Assembly: GCF_000265295.1 (NCBI RefSeq) | Contig: NC_018002.1 | Location: 1,984,001 to 2,048,000, forward strand | Length of the DNA: 64,000 nt | Source of the DNA: Sulfurospirillum barnesii SES-3 | Lineage (GTDB): Bacteria; Campylobacterota; Campylobacteria; Campylobacterales; Sulfurospirillaceae | Direction: 5' to 3' | Shown: positions 1 through 64,000 of the stretch, piece by piece | Position numbering within the stretch: the stretch's first letter is position 1 | Layout: every line of letters starts with the position of its first letter | Translations under genes and position numbers: made by a program | Notes under the pieces: model-generated | Seen by the model: only the letters and a program-made list of their open reading frames with translations | Database searches by the model: none | Told to the model about the DNA's origin: nothing

Positions 1-1751
1 ATGGGATCAAGATAGCTCCCACTCGCATTTTTTTTATCTTGAGGATTAAAGATGTTAGTATAACTTGCATACACAGAGTGGTGCTGATCTAAATCATACA
101 CTAAGCCCACATAAGGAGTCAGTTCGTTATCAAATTTTCTCGTCTCTTTGGTTGTATCATCGCTGGAGTATTCCCAAGAAGAGACCCTAGCCCCCGTAAT
201 AAGTTTCAAGTCCTCCATCAACGAAAAATTACCTGCTAAATAAACCGCTTTTTGTTCTATCTCTTCAGGTTTTAATGTATAGGGAACATCCGTTCCCGAA
301 GGAGCAGGTAGATTTAACGTGTAGTTGTAAAAATTACCCAATGGCGTATAATACCCATTGGGATAGCGTGCATCGTATTTGGTAGTTTTATCGATATTGT
401 ACGAAACACCAGTAATTATTTCCTGTGCCAATCCAGCCAATTCAAACGGGATATTCACATTTACATCAAAGGTGTGTTGCTTTTTTTTGGTTTGCCCTTC
501 CCAATCCATGTACCGCAACCCACCGCCAGTGCTTTTATTGACTGCACCCGCAAAATACAACAACGCCGTATCTGTATCTATTTCACTGTATAAGTACCTT
601 GCATTAAGCGTTATGTCCTTATACAGGACGTGTTCTAAGTCCATAAAAACAGATTTTTCTTCGGTATTCCAATATGTCCAATCTTCTGATACCGTAAGCG
701 ACCTGCTAAAGTGTGTTCTTGTTCCATCTGTATAAAACGCAGGTAGACCACCCCAACGGATACCATCTCTTTCCAATTTTTGATACGAAAATCCACCAGA
801 GATGTACGTAAAATCTCCTACATCTGCATCAATAACTCCATAAAAAAGATTGTTCTCTCTTGTATATCCATCCATAAATGATTTTTCATCTTCATGCTTA
901 GCAATAAGCCGACCTCTGACACTTCCACTTTCATTAATACCTGAACTAATATCAGTGGTTGCACTATAAGCATCCCACGAACCTCCACTTACAACAACAC
1001 TCCCCGTGGGTTCTTTACTGTTTGCCCTTTTACGAACCATATTGATACTCATCGCAGGATTGCCATACCCTGTTGTTAACCCATTTGCACCCCTTACCAC
1101 TTCTATTCTGTCATACATAGACAAGTCTATATCCCGATCATTCCACGTTGAATAAATTGGCAATCCATCAATTTTGTAATAATCTAAATCAAATCCTCTT
1201 GCACTAGAATTAATCCTTTCATCCCATCGGTTTAGGGTAATGCCTGTAATGCTTCCCAACACATCCTGATAAGACGTGACACCTATATCTTCTAACTTCT
1301 GTTGTGTCAGAACCGTAACTGATTGGGGGGTCTCACGCATAGAAAGGCTGAGTTTCGTTGCGGTGTTCGTACTCTTAGTCGTGTACAACCCCGTGCCTTC
1401 TGTCGTTGCATCTTGGCTTGCGCTAATCGAAATCGCATTGAGCGTAGAGACATCTTTTTTCTCTTGAATGATGATTGCCCCATCTTCAATCACCGCCTCT
1501 AAACCACTGTTTTCCAAAAGTTTATTTAAAGCGTTTTTTGTACCCTTAACCTCTTTGATTTCCCTAGATTGTTTCCCTTCCAAAAGTGCGCCTTTCACAA
1601 TATAAGGGGTTTTAGATTGTTTTGAGATTCGCTCAATTGCATCTTTAAGTGGCTGGCTTTGTAAGCTGTAGATGATTTCATCGGCATACATATGTGTACT
1701 CATAAGTAATGCAACCGCTGAACTTAAAAGGCTTTTTTTTAGTAGATTCAT
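1..1751 (-). CDS. TonB-dependent siderophore receptor with STN domain, C-terminus cut by window edge
   Basis: Outer-membrane receptor for TonB-driven uptake, probably of a ferric siderophore. About 583 codons are open from an ATG at 1751 to the window edge. In order: a signal peptide, an STN signalling domain (about residues 25-80), a linker rich in Ser/Thr, a plug domain starting near the TonB-box-like ETPQSVTVLTQQ, and part of the barrel. By comparison with the complete paralogue at 3409-5760, roughly the last 200 residues lie outside. The STN domain, with the FecR and sigma genes just upstream, indicates FecA/FpvA-type surface signalling. The two receptors share a nearly identical linker (ISASQDATTEGT). 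The substrate cannot be told from sequence. Confidence 0.92.
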   Translation of the reverse strand, partial: MNLLKKSLLSSAVALLMSTHMYADEIIYSLQSQPLKDAIERISKQSKTPYIVKGALLEGKQSREIKEVKGTKNALNKLLENSGLEAVIEDGAIIIQEKKDVSTLNAISISASQDATTEGTGLYTTKSTNTATKLSLSMRETPQSVTVLTQQKLEDIGVTSYQDVLGSITGITLNRWDERINSSARGFDLDYYKIDGLPIYSTWNDRDIDLSMYDRIEVVRGANGLTTGYGNPAMSINMVRKRANSKEPTGSVVVSGGSWDAYSATTDISSGINESGSVRGRLIAKHEDEKSFMDGYTRENNLFYGVIDADVGDFTYISGGFSYQKLERDGIRWGGLPAFYTDGTRTHFSRSLTVSEDWTYWNTEEKSVFMDLEHVLYKDITLNARYLYSEIDTDTALLYFAGAVNKSTGGGLRYMDWEGQTKKKQHTFDVNVNIPFELAGLAQEIITGVSYNIDKTTKYDARYPNGYYTPLGNFYNYTLNLPAPSGTDVPYTLKPEEIEQKAVYLAGNFSLMEDLKLITGARVSSWEYSSDDTTKETRKFDNELTPYVGLVYDLDQHHSVYASYTNIFNPQDKKNASGSYLDP

Positions 1752-1821
1752 TTCATTCTCCCATATATTCTAAAACAATTTTGATAACTGTTCTTAACTA
1801 TATAAGAGTGTAAAAAAACAA

Positions 1822-1839
1822 AAAACGGACATTACTTTT
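1822..1839 (-). promoter_or_regulatory. candidate ECF sigma promoter element for the left receptor
   Basis: Read on the minus strand, AAAAGTAATGTCCGTTTT overlaps the end of the fecR-like gene, about 70 bases before the receptor ATG. The only other copy noticed, with two differences, is at the equivalent place before the second receptor (5845-5862). Being shared between two otherwise diverged intergenic gaps suggests a recognition site for the cassette sigma factors. The assignment is inference. Confidence 0.45.
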
Positions 1840-2818
1840 GACTTTTTTTTGAAATTACTATTTTTTCGTCATTTTTTGCGATTTTTAAGGGATATATTTT
1901 TGTAAGATTTTGTAAAAATATATCTAACTGGTTTGAAGAAAACTCTCCCGTAATCACATAATTTTCCAACTCAGGTTCCCCAAAGCTATATGCGATTGTG
2001 GTATATTTAGCGAACTCATCCATCGCATGTTTGAGTGTCACTTGATTGAAATTAATAAGATTATCCCTCCAAAGTGCTATTTTTGTTGGATTAATCTTTG
2101 CATAATGACGCACAACCCCTTCATGAGTATACGTAATAGAATCTGCTTTTAAAAGAAGAACTTCATTCTTTTTCTCACGCCATGAAGCATCATAGTATGT
2201 TCTCACAATTCCCTCTTCCACGTTAATGGTGGTCGAATCATCTGCATGAATCACTTCAAATTTCGTCCCCACCACTTCGATGTTGATTTTATCACTTTGA
2301 ATAATAAAGGCTCTCTTCGCATCTTTAGCGACTTCAAACATCGCTGCTCCCTTATCTAAAGTAACAACCCTTTTGTTAGCATAAAAAGCAACACGCATGT
2401 TTGTTTTTGCATCACATGAGATACGACTCCCATCAGGAAGCACATGCGTAAGAAGAGGATGCGTATCTGAGCTTAATATGTCTGTGAATTTTAAAGCATA
2501 AACTGTGTCATAAATACCAAATGTTCCCACGCTTATAACAAGTAAAATAGTGGCAACACGGGCAAAATACTTCGTTTTCTCAAAAAGTTTTATCTTTTGT
2601 GCCTCTTTGTGAGCCGTTATGCTGAGTTGTTCTGCATTCTCTTTTAAAAGAGATTGTGACATGGAATAAATAGTTCTAATGCGCTGATACGCTTTTACAT
2701 GTAATGGATTTTGAGCCAACCAATGGTGTAATTCCTCTTTTTGAAAAGCACTCAACCCCTCCTTCTCACAGGTAACCCAAAAAGTCGCTTCTTCTTTAAT
2801 TTTAACGTCAATATTCAC
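1832..2818 (-). CDS. FecR-family anti-sigma / sigma regulator
   Basis: Inner-membrane protein that relays ligand occupancy of the receptor to the cytoplasmic sigma factor. 328 residues: an N-terminal DUF4880-type segment, one membrane helix (about residues 86-103), a periplasmic FecR domain (core around TKFEVIHADD) and a C-terminal STN-binding part. It starts at GTG 2818, directly abutting the sigma gene stop codon, with a GGGA-type ribosome site, so the two are likely translationally coupled. The TonB receptor follows downstream. A copy of the iterated palindrome (one mismatch) encodes PLHVKAY near residue 40. Confidence 0.93.
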   Translation of the reverse strand: MNIDVKIKEEATFWVTCEKEGLSAFQKEELHHWLAQNPLHVKAYQRIRTIYSMSQSLLKENAEQLSITAHKEAQKIKLFEKTKYFARVATILLVISVGTFGIYDTVYALKFTDILSSDTHPLLTHVLPDGSRISCDAKTNMRVAFYANKRVVTLDKGAAMFEVAKDAKRAFIIQSDKINIEVVGTKFEVIHADDSTTINVEEGIVRTYYDASWREKKNEVLLLKADSITYTHEGVVRHYAKINPTKIALWRDNLINFNQVTLKHAMDEFAKYTTIAYSFGEPELENYVITGEFSSNQLDIFLQNLTKIYPLKIAKNDEKIVISKKSQK

Positions 2819-3289
2819 TTAAAATCCCTTCTTGGCAAGTTCTTCTTCAATACTAATGCTTGCTCTTTTAATGAGTTTTTCAACAGCATTTGTGGTAATG
2901 CCCATCATTGAAGCGATCTCTTTTCTACTATAACCATCAACGGTATGTAAAATAAACGCTTGTTTGGCTCTGGATGGTAGAGCATGAACAACACTCAAAA
3001 ACGCTACCTCATGCTCTTCTTGCATGAGCAATTCTTCTGGATGCGGACTCTCTTCAAAATGTATCAGCTCTTCAAAAATAACACTTTCATACTTTTGCTT
3101 TCCCATAGACTCTTTGATGGCAAGATTTTTGACAATTTTATAAAGATAGGCTCTCTCATTGGCAATATCAATTCTATCTTTAATCGCAATTGCTTTAGTG
3201 TAAGTCTCTTGAATCAGATCTCGTGCATCCTCTTTATTGCCAATGAGTTTTTGAGCAAAATATAAAAGTTCATTATAATACTTGAGCAT
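2819..3289 (-). CDS. ECF sigma factor, FecI-like
   Basis: RNA polymerase sigma-70 family ECF factor, 156 residues. Region 2 lies at about residues 5-70 (ARDLIQETYTKAI, YLYKIVKNLA). Region 4 carries a helix-turn-helix at about 120-145 (GYSRKEIASMMGI). The protein presumably drives transcription of the receptor gene downstream when released by FecR. It is the first gene of the left cassette. The ATG at 3289 has only a weak ribosome site. A Fur-like palindrome sits just upstream. Confidence 0.93.
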   Translation of the reverse strand: MLKYYNELLYFAQKLIGNKEDARDLIQETYTKAIAIKDRIDIANERAYLYKIVKNLAIKESMGKQKYESVIFEELIHFEESPHPEELLMQEEHEVAFLSVVHALPSRAKQAFILHTVDGYSRKEIASMMGITTNAVEKLIKRASISIEEELAKKGF

Positions 3290-3309
3290 TTAAAGGCCTA
3301 TAATTTTTT

Positions 3310-3328
3310 GATATAGATTATCATGACT
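3310..3328. promoter_or_regulatory. possible Fur box upstream of sigma gene
   Basis: GATATAGATTATCATGACT matches 13 of 19 positions of the classical Fur consensus by hand alignment. It lies 21 bases before the sigma factor start. Iron repression of a FecI-type sigma gene is the usual arrangement. The match is modest in AT-rich DNA. Confidence 0.35.
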
Positions 3329-3373
3329 ATACTTAAAGCATGTAGAAATTTCTTTGTAGAAAATACGTTATTT

Positions 3374-3385
3374 TTTACATGTAAA
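3374..3385. repeat. iterated palindrome TTTACATGTAAA, intergenic copy
   Basis: Exact copy of the window-wide 12-bp palindrome, in the 119-base gap between the receptor stop codon and the downstream sigma gene. Confidence 0.9.
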
Positions 3386-3408
3386 GAGATCAAAAGACCT
3401 CTTTTGCA

Positions 3409-5760
3409 CTAAAAGCTGTATTTCACTGAGGCGATAACATTCAAAGGCTCTCCATAAGAGACTTGATTGTAAAATCCTACGTTGCTGTAATATTTTTTAT
3501 CAAAAAGATTGTTAACATTCACTTGAAACGTAAGGTCTTTAGACTCTTTATAACGACCCATAAGATTTACAAGTGTGTATGCGCTTTGAGAGATTTTTTC
3601 AGAAACTCCTGTGACAGGGTTAGTGGCAGCAGTATACGTTTCACTCTCCCAATTGACACCGCCCCCTAAGGTAAATTTACCAAGCGTATACGTTGAGTAG
3701 ATTTTCGCAATTTTTCGAGGATGGGTTGTATTTACGTTAACCCCATCCGCATCTTTGGCTTCAAACTGAGACCATCCAAGGCTTACTCTCCACCCTTCAG
3801 AGATTTCACCATTCACATCAATTTCATACCCCTTGCTAACGGTTCCAGAAGCACCATAATACGCTTGATCACTCGAACCTGGAACCATATTAATCCCATC
3901 AGGTTGTGCCACATTGTCTTGTTCTATACGAAAGACTGATAACGTTGCATTGAGTTTACCATCAAAATACTCCCCCTTGATACCCGTCTCATAGTTTTTG
4001 CCCTCAATAGGGTCAAGGTAGCCTCCTGATTTGTTGCGATAGTTTTGGGGTTGAAAAATCTCCGTATAACTCGCATACACCGCATGGTTGGCATCCAAAT
4101 CGTACACAACTCCCGCATAAGGAGTCATCACATTGGTATGCTCATAAGAGTAAGTCGTGCCATACGAATAAACGTCTGTTTCCCAATTGCTTATGCGTGT
4201 TCCTGCTATCAATTTCAAATGATCTGTGAGTGAAAGTTTACCTGCGGTATAACCACCAAGTTGTTTGGTTTTTCCCTTAGTCGCAAGGATACTATTTCCC
4301 CATGTAGGTTCTGCGTATGAGCCATCCCATGCGTAAAAATTACCAATAGCCGCCAAACCTGATCCTGCTCTAGCATACGATGTTAATGTTTGTTCGTTAT
4401 ACATCATACCTGCCACAAGTTCATGCGCTAACCCTCCTAGTTCAAAAGGAATGGATGTGTAAATATCCACATTATCTTGCTCTCTGGTCACGTCGTACCA
4501 GCCAGCAGACCCGCTCAATCCCAGCCCTGTTGTTTTGTCTAATTGCCCAAACATGTAAAACAATTTTGCATCGGCGGTATTTTTACTATGAGAATAAGCG
4601 CCATAAAGCTTAATATTATTGGCAAAATAGTGCTCAAGTGATGAAAAGTAGGTCTGAGCTTCGCTTTCCCATGCACTCCATTTAGGCGCTGTGGTGGAAG
4701 AGCGACTTAGGTTGGTTTTGGAACCATCACTATACCATGAAGGTAACCCACCCCACATACTTGCAGTTGGCTCGTTTTCTTGATAACTAAATCCTGCAGA
4801 AAAGAGTGTATCATCTGTCACATCCACGTCTACAACACCATACAACAGATTGCGTTTGTTTTCATAAAAATCAATAAATGAATCACTCTCTTGATATTTT
4901 CCCACCACACGTGCACGAATCGTCTTGTCTTCATTCACAGGAGATTGCATATCAACTGTCGTGCCATATCTATCCCAACGCCCTACGTCCCCTTCTATGC
5001 TTCCTTTAAACTCATTGCTTGTGGCGTGTTTGCGCACCATGTTAATCGCTGCCGAAGGATTTCCCGCTCCACTAATGAGACCATTGGCTCCACGAATGAC
5101 TTCCACACGATCATACATCGCCAAATCTTGACTTGTCTCTCCTCCACTCCAACCCGCTTCCCATGTGGTAGGAACACCATCAATCTGATAATTAGTTATG
5201 TCAAAACCACGCGCAGCATAACTTTGACGTTCACTATCAAAAGTTTTTGTACTCACGCCTGTAATGTTTTTAATAGCGTCGGTTATGGTTTCTAGCTTTT
5301 GATCCTCGATTTGTTGCTGTGTGACTACCACCACCGATTGAGGTGTCTCTTTAATCGATAAATTCATTCGTGTTGCCGTATGTGTACTTTTTGTTGTGTA
5401 TGAGCTTGTGCCCTCCGTGGTAGCATCTTGGCTTGCGCTAATCGCAATCGCATTTAGCATCGAAACGTCATTAGATTCTATGATAATGATCGTGTTATCT
5501 TTAACCACCGCTTCAAGCCCCGTGCCTTTAAGTAACTGCTCCAACGCTTTTTCAAGCCCTTCAATGTTACTAATGTTATTCGCTTTTTTAGAATCAAGCA
5601 AAGCGGAATCACCCGCATAAGAGAGTTTAGATTGCGAAGCGATAATTTCTAAAGCTTCCTTGAGGGTTTTATTTTGAATCGTATAAGCCTGCGCCAACAA
5701 GCTTGTGTTGAAAACCAAAGCGAGGCTAACCGTAGCCAGTGCTTTTTGTGCCAATGTCAT
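3409..5760 (-). CDS. TonB-dependent siderophore receptor with STN domain
   Basis: Complete 783-residue outer-membrane receptor of the FpvA/FhuE type. A signal peptide (cleavage after about residue 25, LLAQA) is followed by an STN domain (about 26-80, YTIQNKTLKEALEIIA), a linker, a plug domain (about 135-240, KETPQSVVVVTQQ and MYDRVEVIRGANGL) and a 22-strand barrel ending in the aromatic C-terminus VIASVKYSF. The ATG at 5760 has a good AAGGAG site. It is the third gene of the right cassette and paralogous to the truncated receptor at the window edge. The STN domain predicts transcriptional signalling through the adjacent FecR and sigma proteins. Ligand unknown. Confidence 0.95.
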   Translation of the reverse strand: MTLAQKALATVSLALVFNTSLLAQAYTIQNKTLKEALEIIASQSKLSYAGDSALLDSKKANNISNIEGLEKALEQLLKGTGLEAVVKDNTIIIIESNDVSMLNAIAISASQDATTEGTSSYTTKSTHTATRMNLSIKETPQSVVVVTQQQIEDQKLETITDAIKNITGVSTKTFDSERQSYAARGFDITNYQIDGVPTTWEAGWSGGETSQDLAMYDRVEVIRGANGLISGAGNPSAAINMVRKHATSNEFKGSIEGDVGRWDRYGTTVDMQSPVNEDKTIRARVVGKYQESDSFIDFYENKRNLLYGVVDVDVTDDTLFSAGFSYQENEPTASMWGGLPSWYSDGSKTNLSRSSTTAPKWSAWESEAQTYFSSLEHYFANNIKLYGAYSHSKNTADAKLFYMFGQLDKTTGLGLSGSAGWYDVTREQDNVDIYTSIPFELGGLAHELVAGMMYNEQTLTSYARAGSGLAAIGNFYAWDGSYAEPTWGNSILATKGKTKQLGGYTAGKLSLTDHLKLIAGTRISNWETDVYSYGTTYSYEHTNVMTPYAGVVYDLDANHAVYASYTEIFQPQNYRNKSGGYLDPIEGKNYETGIKGEYFDGKLNATLSVFRIEQDNVAQPDGINMVPGSSDQAYYGASGTVSKGYEIDVNGEISEGWRVSLGWSQFEAKDADGVNVNTTHPRKIAKIYSTYTLGKFTLGGGVNWESETYTAATNPVTGVSEKISQSAYTLVNLMGRYKESKDLTFQVNVNNLFDKKYYSNVGFYNQVSYGEPLNVIASVKYSF

Positions 5761-5844
5761 AGTTCACTCCTTTTAGATGCGCAAAGAGAGACGTTCATTT
5801 TTTGAGAACGAATATCTTTAGCATTAAAACGAATGAAGCTGCAC

Positions 5845-5862
5845 AAAACGGACATCAATTTT
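5845..5862 (-). promoter_or_regulatory. candidate ECF sigma promoter element for the right receptor
   Basis: On the minus strand AAAATTGATGTCCGTTTT sits between the fecR-like stop and the receptor ATG, 85-102 bases upstream of the start. It matches the element before the left receptor at 16 of 18 positions. This probably marks the promoter through which the cassette sigma factor activates the receptor. Confidence 0.45.
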
Positions 5863-5876
5863 AAAATTTTTAAAAT

Positions 5877-6845
5877 TTATTTTCGAATAAGCGTGATGCC
5901 CTCTTTTTCTTTTTTAGCTTTTAGCCCATAAATTGTCTCCATCGCTTCAATAAAACCTTGAAAATGTTGCGTTGAGAATTTTCCTGAAAGTTTTAAAAAA
6001 GAGAGATCATCACTTTCAAAGATAATTGTTTGGTTGGTGTAATATGCAAAGTGTGCCGCAGCGTCTCCTAGCGTTGTTTTGTCAAAAAAGAGCGCATCCT
6101 CTTTCCAATCAGCAATTTTTTGAGGATTAATCTGACCGTAATTGAGCACTTTGCCCACCTCGTTAAACGTAATCGAATCGGCTTGTTTGAGCTGATAAAA
6201 AGTACTTTGGGTTTTGTCGCTCACTTTCACAACACCTTCTAACACACTAATCGTAGTCAGGTCGTTTACATGTAAGACTTCAAACTTCGTACCTACCACC
6301 TCAATGACCGTATCGCCCGCTTTAATGATAAATGGTTTATGGACATCTTTAGCGACGCTAAAAAGTGCCTTGCCTGTTCTAAACGCCACCGTTCGTTTGT
6401 GATTGTAATAGGCAATGTCTATGGTAGATTTGATGTCCAAATCTACGGTGGTCATATCAGGAAGGGTGATATTGAGTAGTTTTTGATCCGTTGTAGCATA
6501 GTGTTGATCAAAAATTGGCTGAAAATAGTACTGATTAAGCCCAACACCTAAAAATAAAACCAAACAGGCAGCAACCAAAGAAGTGAAAAATGAGCGCCTT
6601 TGATACAATGCTTTTGACGTTGCCACGACTTCGTCATTTAAAACATCCGCTTCAAGTTCTTGAATAAATGCATCATCAACCTTTAAACATGATGCTATAA
6701 AATGCTCTGTTTCTTCATAAGCGCTTTTATGTTTTTGATCTTCCATCCATTGCTCAAATGCTTCTTGCTCAAAAATATTTAGCCCTTCACGTGATCGCAT
6801 ATGCCATTGGTGTGCGATTTCATACATCATCGTTGTTTTTTTCAT
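5877..6845 (-). CDS. FecR-family anti-sigma / sigma regulator
   Basis: 322-residue inner-membrane regulator. The cytoplasmic N-terminus (MYEIAHQWHMRSREGL) is followed by a membrane helix at about residues 86-104 and a periplasmic FecR domain (VVGTKFEVLHVNDLT). It overlaps the upstream sigma gene by ATGA (6842-6845), so translation is coupled. It is paralogous to the FecR at 1832-2818, with the same layout. It should receive the signal from the STN domain of the receptor at 3409-5760. Another palindrome copy with one mismatch (6265-6276) encodes the LHVN segment. Confidence 0.93.
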   Translation of the reverse strand: MKKTTMMYEIAHQWHMRSREGLNIFEQEAFEQWMEDQKHKSAYEETEHFIASCLKVDDAFIQELEADVLNDEVVATSKALYQRRSFFTSLVAACLVLFLGVGLNQYYFQPIFDQHYATTDQKLLNITLPDMTTVDLDIKSTIDIAYYNHKRTVAFRTGKALFSVAKDVHKPFIIKAGDTVIEVVGTKFEVLHVNDLTTISVLEGVVKVSDKTQSTFYQLKQADSITFNEVGKVLNYGQINPQKIADWKEDALFFDKTTLGDAAAHFAYYTNQTIIFESDDLSFLKLSGKFSTQHFQGFIEAMETIYGLKAKKEKEGITLIRK

Positions 6846-7315
6846 GGATGCTCTTTTGCTATTTGTTCTTTAAGCTGTAAAACCGCTCTGGTGATATTTT
6901 TTTCAACTGCATTGGTACTAATGCCCATCATCTGAGCGATCTCTTGCCTTGAGTAGCCTTTGTAATAGTACAAAACAAACGCTTTTTTATTTTGAGGTGA
7001 GAGGTTTTTGATGCACGCTTTTAAGGTCTCTTGCCTTATTTGTTCATCCACTCGCTCTTGTGTGTTACTTAAAACCTCCCCACAATGCTTTTCTTCTTCG
7101 TAAGGCATCTGATGAACAATCTTATCTTTTCGAACTTTATCAATCACAAGATTGCGTGCCACTTTATAAAGAAACGCTTTTTGAATAATCATATTTGACT
7201 TTTTACGTGCTTCTAAAACTTTGATATACGTCTCTTGCGTTAAATCTTGTGCTAAAACTTTATCGCCTGTCAGCCTTTGAGTGTAGCACAAAATTTCATC
7301 ATAATATTCCAACAT
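6842..7315 (-). CDS. ECF sigma factor, FecI-like
   Basis: 157-residue ECF sigma factor. Region 2 is DLTQETYIKVLEARK and region 4 helix-turn-helix is GYSRQEIAQMMGI. It heads the right sigma / FecR / receptor cassette and overlaps the FecR start by four bases. It is similar throughout to the sigma factor at 2819-3289, so the two cassettes look like an old tandem duplication. Upstream lies a better Fur-box candidate (7345-7363). Confidence 0.93.
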   Translation of the reverse strand: MLEYYDEILCYTQRLTGDKVLAQDLTQETYIKVLEARKKSNMIIQKAFLYKVARNLVIDKVRKDKIVHQMPYEEEKHCGEVLSNTQERVDEQIRQETLKACIKNLSPQNKKAFVLYYYKGYSRQEIAQMMGISTNAVEKNITRAVLQLKEQIAKEHP

Positions 7316-7344
7316 TCAACCAAAACCTTAAAATATTTTATTTT

Positions 7345-7363
7345 GATAATGAAACTTATAAAC
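7345..7363. promoter_or_regulatory. possible Fur box upstream of sigma gene
   Basis: GATAATGAAACTTATAAAC matches 14 of 19 positions of the Fur consensus, including the complete left GATAATGA. It lies about 30 bases before the sigma ATG. This supports iron control of the cassette but is not proof. Confidence 0.4.
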
Positions 7364-7454
7364 TATTTTAACTTTAAACTTTATTAACATTTAGCCTAAA
7401 AAAGCTTGCCTAAAAAGCACTCGAAGGCTTACTATATCAGAAGAAAATATGTAC

Positions 7455-7460
7455 TATAAT
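7455..7460 (+). promoter_or_regulatory. -10 box for the dsrE-like gene cluster
   Basis: A perfect TATAAT lies 41 bases before the ATG at 7501. No convincing -35 was seen, which is normal for this phylum. Confidence 0.55.
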
Positions 7461-7500
7461 GAGAGCAAATAACTCTGATACACAAAGCTAAGGAAAATTG

Positions 7501-7854
7501 ATGATACTCTTCATTTTTAACAACCAACCCTATGATGGAAGCGACAAAACATACAACGCTCTACGCCTTGCAAAATCTTTACATGTAAAAGGTGAAAAAG
7601 TAAAAATATTTTTGATGAGCGATGCGGTTGATATGGCACGTGAAGCCGCACGAAAACCTGATGTTTACGACTATGATTTAGTCGCATTGCTTAAAGAATT
7701 GTATGAAAGTGGCGTAGCATTAGGTGTGTGCGGAACATGTTTAACACGTTGTGGTATTTATAAAAATCAACCCTATTTTAACGATACCATTAAAGGCACT
7801 ATGGGGATGCTGACTGAATGGAGCATTGAAGCAGACAAAGTACTAAGCTTTTAG
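7501..7854 (+). CDS. DsrE/DsrF-like sulfur-relay family protein
   Basis: 117-residue cytoplasmic DsrE-fold protein. It begins with the family N-terminus ILFIFNNQPYDGSDKTYNALRLA, described in the middle by KIFLMSDAVDMA, and has three cysteines in VCGTCLTRCG where DsrE/YchN-type proteins carry the persulfide-accepting Cys. A role in sulfur transfer is a family inference. The ATG at 7501 (AAGGA six bases before) is preferred to the TTG at 7498. The first of three closely packed plus-strand genes. An exact palindrome copy (7578-7589) encodes SLHVKGEK. Confidence 0.85.
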   Translation: MILFIFNNQPYDGSDKTYNALRLAKSLHVKGEKVKIFLMSDAVDMAREAARKPDVYDYDLVALLKELYESGVALGVCGTCLTRCGIYKNQPYFNDTIKGTMGMLTEWSIEADKVLSF

Positions 7855-7856
7855 CC

Positions 7857-8132
7857 ATGTGCTACGAAACATTTCAAAAAGCCCTCGATACTTTAGGCGT
7901 GATTGGAGGAATGGATAAAAAAGAGATTCGTCGATGTTATCTTGCTTTATCCAAAAAATATCATCCTGATGTTCATGCGCAAGAAAGTGGAAAATTTCAA
8001 GAAATTCATGAAGCCTACACACTCTTGATGGATTATGCGGAAAATTTTCGCTTTCGTTTTAGCCAACAAGAGTTTCAAGAACAGTTCCCTTTTTGGGATG
8101 ATTCTCACTCTGATTGGCATACTAAAATTTAA
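7857..8132 (+). CDS. J-domain (DnaJ-like) small protein
   Basis: 91-residue protein made almost only of a J-domain: helix II KKEIRRCYLALSKKYHPD ends in the HPD motif that stimulates Hsp70 ATPase, followed by helix III (FQEIHEAYTLLMDYA). There is no Gly/Phe region or zinc domain, so it is a J-domain-only co-chaperone whose client is unknown. The ATG lies two bases after the stop of the DsrE-like gene, with no separate ribosome site, which implies coupling with it. Confidence 0.85.
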   Translation: MCYETFQKALDTLGVIGGMDKKEIRRCYLALSKKYHPDVHAQESGKFQEIHEAYTLLMDYAENFRFRFSQQEFQEQFPFWDDSHSDWHTKI

Positions 8133-8171
8133 TCCTTGATCTATCTCAATCTTTTGAAGACACTTTTTGAT

Positions 8172-8177
8172 TATAAT
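8172..8177 (+). promoter_or_regulatory. -10 box for the small zinc-ribbon gene
   Basis: TATAAT lies 26 bases before the ATG at 8203, predicting a short leader of about 20 bases and transcription separate from the two genes upstream. Confidence 0.55.
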
Positions 8178-8202
8178 ACGCCAAAATCAAGAAGGAGTTT
8201 TT

Positions 8203-8397
8203 ATGGAAATCAACAACATTCAAGTATGCAATGTCTGTCTACGCAGCAGTGAAGAGAACAGTGGTGCAGTTTTTATTAAAGCGATGAAAAATGGCGAAGA
8301 GATTCATGTCTGCACAGGCTGTATTCCACACATCATTCACGGAAGTGGTGATGTTGCAAAATCTAATGCTCAAGTCTCACTCGAACTTCAGAGGTAA
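8203..8397 (+). CDS. small zinc-ribbon-like protein of unknown function
   Basis: 64-residue protein with CNVC near the N-terminus and CTGC about 30 residues later, a spacing expected for a small zinc ribbon. I do not recognise a named family. The start is set at ATG 8203 because GAAGGAG lies six bases upstream and an in-frame earlier codon at 8167 has neither ribosome site nor promoter. It follows the J-domain gene but has its own -10 box. The stop is followed directly by the bidirectional terminator shared with the SOD gene. Confidence 0.75.
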   Translation: MEINNIQVCNVCLRSSEENSGAVFIKAMKNGEEIHVCTGCIPHIIHGSGDVAKSNAQVSLELQR

Positions 8398-8402
8398 ACG
8401 AA

Positions 8403-8434
8403 TTTACATGTAAGGAAATTTCCTTACATGTAAA
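8403..8434. terminator. perfect 32-bp palindrome, bidirectional terminator made of two iterated-palindrome copies
   Basis: Two 16-base arms, each containing a one-mismatch copy of TTTACATGTAAA (8403-8414 and 8423-8434), are perfectly inverted around an AAA/TTT centre. The hairpin lies between the converging zinc-ribbon and SOD genes, followed on the plus strand by GGTACTTTTTATT. A bidirectional terminator is the simplest reading. Confidence 0.7.
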
Positions 8435-8442
8435 GGTACTTT

Positions 8443-9141
8443 TTATTTCATTGCCGCATCAAAGCGTGCATTGACCTCATTCCAATTCACCACACTCCAC
8501 CACTGTTTGAGGTAATCACCTCGTTTATTTTGATACTTGAGATAATACGCATGTTCCCATACGTCCACCGCTAAGATAGGAGTTCCTTTGATGTCAGCCA
8601 CATCCATTAAAGGATTGTCTTGATTGGGTGTTGATGTCACCGCTAATTTTTTATCGGACGTTACAACTACCCATGCCCAGCCCGAACCAAAACGAGTAGC
8701 TCCTGCTTTTTCAAACGCCTCTTTCATCTTCTCAAGACTTCCAAAATCACGCTCAATTGCTTTGGAAAGCGTAGCTGAAGGCATTCCCCCTTTTCCCATA
8801 GGTGCCATTAACTTCCAAAAAAGAGCATGGTTATAGTGTCCACCGCCATTGTTACGTACTGCTGCGTTATATTTAGAGATGCTTGCCATGATAGCTTCTA
8901 AATTCATAGATGCAAGTTCAGGATACGTTGCCACTTGCGCATTAAGATTTGAGACATACGCTTGATGATGTTTACCATGATGTATCTGCATCGTTTCTTT
9001 ATCAATAGCAGGTTCTAAAGCATCGTAACCATAAGGTAAAGGTGCTAAACTAAACGCATCTGCGGCCATGAGTGCAGGAACAAAAAACCATGAGAAAACA
9101 AGTGCCATCAAACTCTTCTGTACAAACGATTTTTGAAACAT
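8443..9141 (-). CDS. exported superoxide dismutase, Mn-type signature
   Basis: Converts superoxide to peroxide and oxygen. 232 residues, longer than a cytosolic SOD because of an N-terminal signal peptide (hydrophobic stretch residues 11-25, cleavage near LMAADA), so a periplasmic location is predicted. Metal ligands by alignment are His54, His105, Asp193 and His197. The Gly before the second ligand (GGGHYNH) and Gln174 in NQDN are the Mn-type signature rather than Fe-type. The ATG at 9141 has a strong AGGAGG. Its upstream region shares a 16-base operator with ccoN. Alternative: cambialistic enzyme. Confidence 0.93.
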   Translation of the reverse strand: MFQKSFVQKSLMALVFSWFFVPALMAADAFSLAPLPYGYDALEPAIDKETMQIHHGKHHQAYVSNLNAQVATYPELASMNLEAIMASISKYNAAVRNNGGGHYNHALFWKLMAPMGKGGMPSATLSKAIERDFGSLEKMKEAFEKAGATRFGSGWAWVVVTSDKKLAVTSTPNQDNPLMDVADIKGTPILAVDVWEHAYYLKYQNKRGDYLKQWWSVVNWNEVNARFDAAMK

Positions 9142-9178
9142 ATGATGCCTCCTAGAAGATTTAATAAAGTTGATTTTA

Positions 9179-9194
9179 TCACAAAAATATCACA
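9179..9194 (-). promoter_or_regulatory. shared TGTGA-repeat operator upstream of SOD
   Basis: On the minus strand TGTGATATTTTTGTGA, with TGTGA twice at an 11-base period. The identical 16-mer occurs upstream of ccoN (32041-32056). It lies 38-53 bases before the SOD ATG, below a TATAAA -10 candidate (9208-9213). The 11-base direct repeat is the usual layout for OmpR/PhoB-type regulators. Confidence 0.6.
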
Positions 9195-9279
9195 ACTTTG
9201 ACTACATTTTATAGGGGTTGAAATTAAAATACGCTGAGAAAAAAAGGAGATAAAAAACGTCAAAGAAAAGAGAAGAAAA

Positions 9280-9303
9280 AAGGAGCAAAAAATTTTGCTC
9301 CTT
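9280..9303 (-). terminator. Rho-independent terminator of nifJ
   Basis: 11-base-pair stem, arms AAGGAGCAAAA and TTTTGCTCCTT with an AA loop, 15 bases after the nifJ stop. Read on the minus strand it is followed by a T-rich tract. Confidence 0.8.
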
Positions 9304-9317
9304 AAGAAAAGAGATTT

Positions 9318-12300
9318 TTAAGCCTCTTCTAGCTCATTAGAGAAATCAGCCATTGCTAAACGGTTGAGTTGTCTCCATCTTCTTTGTGCATCTTTTTTAT
9401 TATGATCAAACAAGGCTTGTGCATGTTCAGGATTGGATTTTTTAAGGGACGCATAACGTACCTCATTCATCAAGAACTCATCATACAATGACCAATCAGG
9501 CTCTTTGCCTGTAATTTTAACAGGATTTTTACCCTCTTTTTCCAAACGTGGATCATAGGTATAAATTGGCCAGTAACCACATTTGGTTGCGAGTTCTCCT
9601 TGATTGCCTGATTTACCAAGACCACCTTTAATACCATGTGCAATACACGGTGAATAAGCAATAATCAAAGATACGCCAGGATACGCTTCTGCTGCTTCAA
9701 ACGCTTTAATGGTTTGCGCTGCAGAGGCATTTGAGTTGATTTGCGCAACAAAAACATTGCCATATGTCATTGCAATATACCCCAAATCTTTTTTCTGACT
9801 CGGTTTTCCAGCGGCAGTAAATTGAGCGATAGAACCTGCACGTGATGATTTTGAACTTTGACCACCTGTGTTAGAGTACACTTCAGTATCAAGAACAAGG
9901 ATGTTTACATCTTCTCCACTGGCAATAACATGGTCGAGTCCACCATAACCAATGTCATACGCCCAACCATCACCACCAAAAATCCATTGTGATTTTTTAG
10001 CAATGTACTGTTTGAGGCTTAAGATAATATCTGCACCAGGTGCTGTTGGATTGGCTTGTAAAAGAGGAACCAAAAGATCACGAATTTCAGCAGATTTTAC
10101 TCTATCATCTCTAAACTCAATCCAATCTTTATAGAGTGCTGCAATGGCATTGGGTGCTTTTTCTAAAGAAGCTTCCATGACAGAGTGAATACGATGACGA
10201 ATCGTCTCATTTGCTACATGCATACCCAAACCAAACTCTGCATTGTCTTCAAACAGTGAGTTCGCCCAAGCAGGACCATGACCAGCATCATTTTTACGAT
10301 ACGGTGTTGAAGGAGCTGAACCACCATAAATTGAAGAACAACCTGTCGCATTAGCAATCATCATGCTATCACCAAAAAGACGTGTTGCTAGGGTAATGTA
10401 TGGCGTTTCACCACAGCCTGGACATGCAGCATGAAACTCAAAAAGTGGTTTTGCAAATAAAGCACCTTTTACCGTATTTTTAGAGAGAATATCATCTTTA
10501 TAGGTCACTTTTTTGAAGAGGTAATCTGCGTTAATTTGCTCCCCTGCTTCAAGACTCTCTTGCAATGGAACCATGACCAAAGACTTCTCTTTTGTAGGAC
10601 ATGCCTCTGCACACAGATCACATCCTGTACAATCCAATGAAGAGACTTGAATTTTGTATTTTAAGCCTTTTAACTCTTTACCTTTGGCATCAAGGGCATG
10701 CGTTTTAACACCCTCAGGTGCAGCTGCAAACTCTGCATCATTAATAAGAAATGGTCGAATAACAGCATGTGGACAGACAAATGCACATTGATTACATTGA
10801 ATACAATTCTCTTCAATCCATTTAGGAACCATAACACCAACACCACGTTTTTCATACTCTGTAGTTCCATGCTCAAACGTACCATCTTCATAACCATTAA
10901 AAACAGAAACAGGTAAGCTATCACCTCGTGCTGCATTGACTGGTTTTGCGATTGCTTCAACAAATGGGGTACCTTTATAGGTCGTGATTTCTTGAGTTTT
11001 TACTTCGTCTTTAAGATTTGCCCATGATGGATCAACCTCAACTTTAATCAAACCATTCGCTCCTACATCAATCGCTTTGTAGTTAAGCTCAACAATTTGC
11101 TCCCCTTTTTTGTGATACGTTTTATACGCTTGCTTTTTCATAAATTCTTGGGCTTTTTCAAAATCAATGATTTCGGCAAGTTTAAAGAAAGCAGACTGCA
11201 TAATAGTATTACTACGATTTCCCAAACCAATATCACGTGCTAATTTGGTCGCATTGATGATGTAAAAATTAACCTTTTTCGTCGCTAAAATGCGCTTGAC
11301 CTTATTAGGAATTCGCTTAATCGTCTCATCAGCATCCCAAATGGAGTTTAGAAGAAAAGTACCATGCTCTCTAATGCCATCGATGACGTCATACAACTCA
11401 AGGTACGCCGCTACTGAACAGGCGACAAAGTGCGGGTTGGAAACAAGATAGGTAGAGCGAATCGGATGTTTTCCGAAACGAAGGTGAGAACGTGTAAATC
11501 CACCTGACTTTTTAGAGTCATAAGCAAAATAGGCTTGTGCGTACATGTCTGTCTCATCACCGATGATTTTAATTGAACTTTTGTTCGCACCAACCGTACC
11601 ATCCGCACCCAATCCGTAAAATAAACACTCTTTTGTCTCAGGCTCACCCAAACTCATCTTTTCGCCAACACTCAACGATTTAAACGTGACATCATCTACA
11701 ATACCTACGGTAAAATCATTTTTTGGATCAGCAAGTTTTAAATTTTCAAACACCGCTAACATTTGCGCAGGATCAACATCTTTGGATGAAAGACCATAAC
11801 GACCACCCACAATAATAGGAGCATTAGCATGTCCATAAAACGCTGCTCTCATATCAAGATACAATGGTTCACCAATAGAGCCAGCCTCTTTGGTTCTATC
11901 TAAAACAGAAATCTTTTTAACGGACTCTGGCATCACATCCATTAAATATTTGATGCTAAATGGGCGGTAAAGATGGGGTGTAATTAAACCTACTTTTTCA
12001 CCTTTGCCATTTAAATAATCAATCGTCTCTTTCAAACACTCTGTCACTGAACCCATCGCTACAACGATTCTATCAGCATCTTTTGCACCATAATAGGTAA
12101 AAGGCTTATACTCACGTCCTGTCTCTTTTGAAATTTCAGCCATGTAGTGCGCAACAATATCAGGCAATGCGTCATAAAATTTATTTTGTGCTTCTCTGCC
12201 TTGGAAATAAATATCGTCATTTTGTGCTGTACCACGTGTTTTTGGAGATTCAGGGTTTAACGCCTCATCACGGAAGCGTTGAACGGCTTCTTTATCGAGG

Positions 12301-12881
12301 AGTCTATCAAAAACCGCATAATCCATCACTTCAATTTTTTGAATCTCATGGGATGTTCTAAAACCATCAAAAAAATGCATAAAAGGAACACGCCCTTTAA
12401 TCGCACATAAATGCGCCACACCTGCTAAATCCATAACCTGTTGAACCGAACCAGATGAAAGCATCGCATAACCTGTTTGGCGTGCGGCATAAACATCTTG
12501 ATGGTCTCCAAAAATAGAAAGGGCATGGGTTGCGAGGGTACGTGCGCTCACATGAATAACACTTGGTAATAATTGACCTGCCATTTTGTACATATTTGGG
12601 ATTTTAAGTAACAAGCCTTGAGAAGCCGTGTAAGTTGTGGTAAGTGCACCTGCTTGAAGTGAACCATGAACGGTTCCAGCAGCGCCACCCTCACTTTGCA
12701 TTTCGACCACTTTAACAGGCATACCAAAAAGATTTTTTTTACCTTGAGAAGCCCAAATATCCGTAAAATCCGCCATTGGTGAAGAAGGTGTAATAGGATA
12801 GATACCCGCCACTTCCGTAAACGCATACGACGCATACGCAGCAGCTTCGTTACCATCCATCGTTTTCATGACTTTAGCCAT
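9318..12881 (-). CDS. nifJ: pyruvate:ferredoxin/flavodoxin oxidoreductase
   Basis: Single-chain 1187-residue enzyme that oxidises pyruvate with CoA to acetyl-CoA and CO2, passing electrons to ferredoxin or flavodoxin. Domains: the N-terminal pyruvate-binding domain (YPITPSSPMAD near residue 30), a gamma domain near 400-550, two [4Fe-4S] ferredoxin motifs (CIQCNQCAFVC at about 693 and CTGCDLCAEAC at about 750), a further cluster Cys in CPGCGETPY (about 818), and the thiamine diphosphate domain GDGWAYDIGYGG (about 970). The ATG at 12881 has AAGGGG. It is monocistronic with its own terminator. It contains no copies of the iterated palindrome. Confidence 0.97.
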   Translation of the reverse strand: MAKVMKTMDGNEAAAYASYAFTEVAGIYPITPSSPMADFTDIWASQGKKNLFGMPVKVVEMQSEGGAAGTVHGSLQAGALTTTYTASQGLLLKIPNMYKMAGQLLPSVIHVSARTLATHALSIFGDHQDVYAARQTGYAMLSSGSVQQVMDLAGVAHLCAIKGRVPFMHFFDGFRTSHEIQKIEVMDYAVFDRLLDKEAVQRFRDEALNPESPKTRGTAQNDDIYFQGREAQNKFYDALPDIVAHYMAEISKETGREYKPFTYYGAKDADRIVVAMGSVTECLKETIDYLNGKGEKVGLITPHLYRPFSIKYLMDVMPESVKKISVLDRTKEAGSIGEPLYLDMRAAFYGHANAPIIVGGRYGLSSKDVDPAQMLAVFENLKLADPKNDFTVGIVDDVTFKSLSVGEKMSLGEPETKECLFYGLGADGTVGANKSSIKIIGDETDMYAQAYFAYDSKKSGGFTRSHLRFGKHPIRSTYLVSNPHFVACSVAAYLELYDVIDGIREHGTFLLNSIWDADETIKRIPNKVKRILATKKVNFYIINATKLARDIGLGNRSNTIMQSAFFKLAEIIDFEKAQEFMKKQAYKTYHKKGEQIVELNYKAIDVGANGLIKVEVDPSWANLKDEVKTQEITTYKGTPFVEAIAKPVNAARGDSLPVSVFNGYEDGTFEHGTTEYEKRGVGVMVPKWIEENCIQCNQCAFVCPHAVIRPFLINDAEFAAAPEGVKTHALDAKGKELKGLKYKIQVSSLDCTGCDLCAEACPTKEKSLVMVPLQESLEAGEQINADYLFKKVTYKDDILSKNTVKGALFAKPLFEFHAACPGCGETPYITLATRLFGDSMMIANATGCSSIYGGSAPSTPYRKNDAGHGPAWANSLFEDNAEFGLGMHVANETIRHRIHSVMEASLEKAPNAIAALYKDWIEFRDDRVKSAEIRDLLVPLLQANPTAPGADIILSLKQYIAKKSQWIFGGDGWAYDIGYGGLDHVIASGEDVNILVLDTEVYSNTGGQSSKSSRAGSIAQFTAAGKPSQKKDLGYIAMTYGNVFVAQINSNASAAQTIKAFEAAEAYPGVSLIIAYSPCIAHGIKGGLGKSGNQGELATKCGYWPIYTYDPRLEKEGKNPVKITGKEPDWSLYDEFLMNEVRYASLKKSNPEHAQALFDHNKKDAQRRWRQLNRLAMADFSNELEEA

Positions 12882-13000
12882 TAAAATCCCCTTATATTAG
12901 TTTAATTTTTTGACGTATAATGTGAAAAGTTCCTGATTCTACTTAGCATTTTCTTAATAACTCATAAATGAAACCCTCATAGAATTTCTTTAATAAATTT

Positions 13001-13642
13001 TTAACGATGCTCTTCTATCCATTTTACGGCACTAAACGCATCTGGAAGAATGTTTTTCGTATGTACTAAAAGTTCAGCATGTGTGCTATATCCACACAAA
13101 ACACCAATACCCTCAACACCAGCTTCTTTTGCTGAAATCAAATCCATCGGGGTATCACCAATCATCCACGTATGCATTGCCTCTTTATCCAACACCTGCA
13201 AAGCCTTTTGAATTGGCTCAGGATGAGGCTTTGGATGTGTAATAGACTCCCGTCCAATCAGCACTTTAAAATGATGCATCACACCCATATGCTCCAAAAG
13301 TTCTTCAGAATAACGTGCTGTTTTTGTCGTCACAACGCCTAGGGTTGCGATGCGAGATGCCCTCTCAATCGCCTCACGTGCCAAAGGAAGTAACGTCGTT
13401 TTTTGACGTGAAATCAAACGATAATGCTCCTTATACGCAGCCACATAATCATTTGCTTCAAAAGCGGAGACCCCCAGCATCATAAACATCACATCCAAAG
13501 GATGTCCAATGAGTTTTTTAATGGTATCATCCTCTGGTGCTACGTGCCCGAAGGTATCATACGCAACACCAAAACTCTCCAAAATAGCATCGGTCGAATC
13601 AATCAGTGTTCCGTCCAAATCAAATAAAATTGTTTTCATCAT
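13001..13642 (-). CDS. HAD-family phosphatase, Gph/PpaX-like
   Basis: 213-residue haloacid dehalogenase hydrolase. Motif I is LFDLDGTLIDSTD, motif III lies around HPKPHPEPI and motif IV is MIGDTPMDL. It resembles phosphoglycolate phosphatase or pyrophosphatase PpaX; the substrate cannot be decided. A second member of the family is encoded at 46979-47635. The start could be ATG 13642 or ATG 13639; the latter has the better spacing from AAGG. Divergent from the DUF4197 gene. Confidence 0.88.
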   Translation of the reverse strand: MMKTILFDLDGTLIDSTDAILESFGVAYDTFGHVAPEDDTIKKLIGHPLDVMFMMLGVSAFEANDYVAAYKEHYRLISRQKTTLLPLAREAIERASRIATLGVVTTKTARYSEELLEHMGVMHHFKVLIGRESITHPKPHPEPIQKALQVLDKEAMHTWMIGDTPMDLISAKEAGVEGIGVLCGYSTHAELLVHTKNILPDAFSAVKWIEEHR

Positions 13643-13658
13643 TGACCTTAATAGAGCT

Positions 13659-13670
13659 TTTACATGTAAA
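13659..13670. repeat. iterated palindrome TTTACATGTAAA, divergent intergenic copy
   Basis: Exact copy, flanked by AGCTT and GCT that nearly extend the symmetry, in the 67-base divergent gap between the phosphatase and DUF4197 genes. Confidence 0.9.
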
Positions 13671-13709
13671 GCTATATTATAGCTTCAAGACCATTAAAAA
13701 GGAAACCAC

Positions 13710-14510
13710 ATGCTTAAAAAAAGCCTTATCATGCTCACCCCTCTTTTGCTCTGTGCCGCCAATTGGCAAGATACACTTAATACCGCAGTCAATGCCGCTT
13801 CCAGCACGCAAACGACCACAAAGGCAAACACAACCTCTCAAAGTACCGCCACCTCAGGCGTGAAAGAAGCGCTTAGTTTAGGTGCTAAACAAGCTGTTTC
13901 TCTTTTAGGAAAAGAGAATGGTTACTTAAACAACAGTGCGGTTAAAATTCCTTTGCCTTCATCCATGCAACCCGTTGCCACAGCAGCTGAAAAATTGGGA
14001 GGCAAACGGTATGTCGATGATTTTGTTCAAACGATGAATACCGCAGCAACCAAATCCGTCCCAAAAACAGCCTCCATTTTAAGCGACACTATCACTTCGA
14101 TGAGTGTTGAAGATGCACAAGCTATTGTCAGTGGTGGCAATACCGCCGCAACGGATTATTTTAAAAATAAAGCAGGCAGTAAACTCTTAAGTGCCATTAT
14201 GCCCATCATTAAAGAGAGTATTGGTGAGAGTCAAGTAATGAACTCATACCAGAGTCTTAAAAACTTTGCAGGAAAGAGTAGTGCAACCCAAGCTATTGGT
14301 AATCATGCGCTTGTCACGCAAGCTTCAGGTCTCGCTAAAGGATTAGGAATGGGCGATGTTGTTCCAAATGAAGATGAGGACATTGAGAGCTACGTTGGGC
14401 GAAAAACCCTCGATGGTCTTTTTTATATGATAGCAGAAAAAGAAAAAGCGTTGCGTAGTAATCCACTCGCAAGTGGTAGTTCGATTATTCAACAAGTGTT
14501 TGGAAAGTAA
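13710..14510 (+). CDS. DUF4197 family exported protein
   Basis: 266 residues, N-terminal signal peptide (MLKKSLIMLTPLLLCAANW, Cys at residue 15 may allow lipidation), then a Ser/Thr-rich stretch and the DUF4197 body (VKEALSLGAKQAVSLLGKENGYLNNSAVKIPLP region) in which the family is recognised by the order LGAKQAV, NGYLNN, KIPLP. Function unknown. Good AAGGAAA ribosome site before ATG 13710. It converges on the OmpA gene, and both share a terminator. Confidence 0.88.
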   Translation: MLKKSLIMLTPLLLCAANWQDTLNTAVNAASSTQTTTKANTTSQSTATSGVKEALSLGAKQAVSLLGKENGYLNNSAVKIPLPSSMQPVATAAEKLGGKRYVDDFVQTMNTAATKSVPKTASILSDTITSMSVEDAQAIVSGGNTAATDYFKNKAGSKLLSAIMPIIKESIGESQVMNSYQSLKNFAGKSSATQAIGNHALVTQASGLAKGLGMGDVVPNEDEDIESYVGRKTLDGLFYMIAEKEKALRSNPLASGSSIIQQVFGK

Positions 14511-14518
14511 AAAGAGGG

Positions 14519-14547
14519 ATTCCATCTAGCCCTAGGCTAGATGGAAT
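14519..14547. terminator. bidirectional terminator between DUF4197 and OmpA genes
   Basis: 13-base-pair perfect stem (ATTCCATCTAGCC and its complement, CTA loop) followed by TATTATTTTTT on the plus strand and by CCCTCTTTTT on the minus strand. Confidence 0.88.
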
Positions 14548-14552
14548 GGGTA

Positions 14553-15560
14553 TTATTTTTTAAAGAGTGCGTCTACTCTTCTGTTTTCAGCACGACCTGC
14601 TTCTGTATCGTTTGTCGCTACTGGTTTACTCTCGCCGTATGCTTCTGTACTTACTTTAGCTGCGACAACACCTAAACTTGAAAGGGCTTTAGCAACCGCT
14701 TTTGCACGTTGATCAGAAAGTTTCATATTGTAAGCATCACTGCCTTTAGAGTCTGTATGACCCTCTAAAACAACACGATAACCTGGATTTTGTTTCATAA
14801 AATCTGCCACCTTTTGAATCTGAGGCATAAATTCTGATTTTACGGTTGATTTATCAAAATCAAATGTTACATGTAAACGAATAATTTTCGTACAACCATC
14901 AGCGTCAACTACAGTGCCTGCTGGTGTATTTGGGCATTTATCTTTATCATCATACACACCATCCATATCACTATCTTTTGGGGCAATAGGTGCTGCAACA
15001 GGCGCTGGTTTTGGCTCAACTTTTGCAACGACAGGTGCTGTTTTTGGACTTAATGGAATGGTAAAACCTAGGCTATAAAATAGGTTGTTATCGCCATGGT
15101 CAAATTTAATCGCATGACGTACTTCAGCTTTAAGTGCAAACGTGTCTGTGACCCAATACTTTACACCACCGCCGTATTGTGCAAACATACTGTCATCATT
15201 TTTAAATGCTTCATTGGTAATATCTTCATATCCCAAGCCCACCAATGCATACAAAGCTGTTTCTGGTGTCATTTTGTACTCTTTGACAAGGTTGGCATAA
15301 TAACGGTTAAAATCAGTCTCTTTTGTACTGTGTTTATAATCAACATTGTCACTTCTGTCATACCCTAGCTCAATTTGACTGATAATAGAATCATCTAAAT
15401 TGATGCCAAATCGTAAACCATAGGTTAATTGACCATCTAAGTTAAGATTGCCCTCTGGTAAAACACCGCCAATAGTTGGTGTCACCTCATAATTATAAGC
15501 TACAGGTGCTGCAAAAACCAGCGTTGCCAACGCTGCCAATGAAAATAGCGATTTTTTCAT
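14553..15560 (-). CDS. OmpA-family outer-membrane protein
   Basis: 335 residues from the ATG at 15560, chosen because AAGGAA precedes it and a signal peptide (MKKSLFSLAALATLVFAAPVA) begins there. An N-terminal eight-strand barrel (about 20-185, GYDRSDNVDY, KAEVRHAIKF) leads to a Pro/Ala hinge, a calcium-binding-like DSDMDGVYDDKDKCPN (thrombospondin type 3 repeat), and a C-terminal OmpA peptidoglycan-binding domain (VLEGHTDSKGSDAYNMKLSD, with the conserved Asp and Arg). It tethers the outer membrane to peptidoglycan and may act as a porin. A near-copy of the palindrome encodes RLHVTFD. Confidence 0.95.
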   Translation of the reverse strand: MKKSLFSLAALATLVFAAPVAYNYEVTPTIGGVLPEGNLNLDGQLTYGLRFGINLDDSIISQIELGYDRSDNVDYKHSTKETDFNRYYANLVKEYKMTPETALYALVGLGYEDITNEAFKNDDSMFAQYGGGVKYWVTDTFALKAEVRHAIKFDHGDNNLFYSLGFTIPLSPKTAPVVAKVEPKPAPVAAPIAPKDSDMDGVYDDKDKCPNTPAGTVVDADGCTKIIRLHVTFDFDKSTVKSEFMPQIQKVADFMKQNPGYRVVLEGHTDSKGSDAYNMKLSDQRAKAVAKALSSLGVVAAKVSTEAYGESKPVATNDTEAGRAENRRVDALFKK

Positions 15561-15596
15561 AATTTTTCCTTTGGTAAAATTCGTTTTTAAAAATGC

Positions 15597-15605
15597 ATTG
15601 TAACA
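15597..15605 (-). promoter_or_regulatory. extended -10 promoter of the OmpA gene
   Basis: On the minus strand TGTTACAAT (TG-N-TACAAT) sits about 40 bases before the ATG, consistent with a strong monocistronic outer-membrane gene. Confidence 0.5.
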
Positions 15606-15625
15606 CATTCCCTAACAAAAGGAGA

Positions 15626-17131
15626 TTAAAATTCAGGTTTCATCCACTCGATACTGTTGTGCATAATCCCAATAATGGACGTTGAAACAGGATTGATTTT
15701 TTTATTCACAGCGGTAATGGTATTGGGAATAATTAAAAATAAATAAGGATTATCCGCCACAATCAAAGCAAAAATTTCTTGATAGAGTGCATCAAATTTT
15801 TCTTGCTGTATGGTTTGTTCTGCCTCTTTAATCAAAGCATCGACTCTTTTATTTTCGTACCCAACAAAATTAAATCCCCCCTTACGCTGGGACTCACTGT
15901 GCCAAATGGTGTACGCATCTGATTTTAAGCCCAAAGACCATCCCATTAACACGGCTTCAAACTGACGGGGTAGAATCACTGTATTTAAAAAAGCTTGCCA
16001 CTCCATAACCTTTAATTTCATCACCACCCCCACATCTTTGAGTTGATGTTGGATAATTTGCGCAGCATAACTCCCACTTCCACTAGCATTGGTTGAGAGC
16101 TCAAAAGTAAAAGGATGGTTTTCATCGTATCCTGCCTCTTTTAGAAGGGCTTTTGCTCTATTTATATCTCTTTTAGGTGCTTGCACACTCGCATTAAATG
16201 CTCCTGTGCCTGGTAAAAAAGGGCCTGTACACACTTTACCATGCCCAAAAGAGAGAATATTGACCAATTCCTCTCTATCAATTGCTAACGAGAGTGCCTC
16301 TCGCACCCTCGCATCTTTAAATTTTTCTGATTTAAGATTAAAGCCAATATACGAATACGTATGCGAAATCTCTTCGTAAATAGCGTAATAGTTACGAAAA
16401 TCTGCATCAATCTGACGCTCTAGCTGCAAAGGGCTGAGTGTTCCTACATCCAATTTTTTAGATTTTAACATTAAAAATTCACTGGCACGATCAGGTAAAT
16501 AGTGAAAGATGATGTTATCAAGATACGGTTTATGAATAAAATAATTGGGATTGGCATTCAGGAGAATATTTTTAGAAAGCTCAAATGTTTTCAGGGTATA
16601 TGCCCCTGTTCCAATAGGATTTTGGTTAAATTTACTGGTCATTAAATCCTTATCGTGGCGTAAGATGTGCTCAGGCAGCACCTCCATCATCCAAATTTCA
16701 AGAGCCTTAAAATAGGGATATTTGTATTTCACTTCCACCGTATATTCATCCAACATCTTTACATGTAAAACATGCATAAAACTCGAAGAGTAAGGGGTGA
16801 AAATTTTAGGAGAAAGAATAGTCTCATACGTGAAAAGCACATCCTTCGCACTAAAAGGAACACCATCACTCCATGTGACATCCTGTCTGAGTTTAAAAAT
16901 CAGTGTTGTATCATCCACAAAAAAGTAATCATTCGCAAGTTCAGGCACAACCTTTGCATCTTTATTGTACGCAAGTAAGGCATTAAAAAGCCATCGTGAG
17001 ACTTCAGAGCTTGTCCCATCCGTTGCAAGCAGAGGATTAAGACGGCTAGGATTTGCCGAGATAGCCAAATGCAAGGTGCTTGCATACACATACGATGTTA
17101 AAAAAATAAGGAGTAAAAAGAGTGTTTTCAT
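15626..17131 (-). CDS. family 5 ABC transporter solute-binding protein (peptide/nickel type)
   Basis: 501-residue periplasmic binding protein of the DppA/OppA/NikA family. Signal peptide MKTLFLLLIFLTSYVYA, then the SBP_bac_5 fold with VPELANDYFFVDDTTLIFKL, VTWSDGVPFSAKDV and ALSLAIDREELV. The ATG at 17131 starts the signal peptide; a TTG six codons earlier is open but has no ribosome site. No permease or ATPase genes are adjacent, so it is an orphan binding protein here. Substrate unknown. A palindrome copy (16758-16769) encodes VLHVKML. Confidence 0.92.
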   Translation of the reverse strand: MKTLFLLLIFLTSYVYASTLHLAISANPSRLNPLLATDGTSSEVSRWLFNALLAYNKDAKVVPELANDYFFVDDTTLIFKLRQDVTWSDGVPFSAKDVLFTYETILSPKIFTPYSSSFMHVLHVKMLDEYTVEVKYKYPYFKALEIWMMEVLPEHILRHDKDLMTSKFNQNPIGTGAYTLKTFELSKNILLNANPNYFIHKPYLDNIIFHYLPDRASEFLMLKSKKLDVGTLSPLQLERQIDADFRNYYAIYEEISHTYSYIGFNLKSEKFKDARVREALSLAIDREELVNILSFGHGKVCTGPFLPGTGAFNASVQAPKRDINRAKALLKEAGYDENHPFTFELSTNASGSGSYAAQIIQHQLKDVGVVMKLKVMEWQAFLNTVILPRQFEAVLMGWSLGLKSDAYTIWHSESQRKGGFNFVGYENKRVDALIKEAEQTIQQEKFDALYQEIFALIVADNPYLFLIIPNTITAVNKKINPVSTSIIGIMHNSIEWMKPEF

Positions 17132-17157
17132 GAAGGAGATTATAGTCAATTTTGGGG

Positions 17158-17242
17158 TAAAAAAAAAGCTTCCAGATCGGGCAAATCTGGAAGCTTTATA
17201 AAAAGGTTGAGTGATTTACAAAAAGGAGGTAATTGTCTTGGT
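17158..17242 (-). ncRNA. candidate small RNA with anti-Shine-Dalgarno segment
   Basis: Predicted from sequence only. On the minus strand a TATACT -10 (17249-17254) is followed by about 85 bases without an obvious reading frame and then a strong terminator hairpin with a T run. The body contains CACTACC and ACCTCCTTTTTG; the latter could pair with ribosome-binding sites. No family match is known to me. It could alternatively be the leader or an upstream terminator of the solute-binding protein gene at 15626-17131. Confidence 0.4.
17165..17197 (-). terminator. strong intrinsic terminator on the minus strand
   Basis: 13-base-pair perfect stem (AAAGCTTCCAGAT and its complement) with loop TTGCCCG, followed on the minus strand by at least eight T. 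No minus-strand protein gene ends here: the gene to the right is on the plus strand. It therefore terminates either a small RNA or antisense readthrough. Confidence 0.8.
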
Positions 17243-17248
17243 AGTGAA

Positions 17249-17254
17249 AGTATA
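17249..17254 (-). promoter_or_regulatory. -10 box of the candidate small RNA
   Basis: TATACT on the minus strand, about 85-95 bases before the end of the terminator. No clear -35. Confidence 0.4.
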
Positions 17255-17382
17255 GAGCAGTTGTTTAAACGCTCTATTAACCTTTCGTAAACAAAAAGTT
17301 AATAAGACTTTTTTTCTCTTTTTTTATCTAAAACTCTAGGCTTTAAGAGTATACTTTTAACACTCACTCAAAGGTAAATACC

Positions 17383-17739
17383 ATGACATTAACGATTTTA
17401 AACGACTACTGCTTGAGTTTTAAAGGGGCCTTAAAAGAGTACCCTTTCGACGATACCACTGCTGTGTATAAAGTGGGCAACAAAATTTTTGCCCTGATTG
17501 ATGAAGAGCGCAATCCTCCACGCATCAATCTTAAATGCGACCCTTACTACGCCAGAGAATTACGAGAACTGTACGAGAATGTCACAGCAGGCTATCACAT
17601 GAATAAAAAACATTGGAATACCATTATTTGCGATAGAAACCTTGAGGATGCTTTAATTTTAGGCTGGATTGATGACTCGTATGAACTGGTTTACAAAGGT
17701 CTTTCTCAAAAAATGAAAGCGTTCATTTCCAATAGCTAA
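17383..17739 (+). CDS. MmcQ/YjbR family protein (CyaY-like fold)
   Basis: 118 residues with family landmarks: KGALKEYPFDDTTAVYKVGNKIFAL, the NLKCDP motif and GYHMNKKHWNTI. Described in the family as a CyaY-like fold protein sometimes annotated DNA-binding; a precise function is not known. The ATG at 17383 follows AAAGGT, and a TATACT -10 lies at 17350-17355. The C-terminus overlaps the converging DUF523 gene by four bases. Confidence 0.88.
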   Translation: MTLTILNDYCLSFKGALKEYPFDDTTAVYKVGNKIFALIDEERNPPRINLKCDPYYARELRELYENVTAGYHMNKKHWNTIICDRNLEDALILGWIDDSYELVYKGLSQKMKAFISNS

Positions 17740-18209
17740 GCCTCTTTTGCCCTTAAAAAAGCCTCTGCTTCTACGAACTCTTCTTCGCTAAAAACGGTGA
17801 TTCCTGCTTTTTGTAAAGCTTTACATGTAAACCCAGAATCACGCACATGGGTATGCGAAAATGTCCCATCGTAAATAACATCTTTGCCACACGAAGGGCT
17901 TCTGGCTTTTAAAATTGCCATGCATACGCTTTGTTTTTGTGCCACCAACAGTGCCTCACCCGCCCCTTTTAAAAAGGCATCTGTCACATCTTCTCCTTGG
18001 GTATTTACCACGCGATTTTCCCCATGCACCACCTCACAAGGATGCCTAGGTGTGCTCAGTCCCCCTAAGACTTCAGGGCATACCAACACCAAACGCCCTT
18101 CGTCCTTCCACTGTTCCAAAATCTTTACATGTAAAGCATTATTGCCACCATCGTATTTCACGTTTTCACCCATTAAGCACGCACTGATTAAAATTTTTTC
18201 GCTGCTCAC
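17736..18209 (-). CDS. DUF523 family protein
   Basis: 157 residues, YbbK/DUF523 type. Conserved features seen are ISACLMGENVKYDGGNN at the N-terminus, CPEVLGGLSTPRHPCE and ARSPSCGKDVIYDGTF with conserved cysteines that could bind metal or a cluster. Function not established. It starts with GTG, overlapping the ClC stop by GTGA, so it is co-translated with the channel gene. Two exact palindrome copies (17820-17831, 18124-18135) fall in this short gene; the second encodes ALHVKIL. Confidence 0.87.
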   Translation of the reverse strand: MSSEKILISACLMGENVKYDGGNNALHVKILEQWKDEGRLVLVCPEVLGGLSTPRHPCEVVHGENRVVNTQGEDVTDAFLKGAGEALLVAQKQSVCMAILKARSPSCGKDVIYDGTFSHTHVRDSGFTCKALQKAGITVFSEEEFVEAEAFLRAKEA

Positions 18210-19603
18210 TTAAAATCATCCTTTGCATTTTTCACTTGCCAACGCAACTGCTTATACCGTAACCTATTTTTGAGACGTTTGACTTTATCTATATCTTTCA
18301 TATTAATGCTAATCGAACTCTCTTCTAAATCATCTCCCTCTTTAATCGTAATATTATCCGCTTTATTTAATGCCAACTTTTGAGACCCAAACACACTTCG
18401 ATGTCCTGTAATTAAAAAAGCAATCACCACACTAAGTGCGGCATAATTTGCCATATGCACACCAAAAAGCTCTACTGCCATAATGATAGAAGCGATAGGA
18501 GAGTTTGTCGTACCTGCTAAAACACTCACAAATCCAAGGGCTGCAAAAAGGGCTACATGATCTCCTGTCAAATTGCCAAATACCACCCCACTGGTTGCAC
18601 CCACATAAAACACAGGGGTAATAATCCCCCCGCTTCCTCCTGAGGCTAAGGTAATAGCCGTAAACAGTGTTTTAAAAATAAAATCATACCAATGTACATT
18701 ATCGGAAATGAGCGCATTGGGACTCAGTGCATCACGAATAGTGCCTAATCCCAATCCTAAATAGTTTTCAGAAAGAAAATAAGAGATAACCACCATCATC
18801 AATCCCGCAACAAACGCTTTTAAATAGCGATTGTAGGGAATGGTTTTAATCCATTTTTCCAAAGTATTGACCGTGGTAATAAAAAGATCAGAAACAATAC
18901 CAAAAAAAACACCCGCAACCACCACTTGTACAATTAATGTCACATCTAAGCTAAACGCTCTGTAGGCATTGATGTCATAATAATGATACGTTACGCCCAA
19001 AAATTGTGCCGTGGTAAATGCCGCAAAACCTGCAATAAACGAAGGCAAAAGCACATCGTACATAATCACCCCAATAATCAACACCTCAATACCAAAAATA
19101 GCCCCTGCAATAGGCGTACCAAACACCGAAGCAAACCCTGCACTAATACCACAAATCACCAGTTTTTTACGATCTGATTTTGAAAATTTAAGCAATGTTG
19201 CCACAAACGACGCCGCACCTGCCCCCATTTGTGCCCCAGGTCCTTCTTTGCCTACCGAACCGCCTGAAAAAATCGTCAACACTGTAGCCACTAATTTGAC
19301 AGGAATCACTTTAGCATTAATATACCCATCTTTTTTATGCACCGCCTCAATCACTTTCTCCGTCCCATGCCCCGTAGCATTAGGATCAAATGTTCGTACA
19401 ATCCATGTGGTAAGCATTAAGGCAAAAGGAAGCGTAAAATAAAAGGGGAAGGGAAGAAGGTCTCGTGCGTGTTCTGCACGGGAGAGAATATTAAGAAAGA
19501 TGGACATCAGTCCTCCTATCATAATACCAACCACAGAAGAGAGAAGAAGCCATTTTGAAACACTAAAAAAGATGACCGTTTGTTCGACAACATGTTTGTT
19601 CAT
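18206..19603 (-). CDS. ClC-family chloride channel / proton antiporter
   Basis: 465-residue inner-membrane protein with about ten to twelve hydrophobic helices. The selectivity motifs are visible: GGSVGKEGPGAQMGAG (GxEGP), a GISAGFASVFGTPIAGAIFG segment, and GSGGIITPVFYVG. The Glu in GKEGP is the external gating glutamate, which favours an exchanger, but the inner glutamate was not checked. No CBS domains follow. The C-terminus is a basic cytoplasmic tail. First gene of a two-gene unit with DUF523. Confidence 0.93.
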   Translation of the reverse strand: MNKHVVEQTVIFFSVSKWLLLSSVVGIMIGGLMSIFLNILSRAEHARDLLPFPFYFTLPFALMLTTWIVRTFDPNATGHGTEKVIEAVHKKDGYINAKVIPVKLVATVLTIFSGGSVGKEGPGAQMGAGAASFVATLLKFSKSDRKKLVICGISAGFASVFGTPIAGAIFGIEVLIIGVIMYDVLLPSFIAGFAAFTTAQFLGVTYHYYDINAYRAFSLDVTLIVQVVVAGVFFGIVSDLFITTVNTLEKWIKTIPYNRYLKAFVAGLMMVVISYFLSENYLGLGLGTIRDALSPNALISDNVHWYDFIFKTLFTAITLASGGSGGIITPVFYVGATSGVVFGNLTGDHVALFAALGFVSVLAGTTNSPIASIIMAVELFGVHMANYAALSVVIAFLITGHRSVFGSQKLALNKADNITIKEGDDLEESSISINMKDIDKVKRLKNRLRYKQLRWQVKNAKDDFK

Positions 19604-19672
19604 AAAATTTCTTTCAATTTGGGCTACGTTTATTATAGCCCTCTTTGATAAATTGTATATAAACCTTTTAAC

Positions 19673-20833
19673 TCATCCTACCATTGCACCCACGATTTCT
19701 TTGGCTCTCTTCTTCGCCGCTTCTACCTCATCAAGCACCAGTGCAACCGCCATTCTGCGCCCCACATGACTGATGGGTTTTCCAAAAACACGCACAAAGG
19801 AGTTTTTTGAAAAGGCACTTTCAGGAATTTCAAGTGCGGGCAAATGCGCTTCACTCAAGCTTTTAAACGCCCCACTCGCACCCGCTCCATAAAAGGTAAA
19901 ATCAAGCGGTAGACCTAAAACGGCTCTTACATGTAAAGCAAATTCGCTCTGAGATTGCGTGATGAGTGTGACCATTCCCGTGTCGTGCGGACGAGGGCTT
20001 AGTTCACTAAAGTAAACCTCATCGTCTTTGACAAAAAATTCCACACCAAAAAGTCCTCGCCCACCTAAGCCATCGGTCACTGTTTTGGCCATCACTTGTG
20101 CTTTAGCTAACACTTCTGGCTTCATCGGTACGGGTTGCCAACTGAGCACATAATCCCCATTTTCTTGAATATGCCCAATCGGCTCACAAAAGACCGTCTC
20201 TTTGCCATTGCGAACGGTGAGCAACGTAATTTCATAATCAAATGGAACAAACTCTTCGACGATAAGTTCGCTCGCATCGCCTCTGGCTTCTTTGGCGATT
20301 TCCCACGATTTTTGGATGTCCGCTTCGCTTCTGATAACACTTTGACCGTGTCCAGAAGAGCTCATCACAGGCTTAACCACACACGGAATGCCTAGCTTTT
20401 TGGTCGCTTCTTGTAGCTCTTCAAGCGTTTTAACAAACACATAGCCACTGGTTTTAAGCCCCAATTTTTCAGCGGCAAATTCACGAATATTTTTACGGTT
20501 CATCGTCTTTTTGACCGCATCCGCATTGGGAATCACGCAAAAACCCTCTTTCTCCGCCTCGATAAGTGCCTCGATGCTCAGCGCTTCAACTTCTGGCAAG
20601 ATATAGGTAGGTTTTTCACGGCGAATCACTTCTAAAAGTTCTTCTTTGTTTTTCATGTTGATGACATAGCTACGATTAGCCACAAGGTGCGCAGGTGCTT
20701 GCGGATACGAATCCACCGCTACGGTTTCAATGCCTAAACGTGTGGCTTCAATGACCACTTCTTTGCCAAGCTCTCCGCTTCCGATGAGCATGATTTTGGT
20801 GCTATTGCTTTTAAGGGGAGTTGTAAACTTCAT
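19673..20833 (-). CDS. purT: formate-dependent GAR transformylase PurT
   Basis: Uses formate and ATP to formylate glycinamide ribonucleotide, the third step of purine synthesis, without folate. 386 residues, the normal PurT length, ATP-grasp fold. It begins [22 protein letters not shown]; the ATP-grasp loop is [13 protein letters not shown], and metal residues lie in [27 protein letters not shown], recognised by [17 protein letters not shown] precedes ATG 20833. The palindrome variant at 19926-19937 encodes ALHVRAV. Confidence 0.96.
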
Positions 20834-20965
20834 GAAATTCCTCTTTGTGTTAGTTTAAGCAATTTTACACAAAAGTGGTTTAAGAAACGAAAGAAGTCTA
20901 AATTTTATCGCTTGTAGTTGGGTATACTGTGTGTCAAAATCTGACGTTACATGTAAAGGTTATTT

Positions 20966-21250
20966 ATGGAATTTCTTCCCCAAATTCTCCTGCTAAGCTC
21001 CCTTCTTCTCTTTGGTTATTTCTGGTTCAAACCACGTACGAAGCCCAAACCAAACCCTCAAAAACAAGAAGAAATTCGCCAAATGTACCGACAGCGACTT
21101 CACGCCGAGCTTGAACGCATCCAAAATCCAGATGAACGACAAGCGAAAAAAATTGTTCTGCTTAAAGAATTTGCTAAAGAGTTGGAGTTTAACCTCTTTT
21201 TTGATAAAAGTGATGTTCAAGCGTTGATGAAAGAGTTGGCGGGGTATTGA
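20966..21250 (+). CDS. small single-helix membrane protein, unknown
   Basis: 94 residues. An N-terminal membrane helix (residues 3-20, FLPQILLLSSLLLFGYFWF) is followed by a basic, Pro-rich stretch and a charged helical domain (EEIRQMYRQRLHAELERI) with Glu/Lys character. No family recognised. The ATG is preceded by AAAGG, which is itself the tail of a palindrome copy (20946-20957). A TATACT at 20923-20928 would give a leader of about 30 bases. It converges on rpsI. Confidence 0.7.
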   Translation: MEFLPQILLLSSLLLFGYFWFKPRTKPKPNPQKQEEIRQMYRQRLHAELERIQNPDERQAKKIVLLKEFAKELEFNLFFDKSDVQALMKELAGY

Positions 21251-21272
21251 ATTTCTAAAGGGATTATGGAAG

Positions 21273-21305
21273 ATGTAAAAGCCTTGATAGGCTTTTACAT
21301 GTAAA
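21273..21305. terminator. convergent-gene hairpin fused to an iterated palindrome
   Basis: 11-base-pair stem ATGTAAAAGCC / GGCTTTTACAT with loop TTGATA (21273-21300); the right arm is half of an exact TTTACATGTAAA copy (21294-21305). It lies between the membrane-protein gene and rpsI, 3-36 bases past the rpsI stop on the minus strand, and probably acts as a bidirectional terminator although no long T run follows. Confidence 0.6.
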
Positions 21306-21308
21306 CGA

Positions 21309-21698
21309 TTAACGTTTAGAGAACTGTGGACTACGACGTGCTTTTTTGCGACCGTATTTTTTACGCTCAACAACACGTGAATCACGTGTTAATAAGCCGT
21401 GTGGTTTCAAGATTGCTCTAAAGTCTGCATCTATAGAAGCAAGCGCTTTAGAAATACCATGACGAAGTGCGTCCGCTTGAGCGGAGTAACCACCACCTAA
21501 TGTACTTGCTACAATGTCAAAGCTTGTCTCTTGTTTGGTAAGAGCAAGAGGTTGACGAACACGTTTTTTAATGGTCTCATGACCACCCAACCACGCTTCA
21601 AAATCAATACCATTAACAGTGATTGAGCCTTTACCAGGTGCAACCCATACTTTAGCGATAGCTGTTTTTCTTTTACCAGTTGCGTATACTTTTGCCAT
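21309..21698 (-). CDS. rpsI: 30S ribosomal protein S9
   Basis: 129 residues. Typical S9 start [18 protein letters not shown] and the C-terminal tail [12 protein letters not shown] that reaches the P-site tRNA. Second gene of rplM-rpsI; one base separates it from the rplM stop. GAGGGAA ribosome site. Confidence 0.98.
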
Positions 21699-21699
21699 A

Positions 21700-22128
21700 T
21701 TACTTTCCCTCTACTTTAACTTGCGCTGTATGTGGATGCTCATTACCAGCATAAACTTTTAGCTTTTTGATCATCTCTTTAGCAAGATTTGTTTTAGGTA
21801 ACATGCCTCTTACCGCAAGTCTGTACAATTTCGCTGGGTTGTTGTTCAAAAGATCACCTAATTTTTCAGTTTTAACACCACCGAAATATCCAGTGTGTCT
21901 GTGATACAATTTTGTGTCTAATTTTGTTCCACTAAACTCTACTTTTTCCGCATTGATGATGATAACAAAATCACCACAATCAACGTTTGGAGTAAAGTAA
22001 GGTTTATGTTTGCCTCTGAGCAGTGTTGCTACTTCTGTAAGGAGTTTACCAAATCTCTTACCAGCAGCGTCCACTACGATCCAGTCGCGTTTAACTTCGC
22101 TAGGCTTTATCGCTTGTGTAGCTTTCAT
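21700..22128 (-). CDS. rplM: 50S ribosomal protein L13
   Basis: 142 residues, full length. Seen: [21 protein letters not shown], the [18 protein letters not shown] core and the RGMLPK motif. Leads the L13-S9 pair; the 72-base gap upstream to addA must hold its promoter, though no clean -10 was assigned. Confidence 0.98.
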
Positions 22129-22200
22129 GTGTCATAACCTTTGACGTATTTATTTAACGAAGTGCAAGTGTAGTTAAACTATGCTTACATATAGCTTAAA

Positions 22201-24930
22201 TTAAGTGTTATATAAGTTTTTAATCAACTCGACTTTTTCCTCGCTCAAATAACATATATACCCTTCTACAGGCAAAGAATAAATCTCCATAAGTGCTTCT
22301 TGGTAGAGTTTGACTTGTGCATGGTGTTTTGCACTTTGTTTTTTAGAACTTTTATAATCAATAACGATGATTTTATCGGAAAATTCCAATAAAAGATCAA
22401 TCTGTTTACGTTCTTGTTGATAAATGAGTGGCTGTTCTTTATGGACTCTTGCTCCCTTTAATAAAGATAAAAACTCTTTACATGTCACAAGATTGAGTGC
22501 TCGTTTATAAAGACTTTTCAAGGCTGTTTCATCCAACAAAGGTGCAAAGCGATTTTGTAAAGCAAGGTAAGCACGCTCTAATGCTTTTTCATTAAAATCA
22601 TCAAGCATTTCAAGGAGATAATGTTGAGCTATACCAAAGGTCATTGAGCTCACTTCCCATTCACGTTCTTCCTCTTCTGCCTTATAAATATCTTGTGAAC
22701 CATAACGCTCAGGCAAAAAGAGGCTCATGGGAGGTACAGCTTGAGGCAGCTCTTTAAATGAAGCATGTAACACACCTCTTTCAAGGGGTGTAAGATTGAG
22801 TATTTCAAACGCACTATGCTCTGATTTTGCACACACAAATAAGGAATGTTTGGCTCTAGTAAACGCTACATAAAGAGCATTGAGTCTGTCTTCATCATTT
22901 AACAAGTTCTCTTTATCTTTGGCAGTGGCATACAACGTATCTACCGATTCTCTTCCACTCATACTCACATAAAGCCCTTGAAGATTTACCTCATCGTAAC
23001 TGAACAACAAGGTATCGCTTCGGTTATTATCACGCCCCAATTTATCACACAAAATAACATGTTCAAACTCTAAGCCTTTAGATTTATGAACCGTCAAAAT
23101 ACGTAACCCATCTGTGTCTTCACTCTTAGCTTCAGTGCTTAGAGTCTCTAAATCAAATAAAAAACTCTCAATCTCTTCATACCTGCTAGCGACCTCTAAA
23201 AACGCTAAACAATCGCTACTCCCATCAAAAAGTTCGAAACTTCGAATCAGTTTTTCCATCAAAACATAAGGAGATTCATTCACGTTCCAAAGGTTTCGAT
23301 GAAGAGGGGTATCCCACCTTTTACCCGATAAAACAAAAAATGCCGCCTTGTAAAGTTCATCACCAAAATACAGGTATTTAAGCAAAGAAATTAGTGCTTT
23401 AATAGAACGTACCTCAATTAATTTTAGTGTGGCTTCTAGCCTTACATGTAAAAAAGGAAAATGCTCTTGTACTAAGCCTTTAAGCACGTTTGCATCTTTA
23501 TTTGTGTGCACTAAAAGAGCAATGTCTTTGGGCATAACACCCTCTTTTAACAAACGCTCGATTGCCTCTAAAACGAAAGATTCAATGCGCTCATCCATGC
23601 GCACATTAATGTAGCCATCCCTCTGCTCTTTTGCCACCTTTTGAGCAGTATAACCTTTAATCTTGCCTGTAAATATTTCATTCACAAACTGCACCACTTC
23701 ATACGTACTTCGATAATTTGTATCGAGTGAATTTACGTCTAAATGCAATGTCTCTTTCGCATAGTCAAACAGCTCTTTAGCACCCCCTCGAAAACGATAA
23801 ATCGACTGCTTCACATCGCCAACGAAAAAGAGTGTTTTAAATGCTTTCACACCCTGTCCTGCTCGTATTTCCTCAATAATAGGTAACAAAATTTGGTACT
23901 GCACAATACTTGTGTCTTGAAATTCATCAATCAAAAGATGCTCAATGGAACCATCCAAACGAAAATAGAGAAACGCTCGACTAATCTCTTCTCGTAAAAG
24001 CGTGTAAAGCACATTGCTGACATCATCAAATGCTAACTCGCCGTATTCGCGCATGAGTACACTAAGACTCTCATCATAAACGCTAAAAAGTTTTCCAAGC
24101 TCTCCTAAAATATACGCTTCTTTGGCATTAACATGCGCACTAAGTGCCTCTTTTAGTTCACCTAAAAGTGCATTAACCTCTTCATTGGCATGTTTTTTAT
24201 AATCCCAATAGCCAAAATCTTCTTTTTCCAAATATTTTTTAGCCAACAAATCACGCAACGTTTGAGCTTTGAGTGTTGCCATCCCACGCTCAGACAGACC
24301 ACTGCGTTCAAAATGCTCTCGTATACGTGCCAAAAGCTCTAAACACGGTTGCAAAGAAGGATATTTCGCCTCATGAAACGCACGTATATTCAGTTCTGAT
24401 TTCTTTTGGTAGAGCATGTTTAATAAGGAGAAAATATCGCTCAATTTTTTATCTTCATAAAGACTAAAAGCAATCAATGCATGATAAAGATTGTGACGTT
24501 TGCACTGAGCGATAAAACGCTCCACCAAAACTTCATCCAATGTATTTTGTCCCACTTTAAAATCGGGTTGTAAGCCTACATGTAATGCAAAATGACGTAA
24601 AATAAGTGAAAAGAAAGAATCCAATGTAGCTATTTTAATATCTGCTTCTAAAAAATCCTTCAACACACGCTCTTTTTCATAAAGTAACATTTCTTTAGAC
24701 ATGCCTGTTTGAATCGAAATTGCCTCTAACTCATCTTTGTTCTGTAAATGCTTTAAGGTCTCAAAAATACGTATTTTCATCTCTGAGGCAGATTTATTCG
24801 TAAAAGTGAGAGCGACAATTTTTTGAGGATTAGCTCCCATAAAAAGTAAAGAGAGATAGCGCACACTTAAAGCAAACGTCTTGCCACTTCCTGCACTGGC
24901 TTCTAGCGCTAAGTAAGGTGAAAAATTCAT
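22201..24930 (-). CDS. addA: AddA-type helicase-nuclease subunit of double-strand-break repair
   Basis: UvrD-like superfamily 1 helicase with a C-terminal RecB nuclease domain, partner of AddB in resecting broken DNA for RecA loading. 909 residues from ATG 24930. Walker A is EASAGSGKT at about residue 12; motif II lies in LLIDEFQDTS; motif III in FFVGDVKQSIYRFRGG; motif V/VI in LTVHKSKGLEFEHV and LYVAFTRAKHSLFV. The nuclease residues are IDLLLEF and VIDYKSSK near the C-terminus. The start was moved 16 codons in from a longer frame because ATG 24930 overlaps the addB stop by ATGA and has an AGAGGA site. Confidence 0.93.
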   Translation of the reverse strand: MNFSPYLALEASAGSGKTFALSVRYLSLLFMGANPQKIVALTFTNKSASEMKIRIFETLKHLQNKDELEAISIQTGMSKEMLLYEKERVLKDFLEADIKIATLDSFFSLILRHFALHVGLQPDFKVGQNTLDEVLVERFIAQCKRHNLYHALIAFSLYEDKKLSDIFSLLNMLYQKKSELNIRAFHEAKYPSLQPCLELLARIREHFERSGLSERGMATLKAQTLRDLLAKKYLEKEDFGYWDYKKHANEEVNALLGELKEALSAHVNAKEAYILGELGKLFSVYDESLSVLMREYGELAFDDVSNVLYTLLREEISRAFLYFRLDGSIEHLLIDEFQDTSIVQYQILLPIIEEIRAGQGVKAFKTLFFVGDVKQSIYRFRGGAKELFDYAKETLHLDVNSLDTNYRSTYEVVQFVNEIFTGKIKGYTAQKVAKEQRDGYINVRMDERIESFVLEAIERLLKEGVMPKDIALLVHTNKDANVLKGLVQEHFPFLHVRLEATLKLIEVRSIKALISLLKYLYFGDELYKAAFFVLSGKRWDTPLHRNLWNVNESPYVLMEKLIRSFELFDGSSDCLAFLEVASRYEEIESFLFDLETLSTEAKSEDTDGLRILTVHKSKGLEFEHVILCDKLGRDNNRSDTLLFSYDEVNLQGLYVSMSGRESVDTLYATAKDKENLLNDEDRLNALYVAFTRAKHSLFVCAKSEHSAFEILNLTPLERGVLHASFKELPQAVPPMSLFLPERYGSQDIYKAEEEEREWEVSSMTFGIAQHYLLEMLDDFNEKALERAYLALQNRFAPLLDETALKSLYKRALNLVTCKEFLSLLKGARVHKEQPLIYQQERKQIDLLLEFSDKIIVIDYKSSKKQSAKHHAQVKLYQEALMEIYSLPVEGYICYLSEEKVELIKNLYNT

Positions 24931-27269
24931 ACCAGATCCTCTTTCCCACACAGCAGTGTATAAGGGCACAGCCTGCAATGCTTAATGTCTTCGCACAGTT
25001 CATATCCATTTAATGGCGCAGAGAGCTCCTTTAATATATCCCCTAAACGTGCTGTTTTCTCTTCTAAAAACGTTTCAGGTACCAAAATACCCTCTTTAAG
25101 GTCATAATAATAAACCCCCGCAACCCGCCCCAACGTAGCTGCGATGAGCGCATAAAATACCAATTGAAAATCCACCGTAGCCTCTAAAGTTTTTTCAGTA
25201 CTGGTAGGAATTTTTCCGCTTTTATAATCAATCACAAAAAGATTTCCCTCTTTTTCATCCATCCTATCTATTTGTCCCTCGAGTACGAATCCCTCATACG
25301 AAATAGCGTGTATAAACTCTTTTTTAAACACACGAAATCTCTCATCAAATCGTTGAATCTCATTGCGAATAAAAGGACGCAATTTTTCCAACCACACGTC
25401 CACAAAATAGCCCCATACTTCGTGAGTATTTTGTTCTTTTAATAGCCTTTCAATGGTACTAAAAAGTTTTTTTTCATCCAAAAGCGCTTCATGGCAAATA
25501 GCTTCTTCTAAAACTTTATGCAAAGAGACACCAATACTTTGCTCATTAATAACATGGCTGGGCATTTTTGCCTCTTTCAATTTTGCGATGTAACGAAAGT
25601 AAAATTGACGTTTACAGCTCAACAATATTTTGAGTTTTGTAGCAGAGAGCGGATGGGCTTTTAAGTCATACGGGGCATCAATAAAGGCTTCAAAATAAGG
25701 TATTTTTGATGCCTTTGGTTCAAATAAAAGCGTATAGAGAGCTTTTTCATCCGCCATTTTAGTGCTCTGAAAGCCTAATGTATCTAGGAAACGTGAGGGC
25801 ATTGAGGTTTCATTCTTTACATAAGAAATCGCTATCATTTTTGCTTTGGAAAAAAGCTGATGATAATAATATCTTTGCAAATTCTCTCGATCTTTTTTAG
25901 TAGGAAGCCCTGCATGAAAACGAACATGTGAAGAGAGAAAAAGGTCTTTGGAAGAGCGTTTTGGCACATATTCATCATTAAAATCAACAACGATAACACC
26001 CTTGTAAGCCACTCCACGAGTTTCCAAAACGCCCATAACCGTCACTTTTCCCCCTTTTACATCGTCTTCACTCAAGACGCTCAAACGGTTTAAAAAAAGT
26101 TTACAGATTTGCTCAAAACGTAACATAGGTGCATGATTTAGAAAATGCTCAAACGCAAAAAATGCCTCTTTAAAAAGTGCTTTTTCTGTTTCTTGTTCAC
26201 TCAGCAAGCGTTCATAAAACGCCATTGCTTCTTGAGCTTTGAGTTTTTGATACCACATTTCTTTACATGTAAAACGTATCTGCTCATCAATCCCCAAACG
26301 ATCCAACCTAAGATAATCTTCAATCGCATCGTTTCGCATGGCTTTTTCAAGTGCACCAAGTTTTTGAAAAAACGAACTTTGTTTAACGCTGATTCCCATC
26401 GCAAAATTGAGATTTTTCCAACTATCAAAACGAGAAAGGCTTTGTGCAAAATGCTCATCAGGTAAAACCACCACTATTTCATTGGGCAAAAGTCCTTCGT
26501 GTACAAAGCGTGCAATGGAGTTTTGCACATACGCTATTTGTGGTAACCTAGAGCTAAAGCCATAACTTTCAATATTTTGATCCAAAGGAATTTGTGGGCT
26601 TACATGTAAAATAGTTTTGGTTGAAAAATTAATTTCATAGCTTTTATTGAACTCTAATGCTATGCCATAGTCATGAAAATGATCTTTCATTTTTTGGTTG
26701 TAAGGTGTTATGCATACCCTTACATGTAAAGGAATAAGCTTTGCTATTTGGCATAAAATCGCCCATTCAAATTGGCTTAAAAACCCTTCTAAATGAATAC
26801 GTACAGCTCCCAGTGAGCGAACATAGTCCTCATTAATGGTGTACAATTCAGGTAAGGTAATGCGGTCATACAAAGCGTGTTTAGACAGGAGTGCTTGGTA
26901 TTGTTTTAAAAGCATTTGCAATATTTCTAAATGCTCTGCGTAATGCTCATAGGTATCCACACCCCTAAGTGTTTGTAAGCTTACACGTTCATGAGCGAGC
27001 TCTTCAAAAAAACGAAAAAGGTATGAGGAGTTCTTTAAAAAGGTAAAAAATTCACGATCAATATGTAGAAGTTCAAAACGAGTAAAGCGTGAAGCTTCTT
27101 GCATTAAAAGGACACGCATATCCTCATCAACCAAAGAGTGATGAGGCACAAGGATAGCTTTTTGTTCTAATTCAGCCATAGTCATGGCTTTTGGAAGCAA
27201 TGTATTGCTTTGTATAAATGTCTCATAAAATACACGTATCGCACGACTCGTTGCAAAAACTTCTACCAT
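24927..27269 (-). CDS. addB: AddB-type subunit, nuclease with iron-sulfur cysteines
   Basis: Second subunit of the AddAB break-processing enzyme. 780 residues from ATG 27269, eight bases after AGGAGG; the GTG two codons earlier is too close to that site. The N-terminus VEVFATSRAIRVFYETF shows no Walker A, so helicase activity of this subunit is unlikely. The C-terminal PD-(D/E)XK nuclease has EGQIDRMDEK and FVIDYKSGK, bracketed by cysteines CKRQFYFRY and CRLCPYTLLC that in AddB proteins hold a [4Fe-4S] cluster. A palindromic operator covers the predicted start of transcription. Confidence 0.9.
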   Translation of the reverse strand: MVEVFATSRAIRVFYETFIQSNTLLPKAMTMAELEQKAILVPHHSLVDEDMRVLLMQEASRFTRFELLHIDREFFTFLKNSSYLFRFFEELAHERVSLQTLRGVDTYEHYAEHLEILQMLLKQYQALLSKHALYDRITLPELYTINEDYVRSLGAVRIHLEGFLSQFEWAILCQIAKLIPLHVRVCITPYNQKMKDHFHDYGIALEFNKSYEINFSTKTILHVSPQIPLDQNIESYGFSSRLPQIAYVQNSIARFVHEGLLPNEIVVVLPDEHFAQSLSRFDSWKNLNFAMGISVKQSSFFQKLGALEKAMRNDAIEDYLRLDRLGIDEQIRFTCKEMWYQKLKAQEAMAFYERLLSEQETEKALFKEAFFAFEHFLNHAPMLRFEQICKLFLNRLSVLSEDDVKGGKVTVMGVLETRGVAYKGVIVVDFNDEYVPKRSSKDLFLSSHVRFHAGLPTKKDRENLQRYYYHQLFSKAKMIAISYVKNETSMPSRFLDTLGFQSTKMADEKALYTLLFEPKASKIPYFEAFIDAPYDLKAHPLSATKLKILLSCKRQFYFRYIAKLKEAKMPSHVINEQSIGVSLHKVLEEAICHEALLDEKKLFSTIERLLKEQNTHEVWGYFVDVWLEKLRPFIRNEIQRFDERFRVFKKEFIHAISYEGFVLEGQIDRMDEKEGNLFVIDYKSGKIPTSTEKTLEATVDFQLVFYALIAATLGRVAGVYYYDLKEGILVPETFLEEKTARLGDILKELSAPLNGYELCEDIKHCRLCPYTLLCGKEDLV

Positions 27270-27277
27270 AAACACCG

Positions 27278-27296
27278 CCTCCTAATCATTAGGAGG
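27278..27296. promoter_or_regulatory. perfect 19-bp palindromic operator candidate at the addB promoter
   Basis: CCTCCTAAT-C-ATTAGGAGG. Its left half on the plus strand is the complement of the addB ribosome site. It lies directly downstream of the -10 at 27297-27302, so it would cover the transcription start. If transcription began further upstream, the same arms would fold and hide the AGGAGG. Either way it is placed for control of addBA. Confidence 0.5.
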
Positions 27297-27305
27297 ATTA
27301 TAACA
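27297..27305 (-). promoter_or_regulatory. extended -10 promoter of addBA
   Basis: On the minus strand TGTTATAAT, a TG-N-TATAAT extended -10, 28 bases before ATG 27269. Confidence 0.6.
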
Positions 27306-27349
27306 AAGCAAAAATATGAGAAAGATTTTTATGTCAGAGTGAAATGATT

Positions 27350-27844
27350 TTATTTTACGGCATAGGCTTCATTTTTATGATAGCCTTTCAATTCACCCAC
27401 TTCAATTTTACTAAGAATTTGCCATCGTCCCTCTTTTGAAATATCAAATGGTCCAAAGCTATACACGCCATTTTCAACACGAGAAGGGCTTAGGGTACGG
27501 TTTTCTTTATTGGTTTCAGGACGTGAGAGCATCATCGTTACATGTGCATTCTCAATACGATTTCCCTCTTTATCTTGAAGCAGGATACTCACGCTATTTT
27601 CCCCTATCTGAAACTTCTCAGTAGAATACGAAAGGTCAAATTTAGCATTAAATTTTTCTTGAAGTTCCAAAATATGGTTAATATTCTCATCCACTTTTTG
27701 GTATTTTTCCATATAGTACGTATCCATCTCGACAGGATTATCCAGCGCTATTTTAATCGTATACCCACACGCTATCACACAACCAACAATCATTGCAATT
27801 ACGGCATGTGGATAATAATTTCTCTCTGTTTTTACTTTAGACAT
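27350..27844 (-). CDS. FixH/CcoH-like cbb3 oxidase accessory protein
   Basis: 164 residues: one N-terminal membrane helix (YPHAVIAMIVGCVIACGYTI, residues 11-30) with the family pattern DNPVEMDTYYMEKYQKVDENIN right after it, then a beta-rich periplasmic FixH domain. FixH is needed for assembly of cbb3-type cytochrome oxidase, probably copper delivery. Last gene of the oxidase operon here; its start overlaps the preceding gene by eight bases. Confidence 0.85.
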   Translation of the reverse strand: MSKVKTERNYYPHAVIAMIVGCVIACGYTIKIALDNPVEMDTYYMEKYQKVDENINHILELQEKFNAKFDLSYSTEKFQIGENSVSILLQDKEGNRIENAHVTMMLSRPETNKENRTLSPSRVENGVYSFGPFDISKEGRWQILSKIEVGELKGYHKNEAYAVK

Positions 27845-28445
27845 GGCGTTTTTTCATCCTTCTATAAAATGCAAGTAACACTAAGATCGCTACAAAACCA
27901 TAAATTAAACTTTTGACAACACTCATTGTCGTTTTATTGGAGCTTCCAATAGAACTTTCTAACTCGATTTTACGTGAAGCTGCAATTTGATCCACAATAT
28001 CAGCATAACCATTCAGCAATGCAGGGCTAACGCCCACTTCCGTTTTCTTTGTAGTCAATAAAGGAATAATCGTCCCACGCCACGGTAAGGGCGAAAGAAT
28101 TGCCTCTTTATCAAACAGCTTTTCAAGGCCTTCTGAATGGTAAATATCTACCTTTTGCTCAGTAAGAAAGAGGGTGAGTAGAACAAAAGGAGTAACTTGC
28201 GTTTGTGCAAAAGTTTGCTGAAACGTTTTTATATCTTCCCCGCCCTTTTCTTTTGCAACCAGTATGACTTTAATACCACTTTTAGTAAAAAGTTCACTGC
28301 CCATCTCTTCTATCTTTTGAGCAGCTCTTTCTTCCAAAATTGTATCGTAAATAACAAACTCTTTTTCTAATGCAAAAAGCGGTAAAAAGGCAAAGAGGCA
28401 GAGAAAAAATGCCCCTTTGACCTTTACATGTAAAAACCTTTTCAT
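27837..28445 (-). CDS. TPM-domain-like exported membrane protein
   Basis: 202 residues from ATG 28445, which overlaps the stop of the small gene before it as TAATG; an earlier in-frame codon at 28484 would run into that gene. Signal sequence FLCLFAFLPLFALEKEF, a TPM/YgcG-like extracytoplasmic domain (IYDTILEERAAQKIEEMGSE; KVILVAKE) and a C-terminal membrane helix with basic tail (SLIYGFVAILVLLAFYRRMKKR). Role in oxidase assembly is suggested only by position. An exact palindrome copy (28423-28434) encodes FLHVKVK at the N-terminus. Confidence 0.72.
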   Translation of the reverse strand: MKRFLHVKVKGAFFLCLFAFLPLFALEKEFVIYDTILEERAAQKIEEMGSELFTKSGIKVILVAKEKGGEDIKTFQQTFAQTQVTPFVLLTLFLTEQKVDIYHSEGLEKLFDKEAILSPLPWRGTIIPLLTTKKTEVGVSPALLNGYADIVDQIAASRKIELESSIGSSNKTTMSVVKSLIYGFVAILVLLAFYRRMKKRHV

Positions 28446-28546
28446 TAACCAATAAACAAATGATTGGATGTTACAACTGCCCAAGCACTCACAATAGCTA
28501 AGATGACAAGTCCTACGGTAATGATTTTGTCCATATTTTCAACCAT
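28445..28546 (-). CDS. 33-residue single-helix membrane protein in the cbb3 operon
   Basis: Frame ATG 28546 to TAA 28445. It encodes MVENMDKIITVGLVILAIVS followed by AWAVVTSNHLFIG, one membrane helix. AAGGGG lies seven bases before the ATG, and the TAA overlaps the next ATG as TAATG, both good evidence of translation. It is not CcoQ, which is present at its usual place. Possibly an additional structural or assembly peptide of the oxidase; no family recognised. Confidence 0.7.
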   Translation of the reverse strand: MVENMDKIITVGLVILAIVSAWAVVTSNHLFIG

Positions 28547-28556
28547 AATATGCCCC

Positions 28557-28769
28557 TTACTTTTCTATAACTTTTTGAGTCGCATTTTGCGTATCTCTCA
28601 TCTTAATTGCCTGTGGGTCTGTAATTTTATACGGTTTATTTGCCACATTTTGTTGTGCAGAAATTCCCCATACTGTCAATCCTGCTAAAATAGACAACAA
28701 CAACACCGTAGCAATTAACATGCCCGTAATGCCATGCAAACCAAATAGATTTCGATTGGTATTTTCCAT
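28557..28769 (-). CDS. DUF4006-like small membrane protein
   Basis: 70 residues with one membrane helix (ITGMLIATVLLLSILAGLTV) after a short N-terminus and a polar tail. It resembles the small proteins (DUF4006 type, from memory) found directly after ccoP in Campylobacter and relatives. AAGGA precedes ATG 28769. Nine bases separate it from ccoP, so it is in the oxidase operon. Function unknown. Confidence 0.75.
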   Translation of the reverse strand: MENTNRNLFGLHGITGMLIATVLLLSILAGLTVWGISAQQNVANKPYKITDPQAIKMRDTQNATQKVIEK

Positions 28770-28778
28770 GTTCTATCC

Positions 28779-29627
28779 TTACTTAGCTAAAGAGCTGACA
28801 TACGTGCCAACTGCAGTTTTTTGGACATTGGTTAGACGACCATCGTTGAATTTTGGCATGTTACCAATAGCACCCTTCTTGCCTGTACCTAAAACATTAA
28901 CAACAAATTGTGCACTGCCATAAGTACTTAAATCAGGAGCACTTCCTTCCATTCCTTTGCCATCTTCACCATGACACGCTGAACATGTTGCCCAAAGTGC
29001 ACGTCCTTCTTCAACAAGGGCTGAGTTTTTGCTCTTTTTCACGCTTGAAATCTCTTGCATCATAAAAGCAGCAACCGCTTTAGCGCTTTGCTCATCCAAT
29101 AAACCTGCTGGCATTTCACCCAAAGGATACTCTGAGCCTTTAGCCCCATTTAAAATAGAAAGAACAACGGCTTCTTCATCGCCCCATTTCTCAAAATTCG
29201 CTGCTTTACCATTAATGCCATCTCCCGTAACGCCATGACACGGTGCACACTGAACCAAAAAGACACCCTCGCCCATTGCCATCAATGTTGCTTTATCAGG
29301 ATTGGCAAATTTACTTTCAAATCGTGTACTGTGGCTTTTAACATCTTCATTGTACTCACCAATTTGAGAATATGAATTAAGCGGATACCCGATGAAAAAG
29401 TACCATAATGCCCATAAAATAGTTCCTAAAAAGGAAAGTGCCCAACCAATAGGTAGAGGATTTTTATACTCACCAATACCATCCCAATTCTCTTTTGCTA
29501 ATTCTCCACTGCTTTTGTCGGTTTTCATCTGTTGAATGTACTTCCAAGACACACCAACAGTCAGAATTAAAATTGCTGCCGCACCAAGCAATGCCAATAC
29601 GTTTACATTGTCATTCAGCCAATTCAT
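28779..29627 (-). CDS. ccoP: cbb3-type cytochrome c oxidase diheme subunit CcoP
   Basis: 282 residues. An N-terminal hairpin of two membrane segments (about 10-28 and 62-80) anchors two periplasmic cytochrome c domains with CXXCH motifs at Cys127-His131 (CAPCH) and Cys215-His219 (CSACH). It takes electrons from the bc1/c pool and passes them through CcoO to CcoN. Good AGAGGAG site before ATG 29627. Confidence 0.97.
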   Translation of the reverse strand: MNWLNDNVNVLALLGAAAILILTVGVSWKYIQQMKTDKSSGELAKENWDGIGEYKNPLPIGWALSFLGTILWALWYFFIGYPLNSYSQIGEYNEDVKSHSTRFESKFANPDKATLMAMGEGVFLVQCAPCHGVTGDGINGKAANFEKWGDEEAVVLSILNGAKGSEYPLGEMPAGLLDEQSAKAVAAFMMQEISSVKKSKNSALVEEGRALWATCSACHGEDGKGMEGSAPDLSTYGSAQFVVNVLGTGKKGAIGNMPKFNDGRLTNVQKTAVGTYVSSLAK

Positions 29628-29640
29628 CTATTGCTCCTCT

Positions 29641-29850
29641 TTATTCTTTCTCTTTATTTGACGGTGTACGGGACTCAACAGGAGCATCATCAAGGTTATC
29701 ATGTAGAGCAATATTAGAATATTGCTCGTAATTTCTTGTACCGTTTTTTTCAGACTTATACAAGTGGTATAAATAGCTGTACAAAATCACGGCTAAAAAA
29801 ATTGTAAAAAAGATATACCCATACGCTTGAAGCTCTCTTATTGTTTCCAT
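29641..29850 (-). CDS. ccoQ: cbb3-type oxidase small subunit CcoQ
   Basis: 69 residues, start at ATG 29850 (METIRELQAYGY). One membrane helix (FFTIFLAVILYSYLYHLY) and a charged tail with GTRNYEQYSNIAL, as in CcoQ of this phylum. An upstream in-frame GTG at 29865 has a poorer ribosome site. CcoQ stabilises the oxidase complex. Confidence 0.88.
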   Translation of the reverse strand: METIRELQAYGYIFFTIFLAVILYSYLYHLYKSEKNGTRNYEQYSNIALHDNLDDAPVESRTPSNKEKE

Positions 29851-29866
29851 ATCCACCGTAAGCACC

Positions 29867-30532
29867 TTATTTTAAGCTATTAAGATAGGCAATGATTGCT
29901 ACTATCTCTTTGATCTCACCACGTTTAAACGCTTCTTTAACCCCTGGGTCTTTCATGTCTGCGACAATTAAAGCAGCTTCTTCCATCAGTGCTTTTTTTG
30001 CTTCATCATAACTACCCAATGTTGGCATGTCAGGCTGATCATAAGGAACATTAAAGACTTTTTTGACAGTTAATGCTTCAGCATACGCCGTGTCAATATC
30101 TGCATTGTTTTTAAACATGTGCTTGTATGCTGGCATAATAGAACCTGGAACCACACTAATTGGATCTAACATATGGTATTCATGCCAATCCGTTGTTCGG
30201 TAATTTCCAACCCTCATCAAATCAGGGCCTGTTCGTTTTGAACCCCAAAGGAATGGTCTATCATACGCATATTCGCCACTTAAAGAGTACATACCATAAC
30301 GATCTGTCTCAGATTTGAAAGGACGAACAAGCTGTGAATGGCAGGCATTACAGCTATCTTTGATATAAACATGACGACCTGCAAGTTCAAGGACTGTATA
30401 CGGTTTTGTTCCCGTAACAGGACGTGCACTCTCCATAAAATCTGGAAGAATGGTTACAACACCTGCATACGCAATCACCAAGAAGACACCTACCGCAAAA
30501 AAGAATGGGTTTTTTTCTAACCAATGAAACAT
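29867..30532 (-). CDS. ccoO: cbb3-type cytochrome c oxidase monoheme subunit CcoO
   Basis: 221 residues. A membrane anchor (residues 9-29) is followed by a periplasmic cytochrome c domain with Cys61-Asn-Ala-Cys64-His65. VVPGSIMPAYKHMF supplies the likely axial Met. Strong GGGAGGG before ATG 30532. 15 bases after ccoN. Confidence 0.97.
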   Translation of the reverse strand: MFHWLEKNPFFFAVGVFLVIAYAGVVTILPDFMESARPVTGTKPYTVLELAGRHVYIKDSCNACHSQLVRPFKSETDRYGMYSLSGEYAYDRPFLWGSKRTGPDLMRVGNYRTTDWHEYHMLDPISVVPGSIMPAYKHMFKNNADIDTAYAEALTVKKVFNVPYDQPDMPTLGSYDEAKKALMEEAALIVADMKDPGVKEAFKRGEIKEIVAIIAYLNSLK

Positions 30533-30547
30533 AATTTTACCCTCCCC

Positions 30548-32014
30548 TTACGCTGCCATAGGTGAAGCATTTTGAGGTTCTCTCTCAATTGCTTTACTTG
30601 CAGTCATCGTTTTATATAGATTATAACTAAACATAAAGAAACCAATTAAATACAATAAACCACCCGTTGCACGTAAGGCATAATAAGGGATAAGTACGGT
30701 TACTGTATCAATGAAGGAGTACGCAAGATTGCCATACTGATCACTGGCTCTCCACATCATTCCTTGTGTAATTCCTGCAATCCACATACTGGTAAAGTAC
30801 ATTACAATACCTGTGGTTTGAAGCCAAAATTGTGATTCCATCAATTTTTTACTGTAAAGCTCACGTTTATACATACGTGGTGCCATATGATAGAGTGCTG
30901 CCATGGTCATAAATCCAACCCAGCCTAATGTACCATCATGAACGTGACCTGGAATCCAATCTGTAAAGTGTGCTAACGCATTAACCGATTTGATTGCTTG
31001 AATCGGACCTTCTAGTGTACTTAACATGTAAAAGGTTGAAGCAAAAATCATAAACTTAATCAATGGATTTTCTTTAAGTTGGCCCCATTGTCCTTTCATG
31101 GTTAAAAGCATATTAATTGCACTACCCCATGATGGAAGAATCAAGATAACTGAAAAAATAGATCCCATGGTTTGAACCCAATCAGGCACTGTAGAATAAA
31201 GTAAGTGGTGACCACCTGCCCAAAGGTAAACAAACATCAAACCCCAAAAAGAAAGAAGTGATAGCTTATAAGAGAAAACAGGCTGACCTGATTCTTTTGG
31301 TAAGAAGTAATAAATCATCGCAATAATAGGCACCGTGAAAACGAAGGCTACCGCATTGTGTCCATACCACCATTGTACCATCGCATCATTGGTTCCTGCA
31401 TACATTGAAACAGAGTGATACCATTTACCCACACCTGCAACAAAATACGTAGGTACAGCCATATTATTAAACAAATACAGCATTGCCACACCTAAAAAGG
31501 TAGCGATAAAATACCACATAGAGATATAGAGTGTTTTTTCACGGCGAATACCGATAAGTCCAAAAATACTAATACCCCAAAGTACCCATAAAACAACCAC
31601 AGCAATATCCAATGGCCATTCAAGTTCTGCATACTCTTTTGACGTACCAATACCCATAAACAAGGTGACAACAGCCGTAAGAATTGTCAACATGTAAATC
31701 CAAAAATGAAGCCTTCCAATAATCATCAAAAACGGTGATTCTGCCATGGAAACCTTTAGTACTCTCTGCCCGATATAGTACCATGTCGCAAAAATCCCAC
31801 TTAACAAAAAGCCGAAGATGACACCAGACGTGTGAAGGGGTCGTAAACGACTAAATGTTCCGTATTCACCCGCCAAGTAATTCAACTCAGGGAAAGCCAT
31901 CTGATAGGCAATAACTACGCCTATTAACATACCAATAATTCCAAATAGAATCGTTGCGTATGTAAAACATTTCGCTACTGAGTAATCATAGTTCAATGCA
32001 TGATTAGCCTGCAT
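30548..32014 (-). CDS. ccoN: cbb3-type cytochrome c oxidase catalytic subunit CcoN
   Basis: 488-residue heme-copper oxidase subunit I with about twelve membrane helices; reduces oxygen to water with high affinity and pumps protons. Heme and CuB ligands lie in VQWWYGHNAVAF, GGHHLLYSTVPDW and PGHVHDGTLGWVG. The start is ATG 32014, five bases after AGGAGGA; the TTG one codon earlier is not needed. First gene of ccoNOQP-DUF4006-small ORF-TPM-fixH. Upstream are a TATAAT and the TGTGA-repeat operator shared with the exported SOD. Confidence 0.97.
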   Translation of the reverse strand: MQANHALNYDYSVAKCFTYATILFGIIGMLIGVVIAYQMAFPELNYLAGEYGTFSRLRPLHTSGVIFGFLLSGIFATWYYIGQRVLKVSMAESPFLMIIGRLHFWIYMLTILTAVVTLFMGIGTSKEYAELEWPLDIAVVVLWVLWGISIFGLIGIRREKTLYISMWYFIATFLGVAMLYLFNNMAVPTYFVAGVGKWYHSVSMYAGTNDAMVQWWYGHNAVAFVFTVPIIAMIYYFLPKESGQPVFSYKLSLLSFWGLMFVYLWAGGHHLLYSTVPDWVQTMGSIFSVILILPSWGSAINMLLTMKGQWGQLKENPLIKFMIFASTFYMLSTLEGPIQAIKSVNALAHFTDWIPGHVHDGTLGWVGFMTMAALYHMAPRMYKRELYSKKLMESQFWLQTTGIVMYFTSMWIAGITQGMMWRASDQYGNLAYSFIDTVTVLIPYYALRATGGLLYLIGFFMFSYNLYKTMTASKAIEREPQNASPMAA

Positions 32015-32040
32015 CAATTCCTCCTGTTTGTGTTTTTATG

Positions 32041-32056
32041 TCACAAAAATATCACA
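32041..32056 (-). promoter_or_regulatory. shared TGTGA-repeat operator upstream of ccoN
   Basis: Identical to the 16-mer before the SOD gene: TGTGATATTTTTGTGA on the minus strand. Here it also sits inside a 24-base imperfect palindrome (32036-32059, ends TTATGT and ACATAA). It lies 27-42 bases before the ccoN ATG and just downstream of the -10, a location suited to repression or to a start-site regulator. Confidence 0.6.
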
Positions 32057-32066
32057 TAATGGAGAA

Positions 32067-32072
32067 ATTATA
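32067..32072 (-). promoter_or_regulatory. -10 box of the ccoNOQP operon
   Basis: TATAAT on the minus strand, in CACTATAATTTC, predicting a leader of about 45 bases. Confidence 0.6.
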
Positions 32073-32171
32073 GTGAAGAGAATCTGCAATAAAGCTTAAG
32101 AAGATTAAATTAGTGTTAAATAGAAAATATGAAGAAAATCTTTAAATAGGAAGAAAGCAAGAACAATGAAA

Positions 32172-32852
32172 TTATCGTTCTTGCGTATTAATTTTATACC
32201 CAAGTCCTGGAATATTTTTAATAAAATCTTTGTCCGTTTTCTCACGAACTCGTTTAATAAAGGTTCTAATGGCTGAATCTGTTACTTTTTTGTTTGTCCA
32301 AACATGTTTTTTAATCTCATCGTGCAAAACAAATACTCCTAAATTTTTAACTAAGATAGAGATAAAAAGGAGTTCTTTTTTTGTTAAGAAAATTGTATTG
32401 CCTTCTTTAACCAGCACACGCCTGTTTTTATCAAATTGGTAATCAAATCCTAAATCCACACACGCATCCTCATTGAACAATTCTGCAGAAAGGAAATGAA
32501 GCACGTCTAAGAGTTCCTCAGGATCGATAGGTTTAATTAAGTATTTATCAATTCCAACATCAATAGCTTCTAAAAGTTTTTCTTTTTCGCTAAAGGCACT
32601 AAGCACAACGATAGGTGTCGTTTTGGAGAGGTGCTTAATCTCTTTTGCCATACTAAGCCCATCCATAATAGGCATCATAATATCTGTAATCACAATATCA
32701 GGCTTATATTTTTTAAACTTTTTTAATCCATCTTCACCATCACGCGCGAGGATACATTTATGAAACTCATCAGCCATCGCTTTGTGCAAGGCTTCTCGTA
32801 TATACTCTTCATCTTCAACAAATAAAACGGTTAATTTTGACAATCCGCTCAT
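32172..32852 (-). CDS. OmpR-family response regulator
   Basis: 226 residues from ATG 32852, which overlaps the kinase stop by ATGA and follows GGGAG. The receiver domain (about 10-120) has the acidic pair VEDEE, the phosphoacceptor in DIVITDIMMP and the Lys of YLIKPID. The winged-helix domain (about 140-226) has LTKKELLFISIL and DSAIRTFIKRVREK, an OmpR/PhoB-type DNA binder expected to bind direct repeats with an 11-base period. Such a repeat lies before ccoN, the next gene, and before the SOD gene. Confidence 0.95.
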   Translation of the reverse strand: MSGLSKLTVLFVEDEEYIREALHKAMADEFHKCILARDGEDGLKKFKKYKPDIVITDIMMPIMDGLSMAKEIKHLSKTTPIVVLSAFSEKEKLLEAIDVGIDKYLIKPIDPEELLDVLHFLSAELFNEDACVDLGFDYQFDKNRRVLVKEGNTIFLTKKELLFISILVKNLGVFVLHDEIKKHVWTNKKVTDSAIRTFIKRVREKTDKDFIKNIPGLGYKINTQER

Positions 32853-34087
32853 TTTTCTCCCTTTCCCTCTTTGGCTTTGGGTATTGTTATTGTAAAACAC
32901 GCTCCATCGTTTTCATTCTTAACAACAATCAGCCCTTTCATACTGTTATTAACAATCATTTTGCTCATGTAGAGCCCAAGTCCTGTACCAGAGCTAGCAT
33001 GCTTTGTTGTAAAATACGGCTCAAAAACTTTATCTAAGAGACTCTCTTCAATGCCACCTGCATTATCACAAAGACGCATTATAGCATCTCCTTGCATTGA
33101 TGTGTCAATTTCAATATAAATTAATCTTTGTTTAATATTATTCATATTAAATGCATCGATAGAATTATTAATGATATTAATAAAGACTTGTGAAAATTCA
33201 TTAAAATAGCCCTGAATAAAAACATCAGAATGAACTACAAGGTCTATTTTAACCTCATTTCGCTCTAATGTTCCTCGCATAATATCAATAGCTTCTTTTG
33301 CAACACGGCTTAATGCAAAAAGATCACTTTGCCTTTCAGGACTAAAAAAGTTACGAAAATCTTCAATGGTTTCAGACATTTTTGAGATGATCTTTTTCGC
33401 ATGGGCGTAGCTTTGCTCAAACGCATCATCTTTGTCACTATGCTGTTTAGTATAGACCTTTTTCATCTGATACAAGGTAATGGTAAGTTCAGAGAGGGGT
33501 TGTCGCCATTGATGGGCTATATTGGCAATCATTTCACCCATAGAAGCCAATCGTGATTGTTGAAACAAAAAACGATCTTTCTCACGGTTTTTTTCAACTT
33601 CTTCTTTTACTTTCTCTTCTAATGTTTGGTTTAATTCGACCAATGCTTTGGTTTGCTCTTCGACACGTTTTTCTAAAGTCGCATTGAGTTCTTCTAACTC
33701 TTTATCTTTCGTCATCAGTGCTTCACTTAAGCGTACACTCTCTGTCACATCGTAACGAATCGCAATAAACTCTTCAATATCACCCACTTCATTCAAAATA
33801 GGAAATACGGTTGTATTGACATAAAAGGTTGAGCCATCTTTGGCTTTGTTTTTAACCGTTGATTTATACGCTTTTTTTTGAAGAATTGTTTGCCACAATT
33901 TTTTAAAGATTGAGGCGTCTACATCAGGGTGCCTTACAATATTATGATTTTGCCCAATCAGCTCTTCTTTGCTATAACCCGAAATCTTGCAAAATTCATC
34001 ATTTACAAAGGTGATAATACCATTAATATCTGTTTTTGAGATAATATTACTACTCTCAATTGCCTCTTGATATTGCTCTAGTTTCAT
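32849..34087 (-). CDS. PAS-domain sensor histidine kinase without membrane segment
   Basis: 412 residues, cytoplasmic. The PAS domain (about 10-115) contains NHNIVRHPDVDASIF, the pattern of aerotaxis-type PAS domains that bind FAD. A long coiled coil (about 120-180) leads to the H-box with His192 (NIAHQWRQPLSE) and a catalytic domain with N box NIINNSIDAF, G1 DNAGGI and G2 GTGLGLYMS. It overlaps genes on both sides by ATGA and lies directly before the oxidase operon, so redox or oxygen sensing is a reasonable guess. In C. jejuni the pair in this position has, as I recall, been linked to butyrate response (BumSR). Confidence 0.93.
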   Translation of the reverse strand: MKLEQYQEAIESSNIISKTDINGIITFVNDEFCKISGYSKEELIGQNHNIVRHPDVDASIFKKLWQTILQKKAYKSTVKNKAKDGSTFYVNTTVFPILNEVGDIEEFIAIRYDVTESVRLSEALMTKDKELEELNATLEKRVEEQTKALVELNQTLEEKVKEEVEKNREKDRFLFQQSRLASMGEMIANIAHQWRQPLSELTITLYQMKKVYTKQHSDKDDAFEQSYAHAKKIISKMSETIEDFRNFFSPERQSDLFALSRVAKEAIDIMRGTLERNEVKIDLVVHSDVFIQGYFNEFSQVFINIINNSIDAFNMNNIKQRLIYIEIDTSMQGDAIMRLCDNAGGIEESLLDKVFEPYFTTKHASSGTGLGLYMSKMIVNNSMKGLIVVKNENDGACFTITIPKAKEGKGEK

Positions 34088-34764
34088 TGGACAACTGCTG
34101 CAAAACCAATATAAGACATATAAATACCATACGCAATGATAATCAATGAAGCAAGCTTAATCATAAGCTCTCTAAAACCGTTTCCTTTTAAAAAACCAAC
34201 CACGTATCCTAGACCGAGCATTGCGGGCATGGTTGCCAAACCAAAAAGAGCCATTGTCATTGCACCTTGCACTATCGAACCTGAGGTCGCTGCTGTTGCT
34301 AAGAAAAAATAGACCAATCCACAGGGTAAAAAGCCATTCAAAAGCCCTAACCCGTAAAAACTTGTGAGGGTTTTTGTATGAATGAGGTGGGAGAAAATTT
34401 TCTTGATCTGTGGATGAAAAGCAATGTTGGATTCTAATGAGGTAAGAAACTTGATTTTACCCATCATGGACAAGCCCATCAGCACCATAATAATGCCAGC
34501 AACAAAATAAAAATATCCACTTATTTGCGCTGAAAATGTAAATAAAAGACCCAATGCACCAAAGAGCGTTCCTAAAAGAACATACGCACTGATACGTCCA
34601 ATATTGTAAATAACATGAGAAAGAAACTGATGTGCGGAGGAAGAGGAGGAGTCAATTTTGGCACTACTATACGCCATAACAAAGCCTCCACACATTCCAA
34701 TACAATGCCCTAAACTGCCCAAAAAGGCAACACTAATAATAGCGGTTACATCAATAGCGTTTAT
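34084..34764 (-). CDS. TauE/SafE-like (UreH/DsbD-type) membrane protein, apparent AUA start
   Basis: 226 residues if translation starts at ATA 34764, seven bases after AAGGAG. Six or so membrane helices; the first carries the conserved SLGHCIGMCGGFVMAYS with two cysteines, and LLNGFLPCGLVYFFL has another. This type often lies near cbb3 oxidase genes and is thought to act in metal or thiol transport for their assembly. No ATG, GTG or well-placed TTG is in frame; TTG 34722 lacks a ribosome site and would remove most of helix 1. Overlaps the kinase by ATGA. Confidence 0.85.
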   Translation of the reverse strand: MNAIDVTAIISVAFLGSLGHCIGMCGGFVMAYSSAKIDSSSSSAHQFLSHVIYNIGRISAYVLLGTLFGALGLLFTFSAQISGYFYFVAGIIMVLMGLSMMGKIKFLTSLESNIAFHPQIKKIFSHLIHTKTLTSFYGLGLLNGFLPCGLVYFFLATAATSGSIVQGAMTMALFGLATMPAMLGLGYVVGFLKGNGFRELMIKLASLIIIAYGIYMSYIGFAAVVQ

Positions 34765-34796
34765 AGCACTGCTCCTTAAAGATTATGGCGCACTTC

Positions 34797-34808
34797 TTTA
34801 CATGTAAA
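34797..34808. repeat. iterated palindrome TTTACATGTAAA, intergenic copy
   Basis: Exact copy in the 72-base gap between carA and the TauE/SafE-like gene. Confidence 0.9.
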
Positions 34809-34836
34809 GATAAAAAAGTACGTACAATACGTTGAT

Positions 34837-35967
34837 TTAAAGTCTATTAGCAAACTCTTTAAAAATATACCGACTCTCTTGAGGACCAGAACTTGCCTCA
34901 GGATGGTGTTGCACAGAGAAGATGGGAGCATCATTGTATTCAAGTCCCTCAATGGTATTGTCAAAAAGATTGACATGTGTGATACGTGCAATTTTACAAA
35001 TTGTATCAGGGACATTATAGTTGTGGTTTTGCGTGGTAATTTCAACCACGTTGTTTTTTGTATTTTTAACAGGATGATTACCACCATGTTGCCCAAATTT
35101 CAACTTGTATGTGGGATAACCATGTGCAATTGAAAGCAATTGATGTCCTAAGCAGATACCAAACATAGGCACTTTTGCTTCGATTAATTGCCTAACTTGG
35201 GCTGCTTCATTTTTCAAAATCAAAGGATCCCCAGGACCATTGGATAAAAAGAGTCCTTGAATTTCACCTTTTTTATAACGAGCAATTACATCCTCTGCGC
35301 TAAAATCATGCGCTATGACCTCAACATCCAAACCTGCTTCACATAACTCATTTAAAATATTGCGTTTAATGCCTAAATCAACTGCTAAGATTTTCTTACC
35401 AATGCGATGAGGCGTCTTGTTGTATGTTTGAGCTTCTGCGTTCCACACACCCTCTACATGTAAATAGGATTTAGGTGTGCTTACTTTTTCAATGTAATTA
35501 ACATCCTCAATACGAGGGCTTGCTTCTAGCATTGATTTTAGCGTTGCTACATCACTCACTTCGGTGGATGCAATCATCATTTTAGGACCACCATCACGAA
35601 TCATTTTCGTCAAATAACGTGTGTCAATGTCACAAATCCCCATGCTCTGATTCTTTTTTAAAAACGTGGGTAAATCCTCGGTTGAGCGGAAGTTAGAGGG
35701 CATCTCATTGAGGCTTCTAACAAACATACCGCTGGCATGCACGGCTTTACTTTCCATGTCATTATCATTACACCCAACAATGCCAATTTCAGGCATCGTA
35801 AAAACAATAAACTGCCCTGCATAACTCGGATCACTCATAATCTCTTGATACCCACTCATAGAGGTATTAAAAACAATTTCACCTGTTTTTGAGCCCTCAA
35901 AACCAAAGCTTTTCGCTTCTAGAAAAACACCATTTTCAAGATAAATCCATACAGGTTTTAACATCAT
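34837..35967 (-). CDS. carA: carbamoyl-phosphate synthase small subunit
   Basis: Glutaminase subunit that supplies ammonia for carbamoyl phosphate, needed for pyrimidines and arginine. 376 residues. N-terminal CPSase domain (SMSGYQEIMSDPSYAGQ) and a class I amidotransferase domain with nucleophile Cys in FGICLGHQLLS and His/Glu in SVQHHPEAS. It overlaps the DUF507 gene by ATGATG/TGA at 35964-35967; either ATG is possible. carB is not in the window. Confidence 0.97.
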   Translation of the reverse strand: MMLKPVWIYLENGVFLEAKSFGFEGSKTGEIVFNTSMSGYQEIMSDPSYAGQFIVFTMPEIGIVGCNDNDMESKAVHASGMFVRSLNEMPSNFRSTEDLPTFLKKNQSMGICDIDTRYLTKMIRDGGPKMMIASTEVSDVATLKSMLEASPRIEDVNYIEKVSTPKSYLHVEGVWNAEAQTYNKTPHRIGKKILAVDLGIKRNILNELCEAGLDVEVIAHDFSAEDVIARYKKGEIQGLFLSNGPGDPLILKNEAAQVRQLIEAKVPMFGICLGHQLLSIAHGYPTYKLKFGQHGGNHPVKNTKNNVVEITTQNHNYNVPDTICKIARITHVNLFDNTIEGLEYNDAPIFSVQHHPEASSGPQESRYIFKEFANRL

Positions 35968-36518
35968 GACAACATTCCTCTTCTTCTTAACTCTTCTTCA
36001 TAAAGCTTCTCAAAAATTAAATCATACTCTTCTGAACCAGGCACTAATTTACGTTTGTAGTTTGCAATTTTATCCGCAACCTCATTTTCAATCTCTTGAA
36101 AATGCGCCACATAACTCTCTATCGCACTGTAGACAATATTTTTAATGCGGTTTTCAGTGACAGAATACTCGATTAATCCTTGTTTCCAACACGTCTCTAA
36201 AATTTTATGCGCTATTTCATTGTACCTATCTTCGTACGATAAAATGACACCAAACTCTTGAGCCAATTTCTTCTTAATCAACCAAAACATATTGCGTCTA
36301 TCGACACGCTGAAATTCCATCTCGTCTTCATTTTGGTCTAAAATTTCAACCACACGTTCTTCCAATGCGATCTCTTTTTTAATATCTTCAACAATCAAAT
36401 CTTCTGCAACTTTGACAACAGGCTCCAAACCCTTGAACATGGTAACAAATCCGCAATTTAAAATATCGATCGCTATTTTATTGGCTATATAAGGGGCATG
36501 AGGCAATCTAATTTTCAT
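35964..36518 (-). CDS. DUF507 family protein
   Basis: 184 residues, mostly helical and highly charged, beginning MKIRLPHAPYIANKIAIDIL. Conserved in Campylobacterota between carA and flagellar genes. Function unknown. Overlaps carA. Confidence 0.85.
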   Translation of the reverse strand: MKIRLPHAPYIANKIAIDILNCGFVTMFKGLEPVVKVAEDLIVEDIKKEIALEERVVEILDQNEDEMEFQRVDRRNMFWLIKKKLAQEFGVILSYEDRYNEIAHKILETCWKQGLIEYSVTENRIKNIVYSAIESYVAHFQEIENEVADKIANYKRKLVPGSEEYDLIFEKLYEEELRRRGMLS

Positions 36519-36602
36519 CCATAAACCTTACTTCTGAATTTTCACACATTGTATCTAAGCTAAGGTAAATATCTGTTTAGAGAAAAATTTGTAAGGGTTT
36601 TG

Positions 36603-37130
36603 TCACTCTTTGGTTTCGTTGTTTTCGACAAAAGGTGGGCCTTTTTTAAGGCTTTGGGTTATTTCAGAAGCAATTTGAGGATCCATTTTTGCCATAATTT
36701 GTGAGACTTTTTTAGGGGGTAATGTGAATAAAATAGCAGCTCCTTCATGCACAGGAAGCTTTTCAATAATCGCAGCAGCAGAAGCATCTTTCATTTTAAC
36801 ATATGTTTCATCGAGTTTATCGTTTTTCTTCGCTTCAATTTGCTCTAAAAGCTTTTTATTTTCTTCTAGCATTAAGGCAATATTTTTTTCTTTCGCTTCT
36901 ATCTCTTCTTTTGTTTTTGCAAGATTTCCCTCTTTTTCTTGAAGTGTCGTTTTTTGTTTTTCAAAAAGAGTATTGGTGGCAGCTTGCAAGGCTTCAAAGG
37001 ATTGTCTGGCTTCATCAATCTTCTCAATTTCTTTTAAAAGCTCACTTTTGCGTTCTTCAAAAATTTGTCTACAATCAATCGTTTCAGCGCATAAAAGTGT
37101 TGCCATTAAAAGCATCCAAAGAGCTCTCAT
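36603..37130 (-). CDS. MotE-like flagellar periplasmic protein
   Basis: 175 residues: a signal peptide (MRALWMLLMATLLCAE), a coiled coil of about residues 20-110 (repeated Glu/Lys with heptad spacing), and a C-terminal MgtE-N/MotE domain (DASAAAIIEKLP, KKVSQIMAKMDPQIASEIT). MotE-type proteins assist flagellar motor assembly. It overlaps fliJ by ATGA. Good AAAGGAAG site. Confidence 0.85.
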   Translation of the reverse strand: MRALWMLLMATLLCAETIDCRQIFEERKSELLKEIEKIDEARQSFEALQAATNTLFEKQKTTLQEKEGNLAKTKEEIEAKEKNIALMLEENKKLLEQIEAKKNDKLDETYVKMKDASAAAIIEKLPVHEGAAILFTLPPKKVSQIMAKMDPQIASEITQSLKKGPPFVENNETKE

Positions 37131-37561
37131 TTTCTTCCTTTGTGGTTCATTTCACCTGCAAATAACATGGTCGATATTTCATCCAAATAGAGCTGTTCTT
37201 CACGTTTCATCTTTTCCATCACGGCTTGAAGTTCTTGCTCTTCGAGGTATTTTATTTTTTCATACTCCACGTGTGCTTTTTGATACTCTGCTTGCAGTGT
37301 TTTGCTTACATGTAAAACACTCGCCAATTCTTGCTCGTAGCGTTTTTTTTCACGACCCAAAAGACTCTTTTGTTCACTGACCATCAAAAAAAGGGATATT
37401 AAACCCTCTTTAGGCATTTGTACATGGGCTATATCTTCATACAACGCACTGATTTTATGACGAAGCAGACGTTCTTTATTTTGGCTTTTTATCAGTTCTC
37501 GCTCAATACTATCACGCTTTTGTTTGCGAATTTTAGCAATCTTAGAGAACTGACTTTTCAT
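37127..37561 (-). CDS. fliJ: FliJ-like flagellar export protein
   Basis: 144 residues, almost entirely coiled coil with alternating basic and acidic residues (FSKIAKIRKQKRDSIERELI at the N-terminus), the FliJ pattern. FliJ links the export ATPase FliI to the gate FlhA. It is translationally coupled to motE. Its ribosome site AAAGG is the tail of the palindrome copy at 37571-37582. A second variant (37305-37316) encodes VLHVSK. Confidence 0.8.
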   Translation of the reverse strand: MKSQFSKIAKIRKQKRDSIERELIKSQNKERLLRHKISALYEDIAHVQMPKEGLISLFLMVSEQKSLLGREKKRYEQELASVLHVSKTLQAEYQKAHVEYEKIKYLEEQELQAVMEKMKREEQLYLDEISTMLFAGEMNHKGRK

Positions 37562-37570
37562 TCAAATACC

Positions 37571-37582
37571 TTTACATGTAAA
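37571..37582. repeat. iterated palindrome TTTACATGTAAA placed over the fliJ ribosome site
   Basis: Exact copy in the 23-base purA-fliJ gap; its right end on the minus strand forms GTAAAGG, the fliJ ribosome site. Confidence 0.9.
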
Positions 37583-37584
37583 GA

Positions 37585-38832
<1,248 letters not shown>

Positions 38833-39687
38833 CTACTGTCCATCTCTTTTCATTAGTATTTCAATTAAATTATCCGTATACAATCCAAACCCACTCGAAG
38901 CAATGCCCTCACAGTCATAACTTCCACCTACACCCAGCGTAAAATTCTTATCAATAAATCTAAAAAACAGCGTATTATAATAACGCATTTTCACATAGTA
39001 CAAAGGGGAAAAGACAAGATTTTTATATGAAAGTTGCGTTGAGAGTTCTTTAAGTTTTTCAAGCTCTTTTTTCAGCTCATCGGGCACATCGTTAATCACT
39101 TCATCCAATTCCTCGAGACTTTGTAAACATGTAAGCTTCGTCAGCCATGGAATATTAAAGGCTAAAAGTTTTTGAAGTTCACCCTTTTCAAACACACTCA
39201 AATCCAAATCGAGCATCTGCGCCAAAATTTTTGGAATCTGAATATTGCTTACATGTAAAAGAGGTTCAAGCTCAAATTTTGAAAAAAGCGCAAAGGTTGT
39301 ATGAAGGCTTAATGCCAAATTTTCTTCCCCAATGAGCTCCGCACCAATTTGATGCACTTCATGACTGGGGTAGCGAAAAACAGGCTGAATATAAAACCAT
39401 TTTGAATGGCTTGTGCTTCTACCCACTCGTTTGGTAACCAAACGCACGGCATCCATCGTACTATCTGCACGCAAAGAGACAATATGATTTTGCTCATCCG
39501 AAAAGCGCAACAACTCTTTTTCATCAATACTTTGGTGCTGATGATAGGAAAAAAATGGCGTCACAATCTCTTGAAATCCTGCCTCATACAAGAGTTCACT
39601 GGCAACACGCTCCAATTTTCGCTTTAATGTGGCACTTTGCCCAAAATAAAGCTTGCTTCCTGTGGGTATTTCATGCTCATAAATCAT
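38833..39687 (-). CDS. hisZ: HisZ-like ATP phosphoribosyltransferase regulatory subunit
   Basis: 284 residues of class II histidyl-tRNA-synthetase fold without an anticodon domain. Motif 2 region is LRADSTMDAVRLVTKRV followed by YIQPVFRYP, and motif 3 lies in LGVGGSYDCEG. In HisZ the fold activates a short HisG in histidine synthesis; hisG is not in the window. The ATG at 39687 lies just after the aminotransferase stop. Confidence 0.85.
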   Translation of the reverse strand: MIYEHEIPTGSKLYFGQSATLKRKLERVASELLYEAGFQEIVTPFFSYHQHQSIDEKELLRFSDEQNHIVSLRADSTMDAVRLVTKRVGRSTSHSKWFYIQPVFRYPSHEVHQIGAELIGEENLALSLHTTFALFSKFELEPLLHVSNIQIPKILAQMLDLDLSVFEKGELQKLLAFNIPWLTKLTCLQSLEELDEVINDVPDELKKELEKLKELSTQLSYKNLVFSPLYYVKMRYYNTLFFRFIDKNFTLGVGGSYDCEGIASSGFGLYTDNLIEILMKRDGQ

Positions 39688-39690
39688 GCA

Positions 39691-40800
39691 TTAGCCTTGA
39701 TAAAATTCTTGGGTAAAGACCCGATTGGCAGTCCCATCAAAAGGGCGAAGCGAGAGTTCAGAAAGTGCCATCTCAACCGCATTGAGTGTCCATGCTGTTT
39801 CATACACATGCACCAATCCCATATGGTTGATTCGAAAGAGCGTCTCTTTAATGTGGTCTTGTCCTCCCGCCATATTGACACCGTATTTACTTTTCAAAAT
39901 TTTACGAATCTTACTCGCATCATCGTGCAATACTGCACTCATAGCCTTAGCAGGAACTTTTGGGTAAATACGAAGCCCCAAAGCGTGCAAAGCTTTATTG
40001 GTTGCCATCGCTCTTTTTTGGGTATCCGCATACAGTTTTTCTAAGCCACCCTCCGCCTCAATCAATTCACACATTGCAACCAATCCAATGACAAGCGTGG
40101 TTGCAGCTGTCCATGCAGTGGTGTTTTTACGTTGATTTTTAAGCTCTGTCTTAAGATTGAAATAGTACCCAACACCCCCATTTTCAATGATCTCCAATGC
40201 TTTGGTATTTAAACCAATAAACGCAAGACCTGGTGGAAGCATTAAGGCTTTTTGACTTCCTGAAATCAAAGCATCAATGTGAGTAGTCTCAACTTTTTCA
40301 ACACCTACTGCTGTGATACCATCGGCAATAATCATAACATTTGGGCGAATCGCTTTCACGGCTTTTGCCACCGCTTCGATAGGATGACGAAGTCCACCCG
40401 CACTCTCACACACTTGCATACAGACCGCATCAATGCTAGCATCATTTTTCACAAGTTCAACAATGGCATCCACACTCACAGGCGTGTCCCATTCGTTTTT
40501 AATTTCGACAAAGGGCTTGTTGTATGCCGCACAAATCTTTCCAAAGCGCTCACCAAACTTACCCGAATTTACCACAATCGCTTTACTTTGACACAAGTGA
40601 AGCACACATGCTTCCATTGCACCTGTTCCACTAGAAGCTAAGATTAGCACCTCTTCCATGTCAAAAAGTGTTTTCAAATACGTACGTGCTTTTCCAAAAA
40701 TTGCCTCAAATTCAGGCGTTCTATGATGAATGGTAGGCGTGCTCATTGCTACACGAACAGATTCAGGAACAGGGGTTGGGCCAGGCGTCAAAAGTAACAT
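39691..40800 (-). CDS. class V PLP-dependent aminotransferase (alanine/serine-glyoxylate type)
   Basis: 369 residues. N-terminal LLLTPGPTPVPESV is characteristic of the alanine-glyoxylate / serine-glyoxylate / PucG group. PLP-binding DGITAVGVEKV and the Schiff-base Lys in SGSQKALMLPPGLAF. Exact amino donor cannot be told. First gene of a minus-strand series aminotransferase-hisZ-purA-fliJ-motE. Confidence 0.93.
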   Translation of the reverse strand: MLLLTPGPTPVPESVRVAMSTPTIHHRTPEFEAIFGKARTYLKTLFDMEEVLILASSGTGAMEACVLHLCQSKAIVVNSGKFGERFGKICAAYNKPFVEIKNEWDTPVSVDAIVELVKNDASIDAVCMQVCESAGGLRHPIEAVAKAVKAIRPNVMIIADGITAVGVEKVETTHIDALISGSQKALMLPPGLAFIGLNTKALEIIENGGVGYYFNLKTELKNQRKNTTAWTAATTLVIGLVAMCELIEAEGGLEKLYADTQKRAMATNKALHALGLRIYPKVPAKAMSAVLHDDASKIRKILKSKYGVNMAGGQDHIKETLFRINHMGLVHVYETAWTLNAVEMALSELSLRPFDGTANRVFTQEFYQG

Positions 40801-40925
40801 AATGCAGATCCTCGAAATGTAGTTTTAGAGGTGATTGTAACAAAACTATGCTTGTTGTTTCTTTAGGCATATAACCCTCAAAAATAGGCTAAAACGTGTG
40901 TCATCAATCGGAAATATTTTTACGT

Positions 40926-40946
40926 TATACTTCCTTTACATGTAAA
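40926..40946 (+). promoter_or_regulatory. -10 candidate followed by an iterated palindrome, upstream of chemoreceptor 1
   Basis: TATACT at 40926-40931, then an exact TTTACATGTAAA at 40935-40946 near the predicted start of transcription, 80-100 bases before the chemoreceptor ATG. Confidence 0.4.
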
Positions 40947-41025
40947 AGAAAACAAAAGTCTTTTTTAAGTCTTTTTGAAATTATAAAATTAAATTAAACT
41001 TTTCAAAATTCCAAAGGAGTCATTT

Positions 41026-42903
41026 ATGCATTTTAAGACAAAAATCACAGTGACCATAGCAGTGCTTATGGCATTGAGTTTAATATTTTTTGGGTTTTTT
41101 AGTTATATTGACACCAAACGAAACAGTGTGGTACAAATAGAACAAAGCCTTCAAATGGCATCACGCTCACTCACAGATTATATTGATTTGTGGATTTTGT
41201 CGAAGAAAAATGCAGTTGAAAGTGTCGCACGAACCCTTGCATCTAATCCTCAGATGGATGATATGGAACTGAAAGAACGGCTTAAAGAGTTGACAAAATC
41301 TCTAGGGGCAGTTCAATCGTTTGTAGGCTATGAAGATGGTAAGATGATTTATGACAGTGGGAAGAAGCCTGCTGATGGGTATGATCCACGAGCAAGAGGC
41401 TGGTACAAACAAGCTAAAAGTGTAGGCAAACCTGCAATTACCGATGCCTATATGGGCTCTTCTATTAAAGCCTATTTGGTAAGCGTTATGGCTCCCATTT
41501 ATCGTAACAACGCACTCGTAGGTGTTGTATCCATTGATATTGAGTTAGCTTCGCTTTTTAAAGTCATTGGTGATATTAATTTCAACGGTGGCTATGGCAT
41601 GCTTTTGGATACAAAAGATGTCATTGTAGCTCACCCTAATAAAGAGTTACTCGGCAAAGAATCTTCCATGAAAGAGGCTTTAAATAAAGAGTTTGCAACG
41701 AAAAAAGAGGGACTGCTGGAATACACATTAGAGGGATCCAATAAAATCTTCGCCTTTAAAGTCTCCGAAGAGAGCGGTTGGAGACCAGGTATTAGTTTTG
41801 ATAAAGCCACTGCTTACTCTTTCTTAAACACCCAAGTCAAAGAGCAGCTTTTTGTAGGTATCATTATGCTCATTCTCTCCATAGGGATTATGGTAATTTT
41901 GATTAAAACCTTGCTCAAACCCCTTGATAATCTTAACAGTGTGGTAGAAGAGCTTTCCAGTTCAGAGGGAGATTTAAGACAAAGACTCTCAGCTACAGCC
42001 AATGATGAGTTTGCACAAGTCTCTCGTAATATCAATAAGTTTATTGAAAAACTCCATGAGATTGTTAAAAAATCAAAAACCATCAGTAATGAAAATGCTT
42101 CTATCTCAGAAGAGCTCTCTCGTACGGCTTCAGAAGTGGTACGAAACGTGGATGCAGAATCTCGTATTGTAGAACATACCAAAGAAGAGGGCATTGCTTT
42201 GGTAAAAAGTATTGAAACCTCTGTGCTTAAAGCCAAAGCGTCTCAACAAGCACTCTCTGATACCCAAAAAGACATCTCTGATGTTAAAAGTAAAGTGGAA
42301 CACCTAGAACATACCATGCAAGCGACTGCGCTTAAAGAGCAAAACTTAGCAGAGCGTCTTAATACAGTAAGCCACAATGCTAATGAAGTCAAAGATGTTT
42401 TAGGCATTATTCGAGATATTGCCGATCAGACCAATCTTCTAGCCCTAAATGCTGCCATTGAAGCCGCACGAGCAGGAGAGCATGGACGTGGTTTTGCGGT
42501 GGTAGCCGATGAAGTACGAAAACTAGCTGAGCGAACCCAAAAGAGCTTAGTGGAGATTGATGCGACCATTAATGTGGTGGTGCAATCTATTATGGATGCC
42601 AATACCGATATTACCACAAATGCACAAGAGGTGAATGCGCTAGCTTCTATCTCTATTGAACTGCAAGATGGTATGAACAGTGTGGCTGATATTATTCATA
42701 AAACCATTGATGATTCTCACCATACGGTCAATGACTTTATTGACACCGCTTCTAAGATTAAAACCATTGTCGATGAAATAGAAAAAATCAATGTGATTTC
42801 TAAAGAGAATGTGGGAAGCATTGATAATGTCTCACAAGCCTCTGAGCATTTACATGTCATGACCGAAAATCTCAACAATGAGCTCGGTAAATTTAAGTCT
42901 TAA
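41026..42903 (+). CDS. methyl-accepting chemotaxis protein with dCACHE sensor
   Basis: 625 residues. Membrane helix 1 at about 8-27, a periplasmic double-CACHE domain (about 35-270) with the ligand-pocket pattern DPRARGWY (120-127) and ITDAYMGS, membrane helix 2 at about 275-297, a HAMP domain and a cytoplasmic signalling coil with hairpin tip [20 protein letters not shown]. The C-terminus [12 protein letters not shown] has no CheR-tethering pentapeptide. The pocket resembles amino-acid-binding dCACHE domains; ligand unknown. First of three tandem paralogues. Confidence 0.95.
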
Positions 42904-42917
42904 CGCACTCTTTACTT

Positions 42918-42950
42918 CGCTCAAGCATCTCTTTTGTGCTTGGGCGTTTT
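42918..42950 (+). terminator. intrinsic terminator after chemoreceptor 1
   Basis: Ten-base-pair stem CGCTCAAGCA / TGCTTGGGCG (one G-T pair) followed by TTTT. Confidence 0.8.
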
Positions 42951-43011
42951 ACATTAAAATACACTTTTCCTCATATTTTTAATAATTTAAAACGTCTTTG
43001 CAACGCAAAAA

Positions 43012-43020
43012 TGTTATACT
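43012..43020 (+). promoter_or_regulatory. extended -10 promoter of chemoreceptor 2
   Basis: TGTTATACT, 34 bases before ATG 43054. With the terminator upstream this indicates separate transcription. Confidence 0.55.
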
Positions 43021-43053
43021 TTTTTTAAGTATATTTCAACGAGGGGGTTTGTC

Positions 43054-44934
43054 ATGAATTTTAAGACAAAAGTAACTTTAAGCATTGCACTTCTTATGTT
43101 TCTTAGCCTTAGTATTTTTGGTTTTTTTAGTTACATGGATACAAAGAAGAATAGCGTTATTCAAGTAGAATCTAGCATCCAAATGGCATCACGCTCGTTG
43201 AGCGATTATATTGATTTGTGGATTGCTTCTAAAAAAGATGTTGTCGATGCAACGGCACGTTCACTCTCAAACATGTCCACACTCAGCGATGAAGAACTTA
43301 GGCATATACTTCAAGAGCTTGCAAAAACTGTTGGAGGGCTTGATTCTTTCATCGGATTCGAAGACGGTAAAATGCTTTATGGAAGTGGAGCAAAAGTTGC
43401 AGCAGACTTTGATCCACGAAAACGTCCTTGGTATATCGCCGCTAAAACATCAAAGCAAGTAGGTGCAAGTGATGCCTATATGAGTGCTAGTAGCAAGAAA
43501 TATGTTGTTGCCATCATGGCACCTATCTTTCACAATAACACACTAATAGGTGTTGTTGCAAGCAATATTGCATTGGATACGCTTTTTAAAACACTTTCAG
43601 ATATTAATTTTAATGGGGGCTATGGCATCCTTACTGACACCAAAGGTGTTTTAATCGCACACCCCAATAAAGAGCTCTTAGGTAAAGATCTTGCTACATT
43701 GGTACCAGAATTAACACAACAATTTGGGGATAATCAAGAGGCAATTATTAACTACACTTTTAATGGTATTGAAAAAATATTTGCCTATAAAATTTCAACA
43801 CAAACAGGATGGATACCCGCAATCTCATTTGATAAATCAGCTGCTTACAGTTTCTTAGCTGACCAAGTAAAAGAGCTTATCATAATGGGTTTTATCATGC
43901 TTGTACTCTCTATTGGTATTATGATCGTCCTTATTAAAAAACTACTTCAGCCTTTAGATAGTCTCAATGGTGTGGTACAAGTACTTTCAAGCAGCGATGG
44001 AGATCTTAGCCAACGTTTACATGTAAAACACAATGATGAGTTTGGACAAGTCTCAGGCAATATCAATAAATTTATTGAGAAACTCCATGAGATTGTTAAA
44101 AAATCAAAAACCATCAGTAATGAAAATGCTTCTATCTCTGAAGAGCTCTCCCGTACAGCGACGGAGGTGGGTAAAAATGTGGATATGGAATCTAAAATTG
44201 TTGAAAGTACCAAAGAAGAAGGTTTGGCACTGACTTCAGCCATAGAAAACTCTGTGGAAAAAGCAAAAAATTCCCAAAATGTCTTACAACAAACCCAAAC
44301 CGATATAACTAAAGTCAAAACCAAAGTCGAATACCTTGAAAATACCATGCAATCCACAGCGCTCAAAGAGCAAAACTTAGCAGAAAAACTAAACACCGTC
44401 AGCCACAATGCCAATGAAGTCAAGGATATTTTAGGGATTATTCGAGATATTGCTGATCAAACCAATTTGCTCGCACTCAATGCTGCGATTGAAGCCGCAC
44501 GCGCGGGTGAGCATGGGCGTGGCTTTGCTGTAGTTGCGGATGAAGTACGAAAGCTGGCTGAGCGAACCCAAAAAAGCTTAGTGGAGATTGATGCGACTAT
44601 CAATGTCGTGGTGCAATCTATTATGGATGCAAACACTGAAATTGCAAGTAACGCAACAGAAGTCAACGCCTTAGCAACAATTTCTGTGGAGCTACAAGAG
44701 GAAATGAACGCCATCGCTTCTATCATTCACGAAACTGCAAATAACACGCACGTCACTGTTGAGAGTTTCATGGAAACCGCAAAACGCATCAAACATATTG
44801 TCAATGAAATTGAAAAAATCAATCTTATCTCCAAAGAAAATGTCACGAGCATCGATAACGTCTCACAAGCCAGCGAGCATTTACATGTAATGACAGAAAA
44901 TCTTAACAATGAACTGGGCAAGTTTAAGTCATAG
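43054..44934 (+). CDS. methyl-accepting chemotaxis protein with dCACHE sensor
   Basis: 626 residues, same architecture as the preceding receptor. Pocket motif DPRKRPWY (about 120-127) and [10 protein letters not shown]. The signalling half is almost identical to chemoreceptor 1, while the sensor has diverged, as expected when paralogues sense different ligands through one set of Che proteins. An exact palindrome copy (44016-44027) encodes RLHVKHN in the HAMP region and a one-mismatch copy lies at 44880-44891. Confidence 0.95.
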
Positions 44935-44947
44935 CTTCTATGTTCAG

Positions 44948-44976
44948 GTCAGTAAGAAGCAAAAGTTCTTACTGAC
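44948..44976 (+). terminator. intrinsic terminator after chemoreceptor 2
   Basis: 11-base-pair perfect stem GTCAGTAAGAA / TTCTTACTGAC with a seven-base loop, followed by GTTTCTCTTTTC. Confidence 0.82.
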
Positions 44977-45050
44977 GTTTCTCTTTTCTCACACACATAA
45001 CATTTATCTACCACAATTTACAAAACGTCTCATTTTACGCTTCAAGTTTG

Positions 45051-45059
45051 TGCTATACT
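45051..45059 (+). promoter_or_regulatory. extended -10 promoter of chemoreceptor 3
   Basis: TGCTATACT, 50 bases before the start codon. Confidence 0.55.
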
Positions 45060-45108
45060 AAATGAAACACTTGTTTTAAAATTTAAAAACCACACAAAGG
45101 AAGGTATG

Positions 45109-46974
45109 ATGAACTTTAAAACCAAAGTCACCCTCATCATCTCACTGTTAATTTGTATCAGTCTTGCTGCATTTGGTATTGTAAGCTATATAGATACAAA
45201 GAAAAACAGCATCACACAAGTTGAAGCAAATCTTCAAATGGCATCACGTTCTCTAACCGATTATATTGATCTTTGGCTATCAGGGCAAAAAAATATTCTA
45301 AGCAGTTCAGCAAGAACGCTAAGCGATATGGAAGAAATGAGTGAAGCGCAAATAAAGACCATTTTACAAGAAGCAACCAAAACAACAGGGGGCAAAGACA
45401 GCTTTGTAGGGTTTGAAAAAACTGGGGTAATGATTTACGGAAGTAAGACCATACCAAAAGCAGGTTTTGACCCTCGAAAACGCCCATGGTACACCCTTGC
45501 GATGTCAACAAAACAAGCTGCTGTTACTGATATTTATGTAGGTACGGCTGAACCGATTAATTTAATTGCGATTACGGCACCTATTGTTAAAAATGGGCAA
45601 ATTATTGGTGCGGTTGCTACTATGTTTGACTTAACTCGCGTTGTCAAAGCTGTGAGTGATGTTAAAATAGATGGTGGCTATGGTATGCTTTTAGATGCTA
45701 AAAAAACAGTTATAGCCCATCCAGATGCTGAGCGCTTGGGCAAAGAGTCTGTTTTAGCAGCAAAGCTCAAAGGAGATGCGGATGGACTAATTGAGTTTCA
45801 TTTAGATAGTGATAAACTTTTTGCTTACAAAGCATCTACTGAAACCAACTGGATTCCAGGCATTGTTTTTGAAAAAGAAAAGGCGTATGCCTTTTTAGAT
45901 GCACAAGTCAAAGAGCTTTTTTTTATAGGGCTACTAATGCTTGTGGTTTCTGTGGGTATTATGGTTTTTCTGATTAAGATCCTTCTTCAACCTCTTGATC
46001 AACTCAATAATGTGGTCAAAGACCTCTCCAGCTCAGAGGGCGACTTGCGACAAAGATTACAGGCGAACAATCAAGATGAGTTTGGACAAGTCTCTGGAAA
46101 CATTAATCGATTTATTGAAAAACTTCATGAAATTGTTAAAAAATCTAAAGAGATTAGTAATGAAAATGCCTCGATTTCAGAAGAGCTCTCTCGCACAGCC
46201 TCTGAAGTGGTAAGAAATGTGGATGCTGAAGCTCGCATTGTAAGTAACACAAAAGAGAGTGGAATTGCGCTTACCAGCGCTATTGAAAACTCTGTTGTCA
46301 AAGCAACTGCTTCACAAGAAGCCTTACGCAAAACACAAGAAGATATTAATCAGGTAAAAGGTCAAGCCGAATACCTCGAACGTACCATGCAAGAGACGGC
46401 CATTAAAGAGCAAAGTTTAGCTGAACGCCTTAATTCCGTAAGCCACAATGCCAATGAAGTCAAAGAGGTCTTAAGCATTATTCGTGATATTGCCGATCAA
46501 ACCAATTTACTCGCACTTAATGCTGCGATTGAAGCCGCACGAGCAGGAGAGCATGGACGTGGTTTTGCGGTGGTTGCCGATGAAGTACGAAAATTAGCTG
46601 AGCGAACCCAAAAAAGCTTAGTGGAGATTGATGCGACCATTAATGTCGTGGTGCAGTCCATTATGGATGCCAATACCGATATTTCACACAATGCAGCAGA
46701 AGTGAATACCCTAGCTTCCATTTCGATTGAACTGCAAAAAGGCATGAATACCATTGACACAACCATCCAAAAAACCATTCAAGATGCACATGCCACGGTA
46801 GACAACTTTGTTCATACCGCAACCCAAATTAAGGGAATGGTCGAGGAAATTGAGAAAATTAATGTTATTTCAAAAGAGAATGTTACCAGCATTGATAATG
46901 TCTCACAAGCCAGTGAACATCTCCACGCTATGACAGAAAATCTTAACAACGAATTAGGAAAATTTAAATCCTAA
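45109..46974 (+). CDS. methyl-accepting chemotaxis protein with dCACHE sensor
   Basis: 621 residues. The second of two adjacent ATGs (45109) is chosen because it has better spacing from AAGGAAGG and matches the MNFKTK start of the paralogue. Pocket motif [11 protein letters not shown] and [14 protein letters not shown], more divergent than the other two sensors. The signalling tip is the same. It converges tail to tail with gph, with four bases between. Confidence 0.95.
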
Positions 46975-46978
46975 ACTT

Positions 46979-47635
46979 TCACACTTCAGTGAGGAGCTTT
47001 ATGACCTCGCTGGGTGTTTTCAGTAAATACTTCGCACCATGTTCTCTTAGTTCAGCCTCATCCCTAAAACCCCATAATGCACCTAAAGCTATCATGCCTG
47101 CGCGGTTTGCCGTTTGCATATCAATCATCGTATCACCCAAGTAATAACACGCCTCAGGCTTTACATGTAAAAGCTCACAAATTTCTAAAGCAGCGCTAGG
47201 GTCTGGCTTTCTAGGCACACCCTCCCTAACACCAAAGACCACTTCAAAATCCCATTGGCGTAAGTATTTTACTGCACACATTTTTGTGAAACTATCAGGT
47301 TTGTTGGAAAGAATTGCCATCTTAAACCCACGAGCGTGTAAAAAGGTAAGCATTTTACTTACCCCCTCATACAACGTTGTATTTTGATGAAACTGCTTTG
47401 TATAATGCGACTCAAACAATCCAACTGCCTTTTGAATCGTCTCTTTTTCTTGAGGATTGGAGGCAAAAATGTTTTCAAACAGTTTAAAAACACCCTCCCC
47501 CACAAAATAACGGTATTTATCATGCTCTTCTGCTTGAAAACCCAGACTTTTCAAGGCAAAATTAGCACTGATAGCAATATCTTCTAGCGTATCTAGGAGC
47601 GTGCCATCTAAATCAAAAACAATCACTTTTTTCAT
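46979..47635 (-). CDS. gph: phosphoglycolate phosphatase-like HAD hydrolase
   Basis: 218 residues from ATG 47635, one base after the tkt stop; a longer frame inside tkt is not needed. Motif I is VFDLDGTLLDTLED, motif II SNKPDSF, motif III RKPDPSAAL and motif IV YLGDTMIDM. It would remove 2-phosphoglycolate or similar small phosphoesters. An exact palindrome copy (47160-47171) encodes LLHVKPE. Second family member in the window. Confidence 0.87.
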   Translation of the reverse strand: MKKVIVFDLDGTLLDTLEDIAISANFALKSLGFQAEEHDKYRYFVGEGVFKLFENIFASNPQEKETIQKAVGLFESHYTKQFHQNTTLYEGVSKMLTFLHARGFKMAILSNKPDSFTKMCAVKYLRQWDFEVVFGVREGVPRKPDPSAALEICELLHVKPEACYYLGDTMIDMQTANRAGMIALGALWGFRDEAELREHGAKYLLKTPSEVIKLLTEV

Positions 47636-47636
47636 A

Positions 47637-49607
47637 TTAATTTTTACATGTAATGCTCGTATCTTCATACGGCATATTTAAAAAACCACATACAGTTTGA
47701 GTTACACGCTCAGGTGTTAAACCAAACTTTTCAAATAAAAGCTCTGCTGGAGCACTCGCACCAAAACGTTTCATCCCAATAACTTCATCGGCAAAGCGGT
47801 ACCATTCATTCCCTGCACTCGCTTCAATCGCAATGACTTTTGTTTTAGGATCAATAATGGTTGCAATGTATGCTTTTTCTTGCTCAACCAATAAATCAAA
47901 ACATGGCACACTGACGATATTGGCATTCACACCCAACTTTGCCAAACGACACCCCACTTGAAGCGCAAGATAGACTTCACTGCCACTTGCCATCAAAGTA
48001 AGCGTAGCATTCTCACGCTTTGTCAGTAAATAACCGCCATTTTCAACATCACCATAAGCTCTATCATCTTTGAGTGCTTTTAGTTTTTGGCGAGAACAAA
48101 CAAACGCTGCTGGTGCTTGCATACCAAGTGCCTTTTGCCATGCTTTTACATTTTCTCTGCCATCACACGGACGGTAGACATAAAAGTTTGGAAGCGCTCT
48201 AAATTGACTGAGTTGCTCAATAGGCTGATGCGTTGGTCCATCTTCTCCCACACCAATGCTATCGTGTGTCCAGATATAAAAATTTTTAAGTTTCATGAGT
48301 GCCGCTAAACGAACCGAAGGCTTCATGTAATCACTAAAAATAAAAAATGTTGCGCCATAGGGAATAAAAAGCCCATACAAAGCAAATGAGTTAATAATAG
48401 CACCCATCGCATGTTCACGAATACCAAAGTGCATATTGCGTCCAAATGGAAAATCTCCCATGCCTGCTAATTCGCTTTTATTGGAAGGTCCCAAATCGGC
48501 ACTTCCTCCCAAAAAGCTAGGAAGTGCTTTGGCAATCGCATTGAGGATTTTTCCATTACTATCACGTGTTGCCACATCGCTCTCAAAATTAGGCCACTCA
48601 ATTTTTGAGAGATCAGGATTTAAAAGGGCTTCAAAAAGTTCCTTTTGCTCAGGAGTAAGACTGTTTTTAATAAGTGTATTCCATTGCGCTTCTGCAAGGT
48701 CTCCTTTTTCAAGAGCACAACTAAAGCGTGCTTTGACATCTTCATCCACAACAAAACTTTGCTCAGGATCAAATCCTGCTTTGATTTTTGCATTTTTAAT
48801 CTCATCACATCCAAGAGGAGCCCCATGCGCATGATGGCTTCCTTCCATCTCACACGCACCTTTAGCAATAATCGTATCTGCAATAATCAAATAGGGTTTT
48901 GTTTGCTCTTTTGCTTGCTCTAACACAGCATTAATTTCATCATAATCATGCCCATCAATACGTGAAACTTCCCATCCTTGTGCCTCGAAACGATGCTTTA
49001 CATCTTCGCTCCACGCAATCGAAGTATCACCCTCAATGGTAATAGCATTGCTATCATAAATAACCACTAAATTATCTAAAGCTAAATGCCCCGCTAAAGA
49101 ACACGCTTCATAGCTAATGCCCTCTTGAAGATCACCATCGCCACACAAACAATAGACTTTATGGGAGATGACTTCTGCGCTAGGTTTGTTCAAAATATTT
49201 GCAGCATACTTTGCCGCCATAGCAAAACCAACGGCATTAGAAATACCCTGCCCTAAAGGTCCTGTAGTCACTTCAACGCCTGGCACATCACCGTATTCTG
49301 GATGCCCTGGTGTTTTACTGCCTAGTTGTCTAAAATTTTTTAAATCTTCAATGCTTAAATCATACCCACTCAAATGTAAAAATGAATAAACAAGCGCGGA
49401 GGCATGTCCACCACTAAAAACTAAACGGTCACGATTCATCCATTTTGGATTTTTGGGATTATGATGAATATGTCTAGCCAAAATAGTCACAATATCAGCA
49501 AGTCCCATCGGTGCACCTGGATGCCCACTATTGGCACGTTGCACCATATCTGCTGCTAAAAAGCGTATTGTATCGGCTTGTTTTTTTAATAACGTTTTAT
49601 TTTCCAT
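47637..49607 (-). CDS. tkt: transketolase
   Basis: 656 residues, thiamine diphosphate enzyme of the non-oxidative pentose phosphate pathway. N-terminal MVQRANSGHPGAPMGLADI, TPP motif GDGDLQEGISYEA ending in the NAI of SNAITIEG, and a pyrimidine-domain IREHAMGAIINSFALYG with catalytic Glu. The last codons carry a palindrome variant (47643-47654), giving an unusual tail TSITCKN. In C. jejuni it also lies beside ispA. Confidence 0.97.
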   Translation of the reverse strand: MENKTLLKKQADTIRFLAADMVQRANSGHPGAPMGLADIVTILARHIHHNPKNPKWMNRDRLVFSGGHASALVYSFLHLSGYDLSIEDLKNFRQLGSKTPGHPEYGDVPGVEVTTGPLGQGISNAVGFAMAAKYAANILNKPSAEVISHKVYCLCGDGDLQEGISYEACSLAGHLALDNLVVIYDSNAITIEGDTSIAWSEDVKHRFEAQGWEVSRIDGHDYDEINAVLEQAKEQTKPYLIIADTIIAKGACEMEGSHHAHGAPLGCDEIKNAKIKAGFDPEQSFVVDEDVKARFSCALEKGDLAEAQWNTLIKNSLTPEQKELFEALLNPDLSKIEWPNFESDVATRDSNGKILNAIAKALPSFLGGSADLGPSNKSELAGMGDFPFGRNMHFGIREHAMGAIINSFALYGLFIPYGATFFIFSDYMKPSVRLAALMKLKNFYIWTHDSIGVGEDGPTHQPIEQLSQFRALPNFYVYRPCDGRENVKAWQKALGMQAPAAFVCSRQKLKALKDDRAYGDVENGGYLLTKRENATLTLMASGSEVYLALQVGCRLAKLGVNANIVSVPCFDLLVEQEKAYIATIIDPKTKVIAIEASAGNEWYRFADEVIGMKRFGASAPAELLFEKFGLTPERVTQTVCGFLNMPYEDTSITCKN

Positions 49608-49620
49608 TTCTCTTCCTCAA

Positions 49621-50481
49621 TCAAACTTTAAAATAATCATTCATAATACCTTGAAGCCTTTTTGCCAAAGGTGCTTCAAGCTTTGTTAATTCTTCCTCCA
49701 ACTCACGCAAGAGCCTCTCTTTTTCCATCAACGCACCATCTAAGCCTAAAAGATTGACAAAAGAGTTTTTGTGGCTATCATTTTGGATAGGCTTTCCCGC
49801 TTCTTCAGGACTCAATGTCGCATCAATAATGTCATCTTGCACTTGAAACAAAAGCCCTAATTTTAATCCAAATTGGTACAGTGTCTCTTGCGTTGCCTTA
49901 TCCAATTCACAAATCACAGCTCCCATAAGAAGAGATGCTGCAATAAGTTTGGCTGTTTTATGTACATGTAAAAAGCTTAGTTGTTCCACATCCAAACGTT
50001 TGTCTTCAAAAAAACAATCAATCGCTTGCCCTAGAACCATACCAAAAATACCCGCATCACCTGAGAGAATGGAAACAAGTTTAATCTTAGTTTCGGCACT
50101 CAAAGGGGCATTGGCTATTCTATAAAACGCATGGGTATTAAGCGCATCACCAACTAACACAGCCGTTGTTTCATCATAGCTTACATGTAAAGTCGGATGC
50201 CCTCTTCTTAACTGCGCATTATCCATGCAAGGAAGATCATCATGAATCAATGAATACGTATGCATCATCTCTAAGCCCAAACTTACATGTAAAGCATTTT
50301 CAAGCAATAAAGGAGAAGAAGATTCAACAACACTTAAGAGCAAAAGTGGGCGAAAACGTTTACCTCCCACATCAAGCATTTCGCTAAGCGCACGGTTAAA
50401 ATGAGGGTGGAAACTCTCGACAGTAGGAAGCTCTTTTTTTAAAAAAGCTTCAAATGTTTCAACTAAAATTTTAGAACTCAA
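49621..50481 (-). CDS. ispA: polyprenyl (farnesyl/geranylgeranyl) diphosphate synthase
   Basis: 286 residues. First Asp-rich motif LIHDDLPCMDN and second FQVQDDIID, bracketed by GGKRFRPLLLL and KTAKLIAAS. Makes C15 or C20 prenyl diphosphates for quinones and undecaprenyl phosphate. The TTG start at 50481 follows AAGGGA. Three palindrome variants within it encode FLHVHK, TLHVSYD and ALHVSLG, an unusual density. Confidence 0.93.
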   Translation of the reverse strand: MSSKILVETFEAFLKKELPTVESFHPHFNRALSEMLDVGGKRFRPLLLLSVVESSSPLLLENALHVSLGLEMMHTYSLIHDDLPCMDNAQLRRGHPTLHVSYDETTAVLVGDALNTHAFYRIANAPLSAETKIKLVSILSGDAGIFGMVLGQAIDCFFEDKRLDVEQLSFLHVHKTAKLIAASLLMGAVICELDKATQETLYQFGLKLGLLFQVQDDIIDATLSPEEAGKPIQNDSHKNSFVNLLGLDGALMEKERLLRELEEELTKLEAPLAKRLQGIMNDYFKV

Positions 50482-50491
50482 ACGATCCCTT

Positions 50492-51565
50492 TTAACGTTT
50501 TAAGGTAACAAAAAATTGAAAATCATCACGATCAAAGAGCAAACTCATATCATGTGCACGATTTTTCGCTAAATATGCGTCAGCTTCAGACACACGCTCC
50601 ATAGGAACTCGATCAATTTGCATCAAACGATCTCCGATTTTAAGACCACTCTTTTCTGCAAAGGAACCTCGCTCAATGCCAATAATTTTAAGATCATTGT
50701 CAAACTTAAAGCCTTTAGTTTGTAAATAACTCTCTTTTTTAGGAGGCGGTGTTTTTTTCACTTTAGGTGCTTCCACTTTTTTAGCTTCCACTTTTGGTGC
50801 TAAGATATTCTCTTCAATCCATGCATTATCCCGCTGAATTTGAGCGCTCACCTTACTTAAATCTTTAAAACTTTTCAGTGCTTCACCAAACTCACTGACA
50901 TTGGTCACTTTTTTTCCATTTAATAGGGTGATTTTATCACCTGCTTTTAAACGTGCCTCTTTAAAAAGAGGGTCAACAAAATCAACGATAACACTCTCAT
51001 TACCATCGACAATGCGCACTCCTAATTCTGAAAAAGAAGCACTTTTCCCGAGCATAAACTGCTCCAATGCTTCACTACCAATAAAAAATTTATCACCAAT
51101 GCCTAAGCCATACATTTCACAGCACAAGCCACCCACAATGGCATTGACTTCGCCCACGCCTCCAAATTCAAAAAACTCATTGGCACTTTTTCCTATTTTT
51201 GAAGCATTGACCGCAATAATAGATTTGTCCGTCATGCTTCCAAGCCATTCGCCTAATTTTAATTCTGCTGTCGTTTTTAGTTTCATAGGCATTAAAGGTT
51301 TTGGCGACTCAAACAGATAGAGATGCGAAAGATAATCATATTTAGCATAAGCAACGCTGGGCTTCTCTTTGGAATAGGCAACCGCATACTTTTCACTCAA
51401 AGCAATCGCTCGGGTATTTCCAAAATAGACAATGGAGCCTTTGTTTTTTTCATAACACTGTGAAAAATCAGGATACACAAACTCTGCTTTATTGGCAACG
51501 ATAGGGGCATCCGCTGCAAAAAGAATACACGCTATGCTAAGAAAAAAAAGAGTAATACGTTTCAC
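50492..51565 (-). CDS. exported PDZ-domain protein
   Basis: 357 residues. Signal peptide MKRITLFFLSIACILFAADA, a body of unknown fold with FVYPDFSQCYEKNKGSI, a first PDZ-like segment (VDPLFKEARLKAGDKITLLN), a Lys/Pro linker, and a C-terminal PDZ domain (IGIERGSFAEKSGLKIGDRL). No Ser protease triad was seen. The GTG start has AAGGAG five bases before. Its place between ispA and ybaB is as I recall in C. jejuni. Confidence 0.85.
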   Translation of the reverse strand: MKRITLFFLSIACILFAADAPIVANKAEFVYPDFSQCYEKNKGSIVYFGNTRAIALSEKYAVAYSKEKPSVAYAKYDYLSHLYLFESPKPLMPMKLKTTAELKLGEWLGSMTDKSIIAVNASKIGKSANEFFEFGGVGEVNAIVGGLCCEMYGLGIGDKFFIGSEALEQFMLGKSASFSELGVRIVDGNESVIVDFVDPLFKEARLKAGDKITLLNGKKVTNVSEFGEALKSFKDLSKVSAQIQRDNAWIEENILAPKVEAKKVEAPKVKKTPPPKKESYLQTKGFKFDNDLKIIGIERGSFAEKSGLKIGDRLMQIDRVPMERVSEADAYLAKNRAHDMSLLFDRDDFQFFVTLKR

Positions 51566-51574
51566 TCACGCTCC

Positions 51575-51892
51575 TTATGGCTTTATGCCAAATCCTCCAA
51601 AATGAGAAAGCATTTGGTTTGTTGCCAGTTTTTTATTATCTTCAACCATCTTTGTGACATCGTTCATCGCACTGATTAACAAAATTTGTAATGACTCTTT
51701 GTCGTTTAAAAGAGAATCATCAATAGTAATATCAATCACTTCACCATTGCCATTCATGCTCACACTGACAAGCCCACCACCACTTTTGGCCGTAAACTCT
51801 TTAGTGCTTGCCTCTTCTTGCATCTTTTGCGCTTGTTTTTGTGCCTCTTCAAGCATAGCACCCATTTTAGATAAATCAAAATTTTCAAACAT
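51575..51892 (-). CDS. ybaB: YbaB/EbfC nucleoid-associated protein
   Basis: 105 residues, helical N-terminus LEEAQKQAQKMQEEASTKEF and the family core SGGGLVSVSMNGNGEV with IDDSLL. Binds DNA as a dimer. Its ATG overlaps the panD stop as TAATG. Confidence 0.93.
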   Translation of the reverse strand: MFENFDLSKMGAMLEEAQKQAQKMQEEASTKEFTAKSGGGLVSVSMNGNGEVIDITIDDSLLNDKESLQILLISAMNDVTKMVEDNKKLATNQMLSHFGGFGIKP

Positions 51893-52257
51893 TAAATATA
51901 GTCTCTTACTTCCACCATGGCATTGCTCTCATCCACTAAGACAACGGTCGGTTTAAATGTTTGTATCTCATTTTCATTCAAATGGGCATACGCAATAATA
52001 ATAATTTTATCCCCAATATGTGCCTTTCTAGCAGCAGCACCATTAAGACAAATATCTTTTTGACCTGCACGTCCCTCAATCACATAGGTCGTAAAACGCT
52101 CACCGTTGTTAATATTCACCACTTCTACTTTTTGACCTACTTTTAAATGAGACGCTTCAATTAACTCTTTATCAATCGTAATAGACCCAACATAGTTCAA
52201 ATTCGCATCCGTGACCGTGGCTCTGTGAATTTTACTGTATAACATCTCTAGCGTCAT
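51892..52257 (-). CDS. panD: aspartate 1-decarboxylase
   Basis: 121 residues. Makes beta-alanine for pantothenate. The self-cleavage site Gly24-Ser25 in [10 protein letters not shown] generates the pyruvoyl cofactor. [12 protein letters not shown] precedes it. Co-directional with murE, 44 bases downstream of it. Confidence 0.96.
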
Positions 52258-52301
52258 CGCTTTTATACCTCATTCAAGTTAAGAAATTTGTTTATTTTAT
52301 C

Positions 52302-53615
52302 CTATTTTTGCTTAGCCCATCGTGCAAGAATCTCTTGAACCACAACCCTATCATCAAAAGGATGCTTCACCCCTGCAATCTCCTGATAGGTTTCATCCCC
52401 TTTTCCAAGGATAAGCACCACATCATTCAACCCTTGCATTACAAGCGCTTGCTCAATAGCTTCGTAACGATCTACCTTTACATGTAAAGATTCTTTGGCA
52501 TGCATGCCACTTAAAATTTCATCAATGATGGTCTGAGGATTTTCAGAACGTGGATTGTCACTGGTGACAATAATCTTTTTAGCATACCGTTCTGCCATTG
52601 CCCCCATTTTAGGACGCTTCGTGCGATCCCTATCGCCTCCTGCTCCAAAAACGACAATCACATCACGCTCTTTCATACTCTCTAAAACTTTTTCCATCCC
52701 ATCAGGCGTGTGTGCAAAATCAACAATGACCAATGGCTCTTGTGAAACCACTTGCATGCGTCCCTCCACACCACCAAAATGCGAAACTGCTTCGCAAATC
52801 TCTTCCATACTCGCACCTTTTAACATATCCACAGCGCCAATGGCAGCTAAAAGATTGTAAAGATTGAAAAAACCATGCATTGATGACTCAAATTCATAAA
52901 CTTTCTCAATTTTTGAAACCGCTGCACTGATACCCTCTTTTAAAGAATAGGCTAAAATTTTATACGTTGCAGGATGTTCTATGCCATAACTCATAGCATT
53001 GGTGCGATTAAAGCGAATATTACGTTCATCTTTATTGATGAGCTTTAAACTTTCATCTTCAAAAAAACGACTCTTAATAGCAATATACTCCTCAATGCTC
53101 TTATGAAAATCTAAATGATCTTGCGTAACATTGGTTAAAATTTTGAGTGCAAAGCTGAGTCCATCAATACGATTTTGAGCAATCGCATGAGAGCTCACTT
53201 CCATGACAAAATACTCACATCCTTGCTCTACTGCCATTTTTAAATTTTTAATCGTTTGCAAAATAGGAGGAGTCGTTAAACTCTTCTCTTCAATACGCAC
53301 ATCATTGATAAAACAACCACGTGTGCCTTGTAATCCCACTTTTTTGCCAACATCAAGCAAAATAGAATAAATAGCAGCTGCTGTGGTCGTCTTCCCATTC
53401 GTACCTGTTATACCAATAATTTTAATCTTTCCCTCAATCTCTAAAAGTGATAAACACTCTTTGGCAGAAATAATCTTTACACATCCATTTTCAATTGCTT
53501 TTTGCGCATAAGAGCGATTTTGATCTGTTGAAACAAAAATCGTTGAAGCATCACATTCGGCTGAATTATCCGTTACATGTAAAAATGGAGCATGATTTTC
53601 TAATGCTATTTTCAA
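52302..53615 (-). CDS. murE: UDP-MurNAc-tripeptide synthetase MurE
   Basis: 437 residues, somewhat shorter than E. coli MurE, in the N-terminal domain. Adds the third residue to the peptidoglycan precursor. P-loop GITGTNGKTTTAA (68-80); DNPRSENP is the meso-diaminopimelate-specific motif. The TTG start at 53615 has GGGAG seven bases before. Palindrome copies at 52477-52488 (exact, SLHVKVD) and 53572-53583 (variant, FLHVTDN). Confidence 0.95.
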   Translation of the reverse strand: MKIALENHAPFLHVTDNSAECDASTIFVSTDQNRSYAQKAIENGCVKIISAKECLSLLEIEGKIKIIGITGTNGKTTTAAAIYSILLDVGKKVGLQGTRGCFINDVRIEEKSLTTPPILQTIKNLKMAVEQGCEYFVMEVSSHAIAQNRIDGLSFALKILTNVTQDHLDFHKSIEEYIAIKSRFFEDESLKLINKDERNIRFNRTNAMSYGIEHPATYKILAYSLKEGISAAVSKIEKVYEFESSMHGFFNLYNLLAAIGAVDMLKGASMEEICEAVSHFGGVEGRMQVVSQEPLVIVDFAHTPDGMEKVLESMKERDVIVVFGAGGDRDRTKRPKMGAMAERYAKKIIVTSDNPRSENPQTIIDEILSGMHAKESLHVKVDRYEAIEQALVMQGLNDVVLILGKGDETYQEIAGVKHPFDDRVVVQEILARWAKQK

Positions 53616-53626
53616 AGAATTTCTCC

Positions 53627-54190
53627 CTATTTTTGTACTTTTTTAATCAAAGATAAAAGCTGTTCGTCATTAGGGAAAAGGGTCACAGCACTTTCAAGGT
53701 AATTGAGTGACATTTCAACAAAACCATTCTCCATTAATTTTGAAAGAAAATCAACAAAATCTTCTTTTTTAGAAATGATAACTTTTGTTGAAAACATAAT
53801 ATCTTCAAAAGCTTCTTTGAAACTACCCCGAGAGTTAATTAATGCAAGGAAATCTTCATATTTAATGCCATTTTCTGCATTAATACGCATTTCTAAATCA
53901 TTGTGCTTAAAAAGATGAGCTATTTTTTCACTATTTCTTTCGACAGAATCAATCATATCTTGAAATAATTCTTCAAACGATTCACTTGAGTTTTGTTGGT
54001 TCATAAGATAATATTCAAAAAGGGCTAAAGCTTGCTCCTCATTATGTGATGCTAAATCGCATAAAATAGCACCAATACGAGCCTCCTTTGATTGAGGTTC
54101 TTCACTAAGTGCTAAAGAAAACTCAAACAATGCCTCCTTAAAATTTTTTTCATAAAATTTTGCAATACCTTTTTTACTATGTGCGTTCAT
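53627..54190 (-). CDS. TPR-like helical protein, unknown
   Basis: 187 residues, helical, with TPR-like repeats (FYEKNFKEALFEFSLALSEE; MSLNYLESAVTLFPND). No signal peptide. It lies between the NifU-like gene and murE, the same place as in C. jejuni as I recall. Its ATG overlaps the NifU stop as TAATG. Function unknown. Confidence 0.7.
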   Translation of the reverse strand: MNAHSKKGIAKFYEKNFKEALFEFSLALSEEPQSKEARIGAILCDLASHNEEQALALFEYYLMNQQNSSESFEELFQDMIDSVERNSEKIAHLFKHNDLEMRINAENGIKYEDFLALINSRGSFKEAFEDIMFSTKVIISKKEDFVDFLSKLMENGFVEMSLNYLESAVTLFPNDEQLLSLIKKVQK

Positions 54191-54471
54191 TACTCTCCAA
54201 ATGCTTCAAACTCATATTCAGCCCCTGGTAAAATATTAATCACTTCAAGTTCGGGGTGTATATCAATACGTAATTGACGTTCAACTCCATATTTTAATGT
54301 TTGCCCACTGGAAGCACACCCTTGACAAGCACCTTGTAATTGCACAAAAACATGCCCTTTTTTAATGCCAAGTAATGTTAATCCTCCGCCATCTAATGCT
54401 AACATGGGTTTAATTTTTTCAAGTGATTTTTCAACGGCAGGAAGTAACTCTTCATCGCTAAATGGTATCAT
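54190..54471 (-). CDS. NifU C-terminal-domain iron-sulfur scaffold protein
   Basis: 93 residues consisting of the Nfu domain only: LDGGGLTLLGIKKGHVFVQL and the cluster-binding CQGCASS. It would carry a [4Fe-4S] cluster to client enzymes. Translationally coupled to the next gene. Confidence 0.92.
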   Translation of the reverse strand: MIPFSDEELLPAVEKSLEKIKPMLALDGGGLTLLGIKKGHVFVQLQGACQGCASSGQTLKYGVERQLRIDIHPELEVINILPGAEYEFEAFGE

Positions 54472-54586
54472 AAATTCTCCTATAGAAAAGTAGCTAATTT
54501 AACAATAGTTTGCGTTAAAAGTGACTTAATTTATGCATTGACTTTGATAGGAAGGGAATAGTGAGTGTGAAAGATAACAAAGAAGA

Positions 54587-54604
54587 TTGGGGAAAAATCC
54601 CCAA
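54587..54604 (-). terminator. intrinsic terminator of the ribosomal operon
   Basis: Seven-base-pair stem TTGGGGA / TCCCCAA with a four-base loop, 11 bases past the rplQ stop, followed by TCTTCTTTG on the minus strand. Confidence 0.7.
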
Positions 54605-54614
54605 ATATAAAGAA

Positions 54615-54965
54615 TTAAACGAGCTCTAAAAACGCCATTGGCGCTGCATCGCCTTTTCTGATACGTGTTTTAATAATACGGGTATAACCACCGTTTCTTT
54701 CCACATATTTAGGGGCAATTTCATTCACAAGTTTTTTGGTACACTCTTTATCTTGAAGTGCAGCAAAAACTGTCTTATGAGCGTGATCACCACCAACTCC
54801 AGCTTTTGTAATTAATTTTTCAACATATCCTCTAAGCTCTTTTGCTTTAGGAAGTGTTGTCTCAATTTTTTCATATTTAATGACCGCTATAGCCATGTTC
54901 TTCAACAACGCTGCTCTGTGTGATGAAGTACGACCAAGCTTTCTGTATCCATGCTTATGTCTCAT
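54615..54965 (-). CDS. rplQ: 50S ribosomal protein L17
   Basis: 116 residues. [20 protein letters not shown] at the N-terminus and [20 protein letters not shown] at the end, as expected. Last gene of the alpha operon. Confidence 0.98.
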
Positions 54966-54968
54966 AAA

Positions 54969-55982
54969 TTAACCCTCGTTGACTTCAGATTTTAAATCTT
55001 CAATTTTTTTCTTAAGCAGACTCGCTGTTTCTTCAGAAAAGTTATACCCTACTGGATAACCACTCTCTTCCATAACTTGTCTAATCTCTTCTAACGATTT
55101 TTTGCCTAGGTTTTTGAGATCTTTCAATTCTGTTTCGCTCATCAATGAAAGCTCACCAATATATTTAACCTCAGCTCGATCCAAACAGTTGAAACTACGT
55201 GCGCTTAGATTTAACTCTTCCACGCTCTGTAATAACTTTGCCAATTCAACATTTTCGTTAGAACTCTCACTTTTTGGAGCCACTGCAATATCCAAAATAC
55301 CATTAAATACTGACATTTGAGAATACATTGCTTCAAGTGAATTTTTAAATGCCTCAATGGGAGAAACCAAACCATCTGTTTCAATTGTAAACACAATTTT
55401 TTCATAGTTAGGATTGTCTTCAACTAAAACATTCTCTATTTCGTAAACAGCTCTTTTCACTGGTGTAAAGAAAGCATCTAAGGCAATAAAATCATCCCCA
55501 ACTATATCTCTAATATTTTCACTGGGGACATACCCGATTCCCTTTTCAACAATCAAAGAAAAATTGAGTTCTGCATCTTCATTGATTGTTGCCAGATAAG
55601 CATCTGGCGTAACAATTTCAATATGTGAATTTGCAAGATCACTGCCTTTAATCTCACGTGGACCAGAAAAAGAGTAGTTAACTTCTACACGCTTTTCATC
55701 GCCTTTAAGTTTAAAGCGAATATTTTTAAGATTAATAATAAAAAGAGCAACATCTTCAAGCATACCACGCATGCTATCAAATTCATGGGTTACGCCCTCA
55801 ATCTTTACAGCCGTTGGAGCCGATCCTACGGTACTACTTAAAAGCAATCTGCGTAGAGGATGTGCCAATGTTACAGCAAAACCTGATTCAAACGGATAGG
55901 CACTGATTTGAACCTTACTTGCTGAAATATTTTCGACCTCAATTTCAGTTGGCATGTAAGCTGATGTATTGATTTTTTTCAT
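54969..55982 (-). CDS. rpoA: RNA polymerase alpha subunit
   Basis: 337 residues. The N-terminal dimerisation domain includes [20 protein letters not shown]; the C-terminal domain (about 250-325) has [18 protein letters not shown] and [14 protein letters not shown] for promoter and activator contacts. Confidence 0.98.
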
Positions 55983-55997
55983 ATGCTACCTACTTTA

Positions 55998-56624
55998 TTA
56001 TTTAGAGTATAGCTCAACGATTAATCTTTCTTCAACCGGAATAACTACTTCTTCTCTCTCAGGTATTCGTGTAAAAATACCCATTGCTTTTTCTCTTTCA
56101 ACATCAACCCACGGTGCAATACCAGTTTGTTGTGTTAATTCAAGCGCTCTTTTGATTTGAGGGTTATTTTTAGATTTTTCACACACCTCAACTTTATCAC
56201 CTGCACGAACAATATAGGAAGGAATATCTACTTTGCTTCCATTCACTAAAAGATGTCCGTGTGTTACAAGTTGGCGCGCAAATCTTCTGGTAGTTGCAAA
56301 CCCCATACGATAAACAACATTATCAAGTCTTCTTTCAATTAAAAGAACAAGATTAATACCGGTATTACCCTCTTTTCTTGCTGCTTCATCAAAAATACGT
56401 CTGAACTGTTTTTCAGAAACTCCATACATAAATTTAGCTTTTTGCTTCTCTCTTAATTGAAGTCCATACTCACTAATTTTTGCTCTTCTTTGTCCGTGTT
56501 GACCTGGTGCATATGGACGCTTATCTAATGCGCTTTTACCAGCAAGTCTTCGCTCACCTTTAAGGGCTAAGCTAACACCAAGTCTTCTCTCGAGCTTTTC
56601 GACTGGTCCTCTATATCTTGCCAT
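55998..56624 (-). CDS. rpsD: 30S ribosomal protein S4
   Basis: 208 residues, without N-terminal zinc cysteines (C-minus form). S4 RNA-binding domain [20 protein letters not shown]. Primary 16S binder and, in E. coli, repressor of the alpha operon. Confidence 0.98.
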
Positions 56625-56699
56625 TTTTTCTCCTAATCTATTGCATAAACGAAAAAATTTATTCTGTTTTTCTTCTAAAAGTATATTCTAAAGCTAGAA

Positions 56700-57092
56700 T
56701 TATACTCTTCGTCTTTTTGGAGGTCTACAGCCATTATGTGGTAAAGGAGTAATGTCTTTTAAGAAAGAGACTTTTATACCCTCTGTTGTACCAGCACTTT
56801 TTACCGCTGTTTCACGACCACTGCCTGGTCCTTGAACTTTGATACCGATTTCTTTGAGACCATGTTCTTTTGCTTTGGTAAGTGCATCTTCAACAGCTTG
56901 TTGTGCGGCATAAGGGGTAGATTTTTTGCTACCTTTAAAACCCAAACTTCCTGCACTACTCCATGCAATAACATTTCCCATCTCATCAGTTACAGTAACG
57001 ACAGTGTTATTAAATGTTGCCGAGATATAGATAATACCTTTAGCAATATTTTTTTTAACAACTTTTTTACGTACTACTTTTCTTTTTGCCAT
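56700..57092 (-). CDS. rpsK: 30S ribosomal protein S11
   Basis: 130 residues. [19 protein letters not shown] at the start and C-terminal [12 protein letters not shown], the S11 tail. Confidence 0.98.
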
Positions 57093-57113
57093 CTGTTTCC
57101 CTTTGAGACTTCG

Positions 57114-57482
57114 TTATTTAGCTTTAGCGCCAACGGTGCGTTTTTTACCTTTACGGGTACGCGCATTCGTTTTTGTTTTTTGACCTCGAACTGGCAAGCC
57201 TTTTCTATGTCTAAGTCCACGGTAACTTCCCATGTCCATTAATGCTTTAATGTCCATAGCTACTTTTTTACGAAGATCACCCTCTACTTGAAAACCTGCT
57301 TGAATTTCTTTACGAATTGCTGCAACATCGTCTTCACTTAGTTCATGAACTCTTTTATCAAACGAAATTCCAGTTGCTGTTAAAATAGCTCTAGAACTTG
57401 TTAAACCTATACCATAGATGTATGTTAGACCATACTCTACTCTTTTCTTCATTGGAAGGTCTACACCTGCAATCCTTGCCAT
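57114..57482 (-). CDS. rpsM: 30S ribosomal protein S13
   Basis: 122 residues. [20 protein letters not shown] at the start and [14 protein letters not shown] near the end. Two bases after rpmJ. Confidence 0.98.
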
Positions 57483-57484
57483 GA

Positions 57485-57598
57485 TTATCCTTGTCTCTGT
57501 TTATGTTTTGGATTTACGCAAATGACTCTAACGATATTTTTTCGTTTGATCACTTTGCACTTATCGCACATCTTCTTTACAGAAGGTCGTACTTTCAT
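57485..57598 (-). CDS. rpmJ: 50S ribosomal protein L36
   Basis: 37-residue protein in the window ATG 57598 to TAA 57485: [14 protein letters not shown], ending NPKHKQRQG. Four zinc ligands (CDKC, Cys, His) are present, the zinc-binding form. First gene of the alpha operon, after the leader. Confidence 0.97.
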
Positions 57599-57648
57599 TG
57601 TGACTCCTGAACTTTTTTTCCACTGGAATTTTGAGTTAAACTGTCACA

Positions 57649-57704
57649 GGTTTGATGATGTTTTCAAACCAACAATCGAAAAAACAGTGGTTCCTTTTTC
57701 GATT
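57649..57704 (-). promoter_or_regulatory. structured leader of the alpha operon
   Basis: In the 161-base infA-rpmJ gap, two stems: AATCGAAAAA / TTTTTCGATT (57674-57704) and GGTTTGA / TCAAACC (57649-57670). Adjacent stems before rpmJ-rpsM-rpsK-rpsD may be the S4 autoregulatory site by analogy to E. coli; the fold here differs and was not modelled. Confidence 0.45.
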
Positions 57705-57734
57705 ATTCTTCACACAGTTTTACAAAAGGGGCTA

Positions 57735-57740
57735 ATTATA
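57735..57740 (-). promoter_or_regulatory. internal promoter upstream of rpmJ
   Basis: TGTATAAT on the minus strand (TATAAT at 57735-57740), about 135 bases before the rpmJ ATG and 20 bases past the infA stop. Confidence 0.5.
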
Positions 57741-57759
57741 CAGAATTTAAGCTAATACT

Positions 57760-57978
57760 TTACTTATATCTGTAGGTTATACGCCCTTTATCCAAACTAT
57801 ACGGGGTTAACTCAACTTTAACGGTATCCCCTGGCATTATTTTAATATAATGCATTCTCATTTTTCCAGCAATATGACATAAAATCACATGACTGTTCTG
57901 TACTTCAACTTTAAACGTTGCATTGGGAAGAGCTTCTATCACTTTCCCATCAATCTCAATAACATCATCTTTTGCCAT
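57760..57978 (-). CDS. infA: translation initiation factor IF-1
   Basis: 72 residues, single OB-fold: [20 protein letters not shown] and [22 protein letters not shown]. Binds the A site of the 30S subunit during initiation. Confidence 0.98.
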
Positions 57979-57994
57979 TTAACCTCCTAGACTT

Positions 57995-58753
57995 TCAAGA
58001 TAGCGACAAAATCTCTGCTTTACCATCTATGATAGCAACCGTATGCTCATAGTGGCTTCCTCTTAACCCATCTGTTGATACCACAGACCACTTATCTTCT
58101 AAAATTTTAGGTGTACCCTCTTTATGGCAAATCATTGGTTCAATACAAAAAACCATACCATTTTTAATTTTAGGACCACTTTTAGGATTATTACCCTCTA
58201 AATAATTGGGTAATTCTGGTTCTTCATGCGGTTTTCGACCAATTCCATGACCACAAAAACCTCGAAGAGGGACATATCCCCTAGCGTGAATAAACTGTTC
58301 TATAGCATGGCTTAACTCTTTAAAACGCATCTCTGCATGAATAATATCAATAGCATAATACAAAGCATCCTTAGCACATGCTATTAATGATTCATCCTCT
58401 TTTGATATTTGCCCCACACCAATCGTTACAGCAGAATCACCATACCAGCCATCCACTTCAGTACCAATATCCATGCCAATAATATCACCCTCTTTTAGTG
58501 CATACTCCGTTGGTATTCCATGAATAATCACTTCATTGACAGAAGTACATACCCCTGCAGGAAAACCATAAAGTCCCTTAAATGCAGGGCGAGCACCTAA
58601 ACTTTGCATATAAGACTCACCCATGGCATTTAATTCTTTCAAACGCATGCCTGGGTGAATATTACATGTAAGATATTCAAGTGTTTTTGCAACAATTTTA
58701 TTCGCATCAGAAAGCTTTGCAATTTCTTGCGCTTTTTTAATGGTTATTGCCAT
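57995..58753 (-). CDS. map: methionine aminopeptidase type I
   Basis: 252 residues. Metal ligands lie in MDIGTEVDGWYGDSAVT (two Asp), GHGIGRKPHEEP (His) and the C-terminal Glu pair. No N-terminal zinc finger, so type Ia. Removes initiator Met. Four bases after secY. Confidence 0.97.
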   Translation of the reverse strand: MAITIKKAQEIAKLSDANKIVAKTLEYLTCNIHPGMRLKELNAMGESYMQSLGARPAFKGLYGFPAGVCTSVNEVIIHGIPTEYALKEGDIIGMDIGTEVDGWYGDSAVTIGVGQISKEDESLIACAKDALYYAIDIIHAEMRFKELSHAIEQFIHARGYVPLRGFCGHGIGRKPHEEPELPNYLEGNNPKSGPKIKNGMVFCIEPMICHKEGTPKILEDKWSVVSTDGLRGSHYEHTVAIIDGKAEILSLS

Positions 58754-58757
58754 AATC

Positions 58758-60020
58758 TTAGAGTCCTACAGCACTCAATGTCTCATATTTATTCATGTAC
58801 ATTTGTGCTTCAATTTTACGCATCGTATCTAAGGCTACTTGAACAACAATTAAGACAGCCGTTCCTCCAAAATAAAATGGTACACCCATTACTTTGACAA
58901 GTACCCATGGAAGTGTCGAAATCAATCCTAAATAAATTGAACCCCAAAGTGTTAATCTTCCAGCAACATCATTTAAATACAAAGCCGTGCTTTCTCCTGG
59001 TCGAACACCTGGTATAAAGCCACCTTGTTTTTTGAGATTTTCTGAAATATCTTTTGCATTAAAAACAATGGATGCATAAAAATAAGCAAAGAAAATAACA
59101 AACAAAAACGTAAGAACATTAAAGACATAACTGTTTGGATTTAAAAAATCATGAATTGCTTGAACAATTGGATTGGTACTTGCTTGCATAATCGTTGATG
59201 GAAACATCAAAATTGCACTAGCAAAAATAGGAGGAATAACACCACTAAGATTCATCTTAATAGGTACGTAATTCATAATACGTTTATGTTGATTTTGAAG
59301 AACTACTTTGCGTGAATATGAAATAGGAACCCTACGTTCACCCATCTCAACATAAATAATAGAACCTACTGTAGCCAGTATAACAAGAAGGATACCAATC
59401 ACAACTAGAAAGTTTAATTCTCCTGTATTCACAAGATTAATGGTCCCACCAATTGCACTAGGAATTCCTGAAACAATACCTGCAAAAATAATTAAACTGA
59501 TACCATTTCCAATGCCTCTTTGTGTAATTTGTTCACCAATCCACATCAACAGCATTGTTCCAGTTAACATACTCGCAGCTGCAATCGCTGAAAATGTTGT
59601 CATATCGAGCATAATAGCACTCTCACCTGATCGACCTGTCATTCCCCCTAATCCCACAGAAACACCAATCGCTTGCACAATTGTAATACCAATCGTTGCG
59701 TATCGGATAATCTGCATGTACTTTACCATACCATCACGTTCTTTTTTCATTTTACCAAGTGCAGGGAAGGTAGCAGCAAGAAGTTCCATGATAATTGAAG
59801 CAGTAATATAAGGCATAATACCTAAGGAGATAATGCTTAATCGTTCAGCAGCATTGCCACTGAACATATTAAACATACCAAGAGCATTTGAGCTATTGGA
59901 GTCGAAGAACTCTTTAATTACCTCTATATTTACACCAGGAACTGGTACATATGCCAAAATCCTATATGCAAAAATAAAACCCAATGTAACTAAAATCTTC
60001 CTCGTGAGATCTTGATTCAT
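58758..60020 (-). CDS. secY: preprotein translocase subunit SecY
   Basis: 420 residues, ten membrane helices, N-terminal [20 protein letters not shown], plug region after helix 1 and the [15 protein letters not shown] segment. Overlaps rplO by ATGA. Confidence 0.98.
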
Positions 60021-60421
60021 CTACTCATTCCAGTAAACACAACATTCTCATCTTTAATTTTTGAAGCAAGTTCTTTTGCACCTGCGCCAATCAATTTTAC
60101 TTTAACAATGCTGCTAGAAATTTTATGAACTGTTCTAATTGCATCAACAGTAATTTCAGCTAATTCTTTAACAGCTGTAATTTTATCAATATTGATGACA
60201 TAAGGTTTCTCAATTTTAGAAGTAAAACCAACTTTTGGTAATCTTCTTTGAAGAGGTTGTTGACCACCTTCAAAACCTCTTTTTCTTTTATATCCTGTAC
60301 GAGACTTTTGTCCGTTAGCACCACGGCTAGCAGTTTTTCCCATACCACTACCTTGACCACGACCTACGCGTTTGATCTTTTTGGTAGAGTTTTCTGCTGG
60401 GGTAAGATTATCTAATGCCAT
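60017..60421 (-). CDS. rplO: 50S ribosomal protein L15
   Basis: 134 residues. Gly/Lys-rich N-terminus [19 protein letters not shown] and [17 protein letters not shown]. Confidence 0.97.
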
Positions 60422-60440
60422 TTTGAATCCTTTTCTTCAC

Positions 60441-60884
60441 TTAACTTTTAATCATGCTAAGAGCTTTAATCGTTGCTCTTACCACATTAGAAGCATTGTT
60501 TGAACCCAATGACTTTGTCAAAATATCCTTAATACCTGCAAGTTCCACAACAGGACGTGTTGCACCACCAGCAATCACACCCGTACCATCACTAGCTGGT
60601 TTAAGAATAATACGACTTGCATTAAATTTAACTTCAACATCATGTGCAATTGTTGAGCCTTTAATATTCACTTTGACAATGTTTTTAAATGCATCATCAA
60701 CAGCTTTTCGAATCGCATCAGGAACCTCTTTAGCTTTACCAAAACCAAAGCCAACAAGACCTTTTTTATTTCCAACAACGACAAGTGCTGTAAATCTAAA
60801 ACGTCTACCACCTTTAACAACTTTTGTTACGCGGCCAATATTGACGATAACTTCTTCAAACTCTTCTCTGTTATATTTTTCCAT
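60441..60884 (-). CDS. rpsE: 30S ribosomal protein S5
   Basis: 147 residues. [18 protein letters not shown] and [16 protein letters not shown] are the S5 signature; [19 protein letters not shown] at the end. Confidence 0.98.
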
Positions 60885-60908
60885 TGAATCGTTTTCCTCT
60901 TCTTTTTC

Positions 60909-61265
60909 TTATAGCACTATGCCGTTTGCTCTAAGGCCATCAGCAAAAGCAGCAACTACGCCATGATACAAATAGCCATTTCTATCATAAACAACTTGAG
61001 TTAAATTTTTAGCTTTTAGTGTATCTGCAAATGCTTTTGCAACTTCTGTTGCAGCTGCTTTACTTGAATTAAATCCTAATTTTTTACCATCCACACTTGC
61101 TAAAGTAACACCTGTAACATCATCAATTGCCTGCGCATAAAGATAGCGATTAGATTTAAAAAGAGAAATTCTAGGTCTTGCAACTGTACCAGAAATATCA
61201 GCTCTAACTCTTCTTTTTCGCTTAACTCTTAATGCAAGTTTTCGTTTTAAAATATTTGCTCTCAT
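60909..61265 (-). CDS. rplR: 50S ribosomal protein L18
   Basis: 118 residues. [19 protein letters not shown] and the ending [17 protein letters not shown] bind 5S rRNA. Confidence 0.97.
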
Positions 61266-61274
61266 TTCCTACCC

Positions 61275-61811
61275 TTACTTCTTGGAAGTTTTTCCGGCTT
61301 TACGGATAATAGTCTCATCAATATACTTGATACCTTTACCTTTATACGGTTCAGGAGCCCTAAAACTTCTGATCTCAGCAGCAATTTGACCAACGACTTG
61401 CTTATCATCACCAACAATTGTGATTACGTTTTTCTCAACACTTACTTGAATATCTTGTGGAAATTCATAGTTAATTGGATGAGAGTAACCCAGTTGAAGC
61501 TCAAGAACTTTACCATTAACAGCAGCTTTATAACCAACACCGTTAATTTCAAGTTGCTTTTTAAAACCTTCTGTTAGACCCGTAATAACATTTTGACCAA
61601 GTGCGCGGTATGTGCCCCAAAAAGCACTGCTCTGACGATCAGTACCTTTTGAAATAAACACAAGTTCACCCTCTTGAACGTTTACGTCAACATTTCCCTT
61701 AGTGTCCAATACTTTTTGAACACTACCTTTTTTAAACTCTACTAAATCACCGTTTACTGACACTTCAACGCCAGCAGGTATTTTAATAGGTTTTTTACCA
61801 ATACGAGACAT
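61275..61811 (-). CDS. rplF: 50S ribosomal protein L6
   Basis: 178 residues. [20 protein letters not shown] at the start and [23 protein letters not shown] at the end, in part PEPYKGKGI, the L6 signature. Confidence 0.98.
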
Positions 61812-61884
61812 TTTATTTCCTTTTACTTGTCTACGATAAGCTTACATCTTAGAATGGATATCGAATACCATAAAAGAACAGCAA

Positions 61885-62280
61885 TTACCAAATACTACAA
61901 ATAACTTCGCCACCAAGACCTGCTTTGTGTGCGTCGTCATTACTAAGAACACCTTTTGATGTACTAACAACAATGGTACCATACCCATTTTTGAAGCGTT
62001 TAATTTCATCAGAACCTTTATAGACTCTACGTCCTGGTTTTGAAATCTTTTTCACTTCATTGATAACTTGAGCACCTCTTGCATCATACTTCAAAACAAC
62101 ATTGATAAACTTTTTAGGACCTTCTTCAACAACGTTAAAACTTTCGATATAACCTTTGTTCTGAAAAATAACTAAAATTGCTTCAACCAGTTTTGAATGC
62201 ATTAACTTCGTCACATCAAGTTTTCTCATTGATGCATTTCTGATTCTTGTTAAAGAATCTGCTACTAGATCATTAATCAT
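61885..62280 (-). CDS. rpsH: 30S ribosomal protein S8
   Basis: 131 residues. [16 protein letters not shown] and C-terminal [20 protein letters not shown]. The 73 bases after it hold nothing obvious. Confidence 0.98.
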
Positions 62281-62291
62281 AGTCTATTTCC

Positions 62292-62477
62292 TTACCAGCT
62301 TGCTTTTTTGAGGCCTGGAATAAGACCCTCATTTGCCATTTTACGAAGACAAATTCTGCAGATACCAAAATCTCTGTAAACAGAGTGTGGACGTCCACAA
62401 ATTTGACATCGTGTGTATGCTCTTACTTGAAACTTAGGCTTTCTAGCAGCCTTTGCAATCATTGATTTTTTAGCCAT
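62292..62477 (-). CDS. rpsN: 30S ribosomal protein S14, zinc-binding short form
   Basis: 61 residues from ATG 62477, two bases before which the rplE stop ends; the longer upstream frame lies inside rplE. CQIC and CRIC with 12 residues between show the C-plus zinc form. Confidence 0.97.
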
Positions 62478-62478
62478 A

Positions 62479-63024
62479 TTATTTACCTTTTGCGAACGGC
62501 AAACCAATGAGTTCAAGAAGTCTAAATGCTTCTTTATCATTGCTAGCAGTTGTTACGACTGTAATATTCATTCCGTGAGTTTTCATGATATTATCATACT
62601 CAACCTCTGGGAACATCAATTGCTCATTTAAACCAAAGTTATAGTTTGCTCTTCCATCAAATCCAGATCGCGGAAGACCTCTAAAATCTTTTACTCTTGG
62701 AAGTGCTACAGAAATGAGCTTATCCAAAAATGCGTACATATTCTCTTTGCGAAGGGAGACTTTAACCCCTACAGGGTATCCTGCACGTACTTTAAAACCC
62801 GCAACGGATTTTTTAGCATTCGCAACAACCGCTTTTTGACCAGCGATTAGAGAGATGGTATCGACGATATTTTGCAATAACTTCGTATCTTTACCTTCTT
62901 CACCAGCGCCAACGCTGATAACGATTTTTTCGATTTTAGGAGCCAACATAGAATTAGCAATATTAAACTCTTTGACCAATGCTGGTTGCACTTCAGCATT
63001 AAATTTCTCTTGCAATCTGTTCAT
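62479..63024 (-). CDS. rplE: 50S ribosomal protein L5
   Basis: 181 residues. [20 protein letters not shown] and [20 protein letters not shown]; binds 5S rRNA. Confidence 0.98.
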
Positions 63025-63260
63025 TATTTACCCTCTACTTTAGCCACATTAGAGACATGAATTGGTTTTTCAACATTAGCAAAACCACCTTTTGGATTAC
63101 TCTCACTTGGCTTAATGGCTTTTTTTGCTACTTTGCAACCCTCAACAACGACTTGTGAAGTTTTTGGCAAAACTTGAACAACTTTTGCCTCTTTACCTTT
63201 ATCGTCGCCTGCGATTACTTTAACAGTATCGCCTTTTTTAATTTTCATCTTTGTTGCCAT
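63024..63260 (-). CDS. rplX: 50S ribosomal protein L24
   Basis: 78 residues, KOW motif [20 protein letters not shown]. Overlaps both neighbours by one base. Confidence 0.97.
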
Positions 63261-63628
63261 TATAATACCTCCGGCGCCAAAGATACGATTTTCATAAAGT
63301 TAGCATAACGAACTTCACGACCGACTGGTCCGAAAATACGTGTACCGATTGGCTCTCTTTTGTTATCAAGAATAACAGCAGCATTTTCATCAAAACGAAT
63401 CAATGAGCCATTTTCTCTTTGGATCTCTTTTTTTGTTCTAACGATAACCGCTTTTACCACTTGCCCTTTTTTCACTTTACCACTTGGTAATGCTTTTTTA
63501 ACAGACGCAATGATTACATCACCCACGGTTGCATAACGACGTTTACTACCGCCTAGAACTTTAATACACATGATCTCTTTAGCACCACTGTTATCAGCTA
63601 CTGCTAATCTTGTAAAACTTTGAATCAT
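63260..63628 (-). CDS. rplN: 50S ribosomal protein L14
   Basis: 122 residues. [20 protein letters not shown] at the start, GRVGREV-type ending [16 protein letters not shown]. Confidence 0.98.
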
Positions 63629-63879
63629 TATTCAACTCCTACTTTAACAATAGCACTGAGTCTAAAAGACTTTCTTTTTGAAAGTGGTCTGCACTCAATA
63701 GCACTTACCGTGTCACCGATTTTGACTTGGTTGCTCTCGTCATGGACTAGGTATTTTTTGAAACGTTTCACGAATTTACGATATCGTGGATGCATAACGC
63801 GTCTTTCAACTAAAACAGTGATTGTTTTATCGCCTGCTTTTTGAACAACTACGCCTTGAATCTCTCGTTTTAAAGCCAT
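63628..63879 (-). CDS. rpsQ: 30S ribosomal protein S17
   Basis: 83 residues. [20 protein letters not shown] and [19 protein letters not shown]. Confidence 0.98.
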
Positions 63880-64000
63880 TAGTTACCCCTTACTTGAGCA
63901 GAAATAGCCGTATTAATACGTGCGATATCTCTTCTAACTTCTTTAATCTCATTCGGATTAGTCAGTTGCATTGTTTTTAACTTTTGTCTTAATGTAAACA
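63879..64000 (-). CDS. rpmC: 50S ribosomal protein L29, N-terminus outside the window
   Basis: The last 39 or so codons are present: [20 protein letters not shown] then [11 protein letters not shown] and TAA, overlapping the rpsQ start as TAATG. The order matches the standard spc operon. Confidence 0.95.

Follow-up and report, generated by a model that had tools for sequence, protein, structure and literature searches.

The two TGTGA repeats of a 16-base sequence before ccoN, in the Sulfurospirillum genome studied here, can face each other as the two arms of a hairpin in the leader RNA, and comparison of leaders across the order favours such a stem-loop over a direct-repeat operator of the OmpR/PhoB type. 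This preference is based on several observations: the pairing is conserved and covaries, the loop length varies, the native arms pair better than arms combined across families (with no signal in control regions), and unrelated hairpins are found at this place in other families. Our explanation of the whole, to which we assign a probability of about 0.58, is that the ccoN copy belongs to a stem-loop in the leader of the ccoNOQP mRNA, that the stem slows decay of the mRNA, that a CosR-type box lies upstream, and that the second copy, before a superoxide dismutase gene, is an unproven member.

Conservation of the 16-mer at ccoN

The window (the whole 64-kb stretch of DNA analysed) is part of the 2.51-Mb single-contig genome of a Sulfurospirillum. 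It contains exactly two copies of TGTGATATTTTTGTGA, at 9179-9194 and 32041-32056, both on the minus strand; both are exact matches, and the identical repeat is where the earlier note had placed it. The first copy is in the leader of a gene for a Fe/Mn superoxide dismutase (SOD; 8443-9141, minus strand), whose product has an N-terminal hydrophobic stretch resembling a signal peptide. The second is in the leader of ccoN, encoding cbb3 oxidase subunit I (30548-32014, minus strand), with ccoO (29867-30532) and ccoP (28779-29627) downstream. The site ends 37 nt before the ATG of SOD (at 9141) and 26 nt before that of ccoN (at 32014). As had also been described, each copy lies just below a -10 candidate, which is the -10-like hexamer TATAAA (9213-9208, minus strand) at SOD and TATAAT (32072-32067, minus strand), conserved throughout the genus, at ccoN. 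The Shine-Dalgarno sequence of ccoN, AGGAGG, is at 32020-32025 on the minus strand. Both sites contain the direct repeat TGTGA-N6-TGTGA, with an 11-base period that corresponds to a helical turn. Among all 16-mers of the window, TGTGATATTTTTGTGA alone recurs in the 100 nt ahead of two starts, and only 0.2 matches to the 16-mer with up to two mismatches are expected by chance in 64 kb.

At ccoN, we observed the element TTATGTGATATTTTTGTGACATAA in all of the 22 genus genomes with a readable leader, with a single change in one species. Its position is likewise constant, between the invariant TATAAT and the Shine-Dalgarno sequence. Other genera of the family retain TTATGTGA and TGACATAA at ccoN, and the middle varies. 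Judged by this conservation, the part of the earlier claim that concerns a regulatory element at ccoN stands: the site is real and strongly conserved. Conservation in the genus extends over the entire ccoN promoter, between about -60 and the Shine-Dalgarno sequence; it is unusually high and exceeds the need of a simple promoter.

We then read the leaders of about 80 further genomes and 80 named loci across the order. The ccoN leaders of arcobacters have AAGUGAC-loop-GUGACUU, those of another family CAUGUGAU-loop-GUGACAU, and Campylobacter-like leaders UGUCA-N6-UGACA. The remaining leaders have UGUUAC-N6-GUAACA, UAUGUUA-loop-UAACAUA, or unrelated longer hairpins. The motif is absent from the ccoN leaders of C. 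jejuni and C. coli, and families without the motif often have a different hairpin at the same place.

Pairing in the ccoN leader

The minimum free energy structure of the ccoN leader is a predicted stem-loop, UUAUGU-G-AU[AUUUUU]GU-G-ACAUAA, at 32036-32059 on the minus strand. It consists of six base pairs, a G.G mismatch, three base pairs and a UUUU loop (-6.6 kcal/mol). The two TGTGA repeats would thus be the two strands of the stem, GU-G-AY and GU-G-AC, facing each other across the G.G mismatch. The stem begins 7 nt past TATAAT; since transcription is predicted to start at about this distance from the -10, the stem would begin at or near +1, and it ends before the Shine-Dalgarno sequence.

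The order-wide form is GU-G-AY[5-7 nt]RU-G-AC, in which the G.G mismatch is conserved. The pattern GU-x-AY-N-RU-x-AC was present in 73 of 153 distinct leaders; x.x was G.G in 65 of these, and in the other eight it was U-A, C-G, U.G or A-U, all of which are pairs. Outer pair 1 was kept in 70 of the 73 leaders (shuffled mean, 42.7) and pair 4 in 67 (shuffled mean, 40.9), where U-A and A-U are swapped between families. In alignment A2, we observed 94.8% of cells paired and a covariation of 0.379, a value reached in none of 500 shuffles and exceeding that of slid frames (up to 0.135); both A2 and the set of 73 leaders were selected for possessing the core motif, and the swaps represent few independent between-family events. 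For this reason, more weight is carried by a less selective chimera test, in which the pairing energy of the two halves of each leader was compared with that of chimeras containing halves from other families. The native arms paired better in 16 of 19 families (p = 7e-4), and no signal was obtained in two neighbouring control regions (p = 0.72 and 0.63). RNAalifold predicted no pairs on a wide alignment of 28 sequences (A1), and counts of named pairs were used in its place. The predicted stem is weak, and its stability is unusual to a moderate degree only: the mean z was -1.3 over all leaders, versus -0.54 for other intergenic leaders of the window. The leader has the conserved, covarying stem expected of a stabilising stem-loop in a 5' UTR.

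The loop is 5, 6 or 7 nt long within the arcobacters and 3-7 nt overall, so that the spacing of the GTGA halves in arcobacters is 10, 11 or 12. The earlier note had proposed an operator of the OmpR/PhoB direct-repeat type. This proposal is not supported, because the conserved feature is the inverted-repeat pairing, the spacing of half-sites is not fixed between orthologous promoters, and the site is downstream of the -10. More generally, a regulator that binds as a dimer (the adjacent response regulator, a CosR-like protein or some other) may bind the imperfect repeat as DNA just downstream of the -10 and repress both ccoN and SOD. We regard this as the main rival of the stem-loop, and as unlikely. 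The arm sequence is nearly fixed inside each family, which points to recognition of the sequence itself, perhaps in DNA. A phased DNA operator would poorly tolerate the shifts of 1-2 bp seen in arcobacters, and thus the varying loop length argues against it; in addition, the dyad symmetry is broken at the G.G position. An FNR/CRP-type dyad was rejected by eye for its unsuitable spacing, and a literature search for a DccR-type repeat gave no paper.

The repeat could also be composed of promoter elements, with the second TGTGA providing the TG of an extended -10 (TTTTTGTGATAAAAT at SOD, TGTGACATAAA at ccoN) and the 16-mer being promoter-like sequence plus coincidence. SOD indeed reads TG-A-TAAAAT, and TGTGATAAAAT in the same genome or TGTGATATAAT in another family occurs before genes elsewhere. 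However, ccoN already has a perfect, conserved TATAAT upstream, CATAAA would make a weak -10, and this reading does not account for the upstream arm or for its pairing, so that we consider this origin very improbable.

The SOD copy and the genome-wide search

Among eight relatives, the 16-mer at SOD is exact in two species and differs by one base in three. The other three have intact ccoN copies, but the SOD copy has degenerated in G018 and is absent from G005 and G008. When searched with the ccoN covariance model (R1), the SOD site scored 14.5 bits with E = 0.79 in 64 kb, which is not significant. The SOD leader has an inverted repeat of its own, AAAGTTG-N20-CAACTTT (9166-9199, minus strand), which starts 8 nt after the -10 and whose pairing differs from that of ccoN. 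The leader folds preferentially through arms other than those of the 16-mer, and in G018 a different, longer hairpin occupies that place. The SOD leader may thus carry its own stem-loop at the matching position and have the 16-mer in common with ccoN through limited local resemblance.

The earlier note had linked the two genes in a shared regulon; the loss or degeneration of the SOD site in three of eight relatives and its poor fit to the ccoN model weaken this link, and co-regulation of SOD and ccoN through the 16-mer is possible but not supported by the sequences. A narrower version is that the two genes are truly co-regulated, through RNA or DNA, within one clade (this genome, G002, G015, G016 and G020). 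It draws on the 16-mer being exact or one base off at SOD in these five species, about equally far from the -10, and on its being the sole such upstream repeat in the window. Given the intact ccoN copies beside lost SOD copies, the insignificant score and the preference of the SOD leader for other arms, we consider this co-regulation improbable.

In pattern searches of the genome, TGTGA-N6-TGTGA occurred 15 times, versus nine times for the reversed control, and mostly within genes; the motif is therefore not enriched. One intergenic case was at the dnaA region. Allowing up to one mismatch, TGTGAYATTTTTGTGA was found one to five times per Sulfurospirillum genome (reversed control 0-3, mostly 0). 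Among the matches inspected, the ccoN site alone was constant, and the rest were mostly in coding sequence or not conserved. Because of this distribution, there is no broad TGTGA-repeat regulon. In model searches of the Sulfurospirillum genomes with the ccoN covariance model, ccoN was the sole match with E < 0.03; every other match had E > 0.03. An Rfam scan of the window gave nothing above the gathering threshold of any family.

Candidates for further targets were rejected: near matches across the genus were mostly in argC and other coding sequence, and an apparent third target, before a small membrane protein (MDALFLIV...) on the opposite strand at a conserved place, did not keep its half-sites between species. 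Separately, TGTGATTTTTCTGTGATAAAATACG lies between two genes at 1501-1516 of locus L002 (69764-69779 of the same genome). It is probably an extended -10 promoter (TG-A-TAAAAT), and it illustrates how TGTGA pairs can originate from promoter sequence.

Another repeat of the window is the palindrome TTACATGTAA, which is hugely over-represented, with 33 copies in 64 kb versus one of the reversed control; with up to one mismatch, TTTACATGTAAA occurs 35 times in the window versus 0.65 expected. Examples of TTACATGTAA are at 3374, 7578, 8403, 8423, 13659, 16758, 17820, 18124 and 21294, and further on at 26262, 28423, 34797, 37571, 40935, 44016, 47160 and 52477. The copies are both intragenic and intergenic, and the density is similar (0.3-0.8 per kb) elsewhere in the genome and in several other Sulfurospirillum. 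None was found in the one C. jejuni locus and the one arcobacter locus examined. It may be a highly iterated palindrome that serves DNA maintenance, methylation, uptake or termination.

Regulators near ccoN and a possible role of the predicted hairpin

An OmpR-family response regulator gene (32172-32852, minus strand) adjoins ccoN, together with a gene for a histidine kinase that has a PAS domain and an intact H box, IAHQWRQPL (32849-34087, minus strand). Every Sulfurospirillum ccoN locus that could be read has the regulator, and likewise the kinase, beside ccoN; the single genome without ccoN has no close ortholog of the regulator. A functional link of the regulator with the oxidase is plausible from this association, which also speaks for a DNA operator. 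The earlier note had offered the adjacent regulator as a possible binder of the motif. We observed that each occurs without the other: among the 80 named loci, 14 (mostly arcobacters) have the motif without an adjacent regulator, and 12, which include C. jejuni and C. coli, show the reverse. These 26 dissociated loci, in a count of regulators adjacent to ccoN, argue against this binder and against the DNA operator.

The regulator at the same locus position in C. jejuni and C. coli is 57-60% identical. By locus order, the C. jejuni ortholog of the pair is probably BumSR. In that system (Cjj81176_1484/1483), BumS has been reported to be without the residues needed for autophosphorylation (PMC11796366). 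The kinase here differs in having a canonical-looking H box, and C. jejuni ccoN is without the motif. Signalling through phosphatase activity alone may have arisen secondarily in Campylobacter.

Upstream of the ccoN -10, a tandem box TTTAAC-N5-TTTAAT (32104-32120, minus strand) has two TTTAA-type hexamers with a 5-bp spacer, and TTAAGC follows at 32094-32099 on the same strand. This geometry resembles the TTTAAG-N5-TTTAAG binding site of HP1043/HsrA (PMC5253667), and the match is a candidate site by sequence, separate from the TGTGA repeat. This part of ccoN promoters contains TTTAAG or TTAAGC across the order: 56 of 73 leaders have one or the other (shuffled mean, 3.8). For control of ccoN by an OmpR-family protein, 32104-32120 is a likelier site than the TGTGA repeat. 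In our explanation, an HP1043/CosR-type factor at these boxes would determine transcription itself. The genome has many OmpR-family regulators, and among ten scanned no NCBIfam match singles out the HP1043/CosR ortholog. CosR represses sodB in C. jejuni, where the stretch that it protects follows directly on the -10 (PMC3139631). This arrangement, an OmpR-family protein just below the -10 of a SOD gene, is like the layout that a DNA operator would have here and is a further point for such an operator; the TGTGA sites, in contrast, are not notable matches to the 21-bp CosR consensus, scoring no better than hundreds of other windows in the 64 kb. The CosR-type alternative offered in the earlier note is thus retained for the upstream box and not for the TGTGA sites.

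Returning to the stem-loop, we infer that its most likely role is to stabilise or tune the ccoNOQP mRNA post-transcriptionally. Most likely, 5'-end-dependent decay of the mRNA would be slowed by a stem located at this end, possibly with a protein partner that reads the conserved GUGA/GUGAC core. A stem-loop in the 5' UTR of the vacA mRNA of H. pylori, a species of the same bacterial order, raises mRNA half-life and is likewise a leader stem-loop conserved by sequence (PMC4843948). The gene and the sequence differ, and the effect on half-life has been shown for vacA, whereas at ccoN it is deduced. A bolder proposal, which we think improbable, is a new cis-regulatory RNA family, consisting of the GUGA/GUGAC hairpin with its G.G mismatch and a dedicated RNA-binding protein, that controls cbb3 oxidase output across Campylobacterales and that the exported SOD has taken over in one clade of Sulfurospirillum.

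Our case shows how, in AT-rich leaders, direct repeats whose halves form the strands of a stem can be mistaken for tandem operators. In this order, the main enzyme for respiring oxygen at high affinity is the cbb3 oxidase, and work on this system has dealt mostly with transcription factors. A hairpin in the leader, shared by most of the order, would add post-transcriptional control to this picture.
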